Shown: positions 1 to 43,866 of the stretch, one piece after another
Position numbering within the stretch: the stretch's first letter is position 1
Layout: the number at the start of each line of letters is the position of its first letter
Source: a virus
Virus record (IMG/VR): IMGVR_UViG_3300009553_000041
Location: 1-43,866 of that record
DNA: 43,866 nucleotides
Strand: one strand, 5' to 3'
Notes under the pieces: generated by a model
What the model saw: the letters and a program-made list of their open reading frames with translations, nothing else
Database searches by the model: none
What the model was told of the DNA's origin: nothing
Program-made: the position numbers and the translations under genes

Positions 1-1281
1 AGCCCTCGCCACGCCAACCCCGGGAACCTGCACCTCAGGACCAGACAGGCTGGCGCGAAGTTCAGTTAACCCAGTTCGGTCATTTGAAAGCACCGCCGTT
101 TTGACTTGATCAAAAAGAGCGTCTGGAGTTTGGCGTTCTCCAGTAAATCCAGCTTCAGCAGTTCCAGGTAAAGCCGCCTGTCTTGCACTTGGGATAGCCT
201 CAGCCTGAGCTTGTGCGCCAAACGAAACCTCACCACCCGCTTCGGTCTTGCCTTCAGCGGTGACGGCTTGAGTGGCTGGAACAATCTCTGCCGGAGGTTC
301 AACAATCTCTGGCTCTTGCCGAGCAAGTCTTGCCGCCTGGGATTCGCCAATAACCACTGGCTCAGCTTGCGCCGGCCTAACCTGCTCCTCTCGCGGCGTG
401 AACACTTTGGGCCCACGCATCGCTTCGGTCTGCTCCAGAGGAGACAGTTCCCTCATCATAATGGCCCTGCCAGTGGGGTCTACAGCGACAGTTGCGGCAC
501 CGGCAGGTTGCAGCACTCCTGGCTCAAGGGATGATGGAACCCGATATGGAATTTGTTTTGTGGGCCCAGCTTCCTCTGGGAACGGTACGATAAACCGTTC
601 AAGCCCTTCACCAGACTCACGGAACTGCTCCCACGATCTGGGCAGTGTGACCGATGGATGATTGGCTGCCGGCCGGCTCAGAGCGTTGCCAATGGATGCG
701 CTCAGAATCACCCCACCAGTGCCACCAACAGCCTGCTTGGTTGCTTCCTGATAATTGCCCTCTCTAGCTGCCTGCACTGCTGCGTTGAGTTGTTCGGGGG
801 CTTGCATGGCCATCTTACCAGCAAAGCCAGCCAGGATGGTTTTGCGCAATGCAGCCGGCACAGAGCCCAGCCCAAGCGTGGCCACTCCCTCTGGGGTCTG
901 GAAGAAATTGAGAAAGTCAGTGACCGCATTAACAGCCCCAGCCCCAATCTGTGCGGCCGTGCCTTCTTGTTTTGGGATCTGCGGGATGGGTGCTGCTGGT
1001 CTTTCCATCCATTCGCTTGGACGGAATCGAAGTCGAGACCCTGGATCGGCGAGCCCTAATTGAATTGCCGTTTGTTCAATGGCTGTCTCGGTTTGCTTAA
1101 TCGGAGAAAGCATCCCGCCCAGTAAGAATCTACCCCACCCCGCTGCGCCCTGAGGTTGTTGGGTGATTCGGCCGGGTTCCTCAACGGCCTGCGCTTGCTT
1201 TGGAACTAGATCCTCAAATGGGTTTTCGCTGGCCTTGGTTTGGGCAGGAATCAGATCCTCAAATGGATTGTCCTCAGCCAT
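1..1281 (-). CDS. Large virion/ejection-type protein, N-terminal part (gene runs off left edge)
   Basis: Reading the minus strand from the ATG at 1281, the frame stays open for 427 codons to the window edge, so the C-terminus is missing. The ATG directly follows the stop codon of the upstream gene (1282-1284), a tight coupling. The first 25 residues carry the hexapeptide NPFEDL twice (residues 5-10 and 20-25). The rest is Ala/Gly/Pro/Glu-rich with a few helical hydrophobic stretches and long low-complexity parts. I recognise no enzyme domain. A long, Ala/Glu-rich protein next to tail genes is typical of internal virion or DNA-ejection proteins, but that role is inferred from position and composition only. 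Confidence 0.75.
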   Translation of the reverse strand, partial: MAEDNPFEDLIPAQTKASENPFEDLVPKQAQAVEEPGRITQQPQGAAGWGRFLLGGMLSPIKQTETAIEQTAIQLGLADPGSRLRFRPSEWMERPAAPIPQIPKQEGTAAQIGAGAVNAVTDFLNFFQTPEGVATLGLGSVPAALRKTILAGFAGKMAMQAPEQLNAAVQAAREGNYQEATKQAVGGTGGVILSASIGNALSRPAANHPSVTLPRSWEQFRESGEGLERFIVPFPEEAGPTKQIPYRVPSSLEPGVLQPAGAATVAVDPTGRAIMMRELSPLEQTEAMRGPKVFTPREEQVRPAQAEPVVIGESQAARLARQEPEIVEPPAEIVPATQAVTAEGKTEAGGEVSFGAQAQAEAIPSARQAALPGTAEAGFTGERQTPDALFDQVKTAVLSNDRTGLTELRASLSGPEVQVPGVGVARA

Positions 1282-2196
1282 TTAGTTTGTCTCGATGCCC
1301 AGCGCGCGCAGGCGTGCCTTGACCTGAACCGGGTCGGCTCCGCGCGCAATGGCATCATTGGCCTTTTGAATCAACGCATCCCGGTCCCCCTGCTCTTTGA
1401 CTGGCACCGCACCTCGACCGCGATAAACCTCATCGCGTCTGGCTTTAAGCGCCCTTAACTCTTCCTCCATCGCCTGATAAACAGGCTGCTTTTGGCGCAT
1501 CTGGACCGGAACCTCCTGAAGTTTTTTACTGATCTCTTTCTCTTGGGCGCGGATATCTTTTAGCTGTTCCCTTTGGACGGCATTTAGATCGCCTTCCTGC
1601 ATCGGTTTGCCGATGACCTGCAACCGTTGCGGGGATACCCGGAACGCTTTCACTCCACCCGGATACTCCTCTACGCCTCCCTCAAACTCTGGCCGTAGCG
1701 ATGCCGCAGATGGGAATGTTACCTGACCGGTCCTGGGGTTCTGCGCATAGGGTAAGCCCTCTGGGCTCGTGCCAAAGATTGGTGCCCCGGGTGGACTTAA
1801 GTCATGGATCGATTGAGCCAGCCGTTCGGGATGGCGATAGAGAAGCTTTGGGGCCCATTTTACAAACGCTTGCTGCAACGGGATTCCCTGAGACAAATCC
1901 TTCTCCAGTCCCTTCTGGCCCTCCAACTGCATTGCCGCTTCCTGCGCTTCACGTTCGGCCTGTTGCTCCTTTAGCTTTAGCTCCAAGCCGAATCGTTGCA
2001 CATCAAGTTGATGCTGCTCCTGGCGAAGCCGAGCGTTTTCCGCCGCCTGCTCCTGGGCAATAGCCATTGACTGCGCGCGCTGCGCAGCCGCTGTCTGAGC
2101 CTCGCTGGCGCTTAAGCCAGCCCGGTAGCCTTCCAGCAACCGGCTCACCGGTTCCACTGGATTTATCTGGAGCCAGGGAGGAATGCCATCAGCCAT
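1282..2196 (-). CDS. Coiled-coil virion-associated protein, 304 aa
   Basis: ATG start at 2196, three bases after the stop of the preceding gene (2200-2202). Residues about 28-105 are a charged, Gln/Glu/Ala-rich helical region (for example AENARLRQEQHQLDVQRFG) that should form a coiled coil. A second helical stretch lies at about 205-270. The middle is Pro/Gly-rich. There is no signal peptide, membrane segment or recognisable catalytic motif. It sits between a Gly-rich structural protein and the large edge protein, so it is probably an internal virion or tail-associated component. The family was not recognised. Confidence 0.75.
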   Translation of the reverse strand: MADGIPPWLQINPVEPVSRLLEGYRAGLSASEAQTAAAQRAQSMAIAQEQAAENARLRQEQHQLDVQRFGLELKLKEQQAEREAQEAAMQLEGQKGLEKDLSQGIPLQQAFVKWAPKLLYRHPERLAQSIHDLSPPGAPIFGTSPEGLPYAQNPRTGQVTFPSAASLRPEFEGGVEEYPGGVKAFRVSPQRLQVIGKPMQEGDLNAVQREQLKDIRAQEKEISKKLQEVPVQMRQKQPVYQAMEEELRALKARRDEVYRGRGAVPVKEQGDRDALIQKANDAIARGADPVQVKARLRALGIETN

Positions 2197-2199
2197 AGG

Positions 2200-3291
2200 T
2201 TAGAAATCGTAAAACTCTTCTTCGATGTCCTGCTGTTCTGGTTCCCAATTCTGCCAGTCGCGTCGCGTAGGATCTGCCCATGGCGGGTTAAGCCCCTGCC
2301 AACTCAAATCATCCAATGGTGAATCCCAGATATTGCCAATAGTGTCGAAGAATCCTGGGCCACCGACTGGAGGTTGCGGTATGCCGGCTACTCCTCCGAG
2401 AATATCAGGCCAGGGTCCGGGACGAGGAGTCTCCGCAGGCGGCGCAAATAGGGGCGATGCTGGACGATTGATGGGGTTTACTGCTCCTGCTGGCAACATT
2501 GGGTTTTGATTGAACCAGCCCGCGCCTCCACCACCAGCATTGAACCCGCGATTGAGTCCAGCCAAGGCATCTGCTCGTGTTCGCTGATAAGCCGCCTCAG
2601 GCACCGGGGCAGCCCGAAGCATGTCAGCAATGGCTTGCAGGTTGAGTTGCTGGCCGATGTCTGGGATGAGGCGATTGGGCGAGTAAGGCGCCACTGTTGG
2701 AATCGTGTTCTTCATCTGGGCCAAGTCCTGTTGCGCGTTACGCTGAACGCCATATTGAGTCAGCCCAAGATCGCGGAGTAGTTTGCTATTGGCGTTTGGT
2801 GAGCCAGAGATACCAGCACCAACACCGTATTCGGCCGCTCCTTGCTGCAACCCTGGAACCAGATCGCTTATGTCTCCCTGGAGCCTGCGATTGATGTTTT
2901 CCAATCCGGTTCCTATCCCCGTGAAAAACTGGTTTGGATACTGGTTCCGCAACGCTTGGTTCTCAGCGCCCGTTATTCCACCGATGATCGGGCCCAGGTT
3001 GTTTACCTGCCCAGAGATGGATGACAACAGATTGGCCAGCGATGCACCTGTGCCGGTGGTGCCGGGGATACCACCAGAAGCCGGATTGTATGTTCCCGGC
3101 AATGGTCCGGCTCCCTGCAATGTGCCAGCCCCACCCATACCTGGAGCACTGGCCACTCCTGGGAGGGCCCCAGCGCGGCCACGGGCCCATTGCGGCAACT
3201 CGTTGACCAGCGGCCCTAGTCCACCCATGCCATGCTGAGCCAGCCAATTGAGTTGATCAGCCTGTCTATTCCACTCCTCGATATTTGGCAT
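2200..3291 (-). CDS. Gly/Pro-rich structural protein, 363 aa
   Basis: ATG start at 3291, one base downstream of the preceding stop (3293-3295). The N-terminal third is Gly/Pro/Ala-rich with collagen-like composition but no strict repeat. The middle (about 115-250) is helical and polar, with a motif reading RTRADALAGLNRGF. The C-terminus is Trp/Asp/Glu-rich and ends in an acidic tail (EEFYDF). Nothing indicates an enzyme. Its place among tail and virion genes suggests a virion protein, possibly an internal or ejection component. The family was not recognised. Confidence 0.75.
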   Translation of the reverse strand: MPNIEEWNRQADQLNWLAQHGMGGLGPLVNELPQWARGRAGALPGVASAPGMGGAGTLQGAGPLPGTYNPASGGIPGTTGTGASLANLLSSISGQVNNLGPIIGGITGAENQALRNQYPNQFFTGIGTGLENINRRLQGDISDLVPGLQQGAAEYGVGAGISGSPNANSKLLRDLGLTQYGVQRNAQQDLAQMKNTIPTVAPYSPNRLIPDIGQQLNLQAIADMLRAAPVPEAAYQRTRADALAGLNRGFNAGGGGAGWFNQNPMLPAGAVNPINRPASPLFAPPAETPRPGPWPDILGGVAGIPQPPVGGPGFFDTIGNIWDSPLDDLSWQGLNPPWADPTRRDWQNWEPEQQDIEEEFYDF

Positions 3292-3292
3292 G

Positions 3293-4348
3293 TTACGTCA
3301 ACCTCCCAATGAATTGATTGCGCAGATGAGCACTGCCGAATGGTGCAAAGTTTATGGCTGGTCGCTCCCGACCCAATTGATGCACCAGTTCACCCTGTAG
3401 CAATCGGACAGCCTGCCCGTGACGTTCCTGGGCCATCTGCTTTGCTCCAGGAGAATCCATGCTCGAATAGCGCACGCTCTCACACTCGGCAATCAACGCC
3501 TCGATGTTGCCGATGAGCAGGTAGTCTGTGTCCACCCGCACCGGCACAAACTCCAGTTTCGCCATGGCCGTGATCTGCGTGGTCGCCGTGTCGCTGGCTG
3601 GGTCGCAACAGTTCTTTGGCAACCCAGCCAGGAAGTAGCGCCGATACGACGCCACCTGCTCGCTGGGTTCCATGGTCAGGATGAGTTCCTGATCTCCGGT
3701 GTCGGGGTCCACTTGATAGAATCGCACCGGTCCTGTCGTGACCGATTTCTGTATACCCGTGAGGGAATTGAGTATGGGCGAATCGGTGAAAGGCATCGTC
3801 AGGTCCAGGAATACTCCCAGGACATTATCTGTCCCATCTAGACTCGTGATGGGATTGTCACTGGCGTCTGTGCCCTGCACTAGCACACGACTGCCAATGT
3901 CGGCGTTATCGGTGATGTAAACGCGCAGGATACGGTTCTCATCCAGGTCGATGAAGCTCGGGAAACTGCCTCGGTCGAACGCCTCCGGCACCACGCAATC
4001 CATGTTCCTGCAACGGCCGACTGGTGTACTAGGTTCCTGTAGCCCAATACCAAACTGCAAGAACTCATAGAATTCGTTCTGAACCGCAATTGGAGTGCGG
4101 CACAGGTCCACGTTAATGAGCCTAGCCACCTCGCGTGGAAGCGTGATGAATGGGTCAGTCTTGGCCACATTGAACACCATCCTTGCCCACGTTCCCCACC
4201 AGCCTGTGTCCCCGCTTTCCCGCGCCAATAACAACCGCTGTGTGGCGGCATTAACGAACTGTGCGCAACCCAAGATGTCTGCCTGACACAACCCAATCGA
4301 CTGTGGCCCACGAGAAAGCCGGAAATCAATCAGTCGATTGCGATTCAT
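3293..4348 (-). CDS. Phage structural protein, possible tail-tube/connector component, 351 aa
   Basis: ATG start at 4348. The protein is an alpha/beta mix without a signal peptide. A helical N-terminal half contains ITLPREVARLINVDLC (about residues 68-83). A beta-rich C-terminal half follows, rich in Asp/Thr/Val, with scattered Cys (ECES, NCCD, RCRN). The gene lies upstream of the virion genes and downstream of the adhesin and tubular-B-like genes. In T7-like tails the gene neighbouring tubular protein B is tubular protein A, so that role is possible, but I see no diagnostic motif. Function should be treated as unknown. Confidence 0.7.
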   Translation of the reverse strand: MNRNRLIDFRLSRGPQSIGLCQADILGCAQFVNAATQRLLLARESGDTGWWGTWARMVFNVAKTDPFITLPREVARLINVDLCRTPIAVQNEFYEFLQFGIGLQEPSTPVGRCRNMDCVVPEAFDRGSFPSFIDLDENRILRVYITDNADIGSRVLVQGTDASDNPITSLDGTDNVLGVFLDLTMPFTDSPILNSLTGIQKSVTTGPVRFYQVDPDTGDQELILTMEPSEQVASYRRYFLAGLPKNCCDPASDTATTQITAMAKLEFVPVRVDTDYLLIGNIEALIAECESVRYSSMDSPGAKQMAQERHGQAVRLLQGELVHQLGRERPAINFAPFGSAHLRNQFIGRLT

Positions 4349-4390
4349 CTAGGGTTGTCTTGTAAAGGTTTGGTCCAAAAGAGCAAGTAA

Positions 4391-5131
4391 TCAGATCGAA
4401 CCCACCGCTGGCCATGTCACGCCATTGCCGCTGTTATAAAGGTTGGCCCTCCGGGTGGCGCTTAACACCGCGTTGAATATGCCCATCTCATCTATTCGTG
4501 AATCGCTGTCCCCATCCCCTTCGATGCTAAATTGAGAGTTGTTAAAATCTCCAAGTGGGGCATTGAGCGCGGTTGGTGAATCAGTGACAACGCCGTTATC
4601 TATTTGCAGGTGAAGCTTCCTGTCAGCCGGGTCGTACCAAGCGACGAAGAAATGATACGTGCTATCTTCGATGTTCTGAACGAAATCGGCCTGTATGGTA
4701 TTGCTTGGGCCGGTTAAAATTGCACTGAATGTGTCCGTGTCGGCTTCGTACCAGAAGTCTAGCGTAGCCACGAAGACAGCCGCGTTCTTGAATGAGTAAC
4801 CCAAATTGATAATAAATGTTCCAGCCAGAGCAAGGGCTACTCTTACCCAACCAAAAAAGGTAATCCCACTGTCAATGTATGCTAACAGGGACTCATTTGA
4901 GGCTATGGCTATACCCGTCCCACCACCAACCGGGAAGAACACCGCGCGCAAAATCTTGCCTCCACTACTCCAGCTTATACCTGCGCCTCCTGGAACTAAT
5001 TCAATTCCCTGAACATCATCAATCCTGTTTCCGCCGTCTCCGCCACTGTTTTCGTTTAGCGCCCAATAGGCGATTAAGTCACCCGGTGGCAAAACCTCTA
5101 GTGTGAAGTCTTTTTCGCAAACGGTAGCCAT
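4391..5131 (-). CDS. LamG/concanavalin-like virion adhesin, 246 aa
   Basis: I chose the ATG at 5131 (MATVCEKDF). It follows the upstream stop (5133-5135) by one base, and the short extension further upstream overlaps that gene. The body is a beta-sandwich of the LamG/concanavalin type: an opening strand LIAYWALNENSGGD, a central strand YHFFVAWYDPADRKLHLQID, and a closing motif RIDEMGIFNAVLSATRRANLY. This closing motif is typical of LamG_3 domains (Pfam PF13385). LamG domains bind carbohydrate or protein ligands. Here it is probably a surface-exposed tail adhesin or head decoration. No signal peptide is present, unlike the LamG protein at 11764-12588. Confidence 0.75.
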   Translation of the reverse strand: MATVCEKDFTLEVLPPGDLIAYWALNENSGGDGGNRIDDVQGIELVPGGAGISWSSGGKILRAVFFPVGGGTGIAIASNESLLAYIDSGITFFGWVRVALALAGTFIINLGYSFKNAAVFVATLDFWYEADTDTFSAILTGPSNTIQADFVQNIEDSTYHFFVAWYDPADRKLHLQIDNGVVTDSPTALNAPLGDFNNSQFSIEGDGDSDSRIDEMGIFNAVLSATRRANLYNSGNGVTWPAVGSI

Positions 5132-5132
5132 A

Positions 5133-6125
5133 TTAGGTGCAGGTTTCGACTGAAACTCGAATGCGGAAGTTAAATGTTCCAACCGTATCGGGCGTGCCAC
5201 TCAATACTCCAGCCGGGGTTAGGGTCATGCCTGACGGAAGGCTACCAGACACGACGCTCCAGGTTTCGGTCTCTTGATCGCCGCCAGATTCGGCGAAGTT
5301 CTTCACGTAATTCGCACCTGATGTGGCATCTGGAAGCGGGCTCGCTGTGGTGATGCGTATGATGCAAATCGAAAGGCTCTTTTGCTGGTACGACCCAATG
5401 GCGTCTGTAACCCGAACCGTGAAGGTGTAGACTCCCGTTGCCGTTGGTGTGCCGGTGATTTGGCCGGTGCATTCGTCCAGTTCCAACCCTGGCGGAAGGC
5501 TGCCACCCACCACCGACCACACGTAATGGATTGGCTGAAAGTTTTGGCCACAGATGCCAAACCCGAATGGAGTCTGAGGGGTTGGTATGTAGGGGAAGAA
5601 CAGGGAATTCCCGCCAACAGCCTCAATGGTAACAGTGAAATCAGATCCAACGCAGCCGCCGTTGAGGGTGTTACTAACGATGCAAATCCTGTTCTGTTGG
5701 GCCCGTATTTTGGCCACACTGAGCGCAGTCTGGTTGACTCCGAACTGGTTAAGCCCAATGAATGATCCAGCCGGTATTGTCCAAGTGAATGCTGTCCCGT
5801 CTGGGCAACGCACCGTGTAGCTCTGCGCGGAGTTAAAGAAGGTGGCCACTGGCAATCCGTCGGGCCCATCCAAATCGCCATAGACGCATTCCTGGGCCTG
5901 ACGGCGCGCGCAGTCGTCAGCCTCATCCTGGCTAATCTCCGAATAGCAAAGCTGCTTGCAGGCAGATTGGCTGAAGTGGTTGTTGAGCGGAACGTCTGTG
6001 AGGATGAAGTTGTAGATGCCGATGTGTCGATCAACGTCTGGGTCTTCCGCTGAGATGTTGCGAATCGGATCATCGTTGCAAGGTAGGCATTCCTTGAGTG
6101 AATTGGGGCAAGCGATTATAGGCAC
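5133..6125 (-). CDS. He_PIG (putative Ig) domain tail protein, about 330 aa
   Basis: The likely start is GTG at 6125, one base after the stop of the upstream tail gene (6127-6129). A longer GTG start at 6161 would overlap that gene. The N-terminal part is Cys-rich (SLKECLPCNDD, SACKQLCYSE, ARRQAQECVYG). The C-terminal half holds two copies of the He_PIG Ig-like pattern: GSLPPGLELDECTGQITGTP followed by YTFTVRVTD, and GSLPSGMTLTPAGVLSGTP followed by FRIRV. He_PIG domains (PF05345) are extracellular, cell-surface or virion-surface Ig-like folds. With the adjacent LamG protein it probably forms part of the exposed tail or adhesin apparatus. Confidence 0.8.
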   Translation of the reverse strand: MPIIACPNSLKECLPCNDDPIRNISAEDPDVDRHIGIYNFILTDVPLNNHFSQSACKQLCYSEISQDEADDCARRQAQECVYGDLDGPDGLPVATFFNSAQSYTVRCPDGTAFTWTIPAGSFIGLNQFGVNQTALSVAKIRAQQNRICIVSNTLNGGCVGSDFTVTIEAVGGNSLFFPYIPTPQTPFGFGICGQNFQPIHYVWSVVGGSLPPGLELDECTGQITGTPTATGVYTFTVRVTDAIGSYQQKSLSICIIRITTASPLPDATSGANYVKNFAESGGDQETETWSVVSGSLPSGMTLTPAGVLSGTPDTVGTFNFRIRVSVETCT

Positions 6126-6126
6126 T

Positions 6127-7935
6127 TTAACACACCATCCTTTCGAATGCGCCCTGCTCACGAGGCAGGGCGTAAATCAGCATGCCGCGTAACCGGCACC
6201 AGCCCTTGATTGTGATGCGGACTTGGAACTGATACCCGATATTTGTCGGACGCCCATTGCCAGTCTCGCATCGGACAGGTGGGCGTGGAAGATTCATGGT
6301 CGCTCGGAAGCTTTCGCAGTAAGGCTGAATCGGATACTCAGGACAAGTCACCGGCTCCATGTCTTCCCGGCAATCCTTGGCAGAGCATTCTTTCCACGCA
6401 TGCCAGAATATCCAGCAAGGGTTTTGATCCACCCGGTAATCGACCACGAACTCAACGGTGCCCAGCATCTTATCAAACCATAGCTCAAGACCTTCAAGTT
6501 GCTTTAGGTCAAAGGCGTTGCCCCAGGTATAGGCCGGGCTTTCTATATACCAACTGACCCGGTTGCCGTTGTTGTTCACCTCCTGATCAAACCGGTCCTG
6601 AGTCGTTAGCTCCCATAGGTCAATGTTGCCAGTTAGTTTGCTGACCGTTGTGGCAAAGCCGCGTTGCAGTCCTCCGAAGTCTCCTTCGAACAGTTGCAGG
6701 ACGTTCTGCACCTCGTACATTCCTTCCCAGGCTGGAGGATACTTTTCGTCGAGACTTGTGATTAAATCAAAATCCAGCGGCATGACGCCCTGATGGGCGA
6801 CTCCGACCGGGGTCTGGTAGGGTAGGACGGTTTGGAGTAAGCGATTGTCAAACTCAATGCCGCTGGCGAAGCGTAACAACCCTCGGTCGTTGAAGCGTAA
6901 AACTCGGTTCTCATTGCGGCTGATGGGCGTGTTGCCCCATTGCTGGAAGTAGCGCGTAGCCAATGCCAGTGACCGCACACCGTCCATGGCTTGATAGAAC
7001 AGATCACCGTTCACTCTCACCACGCTTCGGTCGTTGATGAACCCAAAGTTAATCTGCGCCACGGTTTGGAGCGGCTGGTTGCTATTGCCAGCCGCAATCC
7101 ACTCCGTTCTCGTAACGGGCACATTAAGCCTGAAGATGTCGCGCCTCGTGCCGATATAGAGCCGACCCTGACCCAGAGCCGTATCCAACTCGGCTGTATG
7201 GCTTAACCCGCGAATGTTGCCAGATTGAGCCGGGACAATGAATCCGTCGCCCGCTAACGCTAAAGGGTTCTCCGTTACTTTAAGAACGCTGTCCCGGAAG
7301 TTGTAGGCAGCCGTGCCGCTGGCTTGATTTCGAACAATGTCTCCAGCCGTATAGACGCGGCCGAACGCATACCAGAGGCGCCCCATGTAATAGTCCATTG
7401 GTCCAGCAGGTGGTATCTCGTTGATTCCTGGACCCGGAGCTACGCTGCCTGTGATGCCGTTGCTCCTGCGCAATGTAACCCCATCCCAGAACAGGGGAAG
7501 CGTCACCAAATCCCCGGCCTGTATAACGATAAACTCCTCCGCTTGGACCCAAAATGACTGCGGTTCGTTGGGAGGATTGGTCAGCCCGAACTCAGCCGAC
7601 AGATCCCGCACCGAATTGTCTGTGTCCACCCGGATGATGTAGATGCGCCCACCGATGCTGACCATTAGGTAAGGGTTGGCGAATGGCGGCTCATACATGT
7701 AGCCACCTTGAAATATGCCCGGCCACGGATAATCCTGCACGAGTGGCTTCCAGCCGGTCCTTTGCAAAACGCCTCCTCCTCGGCAAGTTGCATTGGTGAT
7801 CCAAGCCAGTTGATTGCGCTTTAAGCCTTCCGGGAAAGATTCACTGGCAATTGTAGGTACTTTGCCCGAGTCGATGCCTCCGGCAAACGACAGTTGTCCG
7901 TCCACTATACGAACGCCACCATTGCCGTTTGCCAT
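6127..7935 (-). CDS. Tail tubular protein B-like (nozzle/stabilisation) protein, 602 aa
   Basis: ATG at 7935 (MANGNGGVRIV); a TTG-initiated extension to 7992 would run into the divergent terminase gene. The N-terminus has the pattern FAGGIDSGKVPTIA followed by LKRNQLAWITNATCRGGGV and an R/TGWKPL motif. This resembles the opening of T7 gp12-like tail tubular B and phage stabilisation proteins, which form a beta-propeller nozzle at the tail tip. The rest is beta-rich with many aromatic residues. The C-terminus (about 515-602) is Cys-rich (CWIFWHAWKECSAKDC). It starts 29 bp from the divergent terminase start at 7965. Confidence 0.75.
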   Translation of the reverse strand: MANGNGGVRIVDGQLSFAGGIDSGKVPTIASESFPEGLKRNQLAWITNATCRGGGVLQRTGWKPLVQDYPWPGIFQGGYMYEPPFANPYLMVSIGGRIYIIRVDTDNSVRDLSAEFGLTNPPNEPQSFWVQAEEFIVIQAGDLVTLPLFWDGVTLRRSNGITGSVAPGPGINEIPPAGPMDYYMGRLWYAFGRVYTAGDIVRNQASGTAAYNFRDSVLKVTENPLALAGDGFIVPAQSGNIRGLSHTAELDTALGQGRLYIGTRRDIFRLNVPVTRTEWIAAGNSNQPLQTVAQINFGFINDRSVVRVNGDLFYQAMDGVRSLALATRYFQQWGNTPISRNENRVLRFNDRGLLRFASGIEFDNRLLQTVLPYQTPVGVAHQGVMPLDFDLITSLDEKYPPAWEGMYEVQNVLQLFEGDFGGLQRGFATTVSKLTGNIDLWELTTQDRFDQEVNNNGNRVSWYIESPAYTWGNAFDLKQLEGLELWFDKMLGTVEFVVDYRVDQNPCWIFWHAWKECSAKDCREDMEPVTCPEYPIQPYCESFRATMNLPRPPVRCETGNGRPTNIGYQFQVRITIKGWCRLRGMLIYALPREQGAFERMVC

Positions 7936-7964
7936 GGATGCCAGAATCAAGTCCACTGCTCTGT

Positions 7965-10763
7965 ATGGCAAGTCGCAAAGTAAACCTCCCAAGACAGGAA
8001 TTGTTCAATACGACCTTCGAACCGCTCACACCCATGTTCTGGATTCACATCGCCTGCATCCAGGCTGGTGGCAAGTGGAAGAAGCCCAATGGTGAATACG
8101 CAGGCATGGGCAATTTCTATCACTACAAGGAGGCGCAAAAGATTCTCTGGCCAGAAAAGCAGTGGCATAAATGGAATGACCTGCTGCTAGAGAACTTCCT
8201 TAAGCATCGAATCATCGGTGTAATCGGACCGGCATCTAGTGGCAAGACCCGCGAATCCTCTGACTTTGCCCTTATCTCGTACTATGCCTTCAGCGATTGC
8301 ATCACCATCTTGGTTTCAAGCACCGAACGAGAGATGCTTGAGATGCGCGTCTGGGGCGAGATGAAGAAAGCCCACAAGCTAGCCGTTCAGCGCATGGACG
8401 GATTGCCGGGCAATCTGGTTGAGAGCCGCCTTCGCCTTGTCACCGATGACCGGTTCGAAAACAGCGAAGGCAGAGACTTCCGCAACGGCGTCACCGGTAT
8501 TCCCTGTAAGAAAGGTGGCCAGTTTGTCGGCATGGGATGCTTCCCGGCTGGACAGTTGGTTGATACGCCATTTGGGAGGGTTCCCATTGAAGATATTCGG
8601 GGTGGAGATAAAGTCTCAAACGCTAACAATTATGGGCTTGTTATGGCTGTCACTGTTCGAGAGGCACCACTACTGGTAAGGGTGCATCGCTCGGATGGCA
8701 CTTCATTTGACTGCACACCGGAGCACAGGATTTTCACAGAACACGGATGGCTTAAGGCAATTGACATACCTTCCCAAACAATTCTATTATCCGCCGATGA
8801 ATCAATGTCTTTGCTGCGGTGGGACTATGGTAATGACAAGGGTAGGGAGGAAGTTTTGCTCGAAAAGATGCAAGTGGAGGGGGGCATCACCAAAGCGGCA
8901 GTGCCCAAGCTGTGGAAAGACGATCCCGAAATCAAACCATCGGAATCAGGTATACTGCAATCCGGCATGCATTCGGGCCTCGTGGAGCAGGAAATGCAAA
9001 TGGTGCGGGATATATTTTCGACCACCGGAACGAAGAGGGGTTTTCTGCGGGAGATCCTGCGCAGCGAGCTGGAAAAATGCCCAACCATCCATTATGGCGA
9101 AAATGGTGGGCAACAAGGATTGGTCAGAGATTGCTCGGAAAGTAAGCGAATCAATCATGTCCAACCCATCGGAGAGGCGGCGAAGGGCAAAGATGGCGTC
9201 CAAGATGCGGCAATCAACGAGGGAAGAAACGGTAATCCACAAATTATTCCCGGAATCCCAAAGGCAATTGGTAGTGGCCCACGTCCAGCCGGATCTTTGT
9301 TGGCCGGAATTGAAGCTTGCAGTGGAGATAGACGGCCAGCATCACAGATACGGAAGGCATCCGAACTGGGACAAGCTCAAGGAGTCCATTCTGGGGTTCT
9401 TAGGGTGGAAGCTATTGAGGTTCTCGAACGAGCAAGTGATGAACGATGTGGATACGGTTCGAGAGATTATATCGTCTACAATCTCGAAGTTGAAGGGCAC
9501 CCGTCGTATTCGGTAAATGGCACGCTGGTTCACAACTCCTACGTAGGTATCAAGAACAAGTACGTCATGCTCATTGCCGATGAAGGCGCCTTCATGCCGC
9601 GCGCCTATGTAGATGCCATATCCAATCTGAACAAGAACAAGGAATTCAAGTGTATCGTCATGGGCAACCCAAAGGAAACCACCGATGCTCTTGGAGTGGT
9701 CTGTGAGCCATCGGCTGAATTGGGAGGTTGGGATGGTGGAATTGATCAATCGCCAAAGACCAAGGTGTGGCAGACGCGCTTTAATGAGGGGGTTTGCGTT
9801 CAGTTGGTGGGCTCAGACTGCCCCAACATGGATGTGCCACCTGACCAAGAGCCGCCCTACCCATTCCTTATCACCCGCAAAGCCATTGAGGCTGATGTCG
9901 CCTTCTACGGGATGGATTCCATCCAGTATTCCATGATGAACGAGGGCCGGATGCCTCGTGGCCAGGGCCTGCGGCGCGTCATCACCCGGGCCATGTGCTT
10001 AAAGTTTGGAGCGATGGAACCCCCGATATGGAAAAATGACGAACGCACGCGCATAGGTTTTCTGGATGCAGCCTATGGGAGCGTAGGCGGCGACCGATGC
10101 GTTTTCGGCGAACTTCAATTTGGTCGCGACCCAAATGATCGCGAAATCATCGCTCTGATTGATACCCTTCTTGTCCCGGTGACAACGACCAGCCCCGAAC
10201 TTCCAGAGGATCAGATTGCCCTCTTCGTAAAAACTCAATGCGAGGCCCGCCATATTAAGCCGGAGGATATGTTCTTCGATTCAACTGGGCGCGGCACCCT
10301 CGTTGGAGCCTTCGCTCGGCTTTGGAGCAATGCGGTTGGTTTGGTCGAGTTCGGCGGCAAGCCCAGCGAACGCTACGTGTCCGACAACATCCGGGTTCTG
10401 TGCAAGGATTACTACAGCAAGTTCGTCACTGAACTGTGGTACTCGGTTTCACTGGCCATCCAGAGCGGACAGTTCCGTGGCATGACCGAGGACGTTCTGA
10501 TGGAAGGCTCCATGCGCGAGTGGGGTTTTGTCGGGGCCAACAAGATCGAGGTTGAGCCCAAGGACAAGATGAAGCTCAAGAGCGGCAGGAGCCCTGACCT
10601 GTTTGACGCCCTGGCAGCCGGGATGGAAGGGGCCCGGCGCCGAGGGTTCCATATCGCTAAACTATCCAATGTGGGCGGCACATCGCCCGATGGATGGCGA
10701 CTGGATTTGGCCAAGCGCATGGAACGCTTGGCTAAGCGCCATGCGCTTAACTATTCCGCTTAG
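7965..10763 (+). CDS. terL: Terminase large subunit precursor with intein, 932 aa (599 aa after splicing)
   Basis: The ATPase-nuclease motor that packages DNA into proheads. I chose ATG 7965 (MASRKVNL); ATG 7929 upstream would overlap the divergent gene start. The N-extein carries a Walker A motif, GPASSGKT. The C-extein opens with a Walker B strand, KYVMLIADEGA, shortly after the intein junction. The C-terminal nuclease part contains Asp-rich segments IGFLDAAYG and DMFFDSTG and ends with SPDLFDALAAGMEGARRRG. These match the RNase H-like nuclease of terminases. Removing the 333-residue intein (8538-9536) leaves 599 aa, a normal terminase length. Its stop codon overlaps the stop of the convergent gene at 10760. 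It is the only plus-strand gene between 1 and 35.9 kb apart from the nested endonuclease. Confidence 0.93.
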   Translation: MASRKVNLPRQELFNTTFEPLTPMFWIHIACIQAGGKWKKPNGEYAGMGNFYHYKEAQKILWPEKQWHKWNDLLLENFLKHRIIGVIGPASSGKTRESSDFALISYYAFSDCITILVSSTEREMLEMRVWGEMKKAHKLAVQRMDGLPGNLVESRLRLVTDDRFENSEGRDFRNGVTGIPCKKGGQFVGMGCFPAGQLVDTPFGRVPIEDIRGGDKVSNANNYGLVMAVTVREAPLLVRVHRSDGTSFDCTPEHRIFTEHGWLKAIDIPSQTILLSADESMSLLRWDYGNDKGREEVLLEKMQVEGGITKAAVPKLWKDDPEIKPSESGILQSGMHSGLVEQEMQMVRDIFSTTGTKRGFLREILRSELEKCPTIHYGENGGQQGLVRDCSESKRINHVQPIGEAAKGKDGVQDAAINEGRNGNPQIIPGIPKAIGSGPRPAGSLLAGIEACSGDRRPASQIRKASELGQAQGVHSGVLRVEAIEVLERASDERCGYGSRDYIVYNLEVEGHPSYSVNGTLVHNSYVGIKNKYVMLIADEGAFMPRAYVDAISNLNKNKEFKCIVMGNPKETTDALGVVCEPSAELGGWDGGIDQSPKTKVWQTRFNEGVCVQLVGSDCPNMDVPPDQEPPYPFLITRKAIEADVAFYGMDSIQYSMMNEGRMPRGQGLRRVITRAMCLKFGAMEPPIWKNDERTRIGFLDAAYGSVGGDRCVFGELQFGRDPNDREIIALIDTLLVPVTTTSPELPEDQIALFVKTQCEARHIKPEDMFFDSTGRGTLVGAFARLWSNAVGLVEFGGKPSERYVSDNIRVLCKDYYSKFVTELWYSVSLAIQSGQFRGMTEDVLMEGSMREWGFVGANKIEVEPKDKMKLKSGRSPDLFDALAAGMEGARRRGFHIAKLSNVGGTSPDGWRLDLAKRMERLAKRHALNYSA
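8538..9536 (+). mobile_element. Intein within the large terminase, 333 aa
   Basis: The intein starts at Cys (TGC 8538) in block A: CFPAGQLVDTPFGRVPIEDI, followed by GDKV. Block B is SFDCTPEHRIFTEHGWLKAI with the expected T-x2-H. Blocks F/G are YIVYNLEVEGHPSYSVNG followed by TLVHN, ending at Asn 9534-9536, with Ser as the +1 extein residue. The residues needed for protein splicing are therefore present: Cys1, block B His, penultimate His, terminal Asn and +1 Ser. The insertion point is between GQFVGMG and SYVGIKNKY, just before Walker B. No LAGLIDADG or HNH domain is seen in the intein's own frame. The long middle segment is polar and low-quality as a protein and overlaps an out-of-frame endonuclease gene. 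Confidence 0.93.
8797..9516 (+). CDS. Out-of-frame nested homing endonuclease: three zinc fingers plus DUF559/Vsr-like nuclease, 239 aa
   Basis: Lies wholly inside the intein, in the +1 frame relative to the terminase. ATG 8797 starts right before the first finger; ATG 8695 would add 34 unremarkable residues. Three regular C-x2-C...C-x3-C units occur: C4/C7/C21/C25, C36/C39/C54/C58 and C67/C70/C84/C88. A basic linker (ERRRRAKMASKMRQ) follows. The nuclease core then reads KLAVEIDGQHH (E177, D179, H182/H183), D192 and KLLRFSNEQV. This is the pattern of DUF559/Vsr-type PD-(D/E)xK endonucleases, the fold also used by EDxHD-type homing endonucleases. It should cut intein-less terminase genes to drive homing, which is inference. 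No SD is visible, so how it is translated inside the terminase message is unclear. Confidence 0.85.
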   Translation: MNQCLCCGGTMVMTRVGRKFCSKRCKWRGASPKRQCPSCGKTIPKSNHRNQVYCNPACIRASWSRKCKWCGIYFRPPERRGVFCGRSCAASWKNAQPSIMAKMVGNKDWSEIARKVSESIMSNPSERRRRAKMASKMRQSTREETVIHKLFPESQRQLVVAHVQPDLCWPELKLAVEIDGQHHRYGRHPNWDKLKESILGFLGWKLLRFSNEQVMNDVDTVREIISSTISKLKGTRRIR

Positions 10764-11194
10764 GCCGGGATAGGCTCGTCGGCGCCTTCGGTGAAGTTCT
10801 GGAATTCAGTGGCATCTGGGCTAGCCACCTCATAGGAGATGTCCAGCGTAATGGAGACATCTCCCTCACCGACATGGCCATCAACGGTGATGCGGCCCTT
10901 TTTCTTGCCCAGAGACCCGTCGCCATAGATCCAGCCCGTCAACAGTTTGTCGGTGGATTCAGGCAGCACGACCGGAGCAGTAGAATCGCCATCAAGGGTT
11001 TCGCTCTTGGCGTATCTCCCATCGGCCTGTTTGTCGATGGCTTCGTCGGTGGATACGGTGAATGCTCGGCGGAAACCGGGCTTGATTGGTTTACTTAGTG
11101 TGACTTCCATATCTGGTGGTTCTTTCGGTATCCGTTCGTCATGCCCGGTTGCGAACACGAACAATCGGATTGGTTTCTTTTTCTTCTCTTTCAT
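10760..11194 (-). CDS. Hypothetical protein, 144 aa, beta-rich
   Basis: ATG at 11194 begins a Lys-rich N-terminus (MKEKKKKPIRLFVFATG). It is followed by alternating polar/hydrophobic segments typical of beta strands, for example GRITVDGHVGEGDVSITLDI near the C-terminus. There is no signal peptide, membrane segment or Cys. The stop codon (10760-10762) overlaps the terminase stop on the other strand, so the two genes converge with no room for a terminator. The family was not recognised. A small virion or head-decoration role is possible but unsupported. Confidence 0.7.
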   Translation of the reverse strand: MKEKKKKPIRLFVFATGHDERIPKEPPDMEVTLSKPIKPGFRRAFTVSTDEAIDKQADGRYAKSETLDGDSTAPVVLPESTDKLLTGWIYGDGSLGKKKGRITVDGHVGEGDVSITLDISYEVASPDATEFQNFTEGADEPIPA

Positions 11195-11299
11195 CGGGCT
11201 ATCCCGTTGAAAATGTTAATGACAGTTTGCTTCACAAGATTCCAGAACACGACCTTAAAGGCCCCGAACTGGAGTTGAAAGCATAAACGGCATCTAGTT

Positions 11300-11674
11300 T
11301 TACTGCTTATCCACAACGCCCTGTTTGATTTCGTGATCCTTAAGGTAGTTCTCTGCCAGTTGTGCTGCTTTTAGGTCCTCGGGGTCTTTGGTCAGGGCAT
11401 ATATGCGCCAAGCTAACACCACGTTGACTTTTAACTGCACACCCATGTTGCTGTTGACCAGTGTATGAATCTGCTTGTTGGTTGAGACCACCCCGTCCAG
11501 CTTCTGCGAGTTGGAAAGTGTGTTTATCGCCAAATCGGTTCGCACAGCCTCCACCTTGCGCCCGGACATGAATTGCAGGACTAGAGACGTCACCTGCGTC
11601 ATTCCTAGGAACACCGCCCCGATAATCATTACCCAGCCGCCTGCCTCTATTGCGGCCATAAAATTTGTGCACAT
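11300..11674 (-). CDS. Small membrane protein, holin candidate, 124 aa
   Basis: ATG at 11674. One hydrophobic helix at about residues 12-37 (GWVMIIGAVFLGMTQVTSLV) is followed by a polar, helical cytoplasmic-type domain with several Lys/Asn. Holins and related lysis or membrane-anchored phage proteins often have this size and one to three helices, but no holin family signature was recognised. The gene is flanked by an A/T-rich intergenic stretch with a direct repeat and by the secreted adhesin cluster. No endolysin was found next to it, so the lysis role is weakly supported. Confidence 0.65.
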   Translation of the reverse strand: MCTNFMAAIEAGGWVMIIGAVFLGMTQVTSLVLQFMSGRKVEAVRTDLAINTLSNSQKLDGVVSTNKQIHTLVNSNMGVQLKVNVVLAWRIYALTKDPEDLKAAQLAENYLKDHEIKQGVVDKQ

Positions 11675-11693
11675 ACTTCATTACTTCGATTCC

Positions 11694-11756
11694 TATTCGT
11701 TTGGTTGATAACTTAAAACTGTCTCACTTTGTTGTATTATATTATTCGTTTGGTTG
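11694..11756. repeat. 14-bp direct repeat in A/T-rich intergenic spacer
   Basis: The 14-mer TATTCGTTTGGTTG occurs at 11694-11707 and again at 11743-11756, 49 bp apart, in the A/T-rich gap between the small membrane protein gene and the LamG adhesin gene. The second copy sits only seven bases from the stop codon of the adhesin gene. Between them lies a run of A/T with TATTATATTATT. This could be a protein-binding site or promoter region for the minus-strand genes downstream, or the trace of a short duplication. No standard promoter is clear. Confidence 0.6.
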
Positions 11757-11763
11757 TTAAAGT

Positions 11764-12588
11764 TCACTCATTCGGAATGAAGCTCATCAGTTGATTTCCT
11801 AAGGGTTTGGCCAGAGTACCACCGAATGCTGGCATGTTGTTAAGATTATAGGGTGCATAGGTTACCCTGGATGGGTTTTGGCCTCCACTGGTAGCATTCT
11901 GACCAAACCCATACCTCATAGTATCCCAAGTCATGTTAAAGACACATAATTGCGGCTGAATAATGTAAGCAAGTCCATGCACCCGTGTAGTATATAGCCT
12001 CTGAATCTCCGCATACGTCAGGTTTGTTATCCAGGCCATTACCGGACCCTGCTCTCCCATCAATATGCCACCACCCGTAAGCTGTGCGCTTGGACCGGAA
12101 ATAGAAAATTCCTGATTGCTAGATAAGTTATTGCTCTTTCCGTTTCCAGATGTCCAGGAACCGGATATGGGTTGGCCATCCATATACATCTGCATTGATG
12201 TGTCATTAGTAAATGTGTAGGTAATCGCAACAAATCTCAGCCTGTTGGTCCAAATGAACGTGCTTGAGCTGTCGTATGTATGAAGACCGCCAACCTGATC
12301 TCTGTAGTTAAATTGAAGCTTTGATCCAAAAATGCGCAGCATGTATTGGCAATTCGCACCGAAATCCAGTGCGCCTTTTACAAAGAACACATTCTTCTGT
12401 TCAAGCCCTGTTCCGGTGTCTCGTATCCTTAGCCAGCAAGCAATAGTGATGTTGTTGCTCAAGATGTTCATCTTGTTTGTCATCATCGCGCCACCTGCGA
12501 ATACATTGAAATTACCGTCTCCAAACCAATCGGCCTTGGCCGTGAACATGCTTGATGCCAACAGAATGATAGCCAGTAATATTTTCAT
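11764..12588 (-). CDS. Signal-peptide-bearing LamG-type adhesin, 274 aa
   Basis: ATG at 12588 overlaps the preceding stop as ATGA. The N-terminus MKILLAIILLASSMFTAKAD is a textbook Sec signal peptide (basic n-region, hydrophobic core, AKA cleavage motif). The mature part is a LamG/concanavalin-like beta-sandwich: NITIACWLRIRDTG, LRFVAITYTFTNDTSMQMYM with DGQPISGSW, and a tail ITNLTYAEIQRLYTTR. Such domains bind glycans or polysaccharides. It is the last of four consecutive genes encoding long surface-type proteins with export signals. A secretion signal on a phage adhesin is unusual. Either the product is exported by the host or the gene was captured from a cellular surface protein. Confidence 0.8.
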   Translation of the reverse strand: MKILLAIILLASSMFTAKADWFGDGNFNVFAGGAMMTNKMNILSNNITIACWLRIRDTGTGLEQKNVFFVKGALDFGANCQYMLRIFGSKLQFNYRDQVGGLHTYDSSSTFIWTNRLRFVAITYTFTNDTSMQMYMDGQPISGSWTSGNGKSNNLSSNQEFSISGPSAQLTGGGILMGEQGPVMAWITNLTYAEIQRLYTTRVHGLAYIIQPQLCVFNMTWDTMRYGFGQNATSGGQNPSRVTYAPYNLNNMPAFGGTLAKPLGNQLMSFIPNE

Positions 12589-14870
12589 GGTCGTGTGTAC
12601 TCTAGCTGAAGGCCATGCACCGCAACAGCCCCACCATAGGTATCCTCTGTCGGGAATCGCTCCAGTTTGATGACGCTAAGATCTCGCGCTTGCAGCAGAG
12701 AATTCACTCCCAAATCTATTACCAGATTGGTCACGATGTTTGTGCCGTCATATTTGGCAATCCAATCATTGCTTCCCTTAACCACTGACCCAAACAGATT
12801 GGTGTGGACGTTATTGGTTGTGCCACTTCTGATGGCCAGAATCGATGCACCCCAGACGACATTGCTTGCATTGGGACCATTGGTGTTTAACAGCGAATAG
12901 TTGATCAGAAGCTTCAGGCTATTGGTGGCATAATCGGTAGGCACCATAAACTGCCATGCCGCACTCAGGTTAACCCTGGACCCCTCGGCGTTTGTTTCGC
13001 AAAACACCGTTTCCCATCCCGGCCATCCACCATCAATAGCCGGATAGTTTGTAGCTGGCAGCTTGGCCGCCTGCACCGACAGATTGAAGAAGTTGGTTGT
13101 GCCGCTAAGAACCGAAGCTCCGCTAGGGCCCGTTCCCCACCCCAGCACACCAGACCCGTTGTTGGTGAGCACGGTGCCGACAGATCCTTGGGCGGATGGT
13201 GGCCTGTAGGTTACGCCGACTAGAGTCAAATCCCCATTGGTTTGAACAATGAAACGGTCAAATCCCGACCACTTCAATCGCATCATGTTCGAATCGCCTA
13301 TAATTGAGTTCTGAACACCAGAGACATTTTGAAATCCAATCAGATTTTCATTCGCTTGATCTCGAAACACCGCACCCGCTCCTGCTGGGAATGAATACAA
13401 ACCAATTTTAGAAGCCAAATCAGCCGCATTTGTCTCACAAAACATCTCCAATTGGACATAAGGAAAGTTGCCTGACTCGATGTCGAAAATGCCCTTCCCA
13501 ACTGTGGATATATTCCCGTGGATAAATTCATTTTCACCGTGGCCGGAGACATCTCCGTCAAGGATTGACATATAAGTCAACCCATCGAAAGGCCAACCAA
13601 GTCCAGCAGATGCCACATTGGTATCCCCAATGAAAATTCCCTGAAGTCCATTGGTCATTACCTTAAGAGAGTTCGTAGAACCTGCTATTAGCCGAGCGTA
13701 AAAGGCTTCATTGGTCCAAATTGATTCTCCACCTCCGCTACCACCGGATGCCATGGTTACTGTCCCAGCCGGGAAGTTAGTTGTGAACGTGATATTTGCA
13801 CCAGCGACCGTCTCTAGGTCGCGAGTCCAAACCGTCACGTTAGTTGCTGGAACCAGTGGGTCTCGACTGACGTAAACGACTGATGGCGTGTTGCTGTTGA
13901 TATTGGCCGCGGTTCCATTGTTGCCGACATACCATGCCGCTGGAATCTCAGTTGTGTTTGCCCACAGCCTTACTGTGGTGCCGTTGGTGACGTATGTTTT
14001 GACAAGAATCGTCTGGCCAGCCTGAATGTTGGTGAAGACGTAATTGGTCTCCGGTCCCGTGCGTGGATTGAATTGGAACCAAGAAGATATCGACCCATCG
14101 AACACAACATTGGTTCCAAGGAACTGCGGTGCCGTCAGGATGTTTGTCACCGACCCAAGGAATCCGGCGCCGAAGTTCACCGTATTGGTGAACAGTGCGG
14201 AATCCTTGATGGATAGTGGAACACCCAGGAATTGGTTTGCGTTGGTGGTTAGGCTTCCGCTGCCAGGGGTTACGGCAGCGACGTAATTGGATAGTTCCAG
14301 AAATCGTACGATGTGCGTCCTTGGGTCGGCCGTCACCATATCCCCAATGAATGTGTAATTGCTCCCGCCAGTGGTCCTGATTTGAGCATTGGTTCCTATA
14401 AAGATAATAGTTGGGGCGGTTTGCATGGACCCTCCAACGGCCATGACTGCTCCATGTTGCAGTAAGATTGATGTATTGCTCTGAACAGCCAGCACCTTCC
14501 CGGCGTCGCTCATCAGCCAGTTGTTGCGTTGAAACTGGGTTAGGTTGTTGGTAAAAACTCCACCCTCTCCAGGTGTCCCAAACATAACGGCGGCGTTGTT
14601 CGTCACCCACAACGTTCCGATATCAACGATGTTAGTGAAAAGGGCTCCGTTCTTAATCGACAGCGGCACCCCAAGGAACTGGTTGGCATTGGTCGTCAGC
14701 CCAACAACTCCATTGGTGAGGGCTCGACCATCCACGATGATCTTACCAGATGGCGGGTTGGACGTGATGATGATGCCGTTTGTGCCAAGGAACGCCTCGT
14801 AAGCCGGGTTGGCTCCGAATAGGCCGGTAACAAACAGCAGCACAGACAGAGTTGTGAGTAATCTTTTCAT
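12585..14870 (-). CDS. Fibre-like protein with signal peptide and tail-fibre modules, 761 aa
   Basis: ATG at 14870 overlaps the preceding stop (ATGA). MKRLLTTLSVLLFVTGLFGA is a signal-peptide-like start. The body is Thr/Asn-rich beta sequence. Two copies of a module beginning TTNANQFLGVPLSIK lie near residues 58 and 208, and the same module recurs in the 1497-aa neighbour. A third of the way from the end is GTVLTNNGSGVLGW, a repeat typical of phage and bacterial fibre proteins. The C-terminal 150 residues form a separate beta-rich domain without these repeats, possibly a binding tip. Together with its neighbours it probably makes a receptor-binding or exported fibre. Confidence 0.75.
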   Translation of the reverse strand: MKRLLTTLSVLLFVTGLFGANPAYEAFLGTNGIIITSNPPSGKIIVDGRALTNGVVGLTTNANQFLGVPLSIKNGALFTNIVDIGTLWVTNNAAVMFGTPGEGGVFTNNLTQFQRNNWLMSDAGKVLAVQSNTSILLQHGAVMAVGGSMQTAPTIIFIGTNAQIRTTGGSNYTFIGDMVTADPRTHIVRFLELSNYVAAVTPGSGSLTTNANQFLGVPLSIKDSALFTNTVNFGAGFLGSVTNILTAPQFLGTNVVFDGSISSWFQFNPRTGPETNYVFTNIQAGQTILVKTYVTNGTTVRLWANTTEIPAAWYVGNNGTAANINSNTPSVVYVSRDPLVPATNVTVWTRDLETVAGANITFTTNFPAGTVTMASGGSGGGESIWTNEAFYARLIAGSTNSLKVMTNGLQGIFIGDTNVASAGLGWPFDGLTYMSILDGDVSGHGENEFIHGNISTVGKGIFDIESGNFPYVQLEMFCETNAADLASKIGLYSFPAGAGAVFRDQANENLIGFQNVSGVQNSIIGDSNMMRLKWSGFDRFIVQTNGDLTLVGVTYRPPSAQGSVGTVLTNNGSGVLGWGTGPSGASVLSGTTNFFNLSVQAAKLPATNYPAIDGGWPGWETVFCETNAEGSRVNLSAAWQFMVPTDYATNSLKLLINYSLLNTNGPNASNVVWGASILAIRSGTTNNVHTNLFGSVVKGSNDWIAKYDGTNIVTNLVIDLGVNSLLQARDLSVIKLERFPTEDTYGGAVAVHGLQLEYTRP

Positions 14871-16384
14871 CTTCGTAGGGGTATTCTTAACGCTCTTAAC
14901 TTTTGCACTCGAACAACTGCATCACCGGGCGGCTCTGGGGCTGCGCCACGCAGATTATGGGGATAAACGTATGGCGCCCAGCCGGTCTTGACAGCGTTGG
15001 TGAAGTCGCGGCCTTCGATGCAATACACACTCATCGCTGGTCCACCACCGCAACCGTCTGGAGCGTAATCGACATTGGCAATGGCCATGGCGGCGCTGTT
15101 TTGCCAGTAGTAGAGCGGGTCGTTGAACGTGGATGAGCCGTTATGGCTTTGACCAATCTGGCGCGGTTGTGGCCATCCAGCATTCCAGCAGCAATCGTTA
15201 CCGCAGGCACGGCGCAACGCTTGGATCTGCTGCTTCATCTCCGTCTTGTTACCCCACTGGCCAGAGGTAATGTCCTCAATGGAGTTGCTACAGACGATGC
15301 CGGTGCCGCCTCGGATAAAGAACTGATAGTCCAGCGGGTAACTGTCCACGCCCAGATTGTCGAACAGCGTCGTGTTCTTATAGAACTGGAAGTGGCGCAG
15401 GCCAGTGCCCGTGTCCCGGCCATGACTGGTCCCGCCGCTATTATCCATCAGAGAATGGCGGATCACCGTGCGAGCCATCTCATCGACATCAAAGCTTTGC
15501 AGCGACGTCCCGACCCACACACTGTCTTCGATGTAGAGATTGCCAGTGCCATCGGTATCGTTTTGGCCAAGAGTGTCTGCCGTGGTCCAGGAAGTTGTGA
15601 GAGCGGCCGGCTTATGCTGCATCATCGAGCAGTCTGGCGCGGCATTATTGTCCCCTTCTCCACCGTAAAATGTGCTGTCCCAGTAATTGCTCCAGATGAC
15701 CCCACGGTTGGTTTCCACCCGCAACGCTATGTCGTTCTCGGTGCCGGTGATGCGGTTGTCATGCCACAGGATTGGTTTGCCACCCGACGTATTGTTCCAC
15801 TTAATCATCGCACCGGTGGTCTGAAACACTCCTCCTATGAAATGGATCTGGCTTACCTCAACGCTGTGGCTGTCGTCCTCGGTGATGTTTAAGCCGGTTG
15901 AAGCCCCGACGTTAAATGTTACTGAGCTAGTGCCAGCATGGACAAAGACCCAGGCGGCTTTCGAAACGATGCCGTTGGCGATTGTGACATTGATTACCAG
16001 TGTGGAGCCAGAGTAACTATCCACTGTGCCAAACATGCTGAGTGCTGCGCCATTGGCCACGTAATAGGCGCCGATTTGATCTCCAGCGGTCCACTTTAGC
16101 CCAGTCTGGGTGGTGAATGTTTTTAGTCCTACGTCGATGAGGACGCTGGACCGGCTCCAGCCGGATATCCACCCGCCATCGACCCCTTTCAAATGGATGC
16201 CTTTGCCAGAAATGGTGACGGGCGTCGTCCAGTCAAAGTTTCCGACCGGAATGGTGACAATATCCCCATCGGAGGCAGCATTGATCTTGGCCTGGACATC
16301 GGTGTCAGAGCCGTCCGACGCGAACGTGGCCGCATCCCCAGTTATGGCGATTAACGACAATATAATGATTAGCAGTATTCTCAT
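14867..16384 (-). CDS. Secreted right-handed beta-helix protein (pectate-lyase-like, possible depolymerase), 505 aa
   Basis: I chose ATG 16384, which overlaps the preceding stop as ATGA and is preceded by an AAAGGAAG Shine-Dalgarno-like stretch. The N-terminus MRILLIIILSLIAITGDAAT is a signal peptide. The mature start DVQAKINAASDGDIVTIPVG followed by TPVTISGKGIHLKGVDGG is the characteristic opening of parallel beta-helix proteins of the pectate-lyase superfamily. Helix rungs continue with WHDNRITGTENDIALRVETN, SVEVSQIHFIGG and similar. Tailspikes that degrade capsular polysaccharide use this fold, so a depolymerase role is possible; catalytic residues cannot be assigned by eye. A Cys-containing C-terminal region (RRACGNDCCWNAGWPQP) follows the helix. 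Confidence 0.8.
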   Translation of the reverse strand: MRILLIIILSLIAITGDAATFASDGSDTDVQAKINAASDGDIVTIPVGNFDWTTPVTISGKGIHLKGVDGGWISGWSRSSVLIDVGLKTFTTQTGLKWTAGDQIGAYYVANGAALSMFGTVDSYSGSTLVINVTIANGIVSKAAWVFVHAGTSSVTFNVGASTGLNITEDDSHSVEVSQIHFIGGVFQTTGAMIKWNNTSGGKPILWHDNRITGTENDIALRVETNRGVIWSNYWDSTFYGGEGDNNAAPDCSMMQHKPAALTTSWTTADTLGQNDTDGTGNLYIEDSVWVGTSLQSFDVDEMARTVIRHSLMDNSGGTSHGRDTGTGLRHFQFYKNTTLFDNLGVDSYPLDYQFFIRGGTGIVCSNSIEDITSGQWGNKTEMKQQIQALRRACGNDCCWNAGWPQPRQIGQSHNGSSTFNDPLYYWQNSAAMAIANVDYAPDGCGGGPAMSVYCIEGRDFTNAVKTGWAPYVYPHNLRGAAPEPPGDAVVRVQKLRALRIPLRR

Positions 16385-19300
16385 GGAACACTTCCTTTCG
16401 GGCCCGAGTTCCACTTGATTCGCCTGTAATCGTTGGTGATTGCAGCGACAACCCGAGATGTCCCTTGGAAAGCAAAAATGTTAGTCACCCCATTCACCTG
16501 AGCCAATGGCATGTTCGTCCTGTAAGCTGTGAGCGTGCCATTTCCAAATGATCCGGCAGCGGGAGACTGGGCTATAACCTCGGCCTCAACTCGCTCAGTG
16601 GAATTGCCTGTCCTTGTAATGGTGATTTTAGCCCTCCATGGACAATTGCTGATGGTTAGAAATCCTGTATCGAACAACGTGGAGGTGCCGTAGATGCATT
16701 TGAATCCATTGGTATTGGCTGTGGCGTACTTGAAATGACCAGAGAGGTAAAATTCAAGCTCGTCTCCCAGGTTGGTTAACGTGTTTGCCGGAACCGTGAA
16801 CGTGAAGAGATTGGTGTAAACAGCCGTGGCTTGAAGATTCGTCGTTGCTGTGGTGGCATCAAGAAAAACTACCCCACCAACCCATGCATTGCTTGTTCCG
16901 GCTCCTGCCGATATCGGAATTGGATCGTTAAGTATCGGTCGAGGTGAATCTGTAGCCCACTGGGCAATAATGTTGGTCGCCGGGCCAGTGGCATTTGTCA
17001 CCACATCAAACCTGAACGTGTAGACCTGATTGGAATGGATCAGAACGTCGATGCCGTTAGAGTTTGTCGTGGCATTCATCCAGCGGATATTGGCACTGGC
17101 CGCCGTGAACGTGTAATTAAAGTCTGTAGCTGTGGCTGTGTCCCCTACGACATACACGATCATGGAGGCTCCACTGATCGCGTTGGTCAGGTTGTTGGTG
17201 CGGCTGCCAGTGATGGCATTGGTCATTACCTTAATGATACTGCCAGTGAAATCGAGATTGGTGAAAACGGTCTTGCCATTAAACTCCTCAATCGTTCTCA
17301 GCACTTGCCCCGCGACAGTTCCCCAGCCCAAATTGCCAGAACCGTCATTGGTCAGCACGGTTCGAGAGGCGCCCTGAGCATTAGGCCAGGAATAGGAAAT
17401 GCGCTTTAATAGTTTCAGATCCCCAATTCCATCGACTTCGAACATCGGGGTGTTGCTGTTCTGCAAACTCATCAGCGTATGGATATTGGTGATCCGCATC
17501 GTGCTACCGAAGATATAACTCGTCGGGCTCATGCTGAAGTCAGGGTCAAACTGGAGAGGCGTTATAACGGTTGCCCCTTCATCCTGAATCAGAACATACG
17601 AATCAAAATTGAGATAATTTACTCCAGTTCCCACGCCGCCCGCTCTTGCGAAATACTGCACGAATCCATTGCCTTCCTTATTGGCTGTCACATTGAAATC
17701 ACCATAGTTTGTGCTGACATGCATCTCGGCATTTCCGCTATATCCAACAGTGCTGTGATAGGTTGTCAGCAGGATTGACTTCTCGGGAGTATCCACCCCA
17801 AAAGCCATGTCGTATGCGATGTCAATTGCCGCCTGTGGGACTGGTATATAGTTGGTTGAGCCAATCATTATTCCTTGATCTCCAACGACTAGTGCGCTGG
17901 CTCCTCCGTTAAAGACCGCAAATAGCACATTGGTTCCTCCGATCCTTCGAGTGCTGGTCTGTAATAGGAAATTGGTTGTGGTAGATTGGCCGCCTGGACC
18001 TGTATTTGTCGGAGCAAAAATGATATTGGTTGGGTAAACATTCGGATGGAGCCTGCCCAAATTATTGGTCCAGACCAAATCAGCAAATGTCACCGTTCCT
18101 CCGCCAACCGCTATCGGCCACCAGCCCAAGTTTCCAGATCCATCGTTAGTCAGTGCGGTGCTGGACGACCCCTGGGCACTTGGCCACGAGTAAGCAACAC
18201 GCTTCAACAGTTTAAGGTCACCGATGCCATTAACCTCAAACATGGGCGTGTTGCTGTTCTGGAGAGACATCAAGGTCTGGATATTGGTAATACGCATCGT
18301 GCTATTAAAGATGTAACTGGTCGGACTCAGACTGAAGTCTGGGTCGAACTGCATCGGTCTAATGATGGTTCCTCCAGCATCTTGAGCTAACACATACATA
18401 TCAAAATTTAGCCATGTGGCATCACCTCCAATGAGTTGAGTTAGATTTATAAATCCAGTGCCATCCCTATCAGCAGTCAATACGGTGTTAGCAAAATTAG
18501 TGCTAACGCTGGTGACGGCTGATGAATTAAACCCAACTGCACTATTTTGAGCCGTTAAGCTTATTGCCTTGGCTGGAGCGTCCCCAAGAGTGGTGTCATA
18601 GATGGCATTGACCGCTTGCCCATTGATCGGAGTGCCGTTAGCTGACCCGATGAAAATTCCAGAATCACTCACGGTCAGTGCGTTGTTAGTACCGTTGTAT
18701 ACCCTAAAGACTTTGTTGGTTCCTCCCGATCTGGTTTCTGTGCTGCCAAAATAGAAATTAGTCCTAAATCCAGCATTGGTTGGGCTTAGGATAGTGTTGG
18801 TTGGATAAGCGTTTGGAAGCAACTCTCCCACACGATTGGTCCATACCAAATCCGCAAATGTCACTGACCCACCAGACAGACTGGCGGCAATCACGTAATT
18901 ACTTCCGTTAGGCGTAAGGGTGATATTGGCCCCGGCTTCCAGCCCTCGAAGCGCGCCAGTCGTGTTGGTTGCCCCAGCCGCATCTCCAATCCCGACCACC
19001 AATGGTTTAATGCTGGCGTTGGACAGGGACGGCGTGAAGAGATTGGTGATAGCACCGGTGCCCGCGAGGTTTGTCAGCGTCGCACTCCCGCCCTGGCGAC
19101 TATTCCAGACATTAGTCGAGTAAAGACTCCAGTTGTTAAGAAACCCAGTTGTATCAATGAAGTTTGTCCCTCCAGCGGTTCGGACCGAGATGTTTGTTCC
19201 ACCGGAAACTTCGTTCGTATAGCCGGTATAAGGGTTGGCAGCCAGATTGGATAGGACCGAGCTTCCACCCTGTCGGCTATTCCATACGTTAGTGGAATAA

Positions 19301-20874
19301 AGGCTCCAGTTGTTTAGGAAACCGGTCGTGTCGATGAAGTTGGTGCCACCAGCAGTCCTCACCGATGTGTTGGTTCCTCCGAACACTTGATTGGTGTATC
19401 CCGTGTACGGATTAGCGACCAAGTTGGACAGCAACACACTTCCTCCCTGACGATTATTCCACACGTTAGTTGGATAGAGGCTCCAATTGGAGTCGGCAGC
19501 AGAATTGGTCAGGTCACCCTGGGCATTGATGATGGCACTGCGGCTGACCGTGAGATGGGGAAGGTTAAGTTGGATCAGGTTGGTGACAGGACCGGCCAAG
19601 TATGTGTGGCCGTTAGAGACCTGGAGAGAGCTTTCGATATTGACGTTGGTCAGGAATGCCCCGTCTTTGATTGCGAGAGGAACACCCAGGAACTGATTAG
19701 CGTTAGTCGTTAAAGTGCCTCCAGAAGAAACCGTGATTGGCCACCACCCTAACGCTCCTGTCCCGTCATTGGTCAGGGCCGTTCCAGCGGCGCCTTGTGA
19801 GCTTGGCCACAGATACGGGACCTTCTTGATTAGCCTCAAGTCTCCAACGCCGTCCACTTCAAGCACCGGGAAATTGCTGTTTTGAAGCGAGAGCAAGGTG
19901 TGAGTGTTGGTGATGCGAACGCTGCTGCTAAACAGGTAATTGGTCGGTTGAAGCAGGGTGAAGTTGGGGTCCATGTGCATGTAGTCGGCCCCGTCAACTA
20001 ATGCCTGCATCGAGAACGTATTAAAGTTCTCAGGGTCCAGCCCTGCCCCGGCCTGGACGGCAAACCTGCTAAACTTGGTTCCACCCTCCTTATTGGCCAC
20101 TAGAATCAAGGCGCCATAATTGGTGTCCACGATCATGTCAGCCCCTCCGCTATAGCCAACGGCGCTGTTTCGGCTGAAGATGAACACCTCCTGTTGGTTG
20201 GTTTCTCCAAGGGCCGTATCGAATATCCCATAAAGCACCGCACCAGGGAATGGGGTTGCATTCCCTCTCCCAGCGAACAACCCTCCATTTGGGCCGATGG
20301 TCAGGGCGTTACTTCCACCATTGTAAATCTGGAACAACTTGCTGGTTGCATTGGTCCTAAACACCCTGGAATCGAAATAGAAATTGGTCGCCACACCGTT
20401 ATCTGGCGCATTGACTCGCAGCAGGATGTTGGTTGGAAAGGCAATCGGTTTGAGCACACCATTGTCATTGGTCCACACCAAATCGCCGAACACGACAGAT
20501 CCGCCGCTTGGAATGTTATTGGACCACTTCTTGGCTACGGCGTTCCAGATTGGCACTTGGCCTTCGGTCGGTGTCGGTCCGAAGTGTGAATTGGTCGTAA
20601 GTGGCGAGCGCACGATTGGAGGAGCCGGCTGAGCCCACAACGATTGGGTAATCAACAGGAATAGCAGCGGGATGATTCGCTTGCCTTGCTGGATCAGCGC
20701 CCGGATGCCTTCGGCCGGAGAATTGAGCCGATGGGTGATCTTCACCCATTCCAACAGTTTGGATTGCCCGACCAGCACCCTCTCATGCTCTGTCTTGAGT
20801 TCCTCCAACTGCTTGGACAATTGCCGAATCCTGGCTGGCCATCGCCAGAAGGCGTATTTATCGGGAATGGTCAT
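16381..20874 (-). CDS. Giant repeat fibre protein with internal signal-like segment, 1497 aa
   Basis: ATG 20874 (MTIPDKYAF) overlaps the upstream stop as ATGA; a longer frame to 21093 merely overlaps that gene. Residues 1-60 are helical and charged. Residues 65-82 (KRIIPLLFLLITQSLWAQ) look like a signal peptide or membrane anchor but sit 65 residues in. Three diverged ~250-residue repeats follow, each opening with DLVWTN and closing with LQNSN..EV(D/N)G(I/V)GDL(K/R)L..(W)P..QG and LTNDG(S/T)G.LGW. Between repeats 1 and 2 lies a tandem 59-residue repeat. The module TTNANQFLGVPLAIK is shared with the neighbouring 761-aa protein. The C-terminus (about 1300-1497) is a distinct beta domain ending in a basic tail. 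Probably a long adhesin or tail fibre. Confidence 0.8.
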   Translation of the reverse strand: MTIPDKYAFWRWPARIRQLSKQLEELKTEHERVLVGQSKLLEWVKITHRLNSPAEGIRALIQQGKRIIPLLFLLITQSLWAQPAPPIVRSPLTTNSHFGPTPTEGQVPIWNAVAKKWSNNIPSGGSVVFGDLVWTNDNGVLKPIAFPTNILLRVNAPDNGVATNFYFDSRVFRTNATSKLFQIYNGGSNALTIGPNGGLFAGRGNATPFPGAVLYGIFDTALGETNQQEVFIFSRNSAVGYSGGADMIVDTNYGALILVANKEGGTKFSRFAVQAGAGLDPENFNTFSMQALVDGADYMHMDPNFTLLQPTNYLFSSSVRITNTHTLLSLQNSNFPVLEVDGVGDLRLIKKVPYLWPSSQGAAGTALTNDGTGALGWWPITVSSGGTLTTNANQFLGVPLAIKDGAFLTNVNIESSLQVSNGHTYLAGPVTNLIQLNLPHLTVSRSAIINAQGDLTNSAADSNWSLYPTNVWNNRQGGSVLLSNLVANPYTGYTNQVFGGTNTSVRTAGGTNFIDTTGFLNNWSLYSTNVWNSRQGGSSVLSNLAANPYTGYTNEVSGGTNISVRTAGGTNFIDTTGFLNNWSLYSTNVWNSRQGGSATLTNLAGTGAITNLFTPSLSNASIKPLVVGIGDAAGATNTTGALRGLEAGANITLTPNGSNYVIAASLSGGSVTFADLVWTNRVGELLPNAYPTNTILSPTNAGFRTNFYFGSTETRSGGTNKVFRVYNGTNNALTVSDSGIFIGSANGTPINGQAVNAIYDTTLGDAPAKAISLTAQNSAVGFNSSAVTSVSTNFANTVLTADRDGTGFINLTQLIGGDATWLNFDMYVLAQDAGGTIIRPMQFDPDFSLSPTSYIFNSTMRITNIQTLMSLQNSNTPMFEVNGIGDLKLLKRVAYSWPSAQGSSSTALTNDGSGNLGWWPIAVGGGTVTFADLVWTNNLGRLHPNVYPTNIIFAPTNTGPGGQSTTTNFLLQTSTRRIGGTNVLFAVFNGGASALVVGDQGIMIGSTNYIPVPQAAIDIAYDMAFGVDTPEKSILLTTYHSTVGYSGNAEMHVSTNYGDFNVTANKEGNGFVQYFARAGGVGTGVNYLNFDSYVLIQDEGATVITPLQFDPDFSMSPTSYIFGSTMRITNIHTLMSLQNSNTPMFEVDGIGDLKLLKRISYSWPNAQGASRTVLTNDGSGNLGWGTVAGQVLRTIEEFNGKTVFTNLDFTGSIIKVMTNAITGSRTNNLTNAISGASMIVYVVGDTATATDFNYTFTAASANIRWMNATTNSNGIDVLIHSNQVYTFRFDVVTNATGPATNIIAQWATDSPRPILNDPIPISAGAGTSNAWVGGVVFLDATTATTNLQATAVYTNLFTFTVPANTLTNLGDELEFYLSGHFKYATANTNGFKCIYGTSTLFDTGFLTISNCPWRAKITITRTGNSTERVEAEVIAQSPAAGSFGNGTLTAYRTNMPLAQVNGVTNIFAFQGTSRVVAAITNDYRRIKWNSGPKGSVP
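17310..20505 (-). repeat. Three diverged ~0.77-kb coding repeats in the fibre gene
   Basis: Repeat 1 covers about 19725-20505, repeat 2 about 18104-18870 and repeat 3 about 17310-18093. All are read on the minus strand and encode ~250 residues each. Repeats 2 and 3 are adjacent and closest to each other (shared MRITNIxTLMSLQNSNTPMFEV). Repeat 1 is more diverged and separated by the 59-residue tandem array. Differences are concentrated at third codon positions, so the duplications are old and protein sequence is under selection. Boundaries are approximate. Confidence 0.75.
19063..19491 (-). repeat. 177-bp tandem repeat, about 2.4 copies, in the fibre gene
   Basis: The period is exactly 177 bases (59 codons): equivalent points fall at 19101, 19278 and 19455. 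Each unit encodes WSLY(S/P)TNVWN(S/N)RQGGS, then SNL(A/V)ANPYTGYTN and RTAGGTNFIDTTGFL. Two units are complete and a third is cut after the first ~25 codons. The in-frame period means copy-number change would alter fibre length without breaking the gene. The product is probably a beta-structured stalk segment. Confidence 0.85.
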
Positions 20875-21266
20875 ATTCCTCCGATCAGCATCGCCCAGGT
20901 GGCTAGGTTGGAATCCCAATACCAGAAACTGCTGGTTAACATGTTGTAATACAAAGCGCACGCGCAGTTGGGAGCATCCACGGGGTCCGCATTGCCGCAC
21001 AGAAGACAACTCGCACCGCCACCCCCGCCTGCGGTAAGGATCTCGCAGAGCAACTGGGTCTGAATAACGGACAACTGAAATGGAAACAGGCACGCAAAGC
21101 AGTTGGCGTCATTCAGCAAATCCTGGACATCGCAACTAGCCATCGGATTGTTTAAGTGCAGGATTCGACACAAGAGCACCGTCTTGACCAATTCCAACTG
21201 GCCAGGACTCAAGCCGCTTAGTTCTGCCGCTTGCTGCATTAGCTCGCTGGTTGTGCATGTGGCCAT
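20871..21266 (-). CDS. Cys-rich small protein with two DAxCF-type modules, 131 aa
   Basis: ATG at 21266. Two copies of a helical module are visible: TSELMQQAAELSGLSPGQLE with VKTVLLCRIL, and DVQDLLNDANCFACLFPFQL with LLCEIL. A Gly-rich linker and a C-terminal Cys pair follow (SCLLCGNADPVDAPNCAC). The module recurs in the two small proteins encoded at 21555-21758 and 21760-22008. The gene ends in an ATGA overlap with the giant fibre gene. The family was not recognised. Proximity to capsid and fibre genes suggests a virion-associated or fibre-attachment role. Confidence 0.7.
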   Translation of the reverse strand: MATCTTSELMQQAAELSGLSPGQLELVKTVLLCRILHLNNPMASCDVQDLLNDANCFACLFPFQLSVIQTQLLCEILTAGGGGGASCLLCGNADPVDAPNCACALYYNMLTSSFWYWDSNLATWAMLIGGI

Positions 21267-21272
21267 GATTCA

Positions 21273-21542
21273 TCAGACCCACGCCGCTGTCCCTATGTTC
21301 CACTGCTGAAGTGAGCCCCCACCAACAGGGTAATCCAAAGCGGGCTTAGTCGGATCATCGGGCGCAGCCGGCGCGCGGCCCTGATAAACCTGGATGGTGG
21401 TGGTGCCGATGTAAGCAGCCAGTTGTGCCGCGGTGGCCTTTTGTGTCACTGGCGCACCACCCGGGTCATCGACGATGGCGAAAAGGTCATCGGCGGTAAC
21501 TCCAGCAGCGGCGGGAAGCTGGGTTATTTTTTTGTCTGCCAT
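21273..21542 (-). CDS. Small tail/fibre-type protein with ITQLPAA motif, 89 aa
   Basis: ATG at 21542. The N-terminus MADKKITQLPAAAGVTADDL followed by FAIVDDPGGAPVTQKAT and AAQLAAYI is a motif I know from many phage tail-fibre and structural proteins, where it opens collar- or fibre-associated proteins. The C-terminus is Pro/Asp-rich and ends GSLQQWNIGTAAWV. There are no Cys or membrane segments. It sits between members of the Cys-rich module family, all in one transcription direction. Confidence 0.75.
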   Translation of the reverse strand: MADKKITQLPAAAGVTADDLFAIVDDPGGAPVTQKATAAQLAAYIGTTTIQVYQGRAPAAPDDPTKPALDYPVGGGSLQQWNIGTAAWV

Positions 21543-21554
21543 CGCTTATTCCTT

Positions 21555-21758
21555 TCACTCTTGGCGTAATTTATCAGCATTCTCCGCATCTATGATCTCT
21601 CCCAGTTCGGTCAGGATGTAGAAGGTTGTCCCAGGCGGAAAACCATTATCCAAAATCTGGCACCATAACGAGACTATGATGGCCCCATTGGCTCCCCTTG
21701 GTACGCACCACATGATGCACTTGGCGTCCTCCAGTAACTGGCTTGGTTCACATGCCAT
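21555..21758 (-). CDS. Cys-rich single-module small protein, 67 aa
   Basis: ATG at 21758, one base after the stop of the upstream paralogue (21760-21762). The first ~40 residues form one module: PSQLLEDAKCIMWCVPRGAN then IIVSLWCQILDNG. It shares the order LLEDAKC-x2-x-C-x-P and a C-terminal (L)xC-x-I helix with the genes at 21760-22008 and 20871-21266. The rest is a short helical tail (ELGEIIDAENADKLRQE). Function unknown. Confidence 0.7.
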   Translation of the reverse strand: MACEPSQLLEDAKCIMWCVPRGANGAIIVSLWCQILDNGFPPGTTFYILTELGEIIDAENADKLRQE

Positions 21759-21759
21759 A

Positions 21760-22008
21760 CTAGAGGGTCATGCCCACGATATCGCATAAAATGCGAATCT
21801 TAACGGCCTGCATAGCTCCCGGGGGAATGCAGCTTAGGATACACCTGGCTTCATTAGCTAAGAAATCGGGGTCACAGGGGATGTTGTCGCCATCTCGAAT
21901 GCCACACAGAAGGATAATCTCTACAGCATCGTAGAGCGGTCCAAGTGAGGAATACTTGCACTGAAAGCACTTGGCGTCTTCCAGGAGTTGATTAGGGTCG
22001 CAGGCCAT
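21760..22008 (-). CDS. Cys-rich two-module small protein, 82 aa
   Basis: ATG at 22008. Two modules are seen: PNQLLEDAKCFQCKYSSLGP with AVEIILLCGIRDGD, and PDFLANEARCILSCIPPGAM with AVKIRILCDIVG. In each, Cys occurs at equivalent points (AxC-x2-C, then LLC). The first nine residues (MACDPNQLL) are almost the same as in the 67-aa neighbour (MACEPSQLL), which points to tandem gene duplication. Function unknown. Cys positions could bind metal or form disulfides. Confidence 0.7.
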   Translation of the reverse strand: MACDPNQLLEDAKCFQCKYSSLGPLYDAVEIILLCGIRDGDNIPCDPDFLANEARCILSCIPPGAMQAVKIRILCDIVGMTL

Positions 22009-22012
22009 AGCC

Positions 22013-22285
22013 TTACCCCATTAGCTCATCGGCCTCTGCCTCGGAAGGCTCAGCCATGTCATCGCCCTCGTCCTCGGATGACTCTTCCTTGTCCTTGCTG
22101 TAGATGCATCGAATAGCCACTTCATCGTCGTAAACCTTGACCACCTCGATCTTCTCTTTGTCTCCGGGAGAGACCTTGTTCTTAAAGAAGCTCATCGGCA
22201 CAAGGCCAAGCTTCTCTTCGGGAACATCCACTTGGTCATCGACACGAGGCTCATCGGAGCCCTCGTCGTAGTAATCATCTGGCAT
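22013..22285 (-). CDS. Acidic small protein, 90 aa
   Basis: ATG at 22285. Strongly acidic ends (MPDDYYDEGSDEPRVDDQ and ESSEDEGDDMAEPSEAEADE) flank a short central domain with Lys and hydrophobic residues (IEVVKVYDDEVAIRCIYSK). There is no known motif. It directly follows the capsid gene, separated by a hairpin, so it could be a head-associated small protein, but nothing proves this. Confidence 0.65.
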   Translation of the reverse strand: MPDDYYDEGSDEPRVDDQVDVPEEKLGLVPMSFFKNKVSPGDKEKIEVVKVYDDEVAIRCIYSKDKEESSEDEGDDMAEPSEAEADELMG

Positions 22286-22300
22286 AGATTTGATTGGTTA

Positions 22301-22336
22301 GGTGGTTGCCGATTTGCCCAAAAACCGACAACCACC
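22301..22336 (-). terminator. Hairpin downstream of the capsid gene (partial terminator or attenuator)
   Basis: An 8-bp perfect inverted repeat, GGTGGTTG (22301-22308) and CAACCACC (22329-22336), with partly pairing interior, lies just after the capsid stop at 22364. No U-run follows it in the minus direction, so it may be an attenuator or RNA-stability element that sets high capsid mRNA relative to downstream genes, not a classical terminator. Confidence 0.5.
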
Positions 22337-22363
22337 ATTGCACGGATGCACCAACATCTTGCC

Positions 22364-23725
22364 TTAGCTCGGACAAGGATCGTTGCAGCTATCGTAATCC
22401 TGAGTTGGGTATCCAGGATCAGGGCTGCAATTACTGATCTCAGGCACGCAGAAGGGTTCGCGCCGATGGAAGAACACGTTGATGAACTCCGTGTAGAGTG
22501 GCCGGATGGCCAGTTCGAAGTCGGCGATGAACATGCCCTTGTTGCGGCGCTTGTTCTCGATGACGCAGCCGTTCACGTCTTCGCCAAGGTTATCCATCAC
22601 AAACTGCCATTTCCCGCCGAAGTTACGGGACGAGAATGGCATCTCGGGATTAACCGGTGTGGCGTCCATCACAAGGGCTTCCAGGCCCATCTTGTGCCAG
22701 ATGTAGGTGATGGCGAACTGTGCGCGGTCGAAGTCGGGATTCTCAACCGAACCCAGGCCCGGGTCGCCACCGGCGCCGCTGGTCGTCTGGTTGACGTATG
22801 GAAGAACGACTTGGTAGCGGTAACGGTTGGGCGCCGCTCCGGCTCCGCGGTCGGATACGAAGTTGAACCGCAACCCCATCGGGTCGGTTCGAACGAGGAA
22901 GTTACCAATCTGGCCGCTGAACCCGTAACGCCAGAAGGCGTTGGCGCTGCTCCATTCAGTAAAGCGCCAGTTGCCGGCGATGGTCGGACAGGACCCTCCA
23001 CCCCCACCGCATTGGCCACCGAGCTTGTCCAACTCCCAGGCGGTAGCGATGTCGGTCACTAGCTCAATGAACGGGGCGGTCTCTTTGAACGGATTCTTAC
23101 CGCCATAACCACGGCGCATAAGGGGTTCGAACCGCACCTGAAGCATCTGCGGCACAAGCTTAAACACCGTCGCAGGGTTGGCTGAGGTGTCGAAGAAGAT
23201 TTCTTCGTCGCCCACCACCGTCCAGGCGAAGGTGAACTGGGTCATCGCAGCATTGGCGATGAACTTCTTATCGGCATGGTCCAGCGCGCGCTTGCGCAGG
23301 AAATTGGACATGATGGCGGTAGTCGCCGGCCGAAGGATGTCGGTGATGATCTGGCGGAAATGTTCCTGCGCCTTGGTGACGTGCATCATCTGGTCAAAGC
23401 ACAGAAGCGGAGTGGCCCAGCTTTGTTCCTCCAGGAAATAGGTGATGCGCGTTGCGCCCCAGCCGATGCAGTGCTCGGTCTTATCGCAGGGCGTGCCAAT
23501 GCAGGATTGGTATTCGGTGCGATTCCACACCTTGGTGGTGTTGGGAAAGACGTGCCGGAACCGATCCAGCGTATGCTCTACACCGGAAAAGGATGGGAAA
23601 GTGCCAGTTTTGACATTGAGCACCCAGGAGTCGGTGGGTCGAATGTCGGCCAGAATCAGTTTGTCGTAGACGGGCTGCTGGTCTACGAGGAGTTGCGTGA
23701 ATTTGTCGCAAGACAAGATGGACAT
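22364..23725 (-). CDS. Probable major capsid protein, 453 aa
   Basis: ATG at 23725 (MSILSCDKF). A soluble alpha/beta protein with no signal or membrane segment, including FIANAAMTQFTFAWTVVGDE, QMLQVRFEPLMRRGYGGKNP and a C-terminal part with FELAIRPLYTEFINVFFHRR. A long Gly/Cys insert lies mid-protein (GGQCGGGGGSCP). The tail is Cys/Pro-rich (NCSPDPGYPTQDYDSCNDPC). The assignment rests on synteny: it follows the scaffold and portal, has the usual length, and is followed by a hairpin. I did not recognise a specific HK97-fold signature. Confidence 0.75.
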   Translation of the reverse strand: MSILSCDKFTQLLVDQQPVYDKLILADIRPTDSWVLNVKTGTFPSFSGVEHTLDRFRHVFPNTTKVWNRTEYQSCIGTPCDKTEHCIGWGATRITYFLEEQSWATPLLCFDQMMHVTKAQEHFRQIITDILRPATTAIMSNFLRKRALDHADKKFIANAAMTQFTFAWTVVGDEEIFFDTSANPATVFKLVPQMLQVRFEPLMRRGYGGKNPFKETAPFIELVTDIATAWELDKLGGQCGGGGGSCPTIAGNWRFTEWSSANAFWRYGFSGQIGNFLVRTDPMGLRFNFVSDRGAGAAPNRYRYQVVLPYVNQTTSGAGGDPGLGSVENPDFDRAQFAITYIWHKMGLEALVMDATPVNPEMPFSSRNFGGKWQFVMDNLGEDVNGCVIENKRRNKGMFIADFELAIRPLYTEFINVFFHRREPFCVPEISNCSPDPGYPTQDYDSCNDPCPS

Positions 23726-23919
23726 AGCTTCAAAGTGTATAAGCGCATAGGCGCTAGGTTAACCGCGTGTGAATTTTGAAGCCGACTGGCTTGCGAGCTA
23801 TTTTTGTGGCGGTAGCTAACCGCTGGTTCGGGGTTCTCGCCCGATTCCTGCAACGAACAAACGAACAGGTTGAGTCTCCTTTAAGACCTAACGCTAAGGA
23901 CTGTCAACCAGTAAAATTA
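23726..23919. promoter_or_regulatory. Intergenic leader before the capsid gene
   Basis: A 194-bp gap between scaffold and capsid genes, large for this compact genome. On the minus strand a TATACACT stretch lies about 15 bases before the capsid ATG, with TTAACC further upstream: a weak promoter candidate. A short inverted repeat, GCGGT-AGCTA-ACCGC, lies near 23814-23828. A 5'-untranslated capsid leader or promoter is likely, but no element is certain. Confidence 0.3.
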
Positions 23920-25248
23920 CTAGCGCCCCAACTTTCCGATCATTTCCTCGATGCTATCAATCGTCACGTCACCGGTGTTACCAGGCTGCTTGCCCTTCCC
24001 GTTGCCATCGGTTGGACCGGAATCTTCGAACGCCTTCAAGGCAGCCTCGCGCTCGGCTAATTGCGCTTTAAGCGCCTTGTTCTCATGCATGAGCACAGAG
24101 TAAGCGATGGCCCGGTTGCGCACGGCTACATGCTCCTTGATGACCTGCGCGCGCTGTTCCTCGGTGAGCTTTGGATCATTGGCATTACTGGAGAGCGCCC
24201 GCTGCACAAACGCCGTGGCTTTATCGAGTTTGGTGTTGCGCTCATCGTCGCCTTCCACCGGACGCAGGAACTCGTGCTTCTCGGCTGCTTCCTTGTTGAA
24301 CTGCATCCAAAGTTTCCCATTGGCCTCATGGACAGCCTTCATCTGCTCAGCCTGTTGCTTTTGCCATTCGCCACCCTTGGTCTTTTCTGTCTCCAGGGCA
24401 CGGCTTTGGGCTTCCGACAAATCCCGGATACGATCCACATAGCCGCGCACCTCAGCGGCATCTTCGGGAAACCGGTTCTTGATCTCCATGCGAGCAGCGG
24501 CCGGCTCCATGGCGGCTAGAGCGGCGATATCCTGCGGGGTCATGTCCCGGGCCACCACTTCGGAGGTGGCTGGATCGGTGAACTGCACCTTGAGACCCTT
24601 GAGTCCGGTGACAGCGCGGGTCCAGGCTTCTTCGTAGGGCTTCTGGTATTTATCGACGAACTCCTGGCTCTTGGAATAATCTACAAACCGGATGTGCTGC
24701 TCCAACTCTTCGTTGCGCTTCTGGATGGCCGACAGGCGGTCGGACAATTCCTTGGGCGGTTCAGGCGTCTTGTTTCGAAGCTCGGCTATCTCATGCTGCG
24801 CCGCCTGATATTTGGATTTGTAGCTCTCAACCAATTTCCATGGCGATGGGCGTTTACCAGTAGGAGTGGGAGGCGCCTCTTCCTCATCATCTATCTCATC
24901 CTGCTTATCGTCGGGCTCCTTTGGTGGCTCCTTGTCTGGGGCTGGCTGTTCCTCTTTGTTCTCAACTGAAGGGGTCTCCTCGTCCATCGGGTCGGCCACC
25001 TCTTTGCCGGCCAACTTATCAATGTCGGCGAAAGCATCCTTAAACGGGTCCTCGTCCTGTTTGGGCTGTTCTGGCTTGGCTTCGAACAACTCCTTGGCTT
25101 GAGATGGTGGCGGAACAGCCTTGATTGACTTCGCTGGGCTGGCTGGTTTTGTAGGAGCGGCCGGCTTTGAAGCGGGCGCAGGGGGCGGTGCAGACGGGGC
25201 AGGCTGGGCAGGAGCAGTGGGCGGTGGGGCGGATGGTGCGGCTGGCAT
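23920..25248 (-). CDS. Capsid scaffolding protein, 442 aa
   Basis: ATG at 25248. The first ~45 residues are almost only Pro/Ala/Lys/Ser. Residues 70-125 are acidic. Residues ~145-400 are charged helical/coiled-coil sequence (EIAELRNKTPEPPKELSDRL, ENKALKAQLAEREAALKAFE), and the C-terminus is short and Gly-rich. This arrangement of disordered N-terminus, acidic region and coiled coil is the classic composition of phage scaffolding proteins, and the gene lies between portal and capsid genes as expected. A fused protease domain is not evident. Confidence 0.85.
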   Translation of the reverse strand: MPAAPSAPPPTAPAQPAPSAPPPAPASKPAAPTKPASPAKSIKAVPPPSQAKELFEAKPEQPKQDEDPFKDAFADIDKLAGKEVADPMDEETPSVENKEEQPAPDKEPPKEPDDKQDEIDDEEEAPPTPTGKRPSPWKLVESYKSKYQAAQHEIAELRNKTPEPPKELSDRLSAIQKRNEELEQHIRFVDYSKSQEFVDKYQKPYEEAWTRAVTGLKGLKVQFTDPATSEVVARDMTPQDIAALAAMEPAAARMEIKNRFPEDAAEVRGYVDRIRDLSEAQSRALETEKTKGGEWQKQQAEQMKAVHEANGKLWMQFNKEAAEKHEFLRPVEGDDERNTKLDKATAFVQRALSSNANDPKLTEEQRAQVIKEHVAVRNRAIAYSVLMHENKALKAQLAEREAALKAFEDSGPTDGNGKGKQPGNTGDVTIDSIEEMIGKLGR

Positions 25249-25254
25249 AAGACT

Positions 25255-25530
25255 TCAAGCGCGATAGTTAAGGTTTTGGGCTGGTTTCTCTTTAGGCTGT
25301 TCGGTGACTTCGGCAATGGAAAGAAGGCGACGCAGAAACTCGGTGGCACCAGTGATACGCTGATAACTGGCAGCAGCCTCTACTTGGTCAGCGACATTGG
25401 GCATAGCCAAGATTTGCTCAAGGAGCGCAGCCTCGCAAGCGTTGCGGAACCCGTCATTAACCACTAGATCCTGATGGGCGCGCGCCTGATCGACCTTGGC
25501 CTGAAACTTGGCTCGTGGCGTCAGATTCAT
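25255..25530 (-). CDS. Small helical protein between portal and scaffold, 91 aa
   Basis: ATG at 25530 overlaps the portal stop as ATGA, so it is translationally coupled to the portal. The sequence is helical and polar, with ALLEQILAMPNVADQVEAAA as the main segment and a Lys/Pro-rich C-terminal tail (EVTEQPKEKPAQNLNYRA). There are no catalytic or metal-binding motifs. Small proteins in this position are common in phage head operons but their role is unknown here. Confidence 0.7.
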   Translation of the reverse strand: MNLTPRAKFQAKVDQARAHQDLVVNDGFRNACEAALLEQILAMPNVADQVEAAASYQRITGATEFLRRLLSIAEVTEQPKEKPAQNLNYRA

Positions 25531-27878
25531 TCTGACGTTTCTTTCGGTTCATTGGCTGCCCGAGCGTTCTCGCGGCGAATGTCAGCGGCTGTCTCCAGGT
25601 CAGTAGCCGTGACATCGGTCTGTAACTCAACCGCCTGCCGGCGCATATCCATGTTGTGCTCATCTTGCTTCCGACGCTGTTCGGCCTCCCATTGCACTTG
25701 CCTCTGCGCGGTGCGTTGGGCATGACTTTCGCGAGTATTGGCAGCCTTAGCCTCTGCCTGCAATTGCATCCCTTGGATCTTGGCCAAGTCTTTGGGATCA
25801 ATCTGCTGCTGACCGTTCTGCTGGGCAGCCTGCTCCATGGCCTGCTGGAGGTGTTGGCCGTAAGCCTTGACCATATTCATCATCTGGCCTAGCGCGTCAC
25901 TATACTGACGCACCCTTTCCTTCTGAGTCTTGTCCTGGGCGATGATTTGGAGCTGTTCGCCGATGGTTTGACCAACCATTTGCAGGCCCTGTAATTGTTC
26001 GGGCTTGGCCATGGAACCTTGTTGCTGTTCGATACGCTGAACGATCAGGGCCATTTCAGCCAACAGCACCTCAGTCACCTCGATCCGGTTGACCCTGGGG
26101 CCAAACTGGACTGGTAACCCCATCATCAGGCTGCCCATAGCCACCATAGCGTCATGCTTGGAATCGGTGACTTGATCGGCAGTCTCTGGCACCAAGACTT
26201 CGGTGGCTCCTGGGTCGTCGCTGACGGCCAAGGTCGCCATGCGCAGAATTTCCCGTTGCGATTGCGGGTCGTAGAGTGGGCGCCACTCCATGAGGGTCTG
26301 GGCCGTGGCCAGTTCGAGGGTCTTATTGCCCGCGCCCATCACCCGCTCGGGCTCGATTTCCCAAGCTTCAGGCACAAGAACGTCAGGCGGCACCCCTTGC
26401 TTAAGACAAGCCAGCCGGAAGGCCCGAACGTCAGGGTCACGCGGGTCTTTCGCGCAAAATCGACGGAAAATCTCGTAATACTCAAATGTCTGATACTGAT
26501 ACGCCTGCAAGAGCGCAGCCGAAATGAGGGCCGTAGTGGCATTAAGCTCGGCTCGGACCTGGAAGGCGGTCTTTTCGACACTGGGCTTACTGAAATCCTG
26601 ACTCTGTGTGTAAGATGACGAGTTGTCATTGATGATCTGCTGGTTTTGGATGAGTCCCATCTGGGCCAGCCGTTCATTGACTATCCACCGCTCCGATGGT
26701 GACAAGAACTGGACCGTATCGTCAATGATGCCTCGGGAGATCAGGTTGATCTTCAGGGCCCGCTCGGCTTCATCGAGGGACTTAACCCGCATATACATCA
26801 TCAAGGTCTCAAACACCGCCTCGTTAAACTTACACCGCAGCCGGTTCTGTAAGTGGCACACCGCGTAGAGCAGGAACCCAAGGCTACGCACGGCATGGTA
26901 GCGGAATGGGGCTACGGCCGACAGATCGCCGAACTGGAACTGCAACACCTCAGCGATGTTGGAGGCGTAAACCTTGTCGCCGGGGTCGAACAGGAACTGG
27001 TTGCGGCCACCGATGATGTTCTTGTCGGGCATGTGGGTGTTTGGCAGCACTCCACCCACCCCGGGCTGACCGAAGGCATCTAGGACAATGCGCCGATTCC
27101 AGCCCTGGACTTTCTTGCTATCATTCCACCAGTAGAAGTCCCAACAAGAGATGACAGGTACAGCGTCACTGGCGTAGAGACCGGAGTCTTCCTTGATGCG
27201 CTGCTCCATCTTGTCGGGACTCCAAACTTCAGGCCAAGTGGTGCCGCTGAGTTGGGCGCATTCGGCATCGGCCCACTTGATAGCGGCCATCACATTGTCC
27301 ATCTTCCAGCCCGGGTCCACCTTCGGTCCGTGGGTGAGCCGATAGAGTTCTTCGGCAGTGTAGGCTCGGTAAATGGCAAAGAAGGGCAGGTTTTTGAGCG
27401 TGAGCAGGGTGCCGCTTGGGATCATCACGTCTTCAACCCCAAGGGTCATTGGACACCAGCCATAGGAATTTTCCCAGGTGGATGGGGCGATGCCGTGCAG
27501 GGCAAGAAGCGCAAACTTCGAACGCATGTTCTCGAAGTAAACTGGAGACCGCTTCATCACCCGGTTGACTTGGTTGGAAACGACAGTGCTCCACTTTTGG
27601 CGCTTATGGACCGGGCCGAAATCGGTGCGGGCAGTGAAGAACTTACCCGGCTTGGAAAACGCATTTGTGAATTGTTGTCTTGCATCATGTCCAACCTTTG
27701 TGGCTTCCAAGAAGTTACAATTTATCGAAATATTATTCTCCCTCTCTTCTTGATCTGAGTAAGGAGGACTCCCATCAAATAAATTGTTTATTCTCGCCCT
27801 GTTTTGCGCCCGTGGGAAATCGCTTAGTCTCATAGTCCAGACTAATGACTCAATCACGGATGCTGTCTTAAAATTCAT
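25527..27878 (-). CDS. Portal protein, 783 aa
   Basis: The dodecameric ring at the capsid vertex through which DNA passes. I chose ATG 27878, which overlaps the stop of the HNH gene as ATGA; the 26 extra upstream codons fall inside the HNH gene. The N-terminal half has a long alpha/beta core with Trp/Tyr-rich segments (FEYYEIFRRFCAKDPRDPDV near 490). The C-terminal ~200 residues are Gln/Ala/Met-rich helices (QHLQQAMEQAAQQNGQQQID), matching the barrel/crown region of long podovirus-type portals. Position before scaffold and capsid supports the call. Confidence 0.85.
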   Translation of the reverse strand: MNFKTASVIESLVWTMRLSDFPRAQNRARINNLFDGSPPYSDQEERENNISINCNFLEATKVGHDARQQFTNAFSKPGKFFTARTDFGPVHKRQKWSTVVSNQVNRVMKRSPVYFENMRSKFALLALHGIAPSTWENSYGWCPMTLGVEDVMIPSGTLLTLKNLPFFAIYRAYTAEELYRLTHGPKVDPGWKMDNVMAAIKWADAECAQLSGTTWPEVWSPDKMEQRIKEDSGLYASDAVPVISCWDFYWWNDSKKVQGWNRRIVLDAFGQPGVGGVLPNTHMPDKNIIGGRNQFLFDPGDKVYASNIAEVLQFQFGDLSAVAPFRYHAVRSLGFLLYAVCHLQNRLRCKFNEAVFETLMMYMRVKSLDEAERALKINLISRGIIDDTVQFLSPSERWIVNERLAQMGLIQNQQIINDNSSSYTQSQDFSKPSVEKTAFQVRAELNATTALISAALLQAYQYQTFEYYEIFRRFCAKDPRDPDVRAFRLACLKQGVPPDVLVPEAWEIEPERVMGAGNKTLELATAQTLMEWRPLYDPQSQREILRMATLAVSDDPGATEVLVPETADQVTDSKHDAMVAMGSLMMGLPVQFGPRVNRIEVTEVLLAEMALIVQRIEQQQGSMAKPEQLQGLQMVGQTIGEQLQIIAQDKTQKERVRQYSDALGQMMNMVKAYGQHLQQAMEQAAQQNGQQQIDPKDLAKIQGMQLQAEAKAANTRESHAQRTAQRQVQWEAEQRRKQDEHNMDMRRQAVELQTDVTATDLETAADIRRENARAANEPKETSE

Positions 27879-28504
27879 ATTGGCAACAATGTCTGACCGC
27901 CAGGACTCCATGCTGCAAGGCTTTTCTTGCCCTTGCTTAAATTGCATGTTGGGCAAGAAACGCAGAGATTAGCAACACTATGTGGACCACCATTAACGAT
28001 TGGCACCATGTGATCGAAATGGATCTCAGACCCAGGAACCTGTTTCTTGCAGTAATAACATACACAGAAAGCCTTGGCCTTCTGGATCTGCATGAACTTT
28101 TTAATCCCTCTTAGGTCAATACATTGGTTCCTGACTCTTACCCTTCTGATGTAATTTCGTTTTAGAAAACCATCCTTATTTTGGCTATAATATCTCTTAT
28201 GGTTTTGCATGCATCGTTCAGGATTTAACAACATCCACTTCTTGGTTCTCTCCCTATCTTTTGGGGCAGACTTGGCCCTGTAAGCCTTCATCTTTTCTGG
28301 ATTTTCAGATTGCCATTTTCCAATCCTAGCAACGACTCTGGCCCTGTTCTTGATGTAGTGGTCTTTCTGCTGCGCGGCCAGTCTGACTGCATTTTTACTC
28401 CTATATGCTTTAAGATAGGCAATCATGTATGCCCGTCTTTTGGGATTACTCCTTCGCTTTAAATCCCACGCTGCATCAGATGCTTTGTTCCTTTTTCTCT
28501 TCAT
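27875..28504 (-). CDS. HNH endonuclease upstream of the portal gene, 209 aa
   Basis: ATG at 28504 overlaps the upstream glycosyltransferase stop (ATGA), and its own stop overlaps the portal ATG. The N-terminal ~130 residues are Lys/Arg-rich, probably DNA-binding helices. The C-terminal domain is a canonical HNH: CYYCKKQVPGSEIHFDHMVP, NGG, SVANLCVSCPTCNLSKGKK, with the Cys pairs and the FDH catalytic His. The gene is visibly richer in A/T than its neighbours, a sign of recent arrival. It is probably a free-standing homing endonuclease, yet it has merged into the operon with both start and stop overlaps. Confidence 0.9.
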   Translation of the reverse strand: MKRKRNKASDAAWDLKRRSNPKRRAYMIAYLKAYRSKNAVRLAAQQKDHYIKNRARVVARIGKWQSENPEKMKAYRAKSAPKDRERTKKWMLLNPERCMQNHKRYYSQNKDGFLKRNYIRRVRVRNQCIDLRGIKKFMQIQKAKAFCVCYYCKKQVPGSEIHFDHMVPIVNGGPHSVANLCVSCPTCNLSKGKKSLAAWSPGGQTLLPI

Positions 28505-29142
28505 ACAGAAAGTGTTCTTGGGAATCCAAGGCTACTGGTGTTGTAACGGTCCAGCGGCGGCTCCTCCAATGGGATGCGTTTGCGCTCGGTGTGGTGCGGG
28601 TGAAAGATACCTCGCGCTGGAGTGATATCGGCGAAGGTGCGCCTGAGTGTAGTGCCAAGGAATCCCAAGAGCCAATTATCCCAGCCACCGTTACCAACCC
28701 GATAACAAGGTGGAACCGCCTTCCATGCCCTGGCCCATATCCAAGGATGGGCGCAAAAGAAGTCTGCGCCAAGGTCCACCACCTTAGCCCGATCTAAGTC
28801 GGGTTTATTCGGATCAAACTCATAGCGACGGCTAGTCAGTGCATCTGCTCCACGCGAGAATGCTTTATCTACTATTTGTCCGAGATTACCGGCCACCACA
28901 ATGTCAGCGTTAAGTATTGCCGCAGGTTCATCAGCCTGAGAAGCCACCAAGTAAAGCAGGCTCATTGGCGGGAAGTCGGGCCCTTCAACGAAATGGGTGC
29001 GCGGACAGGCTAAGCGCCAGTCAAAGGCGCCGAAGAGGAATATGTTCTGGAACACCGCCCGCCATGAGTCGATGGCCCGACACTGATTGGCGGCTACCTC
29101 CTTATTGTCATCCAGGGCGCGAAATGAACTAACGGCGATCAT
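28501..29142 (-). CDS. Glycosyltransferase-like protein, 213 aa
   Basis: ATG at 29142 overlaps the preceding stop (ATGA). It contains PAAILNADIVVAGNLGQIVD, then ADALTSRRYEFDP, then VDLGADFFCAHPWIW and GNGGWDNWLLGF. This order (nucleotide-sugar NxD segment, TRR, a phenylalanine-rich strand, and a WDNW motif) is seen in GT-A-like glycosyltransferases of small phage and capsule loci. The DxD itself is short (NAD), so activity is inferred. It is the most downstream glycan gene of the cassette and leads into the HNH gene. Confidence 0.65.
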   Translation of the reverse strand: MIAVSSFRALDDNKEVAANQCRAIDSWRAVFQNIFLFGAFDWRLACPRTHFVEGPDFPPMSLLYLVASQADEPAAILNADIVVAGNLGQIVDKAFSRGADALTSRRYEFDPNKPDLDRAKVVDLGADFFCAHPWIWARAWKAVPPCYRVGNGGWDNWLLGFLGTTLRRTFADITPARGIFHPHHTERKRIPLEEPPLDRYNTSSLGFPRTLSV

Positions 29143-29849
29143 TGCGCCATTCTCTCGGCTTCCTCTTTGGTTGGTGTCCAGTGCGGTAAGCGATAGTAAC
29201 TATGCATTCCACCGAATGGAAGCGATGGATCGGCTTTCTCCATGAATAAAACCCACCCCGCATGCGGCCAGCCGATCATTTTGAATGCCTCCAATGTGGC
29301 GATGTGAAATTCCGGCACAGCCTTTGAGCCATGATAAGCTTGGTGATCGTTGCCCTGGCACTGGGTTCCAGTATCGTGGAAAAGCAAATAGCCTCCAGGC
29401 ACCACCTTGGGAGCGTAGTTGTAGGTATCCAGGATGACGTGATTGCGGCAATGGCAGCCATCGATCAGGATGCCATTAAAATCATTCGGGATATCCACGA
29501 AAACCTCGGCTGAATCTCCCTTTACAAAGGTGGCTCCCGGGAATGGCGGTTCGTGATAACACACGTCGATGCCCCACCATTCCAATTCAACCCCATGCGC
29601 GTCACACCATCTTTTTACCCCACGCCCGGTGTTGCCGTCATGTATTCCGATTTCAAGGAACTTTATTTTCTTTGGCAACACATCGAGGGTGGACTCCAGC
29701 ACCTGTGCGTCTTGTTCTGAAATGGCTCCAAATCGACCACAGTATCCCATAGGTTTTAATAATTGTTCCAACGTCGCTTCGAGTACCTGTGCATCCAATT
29801 CGGATAACAACCCAAATCGCTCACAGAAGTCAGGTCCACTTGGGTTCAT
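29139..29849 (-). CDS. SAM-dependent methyltransferase (class I), 236 aa
   Basis: I chose ATG 29849, overlapping the preceding stop as ATGA. The core carries motif I, KFLEIGIHDGNTGRG, an acidic strand end WWGIDVCYHEPP, FNGILIDGCHCRNHVILD, and VVPGGYLLFHDTG. This pattern fits the Methyltransf_24-type Rossmann fold. The first ~55 residues are a tandem duplication of a ~24-residue helix: RFGLLSELDAQVLEATLEQL and RFGAISEQDAQVLESTLDVL. Within a glycosyltransferase operon, the substrate is probably a sugar (O-methylation), which is inferred. Confidence 0.8.
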   Translation of the reverse strand: MNPSGPDFCERFGLLSELDAQVLEATLEQLLKPMGYCGRFGAISEQDAQVLESTLDVLPKKIKFLEIGIHDGNTGRGVKRWCDAHGVELEWWGIDVCYHEPPFPGATFVKGDSAEVFVDIPNDFNGILIDGCHCRNHVILDTYNYAPKVVPGGYLLFHDTGTQCQGNDHQAYHGSKAVPEFHIATLEAFKMIGWPHAGWVLFMEKADPSLPFGGMHSYYRLPHWTPTKEEAERMAQ

Positions 29850-30517
29850 GGTAGCACCTTTGCGATCACTTCCTGTAATCGCACCCCAGAATTGCCGTGA
29901 AACAGGCACGGTTCCTCGTTTGTGTCTTTGGTTTTTGGCCTTGGCCCACTCATGTCGAGGAATTCTGGAGAATCTGCATTCATGCAAAACAGGAGCGAAC
30001 AGGCGCTATCCAACACGATTGGGTATTTCTTGGACAGGAACATATCCGTGGCCATTCCTTGGTCGCATCGATCTTTGCGCAACGCCAACTGAGCTAGATC
30101 GCCAACAAACCCAACAGCAGCTTCGCTTGTTGCCATCCACATGCCGCCATTAAGAAACCTGCACCTGTGCGGATTGGTTGGATACTCAGAGGTTTTATCC
30201 ATATCCGGCCAGCAATAGCATTCGGCTCCAAATACAATCGGTGAATTAAGCCTCTCGAACTTCGGCATGATCTCATCCCAGCCGGCCGCAAAGATTATGT
30301 CGGAAGAATCGGTGAACAGGAAATGGGTATAGTCGTTAGAGTGTTCCCGCACGAAATTGAACTGGGACATGCTTTTGCGCCACCATTCCGCGTGTGCCGG
30401 CCAGTCACCCGGGTCAGAATTGTGCGGCTCCAGCCCGTGGCGGGCGGCACTTTCCAGAAACCATTTGGCAAATTTCTTCTGTGATCCCCAGGTTGAGACA
30501 AGCGCAGGTTTAATCAT
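29846..30517 (-). CDS. PLOD/LH3-type glycosyltransferase, 223 aa
   Basis: ATG 30517 (MIKPALVSTWGSQ) overlaps the preceding stop by eight bases; a longer frame to 30661 lies inside the upstream gene. The characteristic order is FLFTDSSDIIF (D70, D73), IVFGAECYCWPD, RFLNGGMWM, DQGMATDMFLSKKYPIVLD and a late HGNS. These match the GT domain of procollagen galactosyltransferase/PLOD-like enzymes (GT25-related families), which transfer sugars from nucleotide sugars using metal bound by the D-x2-D motif. Confidence 0.85.
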   Translation of the reverse strand: MIKPALVSTWGSQKKFAKWFLESAARHGLEPHNSDPGDWPAHAEWWRKSMSQFNFVREHSNDYTHFLFTDSSDIIFAAGWDEIMPKFERLNSPIVFGAECYCWPDMDKTSEYPTNPHRCRFLNGGMWMATSEAAVGFVGDLAQLALRKDRCDQGMATDMFLSKKYPIVLDSACSLLFCMNADSPEFLDMSGPRPKTKDTNEEPCLFHGNSGVRLQEVIAKVLP

Positions 30518-31268
30518 AGAACGGCGCTTCCAACGCATTGATGGCTTTTGTATGAGCGAAATCAGCCCATTGCGGCGAATGCTCTTTGTCCGGGCCGTCA
30601 TAACTGCGTGCATTGGACCAAGCCGCCGCCTTATCTCCAGTTGCCAGCCCACAGCGAGCATAGTTCTTAGCGTTCTTTTTCCTCGTGTATGCAGAACCCA
30701 TGTAACGATAGTGGAGAAGCTTGAGCAACGGAGTTGGGGTCACTTTTGGATTGCAGTCTTGCAGGGCATGCTTGCCAAGATTCCAACTAATTTGGGCATG
30801 TGGCTGAAAAACCACTGGCTTAGAATAAACCGGGGCCCTGACTCCCATTGGTGAAATCTCCCAGATTTGGCGACCGTCATCCTTTGGCAAACCTTTCCCG
30901 GTCATATTCCAGCCATTGGTGCGAACCACCTCATATCCCAGTGCCTGTTGTTCGCTTAGAACCTTCCTAATATCCGGCGCGTAAATGATCTCATCGGAAT
31001 CAGCGATTATCACCCAATCAAACCCACCGCGAGCCCTTTGGTACCACTCCTTCCAGTGATTCAAGAACAGGACTTCATCAATGCCCGAACCCGGGTGGGG
31101 CCAGTTACGCAGGAGAACCTTCGGGTTAGCCTCCAGAAGCTCTCTGGTTCCATCAGTGGAAAAATCGTCGAAGGCCGATATTTCATCGGCAAACGTGCTG
31201 TAGTGCCGCAGGAAGAATGGTACAACGTCGGCGTTATTGTAGGTGAGGACAAAGACGATGATTTTCAT
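30510..31268 (-). CDS. Glycosyltransferase family 2-like protein, 252 aa
   Basis: ATG at 31268 overlaps the preceding stop (ATGA). It opens with MKIIVFVLTYNNADVVPFFL and EISAFDDFSTDGT, the nucleotide-sugar-binding start of GT2 (GT-A fold) enzymes. Next comes GFDWVIIADSDEIIY with the D-x-D-x-E metal site. The acceptor region includes ISWNLGKHALQDC. Such enzymes extend glycan chains on lipid or protein acceptors. The gene lies in a run of co-directional, overlapping glycan genes. Confidence 0.85.
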   Translation of the reverse strand: MKIIVFVLTYNNADVVPFFLRHYSTFADEISAFDDFSTDGTRELLEANPKVLLRNWPHPGSGIDEVLFLNHWKEWYQRARGGFDWVIIADSDEIIYAPDIRKVLSEQQALGYEVVRTNGWNMTGKGLPKDDGRQIWEISPMGVRAPVYSKPVVFQPHAQISWNLGKHALQDCNPKVTPTPLLKLLHYRYMGSAYTRKKNAKNYARCGLATGDKAAAWSNARSYDGPDKEHSPQWADFAHTKAINALEAPFYD

Positions 31269-32074
31269 GCTTGTGCAGCCGCGCAGATTTTAAGCAGTTC
31301 ATCGGGCGTGCAGCGAAACGCCTTGCCTAGGTACTGTGGTTCCTGGGGTATTTCCGGTGGGCTATGTGACCAGCATTGGGTCAGTTTCTGTGGCGGAAAC
31401 CCATTTGTAAATTTGGACGTATCAACCAGATGGTACTGCGACCGAAAGCGTTCAGTGGCCACATTCCCCAGCGTGATAAATTCGCAAAAGGTTTGTGGGT
31501 ACTCGTTCCGGCAACTGGCGATATATTCATCGACCGGTTGCTTTGTCTTGATCTCGACCTGCTTTCTGGCCTCCGCGTAAATGTTACGATGATGAACTGC
31601 GGGATGGCGCCTCATGGTTTCGTAGCGAACAGGAAAGGGCAAACAGACCTGTGTCACCAGATGCCAAACCCCAACTTCTGGGTGTTTCCTGGTGATGCTT
31701 TCGAACTTCTCGTAATAGAGCACTGGCTTCCCATCCACGAAGTAGTCATCGGGAGTCACCGGTTCGGTAAATAGACAGTCGCTATCAGTGTGCAAGATGA
31801 AATCAGCTTCCGGGCACCATTCGTCGGCTCGCATGATTTGGGCCATGTGCCAAAGCATCCCCTTGTTGGGCCACTCATCGCCAAGGCGAAGTGTCTCGGG
31901 CATCGTGCCATTGGTGGCGGATTTTATTTCATCGGGTAACTGCGATTCTTGGCCGCGAGGGATAAGGATGGTGACGCCAGAAAAACCTCTGGCGAACAGG
32001 GCTATGGACTGGAGGCAGTATTTCAGCCACGAGAAATGCTTTGAGCAGGAAACGATAAAGATTTCGACTTTCAT
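31265..32074 (-). CDS. Glycosyltransferase (GT-A-like), 269 aa
   Basis: ATG at 32074 overlaps the preceding stop (ATGA). It begins MKVEIFIVSCSKHFSWLKYC and has ADFILHTDSDCLFTEPVTPD (DSDC metal site) and FVDGKPVLYYEKFES. The overall order resembles small GT-A enzymes (DUF6492-like). Downstream HPAVHHRNIYAEARKQVE and CRNEYPQTFCEFITLGN contribute to the acceptor side. The Cys content is higher than in most family members. The assignment is by motif only. Confidence 0.75.
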   Translation of the reverse strand: MKVEIFIVSCSKHFSWLKYCLQSIALFARGFSGVTILIPRGQESQLPDEIKSATNGTMPETLRLGDEWPNKGMLWHMAQIMRADEWCPEADFILHTDSDCLFTEPVTPDDYFVDGKPVLYYEKFESITRKHPEVGVWHLVTQVCLPFPVRYETMRRHPAVHHRNIYAEARKQVEIKTKQPVDEYIASCRNEYPQTFCEFITLGNVATERFRSQYHLVDTSKFTNGFPPQKLTQCWSHSPPEIPQEPQYLGKAFRCTPDELLKICAAAQA

Positions 32075-33489
32075 TGGCCTCGCAATCGTTCTATGAGCGA
32101 ACCGGTTTTGTCACGATGGAATATGACCGCATTGCGTTTAATTTGTGCCAGCAATGGGCTGCCCTTTGGAAAGCTTGGATTTTCAGTCCCGCTGACCGGA
32201 TCGAGTCGCCCTCTGGTAACGCCCCAGGCTAATTCCCATAAGGCGCTATCAAAACAGTTTGGTCCCATCTCATCGCGGCATTCCACATCCCAGGCGTTGT
32301 TCGTATGGGACATTGTTCGCGGAAGAAGTTGTGGTGTATTGGCTGGGTAGATAGCGGTGCCATTGCAGTGCCCAGGCCCATGGACAATTGGCCCACAGAA
32401 CGGCTTGTTGCACCGATCGTACTCATCCTGGAGCGCCTGCAACCAATTCGGTTTAAGCGGTACGCAATCCGCCTCTAGCCACAGCCAGGGTCGATTCATC
32501 CCAGCCATTGTGCGGGCGGCATGTTGCCATGCGGCAGTCTGTGGAAACTGGGTGCCCTTGGGCACCGAGTAGTGGGTTTGATGCACAGCCGAAAAGCATG
32601 CACTAGCCTTACTGATGATGCGGGTGATGGTGCCCCTAGTGGTGGTGTTGTCGTAGGATACGAGTGCTTCATGTGTGTTTGTGTTGCCCAGGGCGGCAAT
32701 CCAATCCAAGAGCCGGGACATCAGGTCGGCGTCATAGTTACAGACCGGCAGCACCACAACGAAGTTGGTCAGCGGTGCGATACCAAGTTTGGATGCTACC
32801 AGTCGGCGCAGGGTGCCATCCTTGTTGCGGTGAAAGAGCACCGCGCCCTTGCGCAGGAGGTCGAGCGTGCGCGTGTTGGACGGAGATTCTGGAGTCTTGT
32901 TCGTGACGAAAGTCGGCGGTTGTTCCTTGTTGCCCCAGAAGTGGTGGAACAGGTGAGAGTCCTTGGCCAATGGCAGGATAATTTCAGCGGCCGATACATC
33001 CCAGGCCAAGTGCGGATGGTTGCCAACGAAAGGATGGATGATGTCGTAGGCGTTGGGAGGATAGACAGCCACTCCGCTTAAGAGTTGGCGCGGGAGTCCT
33101 GGGCTATTGCACTCGTAGATATGCCCCAGGAATCCCCCGCTGTAGGCAGACTGAATTCTATCGAGCCAATCCTTGGAGAGCGGCACACAATCCGGTTCAA
33201 GCCAGAGGAATGGCTGATTAAGCTCGGCGCAATGTTGAGCCGCACGCAGAAACAACGCATTGGCTCCGCGTGGCCATCCACTGACGGATTCTTCGAGAGA
33301 GACGATTTGGACATGGCGAAAGATTTGGTTGGCCAGCGTGAGGAAGTCAACGGCCACATCCCACTGCACACCCCCATCAACCATTAGGATCGCATCATGG
33401 GAGCGGGCGCCCCCAAGCCGGTCAATCCACAGAAGCAGGTCGGCTGCCTGTTGAGCGTCTCCAGTGTGAAAGGGAACAACGACCTGCAT
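32071..33489 (-). CDS. Two-domain glycosyltransferase-like protein with internal duplication, 472 aa
   Basis: ATG at 33489. The protein consists of two homologous halves. Half 1 has VVVPFHTGDA, FLWLEPDCVPLSKDWLDRIQ (E98, D100) and AVLFHRNKDGTLRRL. Half 2 has VVVLPVCNYDADL, WLWLEADCVPLKPNWLQALQ (E339, D341) and AVIFHRDKTGSLIERL. Both keep an E-x-D-C motif at the expected GT-A metal position. It may be a bifunctional transferase adding two sugars. The stop codon overlaps the next ATG (ATGA). Confidence 0.75.
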   Translation of the reverse strand: MQVVVPFHTGDAQQAADLLLWIDRLGGARSHDAILMVDGGVQWDVAVDFLTLANQIFRHVQIVSLEESVSGWPRGANALFLRAAQHCAELNQPFLWLEPDCVPLSKDWLDRIQSAYSGGFLGHIYECNSPGLPRQLLSGVAVYPPNAYDIIHPFVGNHPHLAWDVSAAEIILPLAKDSHLFHHFWGNKEQPPTFVTNKTPESPSNTRTLDLLRKGAVLFHRNKDGTLRRLVASKLGIAPLTNFVVVLPVCNYDADLMSRLLDWIAALGNTNTHEALVSYDNTTTRGTITRIISKASACFSAVHQTHYSVPKGTQFPQTAAWQHAARTMAGMNRPWLWLEADCVPLKPNWLQALQDEYDRCNKPFCGPIVHGPGHCNGTAIYPANTPQLLPRTMSHTNNAWDVECRDEMGPNCFDSALWELAWGVTRGRLDPVSGTENPSFPKGSPLLAQIKRNAVIFHRDKTGSLIERLRGQ

Positions 33490-33711
33490 TCACGTCAACC
33501 TGGATGGCGGCAACTGCGGCTGAGCCAAGGCTGCCTCGGCGTTGTGCAATAGCGCAATGGCTATCGAGCGGGCGTGAGGTGGGTCCAGGTTTATCGCTAG
33601 GACCGGTTTATTAAACTGGATAATCACGATGCCGTCCTTGGTGCCGATATCGACACGCAAACCGGATTGGTCATCTTCTGGGGTGGGATAGCCATCAGGG
33701 ACATTATTCAT
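33490..33711 (-). CDS. Small hypothetical phage protein, 73 aa
   Basis: ATG at 33711. Its stop directly abuts the ATG of the two-domain glycosyltransferase. An acidic N-terminus (PDGYPTPEDDQSG) leads into a compact beta-alpha part, IVIIQFNKPVLAINLDPPHA followed by RSIAIALLHNAEAAL. This resembles small proteins found in many phages, but I cannot name the family. Probably translationally coupled in the operon. Confidence 0.65.
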   Translation of the reverse strand: MNNVPDGYPTPEDDQSGLRVDIGTKDGIVIIQFNKPVLAINLDPPHARSIAIALLHNAEAALAQPQLPPSRLT

Positions 33712-33928
33712 CGGTTGTGTGTGTTTCTTGGGCTACGCGGTCATATTCCTCTTCGAGTCTGCCTATTTCGCTGGGCTTACCCAGCGCCCAGTTGAGCGTA
33801 TCATGGACACTGCCCAATCCTAAGGCACTTCTCTCGATGACTTCTGGGGGCGCACCGCTGGCTTGGATGCTCATCATGGATAGGCGCACTTTCTCCTGCA
33901 TACGGATAAGTTGTTCCTGAGTTTTCAT
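33704..33928 (-). CDS. Small helical protein, 74 aa
   Basis: ATG at 33928 overlaps the preceding stop (ATGA), and its 3' end overlaps the next gene by eight bases. It is a mostly helical, charged sequence: MKTQEQLIRMQEKVRLSMM followed by GAPPEVIERSALGLGSVHD and RLEEEYDRVAQETHTTDE. There are no Cys, signal or membrane segments. Function unknown. Confidence 0.65.
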   Translation of the reverse strand: MKTQEQLIRMQEKVRLSMMSIQASGAPPEVIERSALGLGSVHDTLNWALGKPSEIGRLEEEYDRVAQETHTTDE

Positions 33929-34185
33929 GCCTTTGATTCGTGATGTATGCAGCCGAACTCCGCCCCGGTCTCGAATCGGATGTTATGGTTGTCGGATGCC
34001 GTTGGGGTGGCTGTCGCTGGGTCGATTAGTGTGCCATTGCAGTCGGTTTCGCCCATAAGCTTTGGGTTGGAGCACTCCCGAGTGGTGATTTCCGTCTCGC
34101 GGATTCGCTTTTCCAGATCGGGATGAACCCGGTTGACGGCAAAATCCGTCTCCTTCCAGAACTTGCAGGTGCAGCAGGTGCTCAT
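33925..34185 (-). CDS. Small Cys-containing phage protein, 86 aa
   Basis: ATG at 34185 overlaps the preceding stop (ATGA). The first ten residues hold three Cys (MSTCCTCKFW), followed by ECSNPKLM, TDCNGT and a C-terminal FETGAEFGCIHHE. The C-x2-C...C...FGC-x-H-H arrangement suggests a zinc-binding fold. I know similar small phage proteins with the motif TGxxFGCxHxE but no assigned role. Function unknown. Confidence 0.65.
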   Translation of the reverse strand: MSTCCTCKFWKETDFAVNRVHPDLEKRIRETEITTRECSNPKLMGETDCNGTLIDPATATPTASDNHNIRFETGAEFGCIHHESKA

Positions 34186-34634
34186 GCCTTAGACTGGCCT
34201 CCCAATCTCTTTTTGAATTTATACCCCCACTGAAATGCAAACACATCGATTTCTGGGAATCCCATTTTGTTTAATCTGGCCCTAATTCTACCTTTCTTCA
34301 TTCCCATCAACCTCTCTGCAACAGCAATGGTCACTCTTCTTTCTCCAATCATTACAAATCTGCTACATCGTCTATTTTGAGCATTTTCTTTACGGGTAAT
34401 CCACCTGCAATTGGATAGTTCGTAGTTTCCATCGTTGTTTATCCTATCAAGCTCAGTTCCATGTGGACGCAACCCCATGTCTTCCACGAAATTCTGGTAT
34501 GTTCTCCAACGGCTGCAAACCGTTATGCCCCTTCCACCGTAACGATCAAAACTGTTAGTTTTTGGATTTGTGCATCTCAATATCATTGCTCTCCAACTCA
34601 AATAGGTCGGAGCACGCTTACGTGGCTTTTTCAT
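34182..34634 (-). CDS. Free-standing HNH/AP2-like homing endonuclease candidate, 150 aa
   Basis: I chose ATG 34634 (MKKPRKRAPTYLSWRAMI), which overlaps the upstream gene by 17 bases; a longer frame adds eight residues. The order RCTNPKTNSF, YGGRGITVCSRWRTYQNFVE, MGLRPHGTELDRINNDGNYE and LSNCRWITRKENAQNRR is the pattern of HNH-type endonucleases often annotated with AP2-like DNA-binding parts and seen scattered in phage genomes. The A/T-rich composition differs from neighbours. Its stop overlaps the next start (ATGA), like the HNH gene before the portal. Confidence 0.85.
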   Translation of the reverse strand: MKKPRKRAPTYLSWRAMILRCTNPKTNSFDRYGGRGITVCSRWRTYQNFVEDMGLRPHGTELDRINNDGNYELSNCRWITRKENAQNRRCSRFVMIGERRVTIAVAERLMGMKKGRIRARLNKMGFPEIDVFAFQWGYKFKKRLGGQSKA

Positions 34635-35313
34635 GTAGCACCCAGCATCTGGGATCAAGCTTGGCTTTCACCTCATCGGAAGTGTGAGTCAGAATGTGCT
34701 GAATCGGCGTATGCACTTTCAGATCTAATTTGCACGTACATGCCAAGCAGGTTCCAAGCTCAGCATCATGGCTCGTTCTGAGTGCCAAATCGTTTTTAAT
34801 TTCGAGCTGAGTCTTGATCGTGCTGGCGGCTTTACCAGTGAAGTATTCCAGCAGACCGCCCTTCCCGTTCTGCGGGCATGTCGCGCATACCGACGCTCGA
34901 TGCTCAGAAGTGGCTTGATCTACTGGCTTTCCCGAATTTCCAAGCCATTCGATCAATACACCCACACCGGCTGCAACTCTTTTAAGACCGCCCACAGCAT
35001 TTCCGAACAGGTTTTTTTTTAAGTCCCCCTGATACGTCGGGGGCGATGCCACAAATTCTTGCTGCAAGAAATCCGTCCACCCATGGGCAATGCAGCGGGC
35101 GACATTCTGCTGCTCCACGTCATACTCGATACCGGCCTTGTCCATCGCCCAGCCGTGTTTCTCGGCCAGATACTTGTTGGCCCGACGCAACGCGCGCACC
35201 TGATCCACGACGCTGGAGAAAGAGCCCGAGAATGGCTTTTTCATCCCAGCAGCAGGCTCGATGAATTGGAAACCTAACGGCGGGTGAGCGGTAAGAGATT
35301 TAAGGCGGGCCAT
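34618..35313 (-). CDS. Phage protein with zinc-ribbon-like Cys motif, 231 aa
   Basis: ATG at 35313. The N-terminal ~85 residues contain LKSLTAHPPLGFQFIEPAAG and a helical region. The C-terminal half has SVCATCPQNGKGG, followed about 40 residues later by LGTCLACTCKLDLKVHTP. This C-x2-C / C-x2-C-x-C pattern occurs in a family of uncharacterised phage proteins that look metal-binding. A run of nine A (35012-35020) codes for DLKKN at about residue 98. Role unknown. Confidence 0.7.
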   Translation of the reverse strand: MARLKSLTAHPPLGFQFIEPAAGMKKPFSGSFSSVVDQVRALRRANKYLAEKHGWAMDKAGIEYDVEQQNVARCIAHGWTDFLQQEFVASPPTYQGDLKKNLFGNAVGGLKRVAAGVGVLIEWLGNSGKPVDQATSEHRASVCATCPQNGKGGLLEYFTGKAASTIKTQLEIKNDLALRTSHDAELGTCLACTCKLDLKVHTPIQHILTHTSDEVKAKLDPRCWVLHEKAT

Positions 35314-35818
35314 GGGTAAGGTAGAGTTTCAGGTCGGCGTCAGAAAGCGTTTCCATGAATGCATCGAACGCAGGGCGATTCCAGGTGTCCTGACAGGTTG
35401 CCCAGTATTGCTCGATGAGTTGGGCGCGGGTCGCACCAACCGGCTGGTCCATTGGGATTATTTCGATGCGCGTGCATTCGGCCGCTTTGCTTGTAACTTT
35501 TTGCTGGCTGACTTCAAGTCGGATCTGTGCTTCTGCATCGCCTGATATGAGGCCAGCGTATCGTAGGCCATCGACAAAATACTTCGATCCACCGATGAGA
35601 TTGTCTGGGTCGAGGAACTTTCGGCGGAAGGATGTAATGCGGACAATAACGCGCTGATAGTGGCTTTCTTCTCGCGGTGCCTCTGCCACTGGGTCATTGC
35701 AAAGAGGGCGTTTAGGCTCGGGACAGGGTGGTTTACTATCAGCACAATCTTGTGCGTTGCGCTTGAGGAAAGATTCGCTGGCATTGGGCATCCTCCTTAG
35801 AATTTCGTTCCGGGTCAC
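35300..35818 (-). CDS. RusA-like Holliday-junction resolvase, about 172 aa
   Basis: Start uncertain: GTG 35818, or ATG 35791, which is directly preceded by AAGGAGG. Residues 68-94 read KFLDPDNLIGGSKYFVDGLR followed by YAGLISGD. The Asp residues (D70, D72, D83, D94) and K79 correspond to the D-x-D-N...K...D pattern of RusA-type junction endonucleases, homodimeric Mg-dependent enzymes that cut four-way DNA. The N-terminal ~50 residues are Pro/Cys-rich and not part of the core. It is the most upstream minus-strand gene of this block, facing away from the plus-strand genes at 35910. Confidence 0.7.
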   Translation of the reverse strand: MTRNEILRRMPNASESFLKRNAQDCADSKPPCPEPKRPLCNDPVAEAPREESHYQRVIVRITSFRRKFLDPDNLIGGSKYFVDGLRYAGLISGDAEAQIRLEVSQQKVTSKAAECTRIEIIPMDQPVGATRAQLIEQYWATCQDTWNRPAFDAFMETLSDADLKLYLTHGPP

Positions 35819-35909
35819 ATCCTTTAGTTAAATCAGAATCTCCCCCACTGGTCCATCGGTATAAATACGGACTAGCAGAACCACCCGAACATGGTGTAAA
35901 AGCCTAACC
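35819..35909. promoter_or_regulatory. Divergent intergenic region with a TATAAAT box
   Basis: Ninety-one bases separate the minus-strand resolvase from the first plus-strand gene. On the plus strand TATAAAT (35860-35866) could be a -10 box for the genes from 35910 onwards; no good -35 was found at the usual distance. On the minus strand GGAGATTCTGATTTAACTAA precedes the resolvase. The region must hold promoters in both directions, but exact boxes are not resolved. Confidence 0.35.
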
Positions 35910-36041
35910 ATGAAAACGCCTAATCGCGGCAATGGACGCATTGATATGCGGTTACTGACGTTTGCCGGAATCGTCTGGGGTATAGTGAGCTGGGTCAGTG
36001 TGGTTGTGATGTGGTTTGTCAGACAGCTACTATATGACTAA
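35910..36041 (+). CDS. Small single-pass membrane protein, 43 aa
   Basis: ATG 35910 with stop at 36039-36041. A short basic N-terminus (MKTPNRGNGRIDMR) leads into a hydrophobic segment of about 22 residues (LLTFAGIVWGIVSWVSVVVM) and a short basic end (VRQLLYD). Its 3' end overlaps the start of the next gene by eight bases, the tight packing typical here. It could be a holin-like or other membrane peptide. It is too short for firm family assignment. Confidence 0.55.
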   Translation: MKTPNRGNGRIDMRLLTFAGIVWGIVSWVSVVVMWFVRQLLYD

Positions 36042-36219
36042 CGAAGAAGCATTCGAATGCGCCTGCTGGGACTTTAAGCGGGCGATTCGAACGACGGAAC
36101 CAACGGCGGCTGAGTTTAACCTCGACTATCATGTCGCGGAGGCTATAGCCCGTAAATGCCACTGGGAATTCGAGCGCAAGAGGATCGAGGCGATCAAGAA
36201 AAGCGCGATGGCGGCATGA
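36034..36219 (+). CDS. Small hypothetical protein, 61 aa
   Basis: ATG 36034 (MTNEEAFECACWDFKRAIR) overlaps the preceding small membrane protein by eight bases. It is helical and charged, with C-A-C near the N-terminus and a basic C-terminus (ERKRIEAIKKSAMAA). The stop overlaps the next start (ATGA). There is no known motif; function unknown. Confidence 0.65.
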   Translation: MTNEEAFECACWDFKRAIRTTEPTAAEFNLDYHVAEAIARKCHWEFERKRIEAIKKSAMAA

Positions 36220-36383
36220 CGACTCGCGAGGTGGACATGCTCATCACTAAACACGCCACTGAATGCGTGGCTGAACTGGTCAACACGGTTCGCCGGGAGG
36301 GACAGATGCCATGGTTTATCATCGTGGAGCGACAGATGCGCAAACTGGCCGAAGAGTTGCGGAGAAAACCTGAAAAGAAATGA
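36216..36383 (+). CDS. Small hypothetical protein, 55 aa
   Basis: I chose ATG 36216 (MTTREVDMLITKHATEC), which overlaps the preceding stop (ATGA); an upstream extension from 36156 would lie inside that gene. It is a helical, charged sequence ending in a Lys/Arg-rich tail (RKLAEELRRKPEKK). The stop overlaps the next start in the same way. No family recognised. Confidence 0.65.
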   Translation: MTTREVDMLITKHATECVAELVNTVRREGQMPWFIIVERQMRKLAEELRRKPEKK

Positions 36384-36859
36384 GTAGTCCATATCCAAAC
36401 TTAAGCCCGGAAGGCGAACGGTTGTTCGATCCTCCTGGGCAACCCATAGCTGATCAGACGATAGCTGAATTACGAGACCACTTTAAGAAATGCAGCCATG
36501 ATGCTGAAGTAGTCTGGCAACAACAACTCGCTGAGAAGAATGCGGAGATTGTCGAACTTAAAGCGTGGAAAGAATCTGCACTCAAGGTCATGCCGGATTT
36601 CCAAGTAATTTGGAAGCTGATGGGATTACCACTTGGCACAGATGTTTCGTCCCAGATTGTTCCTTGGATGACCCAATCGAAGCAGCAAATCGCTGCAATG
36701 GCTGCGATGCTCGATGAGATAATGGCCACGCTCGACGGCACAATGGCCACCTTCGCGGCCTACCTCAACGTGCCGGAGTCCAGAGAACTACGCGACCGCT
36801 GGATGAAGCTTAAGAGTGAATTGGCGGTCCAAAAACTTTATAACCAAGTAGGACCATGA
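36380..36859 (+). CDS. Helical hypothetical protein, 159 aa
   Basis: ATG 36380 overlaps the preceding stop (ATGA). A Pro-rich start (MSSPYPNLSPEGERLFDPPG) is followed by coiled-coil-like helices (VVWQQQLAEKNAEIVELKAW) and a helical C-terminal half (IAAMAAMLDEIMATLDGTMA). No catalytic motif. The last 50 bases overlap, on the opposite strand, the end of a small membrane protein gene (36810-36983). Confidence 0.65.
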   Translation: MSSPYPNLSPEGERLFDPPGQPIADQTIAELRDHFKKCSHDAEVVWQQQLAEKNAEIVELKAWKESALKVMPDFQVIWKLMGLPLGTDVSSQIVPWMTQSKQQIAAMAAMLDEIMATLDGTMATFAAYLNVPESRELRDRWMKLKSELAVQKLYNQVGP

Positions 36860-36983
36860 GGATGAACAGCAGTAGTGTGCCACCAAGCGGTTTGGCATTG
36901 GCAGCGCCAACAGGCCAGTTGCTCCATAGACCAAACAACAGCCAGAACAACATCAACACCCAGTAAATGAGGGCGAAGCTCAT
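36810..36983 (-). CDS. Two-helix small membrane protein on the opposite strand, 57 aa
   Basis: Minus-strand ATG 36983, stop 36810-36812. Two hydrophobic helices, MSFALIYWVLMLFWLLFGLW and TLLLFILMVLLGYKVFG, are joined by a short polar loop, and the protein ends GPPIHS. The pattern (aromatic first helix, conserved WLLFG, then a Gly and LLGxKVFG) resembles small two-helix proteins I have seen in other phages. The 3' end overlaps the convergent gene 36380-36859 by 50 bases. It is too short for routine gene calling. A holin role is possible but unproven. Confidence 0.6.
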   Translation of the reverse strand: MSFALIYWVLMLFWLLFGLWSNWPVGAANAKPLGGTLLLFILMVLLGYKVFGPPIHS

Positions 36984-37052
36984 AGGTGGGCAGGGTAGGC
37001 ATGGAAACAGTGCTATTGCAAGAGTCCCCTTCCTGTGTCTCTATCAGCCTAT

Positions 37053-37337
37053 ATGAAGGCGATTGCTCTCCTGTTAGCGATGGCCTGTGTATGTGGATGC
37101 GTCATCTCCCGGCCCTACATCAAGGAAACCACCTCACCTGACGGGGTGGTTGTGCGGGAAATGCGCCTGACATCATTTGCGATCTGGCCTGCATCGCAAA
37201 ACATCGACAAACAACGGGCGTCAGTCGGTAAAACCTGGAGCCTGGGTGCTGCCGGCATCGAGCAGGAGAGTGGCGGCTCCAATGTTGTCGAAGCACTGCG
37301 CGCCATCGACTCTATTCTAAGCAAAATTCGTCCATGA
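37053..37337 (+). CDS. Lipoprotein, 94 aa
   Basis: ATG 37053 (MKAIALLLAMACVCGCV); a GTG at 37035 would add six residues. The N-terminus is a short lipoprotein signal with a lipobox-like V-C-G-C, which should be cleaved and lipidated at Cys. The mature part (SRPYIKETTSPDGVVVREMR) is small and polar, without a clear domain. In phages such small lipoproteins act as Rz1-type spanin outer subunits or in superinfection exclusion. No inner-membrane spanin partner is obvious. The stop overlaps the next start (ATGA). Confidence 0.7.
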   Translation: MKAIALLLAMACVCGCVISRPYIKETTSPDGVVVREMRLTSFAIWPASQNIDKQRASVGKTWSLGAAGIEQESGGSNVVEALRAIDSILSKIRP

Positions 37338-37837
37338 AAACACTCCTCGCACTATTCCTCTCCGCCATCAGCGCAGTCGCTGCCACTACCAACATCACCT
37401 TCACCTGGGATGCGCCCATGATGGCCGGCACCGGTTTCAAGTTCTACGAGATTGCCGGGACCCGCACGCTCTTAGGCACCACCACAACCAATCGGTTCAC
37501 TGTGATCAACTGGACGGTGGGCACGCCGCGAGTGTTTACGGTGACGGCGACCAATATGTGGGGGGAATCGGCTGATGCAGTGCCATACGTTGCTCCCCCG
37601 GCTCCGGTTGCGCCCTCAAATCTGCAACCGGTGCCATTCTCGTTTGTCACACCGGTTCCGGGCACGCTCGAACTGTCCCATGATTTAGTCGATTGGCGCC
37701 AGCGGCTGCGCATCACTTCGGCCGGTGGGGTGTCGGCTAACATTGAGTTACTCCAATTGCCATTGGAGCCGATGTTATTTGGCCGGGTGAAACCGATTTC
37801 CAGTTTGTCGCGACTCCCCACCCCCAATAATCCATGA
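37334..37837 (+). CDS. Secreted FN3/Ig-like protein, 167 aa
   Basis: ATG 37334 overlaps the lipoprotein stop (ATGA). MKTLLALFLSAISAVAATTN is a signal peptide with an AVA cleavage motif. The mature protein starts NITFTWDAPMMAGTGFKFYE and continues RVFTVTATNMWGESADAVPY, a fibronectin type III-like strand pattern. A Pro-rich linker (APPAPVAPSNLQP) and a second beta domain follow. It should be exported to the periplasm or surface. It is the middle gene of a three-gene exported cassette. Confidence 0.7.
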   Translation: MKTLLALFLSAISAVAATTNITFTWDAPMMAGTGFKFYEIAGTRTLLGTTTTNRFTVINWTVGTPRVFTVTATNMWGESADAVPYVAPPAPVAPSNLQPVPFSFVTPVPGTLELSHDLVDWRQRLRITSAGGVSANIELLQLPLEPMLFGRVKPISSLSRLPTPNNP

Positions 37838-38421
37838 AAACATCATTCGCACTCTGGGCCATCGCGCTGGCGCTGGCGTTATTCACTAATATCGGCCGGT
37901 CGGCCCTCATCAACACCAATCAACCTGCCCCGGTTAATCCGCCCCCGCCCATTGTCGATGCGGATTGGTGGACGCGGGTGTCTGTCTCGCCCTATGGGGC
38001 CGTCAAACACCCCGATTTCGGTAAGGCGGTCTGGGGTGCGGGGCTGGACTTGGGCTACGCCATCAACCGGACCGTCTCACTGCACCTAGCCAACTCCATC
38101 TTTGACCAGCCAGACATCAGGACCCATGAAGGAACCCAAGAGCGCGGTTGGTGGAAGGGTTCTGCCATCGACGAAACCGAACTGCTGTTCCGGGCTGACC
38201 TGATCAAAGGCGGCGGCACTGGCCATGACCGGTTTGTGGGCTATTTGATCGGAGGCGGGTCCCGGGATTGGGAGCGGGAGGATTGGGGCTTTGGCGTCGG
38301 CGTGGGGGCTGAGATTCGCCTGACCAAGAACTTCAGCATCGGGGCTGATTGCCGACTGCGGGCTTGGTTTGATGCAGAGAAAGACGCCATGACCCGGGGG
38401 CTGATATCTTTCAAGTTCTGA
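37834..38421 (+). CDS. Outer-membrane beta-barrel-like protein, 195 aa
   Basis: ATG 37834 overlaps the preceding stop (ATGA). The signal peptide runs about 1-24 (MKTSFALWAIALALALFTNI). The mature part starts with a Pro-rich linker and then alternates beta strands: VWGAGLDLGYAINRTVSLHL, FVGYLIGGGSRDW, WGFGVGVGAEIRLTKNFSIG. It ends GLISFKF, and a C-terminal Phe on the last strand is the usual signal for BAM-dependent outer-membrane insertion. This implies a Gram-negative host. Phage-encoded outer-membrane proteins can block receptors or change the host surface; that role is inference. Confidence 0.75.
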   Translation: MKTSFALWAIALALALFTNIGRSALINTNQPAPVNPPPPIVDADWWTRVSVSPYGAVKHPDFGKAVWGAGLDLGYAINRTVSLHLANSIFDQPDIRTHEGTQERGWWKGSAIDETELLFRADLIKGGGTGHDRFVGYLIGGGSRDWEREDWGFGVGVGAEIRLTKNFSIGADCRLRAWFDAEKDAMTRGLISFKF

Positions 38422-38488
38422 AAAATAAGTCTTGCCAGACCCGGGGGGCTTAGGAGTAAAAGGGCACCGTTGAAGCGAGTTGCCTGCG

Positions 38489-38923
38489 ATGAAAACTTTG
38501 CCTGATAGGAACCACTCGACCGGCCCGAGCCTATCCTCACTTGCTTCAACTCCTCGTGCGTCGCGGGCGGCCGTTAAATGCAGGGCCCGTCTTGAGCGGG
38601 AATTCTGGTCTCATGAGCCGGATGAGGGTGAAACTCCTTCCCCTGCGACCAATTTAGCCGTTCAATCGGTTGGTGGTTACAAGCAATCGGAAACTTCCCC
38701 ACCCTCCACTCGAACGGCTCTTTCATTGTCTTGGATGAACGGTTCACGAGTCGGCGTGATAAATGCATCCCGAAACAGGCGCCCCATCCTCATCGCCTGG
38801 CCCAAGACAATCCCTTTGTCTGCCCATAGCGAACAGCCTTGTGTGCTCTGCCTCTGGGGTTGCTTCCAGGTTCACGGACAACTCACAAGCGCCCGCCGAG
38901 ACTGGGCAGACTTTACTCCTTAA
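38489..38923 (+). CDS. Doubtful reading frame, 144 aa
   Basis: This frame starts at ATG 38489 and ends three bases before the next gene. The composition is Ser/Pro/Arg-rich and random-looking. Only the last ~62 residues (from an internal ATG at 38735), with QPCVLCLWGCF, look faintly protein-like. It runs through a tRNA-like sequence at 38579-38651. I consider the full frame unlikely to be a gene; a short gene from 38735 is possible. Confidence 0.2.
   Translation: MKTLPDRNHSTGPSLSSLASTPRASRAAVKCRARLEREFWSHEPDEGETPSPATNLAVQSVGGYKQSETSPPSTRTALSLSWMNGSRVGVINASRNRRPILIAWPKTIPLSAHSEQPCVLCLWGCFQVHGQLTSARRDWADFTP
38579..38651 (+). tRNA. Degenerate tRNA-Met(CAT)-like element with encoded CCA
   Basis: Acceptor arms TGCAGGG (38579-38585) and CCCTGCG (38641-38647) pair over seven positions (one T-G wobble), followed by A and CCA. 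An anticodon arm CTGGT-CTCATGA-GCCGG places CAT (38612-38614) at the right distance, after the standard U33. The T-arm GAGGG-TGAAACT-CCTTC pairs but lacks the TTC loop consensus. The D-arm is poor and the variable loop only two bases. It is either a non-canonical phage tRNA, a tRNA remnant or a tRNA-like RNA. Confidence 0.35.
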
Positions 38924-38926
38924 GCC

Positions 38927-39085
38927 ATGCAAACCCACTACCCGCGCCTTGAGCAACTAGCCAAAAAGCTGGCTTCGAAACGTGGGCGAAAACGCATGGG
39001 TAAAAAGGCTGTTCAAGCCGCCCAAGAGCGCCTGTATCTAGCTGATGCTAACCGCCGCTCCAAGCCCGGCTACGCCAGAATATGA
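38927..39085 (+). CDS. Small basic protein, 52 aa
   Basis: ATG 38927, stop 39083-39085. It is strongly basic and helical, with a Lys/Arg cluster at about 12-28 (AKKLASKRGRKRMGKK) followed by AVQAAQERLYLADANRR, and an end SKPGYARI. Such peptides often bind nucleic acid. A hairpin lies six bases downstream. It was not long enough for automatic calling but the composition and position support it. Confidence 0.5.
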   Translation: MQTHYPRLEQLAKKLASKRGRKRMGKKAVQAAQERLYLADANRRSKPGYARI

Positions 39086-39090
39086 TTTTT

Positions 39091-39115
39091 CTCATGGTCC
39101 AGAAGTGGCCATGAG
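39091..39115 (+). terminator. Hairpin after the last plus-strand gene of the cassette
   Basis: CTCATGG and CCATGAG form a perfect seven-pair stem, extended by CCA/TGG with one bulged T, loop GAAG. It starts six bases after the stop codon of the small basic gene. No T-run follows on the plus strand (a TTTTT precedes the stem), so it is not a classical intrinsic terminator but probably marks the 3' end of the plus-strand unit. Confidence 0.45.
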
Positions 39116-39556
39116 CGTTCCTTGAGATGGTCCGCGCATAGGACCGGGTTTTCTTTACCGGTTCGAGACAACAGAAATACCGCCGCTGCTTTGGGAGCCC
39201 GAATAAACGAAAGGGCCCGGGCGAGACGGCTCCAGAGCCATAGGCCAAGCACATTCGCCGCCTCAACTCGCCTGCTGACCCAAGCAGCCCAGCAGTGGAA
39301 CCGCCGAACCACGCGCTTCTATCTCCCTCAAGGTTATCGTCAAACCCAGGCCGTTGGATACGCTCTAACAAGGTCCTGGCGGTTCATTACCCAACAACCC
39401 TTACGCTCCCCGCATAGCCTATGGCCTTATGCTTATAACCCATACGGGTCTTGTCGTAACAAGAGGGGGTGGGCCCCTTATAGAGAACGGGTCCCTCGCA
39501 AAGGCCCCTCTGGGGTGGGGAGTGTGGGGACGGTCAGGGCGTGCGAAAGAGATTCC
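39116..39556. other. Gap of about 440 bases without a convincing gene
   Basis: Frames are open here (a TTG-started plus frame from 39122, an ATG-started one 39429-39620), but the products are Arg/Gln/Ser-rich and have no recognisable features. The first also runs antisense through the more convincing gene at 39557-39883. I see no tRNA, clear promoter or repeat in this stretch, apart from G/C-rich imperfect hairpins near 39468-39520. Confidence 0.4.
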
Positions 39557-39883
39557 TTACTGGCCTTGCGTGTGGGAGGCGGGCAAGTCTGCTGCTGCGA
39601 TACTCAAGACGGCTTTGTGAGCTTGAGCACGCCGGCTGCGCGATTCGCGCTCTGGCTTGAGGTGGCCCGGCAATGGCTTGCCGTCGATTATGCGCAGCCG
39701 TTCTTCCAGTACGTCCCATGCTCGGGCGGCGGCTGCGCGGATATGCGGTTCAACGGCGGGATCGGTTGCGCTAGCTAGCAGCGAAGCTTGCATGCGAATG
39801 ATTTGCGAGCGTGGCTTAGGTCGGCCGTTGCGTTGTCGTCGTCGTCCCATAGCGGCGGCATTGTCGGAGGTGAATCGCGGCAT
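39557..39883 (-). CDS. Small phage protein (DUF5681-like; small-terminase candidate), 108 aa
   Basis: I chose ATG 39883 (MPRFTSDNAAAMGRRRQRNG). The basic, Arg/Asn-rich start resembles the F...GNP-GRP opening of DUF5681-like phage proteins. The middle, RAAAARAWDVLEERLRIIDG followed by KPLPGHLKP, is a motif I associate with small phage proteins of packaging or early regions. It could be the missing small terminase subunit, but it is about 29 kb from the large subunit and lacks a clear DNA-binding HTH. The call is tentative. Confidence 0.55.
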   Translation of the reverse strand: MPRFTSDNAAAMGRRRQRNGRPKPRSQIIRMQASLLASATDPAVEPHIRAAAARAWDVLEERLRIIDGKPLPGHLKPERESRSRRAQAHKAVLSIAAADLPASHTQGQ

Positions 39884-39962
39884 AGTCGGGAGGTTAGGTG
39901 CGCGAAGTGTGGGAAGCAAGAGCCAGAATCTTTAACAGTTAGAATCGGCTGTGTACAAGCAG

Positions 39963-39996
39963 AAGCCCCTTAGCCTTTGGTTAGACTAGGGGGCTT
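39963..39996 (-). terminator. Hairpin downstream of the amidotransferase-like gene
   Basis: AAGCCCCTTAG (39963-39973) pairs with CTAGGGGGCTT (39986-39996) over eleven positions with one T-G wobble, with a twelve-base loop. It lies 30 bases downstream of the stop of the minus-strand gene 40026-40970. A weakly T-rich stretch follows on the minus strand, so a terminator for that gene is likely. Confidence 0.55.
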
Positions 39997-40025
39997 GTGC
40001 AAGACATGTCTTGCGTGAGGCGAGG

Positions 40026-40970
40026 CTAGTCTAGGCTGGGCCAGGTTCCATCGGTTTGAGGATCGTAGTCAGGGAATGGCTGTTTAGGGGCAGAGCCGCC
40101 GATGGATCGTTCGAACATGTAATTGCGGTTGCCGAAGCCTAACCATTCCACGTCCTTGATGATCTCCCCAGCTTGATCGAAATGGACGATGCGCTGCGGG
40201 AAGGGAATCGGCTTGGAACGAAGCTTGATCACCTTACTGAGCCGCTTGATCAAGTCTGGTTCCGTGGACAATACCCATCCGCCGCGGGAGCGTTTGGCCC
40301 CGTGCAACTTAGTTGTGCCGTCTTTGGCCAGGGTGAGACAACGTGAGGCGAGGTCTAGTAGCAACATTGCACCCCAGCCGGCCCAGACTTTGTGTGCGTC
40401 TTGCCATTGTCCGCCAGAAGCAAGCCAATTAAGAAACTGTTCACTGTCACAGCCGGCAGCGGACTTTGGCTCGTCTTCCTTTTTACCCTCCCAGAAGAGA
40501 ATGCCGTTATGCGCTAGAACCAATGAGCCGGCTTTGAACGGGTGAACATTCTTGAGGATTGTGACGTTAGTAGATGTTCGGCCGTGGGCAATCAAGTTAG
40601 TGACGATATCCGGCATCCGCCCAGCTTCCCATGATGGGGAAGGTTTAAGGAAGTCCGGCATGGAGACGCCATGGCCAAAGTAGTCCGATGGATCTAAGTA
40701 TCTGCCATAAGCTTTCCCGCCATTGCCCTGAGCGTAGAAGCCAAAGCCGTCCCGTTGGAAACGGGAAAAGTCTTTGTTGATTATTTCCAGACAAGTAGAC
40801 GAATGACTGTTACGCAAGGGATCGTCAATGCGCGCGCGCCGTTCTCGCAAGTCGTGCAAACGCCACAATGGATCACGATTAAACATGTCAGTTAAGTTGT
40901 GATCCGACAGAGGAAACTTGCGCGATTCTTTCAGGATCTGAGCCAGGAAGGTGTCCTTATTAGCACTCAT
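40026..40970 (-). CDS. Class II glutamine amidotransferase-like phage protein, 314 aa
   Basis: ATG at 40970. The Ntn-hydrolase amidotransferase motifs appear in order: NLIAHGRTSTN with TILKNVHPF (residues about 126-145), LVLAHNGIL (151-158) and GCDSEQFLNWLASGG (173-187). In class II amidotransferases these line the glutamine site. The usual catalytic Cys as residue 2 is not present here (the start is MSANKDTF), so the protein may have lost glutaminase activity or act in a different role. Similar proteins occur in other phages. A stem-loop follows the gene. Confidence 0.7.
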   Translation of the reverse strand: MSANKDTFLAQILKESRKFPLSDHNLTDMFNRDPLWRLHDLRERRARIDDPLRNSHSSTCLEIINKDFSRFQRDGFGFYAQGNGGKAYGRYLDPSDYFGHGVSMPDFLKPSPSWEAGRMPDIVTNLIAHGRTSTNVTILKNVHPFKAGSLVLAHNGILFWEGKKEDEPKSAAGCDSEQFLNWLASGGQWQDAHKVWAGWGAMLLLDLASRCLTLAKDGTTKLHGAKRSRGGWVLSTEPDLIKRLSKVIKLRSKPIPFPQRIVHFDQAGEIIKDVEWLGFGNRNYMFERSIGGSAPKQPFPDYDPQTDGTWPSLD

Positions 40971-41102
40971 TTGTCTTTAGCGCAGAATGCCGCAACGGTT
41001 CTCTGCTTTATTGCAGGGTTTATCGCGTTGCATTCATTCATGCTGGCCGTGATTTAATCACAAAGCCGTTTCCAGAGCAATGCTTAGTTGTGGGTAATGC
41101 CG

Positions 41103-41118
41103 TCCGTAGTACTACGGA
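41103..41118. promoter_or_regulatory. 16-bp perfect palindrome, operator-like
   Basis: TCCGTAGTACTACGGA is identical on both strands. It lies about 130 bases upstream of the minus-strand gene start at 40970, in gene-free DNA. Perfect palindromes of this size are typical of dimeric repressor operators or recombinase sites; which applies here is unknown. Confidence 0.5.
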
Positions 41119-41174
41119 AGGGAGATTGTCTTGGGGAAGATTGGCCAGTATGAGAATCTACTAGCTTGGCCGAT

Positions 41175-41199
41175 TAGCCTCTAGGCCGCATTGAGGCTA
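41175..41199. other. Hairpin-forming inverted repeat
   Basis: TAGCCTC (41175-41181) and GAGGCTA (41193-41199) pair perfectly around an eleven-base loop. It is in gene-free DNA between the palindrome and the direct repeats. No T-run follows on either strand, so a terminator is not supported; a structured RNA or control site remains possible. Confidence 0.4.
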
Positions 41200-41290
41200 G
41201 GGGAGCGGTTTCGCGGGCGCGCGCGGCCCCGCTAGGCTGGCCCGTGGTAGTGAACACAGCCCCGCCCACGAAATTCATGCCCGCCTGGGC

Positions 41291-41342
41291 CGACTGAACC
41301 AGCCTTGGCCTACGCTTCATCGACTGAACCAGCCTTTGCCTA
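41291..41342. repeat. 22-bp direct repeat, two copies 30 bp apart
   Basis: CGACTGAACCAGCCTTGGCCTA at 41291-41312 recurs at 41321-41342 with one mismatch. The period of 30 is close to three helical turns, so the copies would face the same side of the DNA. The second copy runs into the stop codon (41340-41342) of the small basic gene. Possible protein-binding direct repeats or iteron-like elements. Confidence 0.6.
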
Positions 41343-41507
41343 ACCGTGGGCGGCTTTAGCTTTCGGCTTGGCCCAACGGCGCGCCCGGGCCTTGGCTAAG
41401 TTGTCCAGCATCGCCTCCATCTTGCTTTTGCTTTTGCTCTTGCCGCCTTTCTTACCTTGAAGCCTGAAATAATCGCTCAGGAAACTATTTTTAGCATTGG
41501 CCTTCAT
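41340..41507 (-). CDS. Small basic protein, 55 aa
   Basis: ATG at 41507. It starts MKANAKNSFLSDYFRLQGKK, then a Gly/Lys/Ser repeat (GGKSKSKSK) and a helix MEAMLDNLAKARARRWAKPK with a basic tail. Small basic helical proteins of this kind are common in phages and may bind nucleic acid. It is divergent from the plus-strand gene at 41648 and lies too close to the length limit for automatic calling. Confidence 0.55.
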   Translation of the reverse strand: MKANAKNSFLSDYFRLQGKKGGKSKSKSKMEAMLDNLAKARARRWAKPKAKAAHG

Positions 41508-41647
41508 TTGTTTTGTTCTGTATTAAAGGGGCTTTCAGAGAAATAGTCAAATATCACTTGCATCAGGAAGCCGTTTTGATATGGTCTTGCTCAAGCCGCA
41601 TTCAAGCGGTGAAACAAACTAAGCCTAAAACAAAAGGTTAAGAGCAA
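41508..41647. promoter_or_regulatory. Divergent control region before the right-hand early genes
   Basis: A/T-rich, 140 bases, between the divergent genes 41340-41507 and 41648-41890. On the plus strand TTGCAT and TATGGT are 16 bases apart near 41559-41586 (weak promoter match), and CCGC-ATTCAA-GCGG forms a small inverted repeat close to 41600. A purine-rich AAAAGGTTAAGAGCAA precedes the ATG at 41648. Promoters in both directions are likely. Confidence 0.35.
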
Positions 41648-41890
41648 ATGAAACTACGGATCATAGGTCCCAATCAAACGGAGGTTGAAGTCGATGGGGT
41701 GTGCGTCTTCTTCAGCTACAACACCCCGGTGGCGGCGCAGGTGGGCCGCAACTACTTCAGAACCGAGGTGAAGCATTCGGCCACCACCAGTAAGCACGTC
41801 AATACCTGGCTGGCCGGCAAGCCCGCCGTGGGCAAACCTCAAGAGTTCTTCGAAGGGCTATTGGTAGCTGGGAAGGGAGGCGCGTCGTGA
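41648..41890 (+). CDS. Small phage protein, 80 aa
   Basis: ATG 41648 with a weak purine-rich leader. It reads MKLRIIGPNQTEVEVDGVCV, then FFSYNTPVAAQVGRNYFRTE and TTSKHVNTWLAG. The combination Y-x-TPVA, YFRTE and TSKHxNxWL is familiar from a widespread family of short uncharacterised phage proteins. The stop overlaps the next GTG start (GTGA). First gene of the right-hand plus-strand unit. Confidence 0.75.
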   Translation: MKLRIIGPNQTEVEVDGVCVFFSYNTPVAAQVGRNYFRTEVKHSATTSKHVNTWLAGKPAVGKPQEFFEGLLVAGKGGAS

Positions 41891-42417
41891 ACAAGCAAAC
41901 TATCCTTAACCGGATTAAGAAGCATTTCCCGGCCGTAAAGGATGTCGTGGACGCCAAGGCGCCGGTGTTTGTGGAAGTGTTGCCAGAGGATGGGCGCATT
42001 GGCCGCAAGAAAGACCCGGAGGGCTGCGCGTTTGCCAGGGCCTGCCTGCGTAAGCACTTGGCCGATGGCTGTATCATCGGGATCGCCTATTCCTATCTCA
42101 TCAAGGGTTCTGTGGCCACCCGCTACATGACCCCTGGGACAGTGGGAAGGGAGATTACCTCCTTTGACCGGCATCAGGACTTCGCCGAGGGGCAGAACTA
42201 TCCGGTTGAGCGCCGTCACCCCCTCACAGCGCCTGGAGGTAAAGCGCAAGCGCAAGAGGGGCGCCAAGAACGGCAGTCAGGCCGACGTGGACAGTCGGCG
42301 TCGCCATCACACCACCCGGATTCGGGTGAGTGGAGTCTAAACCAATCAACCGCATACATTTATGACTACAAATCAACGATTGTGCGAAGAATGGAAGCCG
42401 TATATAGCCGAGTTTAA
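41887..42417 (+). CDS. Conserved phage protein, apparently frameshifted near the C-terminus
   Basis: Starts at GTG 41887, overlapping the preceding stop. Residues 1-110 look like a conserved phage protein (DPEGCAFARACLRKHLADGC, IGIAYSYLIKGSVATRYMTP, EITSFDRHQDFAEGQNY). After about base 42202 the sequence loses this character, while the +1 frame reads RLSAVTPSQRLEVKRKRKRG and ends at 42340, giving a plausible C-terminus and a tidy 21-base gap to the next gene. The uninterrupted frame instead ends at 42417 and overlaps the next gene by 56 bases. A single extra C in TATCCGG would explain it. Confidence 0.7.
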   Translation: MNKQTILNRIKKHFPAVKDVVDAKAPVFVEVLPEDGRIGRKKDPEGCAFARACLRKHLADGCIIGIAYSYLIKGSVATRYMTPGTVGREITSFDRHQDFAEGQNYPVERRHPLTAPGGKAQAQEGRQERQSGRRGQSASPSHHPDSGEWSLNQSTAYIYDYKSTIVRRMEAVYSRV

Positions 42418-42880
42418 GGCTGCTGTTGAGCCGTATCGGGCGACTCGCGGCAACACTCGGAGCATCGCTTGGCAGGCGTTCTTCGAGAAACATCCGCAGT
42501 TGGCCCAAAGGCTGGGCATTAAGCCCGCCGATGTAAGAAGGGAAGTAAGTCAGGCTTTGTCTTACTTCTACGGCTACCACGTCACCGGAGAGCGAAAACT
42601 GGCTGACCTCGCCCGGCGTGAGAAAGAGCGACAGGAGCGACAAGAACGGCGGGCTTCCACCCCAGACCAGCGGGCCGCGTGGCGGGCTCAGAAACAGGAG
42701 AGCAATGCCCGGCTGGCCGCAAGAATCCGCAGGCAGAAGGTCCGCACCACGGTTAAGCCGATTGTGGCACGCCGGGAGGATGTGGGCCTGCCCCCGCTGG
42801 AGACCAACGGCGTGGGGCTGCGCGCCAGCCTTGTGCGCACCATCGAGCAGTTGCAATCCTTGCTCAAGGCAATCGAGTAA
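42362..42880 (+). CDS. Basic helical phage protein, 172 aa
   Basis: ATG 42362. It is helical throughout, with TRSIAWQAFFEKHPQLAQRL in the N-terminal third and a long Arg/Lys/Glu/Gln region (ADLARREKERQERQERRAST, ARLAARIRRQKVRTTVKP). The C-terminus is SLVRTIEQLQSLLKAIE. Probably nucleic-acid binding, but no family was recognised. Its stop is immediately followed by the ATG of the next small gene (TAAATG). Confidence 0.7.
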   Translation: MTTNQRLCEEWKPYIAEFKAAVEPYRATRGNTRSIAWQAFFEKHPQLAQRLGIKPADVRREVSQALSYFYGYHVTGERKLADLARREKERQERQERRASTPDQRAAWRAQKQESNARLAARIRRQKVRTTVKPIVARREDVGLPPLETNGVGLRASLVRTIEQLQSLLKAIE

Positions 42881-43015
42881 ATGAACCCCGGTGACCCGAA
42901 TGGGTGGTTAGGACCGCAGCCGGTAAAAGCAGGGGCGCGCTCCCTGATGCGGACCAGCACGGCGCTGTCTAAAGGACGCCGAGGGCCGTGGAAATCGGCC
43001 CACCAACTTTTATGA
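42881..43015 (+). CDS. Small basic protein, 44 aa
   Basis: ATG 42881 begins right after the preceding stop codon; the stop overlaps the next ATG (ATGA at 43012-43015). It reads MNPGDPNGWLGPQPVKAGAR, then SLMRTSTALSKGRRGPWKSA, and is Gly/Arg-rich. The precise filling of the gap between two genes, with both junctions tight, supports it as a real small gene. Confidence 0.6.
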   Translation: MNPGDPNGWLGPQPVKAGARSLMRTSTALSKGRRGPWKSAHQLL

Positions 43016-43191
43016 ACCAAGACACCAAACAACTGCGCATGATGCGCAAGAAAGCTAGGGTGAGCCTCAAGGCGCTGGCCGCCGAGATGGGCGCTCCGCT
43101 GCGCACTGTGCGCGGCATTGAACGCTTTCCCTGGGTGGCCCCCGCCTGGGCCGACCGCTACGTGGAAGCCCTCACTAAACTAACCGCATGA
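43012..43191 (+). CDS. Small HTH (XRE/Cro-like) DNA-binding protein, 59 aa
   Basis: I chose ATG 43012 (MNQDTKQLRMMRKKARVSLK), overlapping the preceding stop (ATGA); an extension from 42988 lies inside that gene. LRMMRKKARVSLKALAAEMG followed by APLRTVRGIERFPWVAP is a helix-turn-helix of the XRE/Cro type (helix, turn with AAEMG, recognition helix TVRGIE). It probably binds operator DNA as a small regulator of the early genes. The stop overlaps the next micro-ORF start (ATGA). Confidence 0.75.
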   Translation: MNQDTKQLRMMRKKARVSLKALAAEMGAPLRTVRGIERFPWVAPAWADRYVEALTKLTA

Positions 43192-43250
43192 GAACCTGCG
43201 ATCACTGTTCAGGAACCGGACAATGGGAAACCGCATGCTGCAATGGCTAA
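43188..43250 (+). CDS. Micro-ORF with zinc-knuckle-like CxxCxGxG, 20 aa
   Basis: ATG 43188 overlaps the HTH stop (ATGA), stop 43248-43250. The peptide reads MRTCDHCSGTGQWETACCNG. C-x2-C-x-G-x-G is the half-site of DnaJ-type and other small zinc motifs, followed by C-C. Twenty codons are too few for certainty, but the coupled start and the Cys pattern make it worth listing. Confidence 0.35.
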   Translation: MRTCDHCSGTGQWETACCNG

Positions 43251-43291
43251 GAGGCCCGAGCCAAGTTCGATTCACTAACTACAAAACCAAC

Positions 43292-43567
43292 ATGAGCAAA
43301 CCAACCAAAAGACCAGTAATCATCACCACAGAATATCGCGGCGTATTCTTCGGATACGCTACCGATACCAGCAAGAACGTAATCCACTTAACTGGTGCCC
43401 GAATGGCCATTTATTGGGGCACCACCAAAGGCATCATGCAGTTGGCCGAAAGTGGGCCGACTTCGAGCAGCAAAATCTCTGCCCGTGCCGATCTGGAGGT
43501 TCGCAAAGTGACGGCCGTCCTTGAGGTTAGCGAGGCCGCAACTAAAGCGTGGGAGGCGGCGACATGA
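43292..43567 (+). CDS. DUF6948-like phage protein, 91 aa
   Basis: I chose ATG 43292 (MSKPTKRPVIITTEYRGVFF); an earlier frame from 43223 lacks support. VIITTEYRGVFFGYATD followed by LTGARMAIYWGTTKGIMQLA and ESGPTSSSKISA fits the pattern TTExRGVFxG...ARMxxYW...GP that I know from DUF6948 proteins in phages and bacteria. The biochemical role is not known. The stop overlaps the next start (ATGA). Confidence 0.7.
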   Translation: MSKPTKRPVIITTEYRGVFFGYATDTSKNVIHLTGARMAIYWGTTKGIMQLAESGPTSSSKISARADLEVRKVTAVLEVSEAATKAWEAAT

Positions 43568-43866
43568 CATGGAATCCGCAATATCGCGAGACCGTCACTG
43601 TTGTTGATGTGCTTGAAACTGGTGCCTGTCCAGATGGTGTTTCGGCTTGGATCGAACGAAATGGCCGCATAATCGCCGGACCTACTGAACAATACGCCCG
43701 CAAAAGCGAATACATAGCCAAAGCCGCGAATGCGGACGGCTACGGCTACGGCTACGGCTACGGCTACGGCAACGGCTACGGCAACGGCGACGGCAACGGC
43801 GACGGCAACGGCGACGGCAACGGCGACGGCGACGGCAACGGCTACGGCAACGGCTACGGCAACGGC
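43564..43866 (+). CDS. Protein with C-terminal Gly-[Tyr/Asn/Asp] repeat (runs off right edge)
   Basis: ATG 43564 overlaps the preceding stop (ATGA); the frame is open for 101 codons to the edge. The first ~57 residues form a small domain with TVTVVDVLETGACPDGVSAW followed by IERNGRIIAG. Then a strictly alternating Gly repeat begins at 43735: 22 dipeptides in which Gly alternates with Tyr, Asn or Asp. The repeat is encoded by GGC plus TAC, AAC or GAC. Related phage proteins with such tails exist, but no function is known to me. Confidence 0.7.
   Translation, partial: MTWNPQYRETVTVVDVLETGACPDGVSAWIERNGRIIAGPTEQYARKSEYIAKAANADGYGYGYGYGYGNGYGNGDGNGDGNGDGNGDGDGNGYGNGYGNG
43735..43866 (+). repeat. 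Hexanucleotide repeat GGC(T/A/G)AC, 22 units to the window edge
   Basis: All units are six bases; only the first base of the second codon changes (TAC, AAC, GAC). Five TAC units start the array, followed by mixed AAC/GAC units, then TAC/AAC again. As the unit is a multiple of three, slippage changes repeat length without altering frame. The array continues beyond the window. Confidence 0.9.

Follow-up and report, generated by a model that had tools for sequence, protein, structure and literature searches.

Canonical inteins carry a LAGLIDADG or HNH homing endonuclease as an in-frame domain. For fractured genes, a different arrangement was reportedly described by Dassa et al. in 2009, namely a split intein with a Vsr-like endonuclease between its halves. 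The homing endonuclease I-Bth0305I, on the other hand, comes from a group I intron. It is the type member of the EDxHD family of homing endonucleases (PMC3943268). The closest published case to the locus analyzed here is the ShiLan domain/Pacc40 insertion in phage methylases reported by Arsenault, Gosselin and Gogarten in 2025, which contains an out-of-frame HNH gene and in which neither an intein splicing domain nor an intron was found (PMC11855218). The authors raised the question of how such an out-of-frame endonuclease gets translated (PMC11855218).

The locus of this study lies in the window, i.e. the whole stretch of viral DNA that was analyzed (43,866 nucleotides). It is a terminase large subunit gene containing a continuous intein in which a putative EDxHD endonuclease gene is overprinted in another reading frame. 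Like canonical inteins, the locus combines a mobile intein with a homing endonuclease and belongs to conserved sites in replication and packaging genes, but the window intein has no in-frame endonuclease and the nuclease would be a separate product. As in the fractured genes, an intein in a phage-type gene is accompanied by an endonuclease which belongs to the same superfamily and is no in-frame fusion. Unlike the fractured genes, the locus has one continuous intein frame with the endonuclease inside, all within a single open frame (7929-10763). The catalytic motif, the fold, the phage setting and the presence of extra DNA-binding modules are similar to I-Bth0305I and the EDxHD family, while overprinting in an intein and N-terminal zinc ribbons are not. 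The ShiLan insertion likewise resides in a phage gene whose frame remains open and possesses a homing-type endonuclease in another frame, but it has an HNH enzyme and no splicing domains, whereas the window has an EDxHD enzyme and full splicing blocks and belongs to a family of more than 100 loci with conserved phase and dual-coded motifs. A search of the open-access literature did not reveal any report of a continuous intein that contains an endonuclease in another reading frame.

Insertion in the terminase gene

An earlier note on this DNA had described a continuous intein of 333 codons that keeps the terminase frame open. This description was borne out by the open reading frame of 944 codons on the plus strand, the splicing blocks, an exact insertion and the fold model (Table 1). 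The C-extein matched the PHROG terminase large subunit (9.8e-5). From position 7995 to 8537, the N-extein is 100% identical in protein to the intein-free relatives L090 and L091, whose C-extein is nearly as similar and whose DNA is ~93% identical near the insertion site. Compared with the window, both relatives are shorter by exactly 999 bp between GGCATGGG(T/A) and TCCTAC.

At the terminase site used in the window, no intein was present in any of the 21 terminase relatives retrieved via the C-extein. In more distant terminases, the same site is occupied by the full-length intein relatives L166 and L168, of which L166 has a full and intact endonuclease ORF. The site also harbors a mini-intein of 165 aa (L142) on a contig of a Hydrogenedentota MAG. 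L142 lost its endonuclease except for the C-terminal piece GWRLLRFSNQQV, which can still be read at +1, and in L128 the intein is intact and the nuclease internally deleted. Intact inteins without a full nuclease are expected if the endonuclease is lost after invasion. Judged from the comparison with intein-free alleles, the window intein is a real mobile insertion.

Table 1. Features of the terminase locus in the window
Feature	Position	Strand	Basis or remark
N-terminal extein, terminase large subunit	7929..8537	+	ORF; start codon uncertain; conserved from ~7995
Continuous intein, 333 aa, Cys1 ... His-Asn then Ser+1	8538..9536	+	Sequence; exact 999-bp insertion versus L090/L091; AF2 model
N-terminal splicing region, blocks A and B, residues 1-90	8538..8807	+	pLDDT ~97
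Sigma-70-like promoter match, TTGACA-18-TATTAT, 11/12	8761..8790	+	-10 ends 6 nt before endonuclease ATG
Putative homing endonuclease gene, 239 codons and stop, +1 relative to intein	8797..9516	+	Pfam, alignment, selection, fold
Three zinc-ribbon-like CxxC...CxxxC motifs	8806..9060	+	Alignments A1, A3
Intein-frame linker, residues 101-285, predicted disordered	8838..9392	+	pLDDT ~37-62; substitution pattern
EDxHD active-site residues D166, E177, D179, H183, D192	9292..9372	+	Alignment; fold match 3R3P
Interlock 1: endonuclease GWKLLRFSN (9403-9429) / intein strand RVEAIEVLE (9402-9428)	9402..9429	+	Predicted strand, both models
Interlock 2: endonuclease C-terminal tail SSTISKLKGTRRIR / intein block F VYNLEVEGHPSYSV	9472..9515	+	Same bases
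C-terminal extein, terminase large subunit	9537..10763	+	PHROG match; ~99% protein identity to L090/L091

Intein and endonuclease

Hallmarks of a class 1 continuous intein are present between 8538 and 9539, i.e. Cys1, a block B TxxH motif (here TPEH) and a C-terminal His-Asn followed by Ser (LVHN/S). Further features are VYNLEVEGHPSYSVNG and block F, which reads VYNLEVEGHPSYSV and extends from 9474 to 9515. In the AlphaFold model the splicing domain is composed of residues 1-90 and 288-333 (pLDDT ~95), and the model matches the solved gp41-1, DnaB and RecA inteins. A linker of ~190 residues was predicted to be disordered with pLDDT values mostly below 60. Searches with the two frames, as outlined in the earlier note, were successful for the +1 frame, whose product matched Pfam DUF559 (1.4e-11), but the window intein stayed below the Pfam curated cut-offs for Intein_splicing (20.6, cut-off 35.8) and Hint_2 (24, cut-off 28.4), which were exceeded by homologues, e.g. 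L021, L034 and L062. The low scores of the window intein are a matter of sensitivity and do not bear on a defining biological feature. Protein splicing by the window intein is predicted.

Since group I introns normally carry endonuclease ORFs out of frame with their exons, the insertion might instead be a self-splicing RNA intron in which the intein blocks are coincidental. The probability of this explanation is practically negligible, as no Rfam intron match at E <= 1 was obtained across 7900-10800, the intein fold is confident, blocks A, B, F and G occur in essentially all relatives and host-frame stops are avoided in 86 of 86 loci.

In the +1 frame, an ORF of 273 codons begins with an ATG at 8695, and a later ATG (8797) represents the conserved start. 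As had been proposed, the endonuclease gene of 239 codons is located wholly inside the intein, shares ~720 bases with it and has its stop codon (9514-9516) 20 bases short of 9536, the last intein position. The suggested overlap with blocks F and G was correct for block F, which is covered, but block G is only touched. The protein consists of a zinc-ribbon N-terminal part with the cysteines C4/C7/C21/C25, C36/C39/C54/C58 and C67/C70/C84/C88, and of a C-terminal EDxHD (DUF559/Vsr-like) nuclease whose five active-site residues are invariant across 67 sequences. Its AF2 model (pLDDT 86) had I-Bth0305I as the top PDB match (3R3P, E 3.2e-4, target TM 0.76), a DUF559-like protein following and Vsr (1CW0) ranking further down. 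Motif and model point to an EDxHD homing endonuclease, for which cleavage of the empty site is predicted.

Recurrence of the nested arrangement

An intein with a nested endonuclease was detected in ~134 relatives from isolated phages, IMG/VR contigs and bacterial-genome contigs, all at +1, though these loci are related by descent and the counts are not independent. Relatives in IMG/VR were found with alignment queries; the endonuclease of the window, used as a lone protein query, retrieved none. The first scan gave 72 nested loci among 80 relatives, the second 41 among 42 further contigs, contigs duplicated between the two scans having been removed by hand. Hence, 113 of 122 distinct IMG/VR loci were nested, each on the same strand and at +1, a fraction which is biased upward by the use of nested endonucleases as queries and gives no unbiased prevalence, the phase being free of this bias. 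Blocks A, B, F and G surround essentially all nested endonucleases of this set. On bacterial-genome contigs 15 more nested loci with intein blocks were identified (15/15 at +1), and in five isolated phages (Vibrio phages K391, CP-T1 and 104E43.1, Pseudomonas phage MR14 and Corynebacterium phage phi673) a helicase intein contains a +1 endonuclease ORF of 200-263 codons. This ORF is unannotated in the five records, where only the host helicase is annotated. Altogether, the host genes comprise terminases (several sites), SNF2 and other helicases and a clamp-loader-like AAA protein.

Around the non-nested relatives of the first scan that were inspected for a split intein, no intein blocks were present and the endonuclease genes are free-standing. 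One of them (L010), located directly upstream of a terminase-like gene, encodes a protein 42% identical to that of the window (alignment A3). Antisense reading frames flagged as nested in L135, L136, L137, L141 and L144 turned out to be chance long ORFs of high-GC cellular genomes devoid of intein blocks.

Two further arrangements involve HNH enzymes. The terminase intein of a Rhodobacteraceae phage (L008) contains an HNH gene at +2, as do seven of seven IMG/VR relatives (L154-L160), and that of Escherichia phage BUCT618 (L007) harbors an antisense NUMOD4-HNH gene, likewise found in L161-L163. These are two unrelated HNH classes of convergent nesting (+2 and antisense), intein blocks having been located in some of their members, not in every one. 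Instead of one isolated curiosity, the loci compared make up an extended family at one phase, together with two convergent classes.

Selection in the overlap

Synonymous shuffling of the window endonuclease resulted in a mean of 8.0 stops in the intein frame, compared to 0 observed. Since the value of 0 was never reached in 1000 shuffles, the openness of the intein frame is not due to chance. In the third frame 14 stops were observed versus 13.9 expected. The same test with 86 loci gave 0 stops versus 913 expected in the intein frame and 1538 versus 1398 in the third frame, where there is no avoidance. For the antisense HNH class the test is uninformative because the antisense phase in question is determined by codon content alone. 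Free-standing relatives contain 11-16 stops in the frame corresponding to that of the intein. The interpretation of the locus as a dual-coding selfish element was supported, as both frames are open, the nuclease frame is conserved and the same nesting recurs among the relatives. Absent or stop-interrupted homologues of the +1 frame would have spoken against it; homologues are many, and the full-length ones keep both frames open.

In 13 pairs, the substitutions at intein codon positions 1/2/3 amounted to 1108/581/488 in the overlap (877/456/367 in its upstream part), compared to 207/163/367 in the non-overlapping intein part and 1256/934/2560 in the C-extein. The excess at intein position 1 indicates that the free position is the wobble position of the endonuclease. 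The nuclease is the conserved protein, while the intein linker is kept stop-free and is not conserved as a protein. It is a stop-free shadow (-1 frame) of the endonuclease, except for the dual-coded C-terminal strand and block F. Distances of the endonuclease and of the non-overlapping intein part are correlated, with a Mantel r of 0.60 (0 of 2000 permutations) that drops to 0.25 for distant pairs.

It is quite improbable that the linker forms a functional domain with amino-acid selection on both frames over the whole overlap. Some of its residues are conserved, but the bases of residue L140 in alignment A4, for example, also encode a zinc-finger cysteine of the endonuclease. Both frames are indeed functional in the C-terminal strand and block F; upstream of them, substitutions accumulate at the first position of intein codons, where they are nonsynonymous, and the linker is predicted with low confidence. 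Scarcely plausible is the reverse view that only the intein frame is functional and the +1 ORF a relic of an extinct endonuclease or an accidental ORF. Loss or internal deletion of the nuclease in L142 and L128 implies that it is dispensable for splicing, but the window nuclease is full length and has all EDxHD residues, the excess at its wobble position extends across the 13 pairs, and its model is confident whereas the intein linker is disordered.

At the 3′-end of the overlap every codon position is more constrained than upstream. When the reading starts one base earlier, the endonuclease motif GW[KR]xLRFSN becomes RVxSVEVLE, a predicted beta strand preceding block F. The GW-RFxN stretch revealed 0.18/0.04/0.06 changes per codon at positions 1/2/3, versus 0.38/0.20/0.16 upstream. 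As the nuclease motif and the splicing-domain strand share bases, the +1 phase may be locked, and this 3′ interlock probably fixes the phase across the family. The retention of the GW motif in L142 after loss of the nuclease may be due to the same interlock. The uniform +1 phase would be explained equally well by inheritance from one founding event, which is compatible with the interlock. Because the family members share ancestry, the uniform phase may represent one inherited event and not many tests.

Proposed expression of the endonuclease

The unusual expression problem raised in the earlier note has a likely answer in an internal promoter or a Shine-Dalgarno sequence. Defined by rule as the last start before the first CxxC, the endonuclease start is ATG in 69 of 86 loci and usually lies 2-5 residues before this motif. 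In 46 of the 86 loci a +1-frame stop occurs at most 10 codons upstream of the inferred start, in several cases immediately before the ATG. A Shine-Dalgarno core was present at 37 of 85 starts (~44%) versus 15.6% of control positions (binomial p 9e-10).

The window endonuclease start has no Shine-Dalgarno sequence. Its promoter match is the only site of at least 11/12 in the whole window on both strands, albeit a consensus match found after looking, whose conservation may partly reflect the intein protein sequence. Promoter-like elements of at least 9/12 at this spacing were detected at 9 of 49 starts without and 0 of 37 starts with a Shine-Dalgarno sequence, and at ~1% of controls. Several terminase inteins (L168, L012 and L171) have the same 18-nt spacer at the same distance from the ATG; in the promoter-region alignment, the L168 segment missed the start and was disregarded. 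The position of the promoter match suggests a leaderless internal transcript for the window endonuclease. In the family, expression probably starts inside the intein, via an internal promoter or a Shine-Dalgarno sequence, as the signals at the starts indicate.

Programmed +1 ribosomal frameshifting, which would produce a fusion of N-extein, intein and nuclease instead of a free enzyme, is highly improbable. A +1 shift would agree with the constant +1 offset of all relatives, but the nearby upstream stops leave little room for a shift, and both the prevalence and position of ATG starts and the enrichment of Shine-Dalgarno or promoter-like signals at the starts argue against it.

Discussion

The preferred reading, to which we assign a probability of about 0.88, is a mobile intein with a homing endonuclease that is overprinted, not fused, the free nuclease arising from an internal +1 start. 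Frame 0 of the whole transcript would be translated into a terminase-intein-terminase precursor from which the intein excises itself. From the internal start, a free EDxHD nuclease with zinc-ribbon DNA-binding modules would be made, which may cut intein-free terminase alleles near GGQFVGMG/SYVGIKNK. Repair of the cut allele would copy in the intein and the nuclease gene together. Selection would keep the nuclease frame, and the intein frame would mostly be kept only stop-free, because the host protein must be read through. The two 3′ motifs on the same bases (GWxxLRFSN / RVxSVEVLE) would lock the +1 phase family-wide.

On balance, we lean towards the view that overprinted homing endonucleases are general in inteins, with at least three origins (EDxHD at +1 with ~134 loci, HNH at +2 and antisense NUMOD4-HNH). 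In this case, the EDxHD frames would be locked and the gene would have its own promoter or ribosome binding site, homing would be regulated separately from the host gene, and split inteins with an endonuclease between their halves could be a decay product.

According to the usual view, the endonuclease of an intein is in frame or between split halves. Here, two proteins are encoded by overlapping frames. Inteins without an in-frame endonuclease need rereading, since many of those that have long linkers and pass for mini-inteins may be mobile. The locus represents a long dual-coding system with clear frame-specific selection. It also provides a concrete model for the expression of an out-of-frame homing endonuclease, a question left open in the ShiLan paper (PMC11855218). 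The family is a source of new inteins and of predicted new site-specific nucleases, and it would constitute a widespread kind of selfish element that has been overlooked by gene annotation.

Endonuclease genes nested in other inteins

Overprinting of an endonuclease gene was also found in terminase inteins carrying HNH-type nucleases, in one case in the +2 frame and in another on the opposite strand. The +2 nesting of the HNH_3 reading frame recurred in all seven IMG/VR relatives of the L008 locus (L154-L160), and across this reading frame no host-frame stops were seen versus 1-5 expected (six L008-class loci tested). The antisense NUMOD4-HNH reading frame of L007 is conserved in three more contigs (L161-L163). 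The SNF2-type helicase gene of contig L021 seems to harbor a pair of inteins, of which one has a LAGLIDADG domain in frame and the other the overprinted EDxHD gene.

Features of the compared loci
Feature	Locus	Position	Strand	Remarks
HNH_3 endonuclease ORF	L008	2743-3252	+	+2 frame of terminase intein, Rhodobacteraceae phage LS06-2018-MD07
NUMOD4-HNH endonuclease ORF	L007	2723-3409	-	antisense to terminase intein, Escherichia phage BUCT618
SNF2-type helicase gene	L021	208-4167	+	
Free-standing relative of window endonuclease	L010	3483-4163	+	42% identity in A3 (alignment of endonuclease relatives)
Shortened intein	L128	3146-3745	+	200 aa; endonuclease internally deleted

Endonuclease loss and target sites

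The shortened intein of L128 is an intermediate of endonuclease loss, in which the remaining piece of the C-terminal nuclease is still in the +1 frame. The L010 gene lies immediately upstream of a terminase-like gene and possibly encodes a free-standing homing endonuclease with the same target.

The window terminase gene (7929-10763) lies on the plus strand, its large neighbors (about 1285-7992 and 10763-35818) nearly all on the minus strand. The splicing regions closest to those of the window intein (8538) belong to inteins of related terminases (L012, L014, L029), inserted at a neighboring site (RDFRNG^C...HN^C...PCKKGG) approximately 15 residues upstream of the window intein's site. The similarity of splicing regions at neighboring positions therefore suggests that nuclease specificity shifted between adjacent terminase sites.
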